Source: a virus. Taken from it: DNA of 22,148 nt. Below are positions 1 through 22,148 of the stretch, one piece after another. Location of the stretch: positions 1 through 22,148 of the IMG/VR virus record IMGVR_UViG_3300034072_002213; one strand, written 5' to 3'. Position numbers and translations under genes: made by a program. The notes beneath the pieces are model-generated. The model searched no databases, was not told the origin of the DNA, and saw only the letters and a list, made by a program, of their open reading frames with translations. Position 1 is the first letter of the stretch. Each line of letters opens with the position of its first letter.

Positions 1-492
1 ATGGCGTTGACGATTGCCAGGGGGAACCAGCGGCGACGACAGATACGACAGGTGGCGACCCGCGGCTGGACCAGCGAGAAGCGGCAGACCTTTCTCGACT
101 TGCTGGCGGTGACCTGCAACGTCCAGCTGGCCTGTGCGGAGACCGGCATGTCGAAGCGCGGCGTCTATGCGCTGCGTCGCCGCGATCCTGAGTTCGCCGC
201 GCTTTGGCGCGAAGCCCTGCTGATGGGCTATGACCGGCTGGAGGAGCGGTTGCTGCGGCAGGCGGGTGCCGGCGTGAACGATGTGGCGTTCGGCGCCGGC
301 GACGAGCCGGAGGGGCCGCTCAATGCCGAGCTGGCGCTCATCCTGTTGCGCAACCATCGCCCGACGGTGGAAGGCCGGCGCAAGCGGCCGGCCGGCCCGA
401 TCCGCCGCGCGACCCGGGAAGAGGCGGAGGCGGCGCTGACCAAAAGGCTGGATGCGCTGGAGAAGCGGCTGAAGGCGGAAAAGGGGCGGTGA
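1..492 (+). CDS. Small terminase-like protein (GTA gp1 position)
   Basis: This 163-aa basic protein lies immediately upstream of the large terminase and overlaps it by 4 bases, the usual place for a small terminase subunit. That subunit recognises DNA and hands it to the packaging motor. Residues about 30-75 form a plausible helix-turn-helix region (LACAETGMSKRGVYALRRRD), followed by a helical part with WREALLMGYDRLEERLL. The tail from about 125 onward is rich in Lys, Arg and Glu and probably forms a coiled coil. Small terminases of GTAs are divergent, so the call rests mainly on position and the helix-turn-helix. The ATG is the first base of the window, so its ribosome binding site and any longer start cannot be seen. 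Confidence 0.72.
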   Translation: MALTIARGNQRRRQIRQVATRGWTSEKRQTFLDLLAVTCNVQLACAETGMSKRGVYALRRRDPEFAALWREALLMGYDRLEERLLRQAGAGVNDVAFGAGDEPEGPLNAELALILLRNHRPTVEGRRKRPAGPIRRATREEAEAALTKRLDALEKRLKAEKGR

Positions 493-1793
493 GCGATCCG
501 CTGGAGCGGCTGGCGCTGCTGGCGCCGAAGGACCGCGCCTGGGTTATGGAATGCCTCTCCGACGGCGAGTTGCGCGTCCTGAACGAATGGTGGGAGCGCT
601 GGGCGCACAAAGGCCAGTTCTGGCCCAAGGGCGACTGGCGGGTGTGGCTGATCCGGGCGGGCCGCGGCTTCGGCAAGACGCGGGCGGGCGCCGAATGGGT
701 GAGCCAGATGGCCCGCGACGTGCCGGGCGCGCGGATCGCGCTGATCGGCGCGACGCTGGAGGATGCCCGGCGGGTGATGGTGGAGGGGCCTTCCGGGCTG
801 CTGGCGGTGGCGTGGGAGGGCGAGACGCTCGAATGGCGGGCGTCGGCCGGCGAACTGGTGTTCGGATCGGGCGCGCGGGCGCTGATCTATTCCGCCGAGG
901 CGCCGGAGAAGTTGCGCGGGCCGGAACATGATTTCGCCTGGGCCGACGAACTGGCGAAATGGCCGGCAGGCGGCGGCGACGCGGCCTGGGACAATCTGAT
1001 GATGGGCATGCGCCGCGGCGCGCAGCCGCGCGTGGTGGTGACGACGACGCCGCGGCCGGTGAAGCTGATGCGGCGGGTGATGGCGCTGCCGGGCGTGCGC
1101 GAGACGCGTGGGCGGACGCGCGACAACCTGCATCTGCCGCGCAGCTTCGTCGAGGCGATGGTGGCGGATTATGCGGGCACCCGGCTCGGACGGCAGGAGC
1201 TGGAAGGCGAGATGATCGACGACGTGCCCGGCGCCTTGTGGCCCCGCGCGCTGATCGAGCGGCAGCGGCGGACGCTGGACGTGCCGCTGCTGCGGGTAGT
1301 GGTCGGCGTCGATCCGCCGGCGGGGACCGAGGGCGATGCCTGCGGGATCGTCGCGGTGGGGCTGGGCACCGACCGGCATGGCTATGTGCTCGCCGATGCG
1401 AGCGTGGCGGGGCGCAGCCCCGAAGGCTGGGCCGCGGCGGTGGCGGCGTGCGCCGCGCGGTTCGAGGCCGAATGCGTGGTGGCGGAAAAGAACCAGGGCG
1501 GCGCGATGGTGGAAAGCGTGCTGAAGGCCGCCGAAACGGGCCTGCCGATCCGGCTGGTGCATGCCAGCCGGGGCAAGAGCGTGCGGGCCGAGCCGGTGGC
1601 GCTGCTCTACGAAAAGGGCGTGCTGTGGCACGCCGATGTGTTTGCGGCGCTGGAAGAGGAGATGGCCGGGCTGCAGGCCGCCGGGGGCTATCAGGGGCCG
1701 GGGCGCTCGCCCGACCGGGCGGATGCGCTCGTATGGGCGGTGACCGAGCTGATGCTCGGGCGGCGCGGGCAGGCGGCGGTGCGGGTGGTGTGA
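489..1793 (+). CDS. Large terminase / DNA packaging ATPase-nuclease (GTA gp2)
   Basis: This 434-aa protein is the motor that pumps DNA into the prohead and cuts it. The N-terminal ATPase has a Walker A motif RAGRGFGKT (residues 56-64), a Walker B-type motif WADE (151-154) and the coupling motif TTTPRP (185-190). The C-terminal RNase H-like nuclease has candidate metal ligands at D275 (VVGVDPPAG), E333 (AEKNQGG) and D409/D412 (SPDRADALVW). Length and motif order match GTA and HK97-type terminases. The start is a GTG at 489 overlapping the stop of the previous gene (GTGA), which suggests translational coupling. In GTAs this enzyme packages random host DNA by headful. Confidence 0.95.
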   Translation: MSDPLERLALLAPKDRAWVMECLSDGELRVLNEWWERWAHKGQFWPKGDWRVWLIRAGRGFGKTRAGAEWVSQMARDVPGARIALIGATLEDARRVMVEGPSGLLAVAWEGETLEWRASAGELVFGSGARALIYSAEAPEKLRGPEHDFAWADELAKWPAGGGDAAWDNLMMGMRRGAQPRVVVTTTPRPVKLMRRVMALPGVRETRGRTRDNLHLPRSFVEAMVADYAGTRLGRQELEGEMIDDVPGALWPRALIERQRRTLDVPLLRVVVGVDPPAGTEGDACGIVAVGLGTDRHGYVLADASVAGRSPEGWAAAVAACAARFEAECVVAEKNQGGAMVESVLKAAETGLPIRLVHASRGKSVRAEPVALLYEKGVLWHADVFAALEEEMAGLQAAGGYQGPGRSPDRADALVWAVTELMLGRRGQAAVRVV

Positions 1794-1883
1794 GGGCGCG
1801 CCTTTTCGCCGGTCCTTCGGAGAGGAGGGCCTGACGGGACGGCCCCCCTTCGGCGCGGGGATTTGCTTCACGGGAGACAACCA

Positions 1884-2174
1884 ATGCGAAATTGCGTGGC
1901 GGCGGGGCTGCTGGCTCTGCTGACGGGCGCGTGCGCGCTCGATGGGCAGACCGGAATTGTGGTGGGCGCCGGCGTGACGGTGGCGGTGAACGACCGCGAC
2001 GGCGACGGGACGCTCGATGCCGCCGAGGTGCAGGCGCTGGTCGAACGGGTATTCCCGCCCGACAAGCTGACCGGCGGGTTCTGGGACGGCATGCGCACGA
2101 GCCTCACCGCCGCCTATTGGGCACGCGACCTGGACCGGGATGGCAGGCTGAGCGCGGCGGAGCTGGCGCGATGA
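1884..2174 (+). CDS. EF-hand lipoprotein between terminase and portal
   Basis: This 96-aa protein begins with a lipoprotein signal peptide: a hydrophobic stretch ending in LLTGAC, where Cys 17 would be lipidated. Two EF-hand calcium loops follow, a canonical DRDGDGTLDAAE and a second DLDRDGRLSAAE. I chose the ATG at 1884 because it has a ribosome binding site (GGGAGA) and places the signal peptide at the N-terminus; an ATG seven codons upstream lacks both. Its stop overlaps the portal start (ATGA), so it is translated with the capsid genes. A calcium-binding envelope lipoprotein is not a known structural part of the Rhodobacter capsulatus GTA. It may be host cargo carried in the cluster, or may act in assembly or release; its role is unknown. 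Confidence 0.8.
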   Translation: MRNCVAAGLLALLTGACALDGQTGIVVGAGVTVAVNDRDGDGTLDAAEVQALVERVFPPDKLTGGFWDGMRTSLTAAYWARDLDRDGRLSAAELAR

Positions 2175-3271
2175 GGTGGTTCGGGCGCAAGGCCGCGCGC
2201 GAGGGGCAGCGGCCGGCCTTGGCGCGCGGCGGCTGGGGCAGCTTCGGCGACTGGCCGCGCAGCTATGAGGTGCAGCTGCGCGAAGGCTATTGCCAGAACC
2301 CGGTCGCGCAGCGGGCGGTGCGGCTGGTGGCGGAAGGCGTGGGCGGGGCGCCGCTCGGCGGATCCGATCCGGCGCTGGTGGCGCTGGTGGCGGCGCCTTC
2401 CGGCGGGCAGCGGCTGCTCGAGACGCTGGCCGCGCAGTTGCTGCTCCACGGCAATGGCTATGTCCAGGTGCTGACCGACGGGGCGGGGGCGGTGCAGGCG
2501 CTCTATGCGCTGCGGCCCGAACGGGTGACGGTGGAGCCCGACGCGCAGGGCTGGCCGGTCGCCTATCGCTATCGGGTGGGGGAGCATGTCACGCGGCTGG
2601 CAGCGGACGATGGCGGGCGGCCGCAGATCGTGCATCTGCGTGCCTTTCATCCGGCCGACGATCATTATGGGCTCGGCTGCCTGGATGCGGCGGCGGGCGC
2701 GATCGCGATCCACAATGCGGCGACGCGGTGGAACAAGGCGCTGCTCGACAATGCGGCGCGGCCCAGCGGGGCGCTGGTCTATGATCCGGGCGATGGCTCC
2801 ACGCTGGCGCCCGACCAGTTCGCCCGGCTGAAGGACGAGATGGAGGCCGGGTTCGCCGGCGCCGCCAATGCCGGACGGCCGATGCTGCTGGAAGGCGGAC
2901 TGAAATGGCAGGCGATGAGCCTGACGCCCGCCGACATGGATTTCGTGGGGCTGAAGGCGGCGGCGGCGCGGGAGATCGCGCTGGAGTTCGGCGTGCCGCC
3001 GATGCTGCTCGGGCTGCCGGGCGATGCGGCGTACGCCAATTACCGCGAGGCCAATCGCGCGCTGTGGCGGCAGGCGATCCTGCCGGTGGCGGCGCATCTG
3101 CTGGGCGGGCTGGCGCAGGGACTGGCCGCCTGGTTTCCCGGCGCGACGCTGGCCGTGGATGTCGATCGGGTGACGGCGCTGGCCGAGGATCGCGAGCGGC
3201 TGTGGCGGCAGGTGGCGGGTGCCGATTTCCTGACCGACGACGAGAAACGCAAGCTGGTGGGGTTGCCATGA
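2171..3271 (+). CDS. Phage portal protein, HK97 type (GTA gp3)
   Basis: This 366-aa protein matches HK97-family portals, which form the dodecameric ring at the head vertex through which DNA enters and where the neck attaches. Family-like segments are the N-terminal NPVAQRAVRLVAEGVG, the GNGYVQVL strand, a central HLRAFHPADDHYGLGCLD, and the C-terminal FGVPPMLLGLPGDAAYANY followed by REANRALWRQAILP. The start at 2171 overlaps the EF-hand gene by 4 bases; the open frame extends further upstream, but only over that gene. The 3' end overlaps the next gene by 4 bases. Confidence 0.94.
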   Translation: MRWFGRKAAREGQRPALARGGWGSFGDWPRSYEVQLREGYCQNPVAQRAVRLVAEGVGGAPLGGSDPALVALVAAPSGGQRLLETLAAQLLLHGNGYVQVLTDGAGAVQALYALRPERVTVEPDAQGWPVAYRYRVGEHVTRLAADDGGRPQIVHLRAFHPADDHYGLGCLDAAAGAIAIHNAATRWNKALLDNAARPSGALVYDPGDGSTLAPDQFARLKDEMEAGFAGAANAGRPMLLEGGLKWQAMSLTPADMDFVGLKAAAAREIALEFGVPPMLLGLPGDAAYANYREANRALWRQAILPVAAHLLGGLAQGLAAWFPGATLAVDVDRVTALAEDRERLWRQVAGADFLTDDEKRKLVGLP

Positions 3272-3576
3272 ACGACGGGACGATGCTGGGCGAGCTGATC
3301 GCGCAGGCCGAGGAGGAAGGCGCCGAGCTGACGACGCTGCGCGCCATCGCCGAAGAGGCGGGGACGGTGGGCGCGGATCGCGCGCTGGCCCGGCTGGGGC
3401 TGGAGGATCCTGGCGCCGCCAAGGACATGGCCGAGCTGCGCGAGTTGCTCGGCGCGTGGCGGGATGCCAAGAAATCGATGATCAAGGCGGTGATGCAGTG
3501 GCTGGGCCGCACGCTGGCGGCGCTGGTGCTGGTGCTGCTGGCGATGCGGCTGGGCTTTCCCGGCTGGCTGAAATGA
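3268..3576 (+). CDS. Small membrane-anchored protein between portal and protease (DUF6127-like)
   Basis: This 102-aa protein overlaps both neighbours by 4 bases (portal and prohead protease), so it is part of the translational chain. Residues 1-75 are acidic and helical (LIAQAEEEGAELTTLRAIAEEAG). A single hydrophobic segment follows at about 84-98 (TLAALVLVLLAMRLGF), with a short basic end. Small proteins of this style sit at the same place in sphingomonad GTA clusters, and I believe they correspond to DUF6127; that family name is from memory and unconfirmed. A membrane anchor in a head-gene operon could tether prohead assembly, but no function is established. Confidence 0.75.
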   Translation: MNDGTMLGELIAQAEEEGAELTTLRAIAEEAGTVGADRALARLGLEDPGAAKDMAELRELLGAWRDAKKSMIKAVMQWLGRTLAALVLVLLAMRLGFPGWLK

Positions 3577-3941
3577 GCGTGCGCTTCGCGGGCTATGCCG
3601 CGGTGTTCGATCGCGCGGATCGCGGCGGGGACGTGGTGCGGCCCGGTGCCTTTGGCGCGGTGGCGCCGGTGCCGCTGCTCTGGCAGCATCGCGGGCCGCC
3701 GGTGGGCACGATCGAGGCGATCGGCGAGGATGCGCGTGGGCTGCGGGTGCTCGGCCGGGTGGACGATCCGAAGCTGGCGGCACTGGTCGCCAGCGGCGCG
3801 GTGGCGGGATTGTCGTTCGGCTACCGGGTCCAGGCGGCAAGGGCCGGGCGCCTGCGCGAGCTGACCGCACTCCGCCTGATCGAGGTGAGCCTGGTGGCGG
3901 AGCCGATGCAGCCGCTGGCGCGGGTGCACGCGGTCGGCTGA
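3573..3941 (+). CDS. Prohead maturation protease, HK97 family (GTA gp4)
   Basis: This 122-aa protein is the serine protease that trims the capsid protein and scaffold during head maturation. It opens with the typical FAGYAAVFDRADRGGDVV strand pair. Likely catalytic residues are His39 (LLWQHRGPPVG) and Ser81 (GAVAGLSFGYRV), with Glu104 (LRLIEVSLV) as a candidate third member. It ends soon after the conserved EVSLVAEPMQP, making it shorter than many phage homologues (about 160-200 aa) and consistent with a minimal protease core. The start overlaps the preceding stop (ATGA). Confidence 0.92.
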   Translation: MSVRFAGYAAVFDRADRGGDVVRPGAFGAVAPVPLLWQHRGPPVGTIEAIGEDARGLRVLGRVDDPKLAALVASGAVAGLSFGYRVQAARAGRLRELTALRLIEVSLVAEPMQPLARVHAVG

Positions 3942-4016
3942 TTTTTTTTCGAGGGTTTTGGGTGGGTTGCCCGGCGGATGCAGGTCCGCGCGGGGCCTTT
4001 GGCGTGGGAGAAGATC

Positions 4017-5051
4017 ATGGACGAACTGGAAACGAGCTTCGAGCAGGTGGCGCTGCCGCCGGTACCGCCGGTGCGGCCGATGCTGGCCGGGGGGCGGCCG
4101 GTGACGAGCGCGGCGTTCGACGGCTATCTGCGCGGCGGCGTGGAAACCAAGGCGCTGTCCGGCGCGAGCGGTGCCGAGGGCGGCTATGCGGTGCCGCGCG
4201 AGATCGACGCGCGGATCGATGCGACTCTCGATGCGATCTCGCCGATCCGCGCCATCGCCAATGTGGTGAAGGTGGGGACGAGCGGCTATCGCAAGCTGGT
4301 GGCGAGCGGCGGCTTCGAAAGCGGCTGGGCGGCGGAAACCGCCGCGCGCCCGGCCACCACGACGCCGGTCTTCAACGAAGTCGCGCCGCCCTTTGGCGAG
4401 CTCTACGCCAATCCGGCGGCCAGCCAGGCGATGCTGGACGACGCGATGTTCGATGTCGAGGCATGGCTGGCCGGCGAGATCGCCCGCGAGTTCGCCGTCG
4501 CCGAGGGCGCGGCGTTCGTGGGCGGGAGCGGCGTCAACCGGCCCAAGGGCTTCCTGGCATCGCCCACCTCGACCGCGGCCGATGCGAGCCGGGCGTTCGG
4601 CACGCTGCAATATCTGGCGACCGGCGCGGCCGGCGCGTTCGCGGCCAATCCGGAGGAGAAGCTGATCGATCTGGTGCAGGCGCTGCGGCCGCCCTATCGC
4701 CAGGGCGCGCACTGGGTGATGAATTCGGCGACGCTGGCGCGCATCCGCAAGTTCAAGACCAGCGACGGCCAGCTGCTGTGGCAGCCGGGGATCGCGGCCG
4801 GCCAGCCGGCGACGCTGCTCGGCTATCCGGTGGTCGAGGCCGAGGACATGCCGGACATCGCCGCCAACAATTTCGCGGTGGCCTTCGGCAATTTCCAGGC
4901 CGGCTATCTGATCGCCGAGCGCGGCGAGACCCAGCTGCTGCGCGATCCCTATTCGAACAAGCCGTTCGTCCATTTCTACGCGACCAAGCGGCTGGGCGGC
5001 ATGGTGAGCAATTCGGAAGCGATCAAGCTCCTGAAGTTCGCCGCGAACTGA
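4017..5051 (+). CDS. Major capsid protein, HK97 fold (GTA gp5)
   Basis: This 344-aa protein is the main shell subunit. The segment FDGYLRGGVETKALS followed by GGYAVPREIDARI is the classic start of the mature HK97-type capsid domain. Downstream are LYANPAASQAMLDDAMFDVE, a region around FVGGSGVNRPKGFL, and the C-terminal PFVHFYATKRLGG. I chose the ATG at 4017, 6 bases after GGGAGAAGATC; an in-frame ATG at 3978 would add 13 residues with no good ribosome binding site. Only about 34 residues precede the conserved domain, so the scaffolding (delta) region that the protease normally removes looks very short compared with typical HK97-type proteins. Confidence 0.95.
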   Translation: MDELETSFEQVALPPVPPVRPMLAGGRPVTSAAFDGYLRGGVETKALSGASGAEGGYAVPREIDARIDATLDAISPIRAIANVVKVGTSGYRKLVASGGFESGWAAETAARPATTTPVFNEVAPPFGELYANPAASQAMLDDAMFDVEAWLAGEIAREFAVAEGAAFVGGSGVNRPKGFLASPTSTAADASRAFGTLQYLATGAAGAFAANPEEKLIDLVQALRPPYRQGAHWVMNSATLARIRKFKTSDGQLLWQPGIAAGQPATLLGYPVVEAEDMPDIAANNFAVAFGNFQAGYLIAERGETQLLRDPYSNKPFVHFYATKRLGGMVSNSEAIKLLKFAAN

Positions 5052-5067
5052 GCCGGGAGAGCAGCCG

Positions 5068-5334
5068 ATGGCAGACAGTTTCGCGAACCGGGCCGATGCG
5101 GTTTCGGACCCGGCGACAAGGGCGGTGGCGGTCGTGCCGAGCGACTCCGTGCCGCTGCCCGACATTCCCAAGGCGCTGTATGTGGGAAGCGGTGGCAACG
5201 TGACCCTGCGCGGGGCGGGCGGCGGTGCCGACACGGTGTGGAAGAATGTCGCGAGCGGCACGATCCTGCCGTTCCGCGCGCAATATGTGCGGGCGAGCGG
5301 CACCAGCGCCGCCGACCTGCTGGCGCTCTACTGA
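5068..5334 (+). CDS. Head spike base protein (Rcc01079 family)
   Basis: This 88-aa protein resembles the spike-base protein Rcc01079 of the R. capsulatus GTA, which sits on the capsid and carries the head-spike fibre that binds recipient capsule. Matching segments are ALYVGSGGNVTLRG, VASGTILPFRAQYVRASGT and the C-terminal ADLLALY. It follows the capsid gene by 16 bases with a good ribosome binding site (CGGGAGAG). In Rhodobacter the spike genes lie outside the main cluster; here the base gene is embedded directly after the capsid. The family call is from remembered sequence style. Confidence 0.82.
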   Translation: MADSFANRADAVSDPATRAVAVVPSDSVPLPDIPKALYVGSGGNVTLRGAGGGADTVWKNVASGTILPFRAQYVRASGTSAADLLALY

Positions 5335-5471
5335 TGGACGGCCTGTCGCTTTCCATCCCGGCGGTGGCGCGGCGGCGGGGATCGCCGCGCCCCGCCATCC
5401 CCGCCTCGACGCGGGTCGACCGCACCACCGGCACGGTGGATTCCACCCTGCGCACCACCGACAGGAGCTGA
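5334..5471 (+). CDS. Tiny ORF coupled to the spike base gene
   Basis: This 45-aa reading frame starts inside the stop of the spike-base gene (TGATG) and ends 2 bases before the start of the fibre gene, filling the gap exactly. That packing is what supports it. The product begins MDGLSLSIPAVARRRG and has a Thr/Arg-rich end; no domain is recognised. Its GC-rich composition is that of its neighbours. It could be a real small structural or assembly protein, the remnant of a longer gene, or chance. Confidence 0.45.
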   Translation: MDGLSLSIPAVARRRGSPRPAIPASTRVDRTTGTVDSTLRTTDRS

Positions 5472-5473
5472 AC

Positions 5474-6694
5474 ATGGCCCAGCAGCGCATCAATGTGGGT
5501 GCCGCCGCCAATGACGGCACCGGCGATACCGAGCGTGCCGCCTGGATCAAGGCGAACGCCAATTTCGACGAACTCTATGACGGCCCCGCGCGGCTGCCGG
5601 TGATCGACAAGACCGCCGCCTACACGGCGACCGCCGCGGATTGCGGCCAATCGATCCGGGCGGACGCGAGCGACGGCGCCTTCGCCATCACCCTGCCGGC
5701 GAGCGCCGCGCGCGACGGCGATTGCCTGCGGGTGCAGAAGGGCGATGCCGGCGGCAACCGGGTGACGGTGCGCGATGCCGCGGCGAGCGATCTCGCCTGG
5801 CTTTCGGCACCGGGCGATTGCGCCTCGTTCGTCTGGCGGCAGGGGGCGTGGGAGGCGTTCGACTGGCGGATCGCGCCACTGCGGATCGTCTATGCCAGTT
5901 CCGGCACCAGCACCAGACCGCCGCTGGCCAGCGGCCTGGAGGTGATGGCGATCGGCGGCGGCGGCGGTGGCGGATCTGGGCGCTGCGGCGCCAGCTTCAG
6001 CATCCGCACCGGCGGGGCGGGCGGCAGCGGCGGGATGGTGCAGCTGCTGCGCTTCCCCGCCGCAGCCCATGGCGTGACCGAATCGGTGACGGTGGGCGCG
6101 GGCGGCACCGGCGGCCCCGCCGCGGGCATTGGCGCCGCCAACGGCACGGCGGGCGGCGCGGGCGGCGCGAGCCTGCTGGGCGGGCTGCTCCGCGCCGACG
6201 GCGGCAATGGCGGCGGTGCCGGCCAGACCGGCAACGCGCTTGCCGGCACGGCGCTGGCGAGCGGCACCTTCGCCCCGCTGGGCGGCGGCGGCGGCAGCAC
6301 CTCGACCGCCATGTCCGGCACGGGCACCGCCGGGGCTACCGGCGGCGGCGCGGGCGGCGCCAGCATCGACGCGTCGAATGTGGTGCGACTGCCGGCGGCG
6401 GGGGGCGCGGGCTCGACCCATGCCGGCACCGCCATCGCCGGCGGCACCCCGGGGACATCGTTCAGCTTCGCCGGGGGCGGTGGCGGTGCCGCCGATCCGG
6501 CGCTGCATTCCGGCGGGTCCGGCGGCGGCGGCGGCTATACCGGCAATCTGATCGGCAATGCCGGCGCGGGCGGCGCCGGGGGCACGCCGGGTGGCGGCGG
6601 TGGTGGCGGCGGCGCCTGCGACCTTGGCTTTACCTCGGGTGCCGGCGGCGTTGGCGGTCGCGGCGAGGTGCGCGTCACCTGGACCTTCGGCTGA
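5474..6694 (+). CDS. Glycine-rich spike/tail fibre protein
   Basis: This 406-aa protein has a phage-fibre N-terminus with INVGAAANDGTGD and NANFDELY (residues 6-35), a motif common at the attachment end of tail fibres and adhesins. A beta-rich middle (about 45-140) follows. From about 161 to 400 it is dominated by Gly runs alternating with Ala, Ser and Thr, ending in GEVRVTWTFG. Gly-rich arrays of this kind form packed polyglycine-II helices in some phage adhesins. Placed right after the spike base, it is the natural candidate for the spike fibre that contacts recipient cells. The start has a strong site (AGGAGCTGAAC). Confidence 0.8.
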   Translation: MAQQRINVGAAANDGTGDTERAAWIKANANFDELYDGPARLPVIDKTAAYTATAADCGQSIRADASDGAFAITLPASAARDGDCLRVQKGDAGGNRVTVRDAAASDLAWLSAPGDCASFVWRQGAWEAFDWRIAPLRIVYASSGTSTRPPLASGLEVMAIGGGGGGGSGRCGASFSIRTGGAGGSGGMVQLLRFPAAAHGVTESVTVGAGGTGGPAAGIGAANGTAGGAGGASLLGGLLRADGGNGGGAGQTGNALAGTALASGTFAPLGGGGGSTSTAMSGTGTAGATGGGAGGASIDASNVVRLPAAGGAGSTHAGTAIAGGTPGTSFSFAGGGGGAADPALHSGGSGGGGGYTGNLIGNAGAGGAGGTPGGGGGGGGACDLGFTSGAGGVGGRGEVRVTWTFG

Positions 6695-6705
6695 GGAGAC
6701 GGACG

Positions 6706-6837
6706 ATGGCAGTATATCGCGTGGTGGAAGCCGGGGCGGTGGTGAACCGGATCGAGTGGGACGGCGTGTCCTCCTATGATCCCGGCGACGGGCGCACCCT
6801 GGAGCCAGAGACGGAGCCCGCGCCCGCCGCAGCGTAG
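6706..6837 (+). CDS. Small protein following the fibre gene
   Basis: This 43-aa protein starts 11 bases after the fibre stop with a good ribosome binding site (GAGGAGACGG). Its sequence VYRVVEAGAVVNRIEWDG resembles the short VV-NG-VVN-I-WDG motif found in small proteins or domains next to phage tail fibres. The C-terminus is a Glu/Pro/Ala tail. It probably works with, or decorates, the fibre; nothing more specific can be read. Confidence 0.68.
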   Translation: MAVYRVVEAGAVVNRIEWDGVSSYDPGDGRTLEPETEPAPAAA

Positions 6838-6876
6838 CGGCGTCCGCGCGACCCAATCAACGAGGGGAGACAGACA

Positions 6877-7443
6877 ATGGACGCACCGCCCTTTCCGGCG
6901 GCGGCGATCGCGGACGCGTGCGCGGCGGTGAAGGCGTATCTGCGGATCGAGGGCAGCGCCTCCGATGGCGCGATCGCCGCCGCCGTGCAGACCGCTTTGG
7001 CGCTGGGCGAAAGTTTTACCGGCACCGCCTGGATCGCACGCAACTGGCAATGCTGGCTCAGCCGATCGACCGACTGGCAGCGGCTGCCCGTCGCGCCGGT
7101 GACGGCGATCGGCCCGGTGGAGCGCGTCGCCCTTGACGGCGCCGCGACCCCGCTGCCGGTGGACGCCTATACGATCGATCTGGATGCGCGCGGCGAGGGC
7201 TGGGTGCGGCTGATCGCGGCGAAGGAGTCGACGCGCGCGCGCGTGACCTTCGCCGCGGGGACGGCGGCGGGCTGGGGAGACCTGCCGCCGCCCCTGGCGC
7301 AGGGCACCGTGCTGCTGGCGGCGCATCTGGTGGAAGGCCGGGGCGATCCCGGCGTGCCGCCGGTCGCGGTGGTCGCCTTCTGGCGGCCCTGGCGGCGGCT
7401 GCAGCTGATGGCGGGGGCGCGGCGATCATGCTGGAGCAGCTGA
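6877..7443 (+). CDS. Head-tail connector protein (GTA gp6)
   Basis: This 188-aa protein has the build of the gp6-like head-tail connectors that form the ring beneath the portal: an N-terminal helical part (ACAAVKAYLRIEG, then AAAVQTALALGESFTG), a beta part with NWQCWLSRSTDWQRLPVAPV and YTIDLDARGEGWVRL, and a C-terminal helix with GTVLLAAHLVEGRGD. The motif VAFWRPWRRLQL near the end is typical of GTA gp6. The start has GAGGGGAGA 7 bases upstream. Its 3' end overlaps the next gene by 16 bases. Confidence 0.85.
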   Translation: MDAPPFPAAAIADACAAVKAYLRIEGSASDGAIAAAVQTALALGESFTGTAWIARNWQCWLSRSTDWQRLPVAPVTAIGPVERVALDGAATPLPVDAYTIDLDARGEGWVRLIAAKESTRARVTFAAGTAAGWGDLPPPLAQGTVLLAAHLVEGRGDPGVPPVAVVAFWRPWRRLQLMAGARRSCWSS

Positions 7444-7637
7444 ACGCGCGCGGGGACGCCGCGGCACGCAGGCGGGCCGTGGCGATAGCCGAACTGCTGG
7501 CGGCGCAGGTGGGCGAGACCGTGCCCGGCGTGGACGTTTCCGTGGAAGGTACGACGGTAACGCTCGCCGCGCGGGGGCTGTGGCGGCGCTGGCTCGCCGA
7601 TCCGGTGCTGCGCTGGCTGGGAGGGCTGCTGCGATGA
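7428..7637 (+). CDS. Small protein in the GTA gp7 (head-tail adaptor) position
   Basis: This 69-aa protein lies between gp6 and gp8, overlapping gp6 by 16 bases and gp8 by 4. In Rhodobacter-type clusters this slot holds gp7, a roughly 110-aa head-tail adaptor. The sequence here is shorter: a helical start (NARGDAAARRRAVAIAELLA) followed by a beta/Trp-rich end (VTLAARGLWRRWLADP, LRWLGGLL). It does not obviously show the adaptor fold, so it may be a replacement or an unrelated assembly protein. Overlaps on both sides argue that it is a real gene. Confidence 0.72.
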   Translation: MLEQLNARGDAAARRRAVAIAELLAAQVGETVPGVDVSVEGTTVTLAARGLWRRWLADPVLRWLGGLLR

Positions 7638-8035
7638 CGCCGCAGGAAGCGATCACCGGCGCGGTGCGCGCGGCGCTGGCGGGGCAGGCGGCACTGATCG
7701 CCCAGGTGAACGGCGTGTTCGACGCGCCGCCCGTGCGCGCCAGCCGGCCCTATCTGCTGGTCGAGGATCCGGTGCTGACCGACTGGAGCACCAAGGACCA
7801 GGACGGGCGCGAGGTGCGCATCGCCGTGCTGGTGCGCGACACCGGCCCGGCGCGGCAGCGGGCGCGTGCCTTGGCCGGCGGGGTGGAGGTGGCGATCGCG
7901 GGCATGGGCGCGGTGCTGGACGATGGCTGGCGGGTGGTGAGCCGCGCGCTGGTTCGCACCCGGATCGTGGCGGAGGACGAGACGAGACTGACGGCGGTGG
8001 TGGAGTTTCGGCTGCGGATGCTGCGGGGCGGGTGA
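7634..8035 (+). CDS. DUF3168 tail terminator-like protein (GTA gp8)
   Basis: This 133-aa protein matches the DUF3168 family, the tail-terminator/neck component of GTAs and related phages that caps the tail tube where it meets the head. Visible family segments are the N-terminal AITGAVRAALAG, PYLLVEDPVLTDWSTKDQDG, EVRIAVLVRDTG and the C-terminal VVEFRLRML. The start overlaps the previous stop (ATGA). The preceding open frame extends further upstream but only over the neighbouring gene. Confidence 0.9.
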   Translation: MTPQEAITGAVRAALAGQAALIAQVNGVFDAPPVRASRPYLLVEDPVLTDWSTKDQDGREVRIAVLVRDTGPARQRARALAGGVEVAIAGMGAVLDDGWRVVSRALVRTRIVAEDETRLTAVVEFRLRMLRGG

Positions 8036-8045
8036 GCCCCCTCCA

Positions 8046-8064
8046 CCACCGCCTTTGGCGGCGG
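8046..8064. repeat. GC-rich hairpin upstream of the major tail gene
   Basis: In the 105-base gap between gp8 and gp9 there is an inverted repeat CCACCGCC-TTT-GGCGGCGG with one mismatch in 8 pairs. There is no T-tract, so it is not a standard intrinsic terminator. It may partially attenuate transcription, protect mRNA ends so that the abundant tail protein is made in higher amounts, or be a dispersed intergenic palindrome. Confidence 0.45.
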
Positions 8065-8140
8065 CCCCGTTCCCGGCTGCGCGGGAGAGGAAATGCTCTC
8101 TTCGCAACTCGATGCAGCGTAACAACAACAGGAGACCGAC

Positions 8141-8548
8141 ATGGCAGCGGAGAAGGGCAGCGCCTTTCTGCTCAAGGTGGGCAATGGCGCGACGCCGGTG
8201 GTGTATGCCACCGTGGCGGGGCTGCGGACGACGCAGCTTTCGGTGAACGGCGAGGCGGTGGCGATCACCAGCAAGGATTCGGGCGGGTGGCGCGAGCTGC
8301 TGTCCGGTGCCGGGGTGCGATCGGTAAGCGTGTCGGCGGCCGGTGTATTCACCGGATCGGCGGCCGAAGTGCGGGTGAAGGCCAATGCGCTGGCCGGCAC
8401 GCTCGACGATTATCGGCTGAGCTTCGAGAGCGGCGAGACGATGACCGGGCGCTTCCTGGTCACCCGGCTCGACTATGCCGGCGATTTCAACGGCGAGCGC
8501 AGCTACACGCTGAGCCTGGAAAGCTCCGGCCCGGTGGTGAGCGCATGA
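8141..8548 (+). CDS. Major tail protein, TP901-1 type (GTA gp9)
   Basis: This 135-aa protein forms the tail tube. It opens with the typical GSAFLLKVGNGATPVVYATVA, in which a tagged strand leads into a GLR-TTQLSVNGEAVAITSKDS segment. It then contains WRELLSGAGVRSVSVSAAGVF and ends with the GDFNGERSYTLSLESSG edge strands that stack tube rings. Length and pattern fit GTA gp9. It is preceded by a strong ribosome binding site (ACAGGAGACC) after the largest intergenic gap since gp4-gp5, consistent with high expression. Confidence 0.9.
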   Translation: MAAEKGSAFLLKVGNGATPVVYATVAGLRTTQLSVNGEAVAITSKDSGGWRELLSGAGVRSVSVSAAGVFTGSAAEVRVKANALAGTLDDYRLSFESGETMTGRFLVTRLDYAGDFNGERSYTLSLESSGPVVSA

Positions 8549-8859
8549 CCGGCACGGCGAATCCGGTGCGCGGCGAGGCGGTGCTGCCGCTGGGCGGCGT
8601 TGCGCTGGTGCTGCGGCCGAGCTTCGAGGCGCTGGTCGCGGCGGAGGCGGAGCTGGGGCCGCTGTTCGCGCTGGTCGAGCGGGCGGCGAGCGGGCGGCTG
8701 GCGCTGGGCGAGATGGTCGCCCTGTTCTGGCACTGCCTGAAGGCGGTGCCCGAGGGGCTGACGCGCGAGGCCTTTTCGGAAGGTGTGGCGGCCGGCGGGC
8801 TGGCGGCCGCCACGCCGGCGCTGAAGGCGCTGATCGGCCAGATTCTCGCGGGGCGATGA
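8545..8859 (+). CDS. GTA gp10 family tail assembly protein
   Basis: This 104-aa protein overlaps gp9 by 4 bases. It matches the small GTA gp10-type proteins: a beta start (GEAVLPLGGVALVLRPSFEA) followed by a helical part (LVAAEAELGPLFALVERAASG, then EMVALFWHCLKA). By position between tail tube and tape measure it corresponds to the tail assembly chaperone/initiator slot, helping load tail tube protein on the tape measure. The exact molecular role is inferred from position. Confidence 0.85.
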   Translation: MTGTANPVRGEAVLPLGGVALVLRPSFEALVAAEAELGPLFALVERAASGRLALGEMVALFWHCLKAVPEGLTREAFSEGVAAGGLAAATPALKALIGQILAGR

Positions 8860-9050
8860 TGCGCTTCGCCGATGCCGCAGGGCGGCTGGCGGGGCTGGCC
8901 GGCCTCGCCTTTGGCTGGAGCCCCGACCGGTTCTGGCGAGCGACGCCCGCCGAGCTGGCGGCGCTGGTGCAGGCGGCGGGGGGCGCGGACGGGGAGCCGC
9001 CGACGCCCGACCTGATCGCCCGATTGCAGGAGCAGTTTCCCGATGGATGA
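8856..9050 (+). CDS. Phage tail assembly chaperone (DUF2376-like, GTA gp10.1)
   Basis: This 64-aa protein overlaps gp10 by 4 bases and gp11 by 8. It carries the signature GLAFGWSPDRFWRATPAEL, characteristic of the short GTA tail assembly chaperones. In phages, two overlapping small proteins before the tape measure often act as a chaperone pair, so it probably partners the preceding protein. Two adjacent ATG codons are present (8856 and 8859); the first overlaps the upstream stop and is preferred. Confidence 0.85.
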   Translation: MMRFADAAGRLAGLAGLAFGWSPDRFWRATPAELAALVQAAGGADGEPPTPDLIARLQEQFPDG

Positions 9051-9606
9051 GGAAATCGAACGGCTGGTGGTATCGGTGCGTGCCGACACCGCCGGCTTTG
9101 CACGCGATGTGGACGCGATGCGGGGCACGCTGGAAGGGCCGCTGGAGGCGGGCGTGGACCGGGCGGGCAAGGCGATCGAGACGACGCTGCTGCGGGCGGC
9201 ACGAACCGGCAAGATCGGCTTCGACGATCTCGCCAAGCTGGCCGTTCAGGCGCTGACGGAGATTGCCAAGGCCGCAATGGGCATCGGCTTTCCGGCGACG
9301 GGCGGAAGCGGTGCCGGGCCTGTCGGCGGCCTGCCGTCGCTGCTGCTGGGGCTGCTCGGCCTGCCTGGACGCGCGACCGGGGGACCGGTGAGCCCCGGCC
9401 GCCCCTATTGGGTGGGCGAGCGCGGGCCGGAGCTGTTCGTGCCGACCAGCGCGGGCCAGGTCGCCGCGCCGGCGCCGGGCGGCGGACGCGAGGTGCGCGT
9501 CTCGATCACCGTCAACGCCGCGGCCGATGCCGCGCCGCGCGCGCTGGCGCAATCGAGCCGGCAGGTGGCGCGGGCGGTGCGCAGCGCGCTGGCGGGGCTC
9601 GACTGA
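9043..9606 (+). CDS. Tail tape measure protein (GTA gp11)
   Basis: This 187-aa protein begins with a helical stretch (LVVSVRADTAGFARDVDAMR, then LEGPLEAGVDRAGKAIE) that would span the tail. It has a Gly/Leu-rich hydrophobic middle (GGLPSLLLGLLGLPG) and the diagnostic tape-measure C-terminal motif ATGGPVSPGRPYWVGERGPE followed by LFVPTSAG. The small size predicts a short tail, as expected for a GTA rather than a typical siphophage with a tape measure of 700 aa or more. Its stop overlaps the gp12 start (TGATG). Confidence 0.92.
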   Translation: MDEEIERLVVSVRADTAGFARDVDAMRGTLEGPLEAGVDRAGKAIETTLLRAARTGKIGFDDLAKLAVQALTEIAKAAMGIGFPATGGSGAGPVGGLPSLLLGLLGLPGRATGGPVSPGRPYWVGERGPELFVPTSAGQVAAPAPGGGREVRVSITVNAAADAAPRALAQSSRQVARAVRSALAGLD

Positions 9607-11858
9607 TGGGCTGGTGGCTCGCCGATCGGCGGCGCGGCCAGGCCGAGGGCGTGATCAGCCGCTTCGATCCCGTCTATTGGACGGTCAACTTCCCCCGGCC
9701 GATGATGGCGAGCGTGGTGACCACCGCGCCCGATGCGTTGCGGGTGGACCTGGTATTCCAGCGGCGCGGCGATCTGGCGGGGTTGATCTGGGAGGCGGAG
9801 GACCGGCACGACCATCCGCTGCTCGCCTATGCGACGCGGCGGGACTTTCGCGACTGCCGGTTGCGGTTTCGCTGGCGCTCCTCGGGCGTGGTGGCGCTGG
9901 ATGGCGTGCAGGGACCGGTGCTGACGATCGAGGGGCGCGACGCCGGCGGGGCGGCACGAACCTGGTATGTGCGGCTGTGGAACTATGCCAGCGGCGGCCC
10001 CGAGGATGCCGAGATCGAGCTCGATTTCGCCACGGTGCAAGGCGGCTTCCTGTTGCCGGACGAGGCGGCGCCGGTCTGGGCGGGGGATGTCGACCGGATG
10101 TTCGTCTCGCTGGTGCCGCCCGGCTATGTCGCCGGGGATGCCACCCCGGCGGCGGGCGAAGGCTGGGTGGAGCTTAGCGCGATCCGCTGCGAGGGGCCGG
10201 GATCGGTGCTGGCGATCGGCGATGTGGTGGTGCCCGAACATGGGCTGTCGATCGCGACCGGCTATGACGATGCGTATAACCAGACCCCCGCCCGGCTGCT
10301 GCGCAACATGCTGCAGCTCGGCTATCGCGGCGACATCCTCCATTATGTGGGGATGAGCCATTATTTCCGGCTCGAGCCGGCCTCGTGTGGCTTCTATGCC
10401 AGCCTGGCCGGGGGCGCGCTCAACCGGGCCTGCGCGGCCTGGCATGGCGATTTCGCGGCCCGTGCCAAGGCGCTGGGCTATGGGGTGATCTGGTCGCTGA
10501 GCTATGAGCTGCTCGATCAGCATTGCTGGGGCGACTGGAAGCAGCGCGCGGCCGATGGCAGCCCGGCGCTGACCGGTTGGGATCCGCCGTCGACGCTGCT
10601 CTCGCCGGCGCATGCCGGGGCGATGGCCTATCTGCGCGCGGTGGCGCTGGCCTTTGTCGGCATCGCGCAGGGCGCGGGGCTGGCGGTGCAGTTCCAGGTC
10701 GGCGAGCCCTGGTGGTGGGTGATGGCCGATGGCCGGCTGTGCATCCATGACGCGGCGGCCGGGGCGGCGCTGGGCAATCCGGCGGCGCAGAATCTGCGGG
10801 GTGCGGTGGATACCGCCGTGCTGGATGCGGCAGGGGCGCTGCTGGCGGCCTCGACGCTGGGCTTGCGGGATGCCGTGAAGGCGGCGGCACCGGCGGCGAC
10901 GGTGTTGCTGCTCGCCTATCTGCCCACCGTGCTCGATCCCGCCATGCCGGAGGCGAAGCGGGCCAACCTGCCGCTTGGCTGGGCATCGCCTGCCTTCGAT
11001 CTGCTGCAGCTGGAGGACTATGACTGGGCGGCGGCGGGCAATGCGGCGGCGTCGGACAAGGCAGTGGCGGCGACGCAGGCGCGGCTCGGCTATCCCCCGG
11101 CGCGGCAGCAGTATCTCGCCGGCTTCGTGCTGCGCAGTGCAGACAAGGCGCAGTGGCGGGCGATCGCCGAGGCGGCGGCGCGTGCGCGATCGCGCGGGGT
11201 GGCGGCGACCTATGTGTGGGCGCTGCCGCAGGTGGCGCGCGACGGCTTCACCCATTTCGACCAGGAGGCGGATGTGACGCCCTTTGACGACCTGCTGTTT
11301 CCGATCGCGCTGGGGCGCGAGGCGGAAGTGGCGCCCGAACTCTCGACGGCGATCGTGACCAGCGCGGGCGGGGCGGAGCGGCGCAACGCGGCCTGGGCCG
11401 AGGCGCGGACGCGGTATGACGTCGGCCCCGGCGTGCGCTCCGAGGCGGACATCGCGGCGCTGCTCGCCTTTTTTCGGGCGCGGATGGGGCCGGCGCGGGG
11501 CTTTCGCCTGCGCGACCCCTTTGATTTCGAGGGCAGGGACGAACCGCTGGGCACAGGCGACGGTGCGACCGCGCGCTTCCAGCTGGTGAAGACCTATGGC
11601 GAGAGCGTGCGGCGGATCACCCGGCCGGTGGCGGGCACCGTGGCGGTGAAGCTGGCGGGCGTGGCGACCACCGCGTTCACGCTGGGCGCGGGCGGCGTGG
11701 TGACGCTCGATACCGCGCCGGCGGCGGGCGTGCGGGTGACGGCGTCGTTCGTGTTCGACGTGCCGGTGCGCTTTGCCGAGGACCAGCTGCGGGTAAGCCG
11801 CTCGACCTTCCTCGCCGGCGTCGCGGCGTCGGTGCCGCTGGTGGAGATCCGCGAATGA
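9606..11858 (+). CDS. TIM-barrel/DUF2460 fusion distal tail protein (GTA gp12)
   Basis: This 750-aa protein joins two modules. Residues about 575-750 are DUF2460, the distal tail protein of GTAs, with RGFRLRDPFDFEG, RITRPVAGTVAVKL and FDVPVRFAEDQLRVSRSTFL. Ahead lies a beta-rich N-terminal part (about 1-210) and a TIM-barrel-like region (about 215-560) with glycosidase-style segments SLSYELLDQHCWGDW (near 298), FQVGEPWWWV (E367) and LLQLEDYDW (E470). In R. capsulatus, gp12 is only about 210 aa, so the extra 550 residues are a sphingomonad-style extension. It may degrade or bind a surface polysaccharide, or form an outer tail sheath; enzymatic activity is inference. The ATG at 9606 overlaps the gp11 stop. 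The open frame extends 66 codons upstream over gp11 only. Confidence 0.88.
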   Translation: MGWWLADRRRGQAEGVISRFDPVYWTVNFPRPMMASVVTTAPDALRVDLVFQRRGDLAGLIWEAEDRHDHPLLAYATRRDFRDCRLRFRWRSSGVVALDGVQGPVLTIEGRDAGGAARTWYVRLWNYASGGPEDAEIELDFATVQGGFLLPDEAAPVWAGDVDRMFVSLVPPGYVAGDATPAAGEGWVELSAIRCEGPGSVLAIGDVVVPEHGLSIATGYDDAYNQTPARLLRNMLQLGYRGDILHYVGMSHYFRLEPASCGFYASLAGGALNRACAAWHGDFAARAKALGYGVIWSLSYELLDQHCWGDWKQRAADGSPALTGWDPPSTLLSPAHAGAMAYLRAVALAFVGIAQGAGLAVQFQVGEPWWWVMADGRLCIHDAAAGAALGNPAAQNLRGAVDTAVLDAAGALLAASTLGLRDAVKAAAPAATVLLLAYLPTVLDPAMPEAKRANLPLGWASPAFDLLQLEDYDWAAAGNAAASDKAVAATQARLGYPPARQQYLAGFVLRSADKAQWRAIAEAAARARSRGVAATYVWALPQVARDGFTHFDQEADVTPFDDLLFPIALGREAEVAPELSTAIVTSAGGAERRNAAWAEARTRYDVGPGVRSEADIAALLAFFRARMGPARGFRLRDPFDFEGRDEPLGTGDGATARFQLVKTYGESVRRITRPVAGTVAVKLAGVATTAFTLGAGGVVTLDTAPAAGVRVTASFVFDVPVRFAEDQLRVSRSTFLAGVAASVPLVEIRE

Positions 11859-14101
11859 GCTGGCTGGAAGGGGCGCTGACCACCGTCACCCTGTGCTGGC
11901 GGATCGAGCGGTGCGATGGGGTCACGATCGGGCTTACCGCGCATGACCGCGACCTGATGCTGGACGGGCTGCTCTATCGTGCCGCGCCCGGGATGACGCC
12001 GAGCGCCGTCGAGCGCAGCGCGTCGCTGGAGGCGGACAGCATGGATGTGCACGGGGCGCTCTCTGGCGAGGCGATCTCGGAGGCCGATCTGCTCGCCGGG
12101 CGCTGGGACGGTGCGCGGGTGGCGCTGTTCGCGACCGACTGGACCGCACCCGAGGCGACGGTGCCGCTGGGCACCGGCACGATCGGCGGAATCGAGACGC
12201 GGGACGGCACGATCACCGCCGAGCTGCGCGGGCAGACCGCGGCGTTCGATGCGCCGGCGGCGGAGGCGACTTCGCCGGATTGCCGGGCGACGCTGGGGGA
12301 TGCGCGGTGTCGCGTGGCGATGGCCGAGCGGCGGCGGTTCGCGCGGGTGCTGGCGGTGGCCGAGTCGGTGGTGACGGTCGATGCGGCGGAGCCGTCGGCC
12401 AATGCCTATGGCGGCGGGCGGCTGCGCTGGTTCGGCGGTGCGAACAGCGGGCTTGAGGATGCGATCGCCGCGTCCGACGGCGCCGTACTGACGCTGCGGC
12501 GCCCGCCGCGGTTCGCGGGCGTGGGGGCCTTGGTCGAACTGGTCGAAGGCTGTGACGGGCGGTTCGAAACCTGTGTTGCCCGCCATCACCTTTTCTTGGT
12601 CGCAAACATCCTGTAACAGCCTGAACGGCAAGGATAATTCTGCGGTTCGAACGCCCTCATTCCAGTCATATTCCAGATGAGAGCCTAGGGTGAGATTCAG
12701 CACGATACGCTTGTCCTCGAACGTGCCATTACTCCAAAGATTCCAAGGGTTTGCGATGAACTCGAAAGCGGTTCGAAAAGTCGCGTCATAGTCGGTTGCG
12801 ACAGTGCCGCATGACGACACTTTTCCGTCGAGAACCAGCTTTTCCAGCTCCAGCTTTTCGACCTCGCTTTCCAAACGGGCGATCACAGAGCGGCTTTCCG
12901 ATTCAACGATCTTGTCGAGAATCTGGCCGATCTTCTTCTCGATCAGGGATGCTTCGCGCTTGAACGCTGCGCGGCCCTCGTGCGCTTTCGACTCCGCCTC
13001 ATTCCAACGCTTGCGGAAAATTTTCGAAAACAGATTGAGCAGTTCCGGGCGCGGCGTCAGCTTGGTTAGCATCCCCTCGAATGCGCTTTCAACCGTATCC
13101 CGCTTCACCGACTTGCCGAAGCGGTCGCATCCGCGATGGCGGCAGACGTAATAGGGATAGCGACCGTTACGTCCCTTGGTCCAGTTTGCGGTCATGGGGT
13201 GATTGCAATCACCGCAGGTGACAAAGCCGCGCAGCGGGAAATCGACATGGATGTCGGAACGAGTCGGCGCGAGAGGCTTGCCCGCAATCCGCTCCTGCAC
13301 CTGATGAAAGGTCGCAAGCGAGATGATTGCCTCGTGCTGTCCCGGACGCAGTGACACGTCCCAAGCGTCGCTCTGGACGTAGCCCGCGTATATAGGATGG
13401 GTCATGATCCGGTGCGCCTGCTGGTTCGTCAGGTGCCCGTGACGTGTCACCGGAAAGCCCGCATGTGACTCAAAGAACCGCTTTACCTCTGCCTTGGATT
13501 TGAAGCGACCGGACGCGAAGCCCGTCAGCCCCTCCTCAATTATGGACGCAAGCGGCTCGACGCGAACAAGGATGCTACCTCCTGCTCTGCTCTTCTCGTA
13601 GCGGTAGCCAATCGGCGCGTTGAAGACCCAGAACCCGCCGAGCATTCGTGCCCGCATACGGTTCTTGGCCTGCTCGCCATTTTTCTGGCGCTGGTGCTGG
13701 GCAACGCTCGCCAGAAGATGCTCAATGAGGATGCTGTCAGAGTCCGAGCCGAACTCAATGGATGGCGACTCCAGAGTCGCCCCGGCCCGGAAAATCAGCT
13801 CCTTCAGATCGAAGTGATTGCGGACATCGCGAGCCATGCGGCTGATGTCGTCGATAATGACGACCAATCCCGAATTGCTTCGCGCATTGCGGATGAAGGC
13901 CAGCATCTCATCGAAGCCGGGACGTTGCGCCAGTTTACCCGACACGTCGTCGGTAAAGACGCCCACGACCTTGTGACCGCGATGCTTCGCATATTCGCGA
14001 CAACGGGTCTCTTGCGAGGAAAGGCCGTTGCCCTCTCTCGCCTGCTTCTTGGTGCTGACGCGGCAGTAGATGACTGCCTGTTGGTTGGTTTTTCTGGTCA
14101 T
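11594..14101 (-). CDS. Large serine recombinase (integrase) with chimeric C-terminal run-on into gp13/gp12
   Basis: Residues 1 to about 505 are a complete large serine recombinase. The catalytic domain has Ser16 (IYCRVSTKKQ) and DDISRMARD (84-92). A recombinase DNA-binding domain follows (about 155-280, MTHPIYAGYV), then a zinc ribbon with Cys 296, 299, 320 and 325 (TCGDCNHPM ... YYVCRHRGC) and a coiled coil at about 360-435. It would integrate and excise the element. The start is an ATG overlapping the upstream small gene (ATGA). There is no stop before the element edge, near codon 506. The open frame continues for about 330 residues antisense to gp13 and gp12, ending at 11594. The native stop probably lies across the attachment site in the circular form. 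The run-on is host DNA, and whether an 835-aa protein is made is unknown. Confidence 0.88.
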   Translation of the reverse strand: MTRKTNQQAVIYCRVSTKKQAREGNGLSSQETRCREYAKHRGHKVVGVFTDDVSGKLAQRPGFDEMLAFIRNARSNSGLVVIIDDISRMARDVRNHFDLKELIFRAGATLESPSIEFGSDSDSILIEHLLASVAQHQRQKNGEQAKNRMRARMLGGFWVFNAPIGYRYEKSRAGGSILVRVEPLASIIEEGLTGFASGRFKSKAEVKRFFESHAGFPVTRHGHLTNQQAHRIMTHPIYAGYVQSDAWDVSLRPGQHEAIISLATFHQVQERIAGKPLAPTRSDIHVDFPLRGFVTCGDCNHPMTANWTKGRNGRYPYYVCRHRGCDRFGKSVKRDTVESAFEGMLTKLTPRPELLNLFSKIFRKRWNEAESKAHEGRAAFKREASLIEKKIGQILDKIVESESRSVIARLESEVEKLELEKLVLDGKVSSCGTVATDYDATFRTAFEFIANPWNLWSNGTFEDKRIVLNLTLGSHLEYDWNEGVRTAELSLPFRLLQDVCDQEKVMAGNTGFEPPVTAFDQFDQGPHAREPRRAPQRQYGAVGRGDRILKPAVRTAEPAQPPAAIGIGRRLRRIDRHHRLGHRQHPREPPPLGHRHATPRIPQRRPAIRRSRLRRRRIERRGLPAQLGGDRAVPRLDSADRAGAQRHRRLGCGPVGREQRHPRTVPAPGEQIGLRDRLARERPVHIHAVRLQRRAALDGARRHPGRGTIEQPVQHQVAVMRGKPDRDPIAPLDPPAQGDGGQRPFQPAHSRISTSGTDAATPARKVERLTRSWSSAKRTGTSNTNDAVTRTPAAGAVSSVTTPPAPSVNAVVATPASFTATVPATGRVIRRTLSP
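11855..12616 (+). CDS. DUF2163 tail hub protein (GTA gp13), 3' end truncated by element insertion
   Basis: This 253-aa reading frame is DUF2163 up to residue about 241-243. Family marks are LTAHDRDL (28-35), DCRATLGDARC (142-152), LRWFGGANSG (190-199) and EGCDGRFETC (231-240). The four Cys (143, 152, 233, 240) are in the arrangement I associate with Fe-S binding in GTA/lambda tail hubs. Intact homologues continue from the last Cys into a conserved segment rich in NFRGEPHLPG before stopping. Here the sequence switches instead to RHHLFLVANIL and a stop encoded by lower-GC foreign DNA. The protein therefore loses about 30 C-terminal residues and is probably non-functional while the element is inserted. 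Confidence 0.9.
   Translation: MSWLEGALTTVTLCWRIERCDGVTIGLTAHDRDLMLDGLLYRAAPGMTPSAVERSASLEADSMDVHGALSGEAISEADLLAGRWDGARVALFATDWTAPEATVPLGTGTIGGIETRDGTITAELRGQTAAFDAPAAEATSPDCRATLGDARCRVAMAERRRFARVLAVAESVVTVDAAEPSANAYGGGRLRWFGGANSGLEDAIAASDGAVLTLRRPPRFAGVGALVELVEGCDGRFETCVARHHLFLVANIL
12555..12590. other. Probable attachment site / left junction of the integrated element in gp13
   Basis: The + strand reads as gp13 up to CGGTTCGAAACCTGT (12560-12574). By about 12585 it no longer matches the expected gp13 continuation and becomes lower-GC element sequence. The recombinase reading frame crosses this point in the opposite direction. The exact crossover dinucleotide cannot be fixed without the right junction, which is outside the window. 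The core contains GGTTCGAAACC, which resembles a tRNA T-loop, a common target of related integrases. Confidence 0.6.
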
Positions 14102-14286
14102 GGCGCTAACTGCCTCTTGCGGCCTTTGGTGTTGATCGCGCCCTCACTACGGAGGTCAACAAGCTCCGAAACCTCGGATTTCGGCAGGTTAGCACGACTT
14201 TCCGCGCCATTAAAAGCATAGTTTGCGCGCTCGGTTAGCGATAATTGAACAGAGGATTTCTTGAATCGCTGATCGATAAAGGACAA
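14098..14286 (-). CDS. Small hypothetical protein coupled to the recombinase
   Basis: This 62-aa reading frame ends with a stop overlapping the recombinase ATG (ATGA), so the two are probably co-translated. It begins at a TTG with no clear ribosome binding site. The frame stays open upstream for another 22 codons with protein-like sequence (DRVNLLIHFLDSVALSFIDQ), but no ATG or GTG is available. The part QLSLTERANYAFNG is compositionally sound. It may be the 3' part of a gene whose 5' part lies in another frame at 14310-14396. Basic C-terminus; function unknown, perhaps a directionality factor or recombinase partner by position. Confidence 0.5.
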   Translation of the reverse strand: MSFIDQRFKKSSVQLSLTERANYAFNGAESRANLPKSEVSELVDLRSEGAINTKGRKRQLAP

Positions 14287-14309
14287 TGCAACTGAGTCGA
14301 GAAAGTGGA

Positions 14310-14396
14310 TCAGAAGATTGACGCGATCTTGAGAAATAGAAATGCCCCAAGTTCATTGCGAAGCTCCTGCATTTCTTCCGGCGACCACATTTTCAT
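14310..14396 (-). pseudogene. Candidate 5' fragment of the recombinase-partner gene, frame-shifted
   Basis: A short open frame starting MKMWSPEEMQELRNELGAFL reads well as the N-terminus of a small helical protein, then stops at 14310. The neighbouring frame, open from just before this point and continuing to 14098, reads SQDRVNLLIHFLDSVALSF and onward. Joining the two across TTTCTATTTCTCAAG would give a single ~97-aa protein. A one-base indel or a programmed shift would explain this. Two unrelated short ORFs is the alternative. The same frame is open upstream to an ATG at 14588, but that part looks less protein-like. Confidence 0.4.
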
Positions 14397-14569
14397 CAAA
14401 CCCGTCCCCGCCGCTACAGCGGCGCTCGATTGAGCATGGTCAGGTTGATCTACGAGCGCGTAATGCCGCTCGCGGGGGGATAATCGAATGCCCCCTAGCC
14501 ATTCCCCTAAATATCGGGCGTCCCTCACGCCCTTATTATTTTTGCCTTCCGCTATCGCGTTCAGCCTAT

Positions 14570-14584
14570 TGTTACATCGTAACA
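14570..14584. promoter_or_regulatory. Short perfect dyad TGTTAC-ATC-GTAACA, possible operator
   Basis: In the 231-base gap between the small ORFs (to 14396) and the three-repeat gene (from 14628) lies a perfect 6+6 palindrome with a 3-base spacer. A dyad of this size upstream of the recombinase transcription unit is a plausible regulator binding site. No convincing -35/-10 pair could be placed over it. Nothing else is recognised in this gap. Confidence 0.3.
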
Positions 14585-14627
14585 TCAACGAAAAAGGGGA
14601 TGCAATTTTCTCATGTGTTGCGTTGCT

Positions 14628-15428
14628 TCATGCATTCGGCTGTATGCGATAAAGCGCCAGCACGAATTCGATATGCTCAGGTAGAGCCGTCACCGTCTGA
14701 CGCAACGTCCACGCTTTCACCATTGAGCCGTTGAGACTGTGGGGCGACGATGTTGCCTTGTCGAGAATTCTAGCGGCGGAAATCCCGGTCCGCTCGATTT
14801 CGTGGCGCAAAGCGTAGAACTCCGCTCGACTGATCTTGCGATACCCGTCGCGTCGCGGCGATGGGTTATTCTCTCGTGCTTCACGAGGCGACTTGTCAGG
14901 CAGACCGGACAAATGACCGATGAGAAAGTCCCAGTGATCCGCGCGCACCGTTCGCACGCTCCCACGACGTAGCGCCACCAGAACGCCAAGCGTCAAACCT
15001 GCCGGGGTCGCTTCATACCTCGCCAGACCTTCGACCGATTGCCCCGTTCGCTTCAGCTCACCCTTGAAGCGGGCAACCATATCGGGTGTGATGTCGATAC
15101 GACGATCATCGCGTCGCCCTCGCGGGCCACTTTTCGATTTATGCGCTACGCCATCCGGGCAATCCGCAGCCGATGGCAGGGCTGCCAATGCGGCGCAGAC
15201 AAATTTCAGGTGATCGACGCGCGCCGAAGGCGATGTGCGCAACCATCCATTGACGGTTCGGGCATCGAGACCGAGGGGCAGATCGCGCCGCCCCTTGAGC
15301 AGCAGGCGCGCAGGTACGCCAGTGCGTCGAAACTCGGCTTTCAACGCCATTCGCAGGGGCTGTGTCAGGTCGATGATGGCTGCATCGCTTGAATAGCTTT
15401 GCAGAGCTATCAGGTCTTCAAGGGTCAC
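14628..15428 (-). CDS. Protein with three tandem ~60-aa repeats, possible DNA-binding regulator
   Basis: I do not recognise a named family. The 266-aa protein contains three diverged copies of one domain at about residues 24-85, 115-177 and 201-263. Each starts with a basic helix ending in E-x-x-RTG (AEFRRTGVPARLL, GELKRTGQSVEGLA, HEIERTGISAARIL). Each continues through a ~15-residue linker to a helix with V..W or V..L, and closes with H..F....L..LP (VDHLKFVCAALAALP, ADHWDFLIGHLSGLP, PEHIEFVLALYRIQ). Charged linkers (about 92-112, 178-197) separate them. The pattern resembles repeated helix-turn-helix units. The start is GTG with no clear ribosome binding site. It is divergent from the next gene across an AT-rich 101-base region. 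A regulator of the recombinase is a guess from position. Confidence 0.78.
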   Translation of the reverse strand: MTLEDLIALQSYSSDAAIIDLTQPLRMALKAEFRRTGVPARLLLKGRRDLPLGLDARTVNGWLRTSPSARVDHLKFVCAALAALPSAADCPDGVAHKSKSGPRGRRDDRRIDITPDMVARFKGELKRTGQSVEGLARYEATPAGLTLGVLVALRRGSVRTVRADHWDFLIGHLSGLPDKSPREARENNPSPRRDGYRKISRAEFYALRHEIERTGISAARILDKATSSPHSLNGSMVKAWTLRQTVTALPEHIEFVLALYRIQPNA

Positions 15429-15468
15429 GTGAAAGGATACAACTGGATAGATAAAATTTTAGATAAAT

Positions 15469-15497
15469 TTGCCGCTAATTGTAGGTAAAAATAATAA
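15469..15497 (+). promoter_or_regulatory. Candidate sigma-70-type promoter for the 15530 gene
   Basis: In the AT-rich divergent region there is TTGCCG (15469-15474), a 17-base spacer, and TAATAA (15492-15497), about 33 bases before the ATG at 15530. Spacing is ideal and both hexamers are close to consensus. The neighbouring AAAATTTT and repeated AGATAAA tracts could also serve the divergent gene. Confidence 0.5.
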
Positions 15498-15529
15498 TGC
15501 CTTATTCATAACCCGCTATTCTGTGTCGC

Positions 15530-16639
15530 ATGACAGTAACACCTGAACAGCAAGGCCGGAATGATACCAGAAGCGATGCTTCTGCTGCAAACTTGTTCGA
15601 AGGCGGTGCGCTTGGCTTCATGGATCGCGTCGGCGACGCGATGACAAAGCGCTTCGACGAAATGTATTCGTCAGAGAATTTGCACAAGATGATGGATAAG
15701 GCCTTGGAAAATCTCCCGCCCGAAATCCGCGAGGGGTTGAGCCAGCTTTTCAATGCGCTGAGCGGTGCGCTATCCGGCAACGATCCGGCGAAGAGCCAGG
15801 AATATGAAACCATCAAGGAAGTGTACGGCACGGGCGGGACCGATAACGAAGCCGTGCGCATGGCGTCCAATTTTGCCCAGCGGGACGATGCCCAGTTCGC
15901 AGCAGCCGTAACCATCGGCAACGGCAGCGGCGCGATCACGGAAGTGAACGGCATCCAGTATGTGAACGGCAAGCCCGTCAACGACAGCGACGACGACGAC
16001 GCTGAGGCCTTGGAGGAAATGGCCGATCAGATGGAGCGTGAGCGCAAGTGGTCGGAAGAGACGCATCGCTTCGGCGACGTGGAAATGTCCGGGGACGAGT
16101 GGGAAGAATTGAGCGAACAGCTTTCCGGGAACACTCCGCTGCGCAAGCGCATGATCGAACGATTGATGGCGCAGGGACAATCCCAGAAACAAGCGGAAGA
16201 GACCGTCGATAAGGCGGCTGAAGTTTCGCACATCATGAATGTACCGGAATCGCAGCGCACCCCAGAGCAGCGACGGATTCTGACCGAGGCTGAGAAAAAG
16301 CCGGGCGTTGCTCAGGTGATAAAATGGGGTGCTGAAGCCCGTAGCAATGAGGTTTCCAGAGATGAAAGCTATGCACCGATGGGAGCTGACAGAAATGTTT
16401 CTGTTCAAAACAGAACCGACGCATTCGCCTCCGATATTGATCTGTCAGGCGCAGGAATGAGAAGGTCGATTTCTAACGAAGGCACCACCCATACATTTCC
16501 CTCTGCGCCAGATTTGACAGCGGCCCATGCAAAGGCTGTGGCTGCAACCGAGCCTCTTGAGCGCGGTCCGCAGCAAATTGCAGCGGCGACCGTTAAGCCG
16601 CCAGCGCCAGCCGCAAACATGAGTGGCTTGGACGTTTAA
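15530..16639 (+). CDS. Acidic hypothetical protein of the element
   Basis: This 369-aa protein is not recognised. It has no signal peptide or membrane segment. Residues 25-80 are amphipathic (LGFMDRVGDAMTKRFDEMY, LPPEIREGLSQLFNALSGAL). A small beta motif ITEVNGIQYVNGKPV (136-150) leads into a very acidic stretch (DSDDDDAEALEE, 152-163) and a charged helical region (165-255). The C-terminus (320-369) is low-complexity Ala/Pro with KPPAPAANMSGLDV. The acidic, partly disordered layout could fit a secreted or DNA-mimic protein, but this is only a suggestion. It is transcribed from its own AT-rich promoter region and overlaps the convergent next gene by 4 bases at their stops. Confidence 0.78.
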   Translation: MTVTPEQQGRNDTRSDASAANLFEGGALGFMDRVGDAMTKRFDEMYSSENLHKMMDKALENLPPEIREGLSQLFNALSGALSGNDPAKSQEYETIKEVYGTGGTDNEAVRMASNFAQRDDAQFAAAVTIGNGSGAITEVNGIQYVNGKPVNDSDDDDAEALEEMADQMERERKWSEETHRFGDVEMSGDEWEELSEQLSGNTPLRKRMIERLMAQGQSQKQAEETVDKAAEVSHIMNVPESQRTPEQRRILTEAEKKPGVAQVIKWGAEARSNEVSRDESYAPMGADRNVSVQNRTDAFASDIDLSGAGMRRSISNEGTTHTFPSAPDLTAAHAKAVAATEPLERGPQQIAAATVKPPAPAANMSGLDV

Positions 16640-17316
16640 TTCCCGCCGGGAGCGATACCGCGCACATCGAGGGCAGCCAAAGCGGTGCCGCGAGCGCGCT
16701 CAAGTCCGGCAGGAGTGTAATCCAGTGTACCCAAACGAACGAGTAATAGCGGTTCGCCGTCCGCCTTGCGAGCATAGATTGCGCCGACGCGTGCAGGCAC
16801 ATTTCCGGTAAGCACCATTGGAAGACCGATGCGCTCAGTCCCGTCCTTCGCGCGGTGAACCGTATCAGCGACGACCATAGGGCGCGCGCCTACCTTCGCG
16901 TCTGCTCGCAGCATGTCGTCCATCTTGCCACCGAGGAGGGCCTGTTGGGGAATTTCCGACCGTGCCGCATCAAAAATGCGTACGTTGGTCAGCTTGGCTG
17001 CGACGCACATGCTTGTTGAAGTTTGAGAGCGGGAGCGGTCGCCTTCGAGTTGGTAGCCGATTGATCCATCGGCGTTGGAGGTTACGGCGTTCGCGTATTC
17101 ATCGACAGCAAGGCCGCCATCTCTCTGCGCGTCGTTGCGGAGCGAGAGACGGTCGCCGATAATCATGGTCCGCTGGCCTTCGGCTTTCAGCGCGGCGTTC
17201 ATTTCCGCCATCGGAAGACACTGCTTTGCGTCCATCGCCATTGCAGGGGCGGAACACGCCATAGCCGCAGCCATCGTTGCACCAAATGCTGAACGCAGAA
17301 CCGTTGATCTTTTCAT
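16636..17316 (-). CDS. Secreted hypothetical protein with signal peptide
   Basis: This 226-aa protein starts with a clear Sec signal peptide: KRSTVLRS, then a hydrophobic core (AFGATMAAAMACSAPAMA), with likely cleavage after AMA before MDAKQC. I chose the ATG at 17316, preceded by CGAGGCTAAG, because it puts the signal at the N-terminus; an in-frame start 9 codons upstream would not. The mature part contains MIIGDRLSLRNDAQRDG, two further Cys in the mature part (MDAKQC and SMCVAAK) and a C-terminal LLLVRLGTLDYTPAGLERAR. No family is recognised. A periplasmic role linked to conjugation or surface function is possible. It faces the preceding gene, and the two stops share a TTAA. Confidence 0.77.
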   Translation of the reverse strand: MKRSTVLRSAFGATMAAAMACSAPAMAMDAKQCLPMAEMNAALKAEGQRTMIIGDRLSLRNDAQRDGGLAVDEYANAVTSNADGSIGYQLEGDRSRSQTSTSMCVAAKLTNVRIFDAARSEIPQQALLGGKMDDMLRADAKVGARPMVVADTVHRAKDGTERIGLPMVLTGNVPARVGAIYARKADGEPLLLVRLGTLDYTPAGLERARGTALAALDVRGIAPGGN

Positions 17317-17403
17317 CTTAGCCTCGAAATATTGATCGTCCAATCACACCGTCTGGCCCGTCAATTCTCGGCTTTGTCTGCTGGCTTTTGCCAGTCTCTA
17401 ATC

Positions 17404-17537
17404 CCATCGTTTATGGGATCGAATTTTCTTCTTTTCTATTTCGATACGTGGTATCTCTTTTTCCAAGGAAAAGCGGCTTTGCGGTCGTTTCATGGGGCGG
17501 AGAAGGCGGCGGTTGCCGCCAGTCCCATAAACGATGG
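17404..17537. repeat. Perfect 15-bp inverted repeat bracketing 104 bp beside the resolvase gene
   Basis: The sequence CCATCGTTTATGGGA (17404-17418) recurs as its exact reverse complement at 17523-17537, 31 bases before the resolvase ATG. Each copy is itself a short palindrome (CCCAT-N5-ATGG), as expected of a serine recombinase half-site pair. Inside and around are further small dyads: CTGGC/GCCAG (17381-17394), TTTTCC-AA-GGAAAA (17459-17472) and GGCGGC-GGTT-GCCGCC (17505-17520). Inverted sites would favour inversion of the 104-bp segment. A resolution site or a small non-autonomous insertion are the alternatives. No flanking target duplication is evident. Confidence 0.6.
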
Positions 17538-17568
17538 CTCCTGAGACCAAGCCGGACACCAGAAAGCC

Positions 17569-18177
17569 ATGACCGCCAAAGCGTTAACGCCCGCCGGGGC
17601 AGAACCCGGTCGCCTGATAGGCTATGCCCGTGTCAGCACCCAAGACCAGAACCCCGCCCTTCAGCATGACGCCCTGCTGGCGGCAGGGTGTCACGCCCTC
17701 TACGAGGACCGGATTTCGGGCCTCTCCCGCTCCCGCGAGGGGCTGGACGGGGCCTTGGCGGATATCCAGCCCGGCGACAGGCTCGTCGTCTGGCGGCTTG
17801 ATCGACTTGGCCGCTCCTTGCGCCACGTCATGACCGTGATCGAAGAACTGACCGAGCGCGGTGCTGGGGTCGTCAGCCTGTGCGAAAATCTGGATACAGA
17901 GACGGACGCAGGCCAGCTTTATTCGACCGTGCTGGCCATGATCGCCCATGTCGAGCGCCGGATGATCGTGTCCCGGACCAAGGCCGGGCTACAGGCCGCC
18001 AAGGATCGCGGCGTTCGCCTTGGACCCAAACCAAAGATGGATATGGATCAGATTGCAGAGGCACGGCGGCTGGTGAATGGCGGCATGAAGGCTGAGGCTG
18101 TCGCGGCCCGCTATGGCGTGGGCCGCTCTACTCTCTTCCGAAATTTTGATAAAATTGCGCACCTGAGCAGGATGTAA
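17569..18177 (+). CDS. Small serine resolvase/invertase
   Basis: This 202-aa protein is a resolvase/invertase-family recombinase. The catalytic domain has Ser23 in IGYARVSTQDQNP, the arginine motif VVWRLDRLGRSLRH (73-86), and ENLDTETDAGQLYSTVLAMI before the long E helix (ERRMIVSRTKAGLQAAKDRG). A C-terminal helix-turn-helix (about 162-192, AVAARYGVGRSTLFRNF) binds the site. Length and order are those of Tn3-resolvase and Hin/Gin-type enzymes. It lacks the extra domains of the large recombinase near the element end, so it probably serves a local inversion, dimer resolution or element maintenance. The inverted 15-bp repeats just upstream are the likely substrate. The ribosome binding site is weak (CAGAAAG). 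Confidence 0.92.
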   Translation: MTAKALTPAGAEPGRLIGYARVSTQDQNPALQHDALLAAGCHALYEDRISGLSRSREGLDGALADIQPGDRLVVWRLDRLGRSLRHVMTVIEELTERGAGVVSLCENLDTETDAGQLYSTVLAMIAHVERRMIVSRTKAGLQAAKDRGVRLGPKPKMDMDQIAEARRLVNGGMKAEAVAARYGVGRSTLFRNFDKIAHLSRM

Positions 18178-18260
18178 TGTAGAAATTTGTAGCTAAAACT
18201 GGGACGGAAGATGTAGTATCCGCGTAATATGCAAAATAAACGTGGAGATTTAGTTATAAG

Positions 18261-19034
18261 ATGGGCGCACTGAGTGAAGAATTTAATAAAGACTGGCTGG
18301 AATTTAAAACAAGTCCTGATGCGGTTGTAACGGTCAGATCATTAGGTTCGGTCACGAGTGACGGAAAGGAGATTTTTCCGACTGTTGAGCTTGACCAAGC
18401 TGATTTGAATTACCCAATCCACAACGACCTGCTGCACGAATGGCACAAGGAAAACGGAGAAATCCACCGCGTCGATGGTCCAGCGATCATTATTCGTGAC
18501 CCCGAAAACCCGGAACCGCCGCTGTTTGAGGGCTGGTATCGACATGGAAAGCTTCACCGTGAAGACGGCCCCGCTATCACACGACGAAAAGGTGCCTGTC
18601 TTGAACAGGAATGGTGGCAAAATGATGTGCTTCACCGCGAGGACGGGCCAGCGGAGCTATGGTTGGACGAGAACGGAGCCGAAAGATTTCAAAGATGGTC
18701 TCGAAACGGCGTCGAACATCGCGAGGGCGGTCCAGCCTATATTTCCAAAGACACCCGTACTGGTGTTGAACATCAAGAAATATGGATCAAGAATGGCGAG
18801 TATCATCGTATCGATGGACCAGCTTTCATACTTCGTGACTCAGTGACTGGCCAAGTTACCGAAGAACAATGGCGGAGAGACGGTGAGCCTTTCAGGCAGA
18901 ACGGACCAGCCACCATATGCGGTCACGCTGGCCAGAAACCGTATCTGGTCGATCATTACTTTATGAACGGCGTCCCTATCGACCGACCTCGCGAGCTGGA
19001 TCAGATAATATTGCCGAAGGGGCCAAAGATTTAG
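18261..19034 (+). CDS. Hypothetical protein with six W..NG..HR.DGPA repeats
   Basis: This 257-aa protein has an N-terminal acidic part (1-55) followed by at least six tandem units of 26-30 residues with core W-x(2-3)-NG/HG-x-x-HR-x-DGPA. The DGPA-type tetrapeptides fall at about 72, 102, 128, 156, 185 and 214. A diverged final unit (FMNGVPIDRPRELDQIIL) closes it. The repeat resembles MORN-variant or toxin-antitoxin-repeat-like proteins seen in phages and mobile elements; molecular function is not known. Base composition is the most AT-rich in the window (about 45-50% GC by eye), suggesting recent acquisition. A GGAGA lies 12 bases before the ATG. It converges on, and overlaps by 4 bases, the mobilization operon. 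Confidence 0.8.
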   Translation: MGALSEEFNKDWLEFKTSPDAVVTVRSLGSVTSDGKEIFPTVELDQADLNYPIHNDLLHEWHKENGEIHRVDGPAIIIRDPENPEPPLFEGWYRHGKLHREDGPAITRRKGACLEQEWWQNDVLHREDGPAELWLDENGAERFQRWSRNGVEHREGGPAYISKDTRTGVEHQEIWIKNGEYHRIDGPAFILRDSVTGQVTEEQWRRDGEPFRQNGPATICGHAGQKPYLVDHYFMNGVPIDRPRELDQIILPKGPKI

Positions 19035-19423
19035 CCTCTCCCAAGCGCGTGATTATATCCGGCCTGAGGGCGGTCGAGCATGGAGTTCGCCGCCCTTTCT
19101 ATTTTCATGAGCCGCTTGGATTGCCGCTGACGAATAAGGGCATCTGCCGCGCGCATGAGATGCGCCTTGCGATCATCTGCCACGCCGTTGGGGCGGAACT
19201 CCATTCTCTCACCATCGCGCGCGAGCAGCCGACCATATTGCCGATTGGTCCACTGTTGGCGGTGCTCGTCGAAATGCGCCTCAGCTTTGGCGCTGATGCG
19301 GTCCGCCTTCGCGCTTATCTCCGCCGCCCGTTCCGGCGTCACGGAGGACGATACAGCACGCCCAGCACTCGCGGATGCGAAGCGAGAACTTATGGCAGGT
19401 GCCGCCGAGCCGTCCCCTGTCAA
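19031..19423 (-). CDS. Small basic hypothetical at the end of the mobilization operon
   Basis: This 130-aa protein starts at a TTG inside the end of the coupling-protein gene, with GGGGGCGGGAAC just upstream serving as ribosome binding site. It is therefore translationally coupled. The first 30 residues are Ala/Ser-rich. From about 30 to 120 it is charged and helical (AAEISAKADRISAKAEAHFD, RQYGRLLARDGERMEF, ALIRQRQSKRLMKIERAAN). No domain is recognised. Position suggests an accessory factor of DNA transfer, such as a relaxosome or coupling-protein partner; that is inference. Confidence 0.68.
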   Translation of the reverse strand: MTGDGSAAPAISSRFASASAGRAVSSSVTPERAAEISAKADRISAKAEAHFDEHRQQWTNRQYGRLLARDGERMEFRPNGVADDRKAHLMRAADALIRQRQSKRLMKIERAANSMLDRPQAGYNHALGRG

Positions 19424-20949
19424 GTTCCCGCCCCCTTGTGCAGATCACGAACGTCAAGGATTTGAGTTTTCCAAGGATCGACAACAAAGAAGGGAATGCG
19501 CTCGCAATCGAAGAGATGAGGCATCCCTACGACGCGCATGATTTGCCGACCGTCTCCGACTTTGAGAATATCCTCGGACTGCATGACCGCGCGCTTGCTT
19601 TCACCGAGATTGGCTCCCGCGGATTCCACCGTCCCGCCGCTGCGGTTCATGCCGTGCATCAGCACCGTGCGATTGCCGCTCCACTTTTCTATGTCGGACA
19701 TGAGGTCAGGATCAGCGACGCAACTCGTGTTGAAGATCGCCGCCATATCCTCGAAATCCTTGACCGCTTCCCGCGACCATTTCGCTTCCAGCGAATGGCG
19801 ACCCTGCGCGAAAATCCACGGCTGCAAACCCTTGCCGCGATACAGGTGGAGCATTTTGGTTATGCTCTTCGATGGCGGAAGCTGGGGAAACTCATCGAGA
19901 ATGAGGGTGGTCGGAACCGGGCCGCGTTCCCGCGCGACGGTTTCGATCAGATGGCTGACGATGAGGCTGACCCACGGCGCGACTGCGCTCAGCTTGCCGC
20001 TCGGGGCCATGAGATAGACGGTGTGCGGCTTGTGCTTCAGCGCCGCGAGATTGACATCGTGAGCGGCAGTGGCGCGTTCGAGACTTTTCCCCGGCTCGAA
20101 CACGTTGAGCGCGTCGATGCAGGCAGAATTATAGGCTTCCTGCTGCTTGGGCGCACTCACTGCCGTCGCCTGCACGGCATGGGCGCGGCGCTCGATGCCC
20201 TCGACGCCGCAGGTCGTCATCATGGCGAACGCCATGTCCGTATCCATCGTCGATGAATTTACGAAGCGCCACAGACCGCCGAGATTGCAAAGCTCCGGCT
20301 CGAACAGCGCGAGATATTCCATTCGAAGCGCGAGCATCCGTCGAGCGCCGCTTCCAACCCAATCTCCGTTCTGATCCTTGGGCGATGGAGGTATGAGAAT
20401 ATGAGCAATCTCGTCGGCTTCGGTGTCGATCTGTTCGCCTGAGCGAACGATGTCGATGAGGGTATGCAGCGGATTGATCCGCGCATTCGGCAGGCCGTGC
20501 AGCCCGAACGGATTAAGATAGACAATCTCGTGACCGAGATTGTCGCGCCGATGGTCATGGCTTGCCCAGCAGTTTTCTCCGTCTTTCAGGTCGATGACGA
20601 CCAGCGAGCGGTTGCGGCTGTGCGCCAGATTGGGGAGAATGAAATCTCTGCCCTTTCCCGTCCCGGTGCGAGCATATGTCAGAAGCGGCGCATCGCCGCT
20701 GAAAAACAAGGGGCGCTTGTGCAGCGCCCCGAGAAAGAGTCCATTGGGATCGAAGAGATTGGCAGCTCTGGCGTCCTGCAAATCTGCCAGACGCCCGTTG
20801 CCCAGAACCCCGGAGGCCTGTTTCGTCGCGATGATCGCGCGCGCTATCTCTGCCTCCCGGCGCGAGGCGTTCGCATGGTCCGCTTCGACGGTACGCTGAT
20901 GCAGGGCCATAAAGCCCTGCATCCCGCGCCAGAGATGGCCGCTGCGCAT
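19420..20949 (-). CDS. VirD4/TraG-type conjugative coupling protein (T4CP)
   Basis: This 509-aa ATPase would couple the relaxosome to a type IV secretion channel and pump DNA or protein. Walker A is ARTGTGKGRDF (93-103), followed by SLVVIDLKDGENCW (115-128) with an Asp typical of this family. Walker B is TLILDEFPQLP (348-358), then KGLQPWIFAQGRHSLE (373-388). Family T4CPs usually carry two N-terminal membrane helices; here the first 80 residues are charged and helical with no clear hydrophobic span. Its ATG overlaps the stop of the upstream membrane-protein gene (TAATG), so the two are coupled and may act as a pair. Confidence 0.9.
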   Translation of the reverse strand: MRSGHLWRGMQGFMALHQRTVEADHANASRREAEIARAIIATKQASGVLGNGRLADLQDARAANLFDPNGLFLGALHKRPLFFSGDAPLLTYARTGTGKGRDFILPNLAHSRNRSLVVIDLKDGENCWASHDHRRDNLGHEIVYLNPFGLHGLPNARINPLHTLIDIVRSGEQIDTEADEIAHILIPPSPKDQNGDWVGSGARRMLALRMEYLALFEPELCNLGGLWRFVNSSTMDTDMAFAMMTTCGVEGIERRAHAVQATAVSAPKQQEAYNSACIDALNVFEPGKSLERATAAHDVNLAALKHKPHTVYLMAPSGKLSAVAPWVSLIVSHLIETVARERGPVPTTLILDEFPQLPPSKSITKMLHLYRGKGLQPWIFAQGRHSLEAKWSREAVKDFEDMAAIFNTSCVADPDLMSDIEKWSGNRTVLMHGMNRSGGTVESAGANLGESKRAVMQSEDILKVGDGRQIMRVVGMPHLFDCERIPFFVVDPWKTQILDVRDLHKGAGT

Positions 20950-21716
20950 TATTGCGACGAGTCCAGGAACGTCGCCTCCGCGCCGAATTTCGGCAGCGGC
21001 GGCAATTGAAGCGGCTTGATCTTGCCAAGCTCCGACCGAACCTCCTCCGGGGTTGGCAGAGGGTTTTCTTCGTCTTCCAGTTTCACCTGTACCCCGGCGC
21101 GCGTAGCGGCCAGCAGCTCGTCGGAAAGTTCAGAGCCGAGATTGTCAGCATATCGAAGCGCAGAATCTCCAGCGCCCTCTTCGAAGCCGTTCGCGATCCT
21201 GCCCCACAAACGGGTGAGATTTATGACGGTGTTATCCGTCTGCTGACGCGCTGTGACCTGCCCCATCACATTCTGCACGTAGGCATTCTGCATCTGCATC
21301 AGCGCAGACTTCACCACCTTATTCCGCTCATAAGCGGCAGAAAAATTGCCAAGGACACCTTCGGTCGCGGCCTTGTATTCCTGCTCGTGCTGCGCGACAG
21401 CGAGCTTCGCATTTGCCGACCACAGTTCGAGCTTTGCCTGCTGTTGCAATTCAGACGCCTTGACGGCAGCGGTAACGCGGGCGTCATAGGTGCCCATGAT
21501 CGTGCTGGGACGATACTGCGGCGGCGCATAGGCTTCCGCCGCGAAGAACACGCCGCCCGCCATCAGGAAGGCAGTCGTCGTTTTGACAATCGACGGGATG
21601 ACGAAGCCGCGACGCGGTACGTCAACATAGCGAATTTGAGGTCCGGCATTGTGGCTTTCGATCACGGCATTGCCGTTTTCTGAATCGTCGCCAGTATAGT
21701 CGATGCGGTAAGTCAT
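20949..21716 (-). CDS. Single-pass membrane protein coupled to the T4CP
   Basis: This 255-aa protein has an N-terminal cytoplasmic-type segment, one membrane span at about 38-60 (GFVIPSIVKTTTAFLMAGGV, then FFAAEAYAP), and a long helical region (75-200) rich in Gln and Ala that may form a coiled coil (KASELQQQAKLELWSANAK). The C-terminus is Pro-rich (QLPPLPKFG). I chose the ATG at 21716, which has GGAGACAAATC directly upstream; the 18-codon upstream extension has no such site. It overlaps the T4CP start by 1 base. It could provide the membrane anchor that the T4CP lacks; no family is recognised. Confidence 0.78.
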   Translation of the reverse strand: MTYRIDYTGDDSENGNAVIESHNAGPQIRYVDVPRRGFVIPSIVKTTTAFLMAGGVFFAAEAYAPPQYRPSTIMGTYDARVTAAVKASELQQQAKLELWSANAKLAVAQHEQEYKAATEGVLGNFSAAYERNKVVKSALMQMQNAYVQNVMGQVTARQQTDNTVINLTRLWGRIANGFEEGAGDSALRYADNLGSELSDELLAATRAGVQVKLEDEENPLPTPEEVRSELGKIKPLQLPPLPKFGAEATFLDSSQ

Positions 21717-21758
21717 GATTTGTCTCCGGCTGCTGTGTGGAGATTTCTTTTCAGAAAG

Positions 21759-21789
21759 CTGGACCGCCATCGGGGGGATAACGGTCCGG
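21759..21789. repeat. Small hairpin between two operon genes
   Basis: CTGGACCG and CGGTCCGG form a 7-pair stem plus one G-T pair, with a 15-base loop, in the 81-base gap upstream of the membrane-protein gene. A second small dyad TTTCT-TTTC-AGAAA lies next to it at 21744-21757. There is no T-tract on the - strand, so termination is doubtful; mRNA processing or modulation within the operon is possible. Confidence 0.3.
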
Positions 21790-21797
21790 CGTGAAAG

Positions 21798-22148
21798 TCA
21801 GGAAAGAACGGGAGTGCCGTTGATCTTCATCGCAGCGTCCCACAGCGCGAGACGGAGCAGCATCGAATGCCTGACCCTCCGCTTCGGCGGATCGGCAACG
21901 AAGCGCTTCACGTCGCTATTCCATGTACCGGAAGCGTCCAGCCCATAAGACCGATCAACGATGTCACTATCGACGTAGAGACGCCGACCGTCCCAGTCGT
22001 AAATGACGCCTTCAAACGTGTAGATTTTATCGGCGAGCCAATCGGTCGTCTTGATCCGGGAAAGGTTAAGCCTGCCGATCTTGATCGACAGCGCATAAAG
22101 AAAGTCGAGGCTCAGCAGCCGCTCACGGCTTTCGATGTAGATTTCCAT
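21798..22148 (-). CDS. Hypothetical protein, first visible gene of the mobilization operon
   Basis: This 116-aa reading frame begins with an ATG whose first base is the window edge, so a longer upstream start cannot be excluded. It begins MEIYIESRERLLSLDFLYAL, with TFEGVIYDWDGRRLYVDSD in the centre and a basic RVRHSMLLRLALWDAAMKI end. It looks like a small soluble alpha/beta protein. No family is recognised. It lies 81 bases upstream of the membrane-protein gene on the same strand and is probably co-transcribed with the transfer genes. Confidence 0.62.
   Translation of the reverse strand: MEIYIESRERLLSLDFLYALSIKIGRLNLSRIKTTDWLADKIYTFEGVIYDWDGRRLYVDSDIVDRSYGLDASGTWNSDVKRFVADPPKRRVRHSMLLRLALWDAAMKINGTPVLS

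What the first reader, a model, noticed from the sequence alone, without database searches (positions are those of the whole stretch)
17404..17537. Candidate invertible 104-bp switch next to a serine invertase/resolvase
A perfect 15-bp inverted repeat, each copy internally palindromic, brackets 104 bp between a secreted-protein gene (- strand) and the resolvase gene (+ strand). Inverted recombination sites beside a Hin-like enzyme are the hallmark of DNA inversion. Flipping could change expression of the secreted protein or of the resolvase itself. The segment also holds two small hairpins. I could not find a convincing promoter in it.
Basis: partly seen in the sequence, partly recalled or inferred. 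Interest (0 to 1): 0.65.

Follow-up and report, generated by a model that had tools for sequence, protein, structure and literature searches.

The report
Flipping DNA switch beside its recombinase
A 104-base stretch of DNA between a recombinase gene and a secreted-protein gene on a bacterial mobile element is found the other way round, letter for letter, in a related bacterium, so it is very probably a real on/off switch made by flipping DNA.

Summary
The repeats are the core plus inner half of two 24-bp dyad sites (17395-17418, 17523-17546). In genome G1008 the same 134 bp is 100% identical but inverted, while both flanks keep the window's order at 92-93% identity. A sister system shows the same: G588 and G574 differ by a clean inversion of a 131/131 identical segment. 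Eight loci of the window's family have paired sites whose central dinucleotides match in inverted orientation, at a conserved helical phase. The switch sits in integrase-bearing mobile elements of Sphingomonadales. Shown: the sites, their conservation, and natural inversion. Inferred: that the adjacent recombinase does it, and that the segment carries a promoter facing the recombinase in the window's orientation and the secreted gene when flipped. The secreted protein's function is unknown. It works like Hin/Gin inversion, but the enzyme lacks Hin's Fis-enhancer-contacting basic residues.

The parts
17395..17418 (+). Recombination site 1 (24 bp), TCTCTAATCCC-AT-CGTTTATGGGA; holds repeat arm 17404-17418
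   Evidence: 19/24 inverted match to site 2; site at the same position in 7 other loci of the family; breakpoint of the G1008 inversion
17523..17546 (-). Recombination site 2 (24 bp), TCCCATAAACG-AT-GGCTCCTGAGA on the + strand; holds repeat arm 17523-17537
   Evidence: 22 bp before the recombinase start, same place in the orthologs
17419..17522 (.). Invertible 104-bp segment
   Evidence: 104/104 identical but reversed in G1008; separate BLAST of the genome gives three pieces in strand order -, +, -
17429..17457 (+). Promoter-like element inside the segment (TTCTTT-17-TATCTC with TG before the second hexamer), facing the recombinase in this orientation
   Evidence: TG-N-TA conserved at this place in all 7 distinct spacers of the family; weak by consensus scan; inferred
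17569..18177 (+). Small serine recombinase (202 aa), presumed invertase of the switch
   Evidence: Pfam Resolvase 1.4e-41 and HTH_7 1.5e-9; PHROG DNA invertase 8.8e-61; catalytic region aligned with Gin and gamma-delta
16636..17316 (-). Secreted (signal-peptide) protein, 226 aa, the gene on the other side of the switch
   Evidence: Relatives beside a recombinase homolog in 9 other genomes; no Pfam, NCBIfam, PHROG or PADLOC match; confident beta-rich model (pLDDT 82) without fold match
15530..16639 (+). 369-aa protein gene, convergent with and overlapping the secreted gene by 4 bp; part of the conserved module
   Evidence: Homologs at the same place in L097-L101 and L048; a convergent ~300-aa gene at the same place in the sister locus L081
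12700..14101 (-). Large serine integrase of the mobile element that carries the switch
   Evidence: Pfam Resolvase, Recombinase, Zn_ribbon_recom; homologs in L097, L098, L099, L100, L103, L050

Best explanation
It is a site-specific DNA-inversion switch. SHOWN: two 24-bp dyad sites in inverted orientation flank 104 bp between a secreted-protein gene and a small serine recombinase, and the segment exists in nature in both orientations (window against G1008; also G588 against G574 in a sister system). INFERRED: the adjacent recombinase binds both sites, cuts at the central AT, rotates and rejoins, flipping the segment. INFERRED, weaker: the segment carries one promoter plus leader. In the window's orientation it reads into the recombinase; flipped, as in G1008, it reads into the secreted-protein gene, so the cell makes either more recombinase or the secreted protein.
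For: (1) Inversion of this very segment: window 13794-17418 and 17523-17720 align to G1008 on the minus strand (86% and 92%), while 17404-17537 aligns on the plus strand at 100%. The spacer equals the reverse complement of the window's, and both outer half-sites are in place; a separate search tool shows the same three pieces. (2) Sister system: G588 and G574, 131/131 bases identical only when reversed, flanks 82% and 95%. (3) Eight loci of the family carry site pairs with central dinucleotides AT/AT or GT/AC, i.e. matching when one site is reversed (8 of 8), against 3 of 8 (the palindromic AT ones) read directly; spacing is 126-128 bp (12.0-12.2 turns) or 117-118 bp (11.1-11.2 turns). (4) The enzyme is closest to Gin invertase among solved structures and matches the PHROG DNA invertase family. 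(5) Spacers of the family align in one register with a conserved TG-N-TA pointing at the recombinase; only G1008 is reversed.
Against: Both orientations were seen only between species, never in one culture, so switching rate and reversibility are unknown. In G1008 the recombinase is cut after about residue 52, so its present orientation cannot be changed by its own copy. All the other loci of the family share the window's orientation; this may be a preferred state or rare switching. No consensus sigma-70 promoter was found in the window or G1073, and a scan hit in G574 points the other way. I chose the 24-mers of the more divergent orthologs by dyad and position, which favours matching cores. 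The protein tree does not place the enzyme clearly with or apart from the other inverted-site enzymes.
Confidence: 0.86

Rival explanations
1. A resolvase res site: site 1 is the crossover site and site 2 an accessory binding site; the enzyme resolves multimers and the inverted repeat only reflects two half-sites of one protein.
For: Several homologs (L033, L034, L035, L036, L045) have a dyad site upstream plus directly repeated half-sites near the start codon, which looks like res.
Against: The segment is found inverted, which resolution does not produce; the cores match in inverted orientation across the orthologs; site 2 is a dyad, not direct half-sites.
Confidence: 0.04
2. The segment inverts, but it is a trace of past recombination or an assembly effect of short repeats, or is driven by another enzyme, with no regulatory role.
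For: Only between-species orientation differences were seen; G1008's recombinase is broken; 15-bp repeats could in principle confuse assembly.
Against: Two independent pairs; sites and helical spacing kept while flanks diverge; the window's enzyme is intact; 15 bp is too short for efficient homologous recombination (general knowledge).
Confidence: 0.07
3. The segment inverts but each end carries its own outward promoter, so flipping exchanges two promoters rather than turning genes on and off.
For: In G574 a promoter-like TTGTCA-16-CATATT reads toward the secreted gene from the other end of the segment.
Against: That element is not evident in the homologous spacer of G392, nor found by the scan in the window.
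Confidence: 0.12
4. No recombination: the repeats are operators or attenuator hairpins for autoregulation of the two divergent genes.
For: Copy 1 is scored terminator-like; the sites lie where an operator would.
Against: The observed inversion with breakpoints inside the repeats.
Confidence: 0.02

Closest known systems
Hin / Gin / Cin / Pin serine DNA invertases (Salmonella fljBA switch, phage Mu G segment)
   Same: Small serine recombinase with HTH_7; two ~26-bp dyad sites in inverted orientation with matching central dinucleotide; reversal of the DNA between them; enzyme gene next to the switch.
   Different: Segment only 104 bp, against about 1-3 kb (general knowledge); the enzyme gene lies outside the segment and faces away from the target gene; the Hin helix-B basic residues that touch the Fis enhancer (Lys47, Arg48, Lys51; PMC3798978) are Asp, Gly, Ala here (alignment), so a Hin-type Fis enhancer is not expected.
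Invertible promoters (invertons), including those on Bacteroidales ICEs (PMC8748976)
   Same: Short segment between inverted repeats next to an invertase gene on an integrative element, thought to gate a neighbouring gene.
   Different: Sphingomonadales rather than Bacteroidales; the gated gene encodes an unknown secreted protein; the promoter appears to serve the invertase itself in one orientation; promoter not yet proven.
Tn3/gamma-delta resolvase and res
   Same: Same enzyme superfamily and catalytic domain; binding sites directly upstream of the enzyme gene.
   Different: Weaker sequence match (99 against 158 bits for Gin), sites in inverted relation, inversion observed.

Membership tests
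Hin/Gin-type DNA invertase system | Serine recombinase catalytic domain plus C-terminal HTH_7 | tested here: met
   alignment to Gin and gamma-delta
Hin/Gin-type DNA invertase system | Two dyad crossover sites in inverted orientation with the same central dinucleotide | tested here: met
   8 of 8 loci
Hin/Gin-type DNA invertase system | DNA between the sites occurs in both orientations | tested here: met
   window against G1008; G588 against G574
Hin/Gin-type DNA invertase system | Fis-bound recombinational enhancer and the enzyme surface that contacts it | tested here: not met
   Helix-B basic residues replaced (GLKRALK in Gin, GLDGALA here, PMC3798978); enhancer DNA itself not tested. So it is filed as working like Hin, not as a Fis-dependent Hin-family member
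Hin/Gin-type DNA invertase system | The neighbouring enzyme catalyses the inversion | not testable with these tools
   needs biochemistry or a gene deletion
Invertible promoter (inverton) | Inverted repeats with both orientations present | tested here: met
   between genomes only, not in the reads of one sample
Invertible promoter (inverton) | A promoter inside the invertible segment | tested here: inconclusive
   No consensus hit; conserved TG-N-TA at the expected place in 7 spacers
Tn3-type res/resolvase | Accessory subsites (II/III) acting with one crossover site, product is deletion | tested here: not met
   Second site is an inverted crossover-like site; inversion is seen instead

The most novel reading that the evidence does not exclude
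A latching switch: one promoter inside the 104-bp segment drives either the invertase or the secreted protein, never both, so turning the secreted protein on starves the cell of the enzyme needed to turn it off. This module, with a serine invertase that does not use the Fis enhancer, would be a standard part of an unrecognised family of Sphingomonadales integrative elements.
Probability: 0.35. Interest if true: 0.72.

Novelty: new variant of a known kind. Interest (0 to 1): 0.6.

Why it matters
Invertible switches are well known in Bacteroidales and enteric bacteria; the literature searches here found none described in Sphingomonadales elements (open-access papers only). This one is small, conserved in at least eight genomes, has a sister form with the same gene order, and includes a natural flip at 100% identity, so it is a compact model for asking how a serine invertase works at about 12 helical turns without a Hin-type enhancer. 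It also marks a gene for an unknown secreted protein that a mobile element keeps under a switch, which suggests exposure to selection from outside the cell.

Tried and rejected
Exact 15-mer scan of viral contigs: 14 single hits and no second copy, so not a dispersed element end and no close viral relative. DNA and protein searches of plasmids found only recombinases below 60% protein identity and no secreted-protein relative. Viral-contig searches with the secreted protein and with both alignments found nothing. I first leaned toward a res site because distant homologs look res-like; dropped after the G588/G574 and G1008 inversions. The protein tree does not settle kinship with other invertases. 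Fold searches of the secreted protein gave nothing significant. The PADLOC scan was negative. A mistake caught on the way: loci from minus-strand genome matches are not turned round, so the first look at L032's upstream region was of the wrong side (corrected).

Full report
OBSERVATION. The 15-bp repeat is exact (17404-17418, 17523-17537, 104 bp between). No other copy occurs in the window with up to 2 mismatches. Shuffling the intergenic DNA 2000 times never gave a 15-bp inverted repeat; sequences like the whole window do so in 4 of 100. A scan for the best inverted pair of 24-mers gives 19/24, against at most 17 in 30 shuffles.

SETTING. The window is a 22-kb viral-database record. Its first 12.6 kb are a gene-transfer-agent-like head-tail cluster (HK97 capsid). 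From about 12.6 kb on it is a mobile element with a large serine integrase (12.7-14.1 kb) and a VirD4-like coupling protein (19.4-20.9 kb). The finding lies inside that element, not in the phage-like part.

FINDING RELATIVES. No useful close relative was found in plasmids or viral contigs. Searching whole genomes by way of the window's capsid gene led to a family and order of genomes in which the closest relatives lie: G575 (64% recombinase identity, same neighbours), then G777, and in its genus G1008, G1044, G1073, G1046, G1071 and the less similar G1055 and G1057.

INVERSION OF THIS SEGMENT. G1008 encodes the secreted protein at 98% identity. Window 13794-17418 and 17523-17720 align to it on the minus strand (86% and 92%), but 17404-17537 aligns on the plus strand at 100%. 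Oriented alike, the G1008 spacer equals the reverse complement of the window's spacer in all 104 positions, with site 1 identical and site 2 differing by one base. Immediate flanks are 93% (left 300 bp) and about 92% (right 170 bp) identical. A separate search reports three pieces in strand order -, +, -. G1008's recombinase is interrupted after residue 52 and nothing beyond was found in the 18 kb taken, so that copy is probably locked.

SISTER SYSTEM. A more distant homolog (41%) in G588 and G574 has sites CGACAATAAGG-AC-CGTTTTTGTCA and TGACAAAAACG-GT-CGTTTTTGACA. The 131 bp between them is 131/131 identical when reversed and 32/131 when read directly; flanks are 82% and 95% identical. The gene order is the same as in the window: a ~300-aa gene meets a signal-peptide gene with overlapping ends, then the segment, then the recombinase. 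Here both enzymes are intact, so inversion is not confined to a broken copy.

SITES. In the eight loci of the window's family the two sites sit at the same two places. Central dinucleotides are AT/AT (window, G1008, G1073) or GT/AC (the other five). Read as inverted sites all eight match; read directly only the palindromic AT ones do. Centre-to-centre distance is 126-128 bp in six loci and 117-118 bp in two, close to one helical turn less. In the window the perfect 15 bp is core plus inner half-site; in G1044, G1073 and G575 the shared part is core plus outer half-site. The G777 recombinase reads in two frames.

WHAT THE SEGMENT CARRIES. Spacers align best in the same register in all loci but G1008; the support is strong among window, G575, G1044, G1073 and G1046 and weak for G777 and G1071 against the rest. 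All seven distinct spacers share TG-N-TA about 30 bp from site 1, followed by a T run and, in several, AAGGAAA and a GC-rich hairpin. G1044 reads TTCAAT-17-TAGATA, G1073 TTCAAT-17-TAAATA, G575 TTGCAA-16-TAATAT; the window's version is poor (TTCTTT-17-TATCTC) and the consensus scan finds nothing. If this is a promoter it reads into the recombinase in the window and into the secreted gene in G1008. This step is inference.

THE ENZYME. Pfam Resolvase plus HTH_7; PHROG DNA invertase; best solved relatives Gin 158 bits, Tn3 resolvase 99, gamma-delta 94. Hin needs basic helix-B residues to grip the Fis-bound enhancer (PMC3798978); Gin has GLKRALK where this enzyme has GLDGALA. So it works like Hin, but Fis dependence is not expected, and membership in the Fis-dependent group is not claimed. 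In the tree the window, G575 and G777 enzymes group together (85/89) with deeper relations open.

THE SECRETED PROTEIN. Signal peptide and a confident beta-rich, two-part fold (pLDDT 82) with no family or fold match. I commit to a periplasmic or surface role under phase variation, without further precision.

KNOWN WORK. Hin-type inversion and invertible promoters are established (review PMC11868660), including invertible promoters on Bacteroidales ICEs (PMC8748976). Searches for descriptions in Sphingomonadales or Alphaproteobacteria found none in the open-access library; subscription papers were not searchable.

VERDICT. Regulatory effect, enzyme assignment and reversibility remain to be shown.

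Noticed in passing
window 11855-12616 and 12700-14101: The element appears inserted near the 3' end of a gene-transfer-agent-like gene: the protein aligns to G016's copy for 243 of 253 residues and then diverges, beside the large serine integrase. The related element in G1008 ends at what reads like a tRNA-Ser gene.
   Followed up: partly
17419-17522; L081/L082 spacers: In both orientation-discordant pairs the invertible spacer is 100% identical although flanks differ by 5-18%. Strong constraint or recent exchange of the module; unexplained.
   Followed up: partly
L097 8681-8836 (G1008): Recombinase cut after about residue 52 by sequence that looks like an insertion-element end; the switch is probably locked in the secreted-gene-facing state.
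   Followed up: partly
L085, L086, L087, L088, L083, L084: Further related elements (several with the integrase or a VirD4-like protein) have a recombinase preceded by two inverted sites with cores such as GGTTCC/GGAACC or GGACCG/CGGTCG; a wider family of invertible modules.
   Followed up: partly
L033, L034, L035, L036, L045, L017-L019: Homologous recombinases with a dyad site plus direct half-sites near the start codon, i.e. res-like; a clean contrast group within one enzyme family.
   Followed up: no
window 18261-19034: 257-aa protein with repeated 'HREDGPA' motifs downstream of the recombinase; a partial homolog lies near G1071's element (L103). No family match.
   Followed up: no
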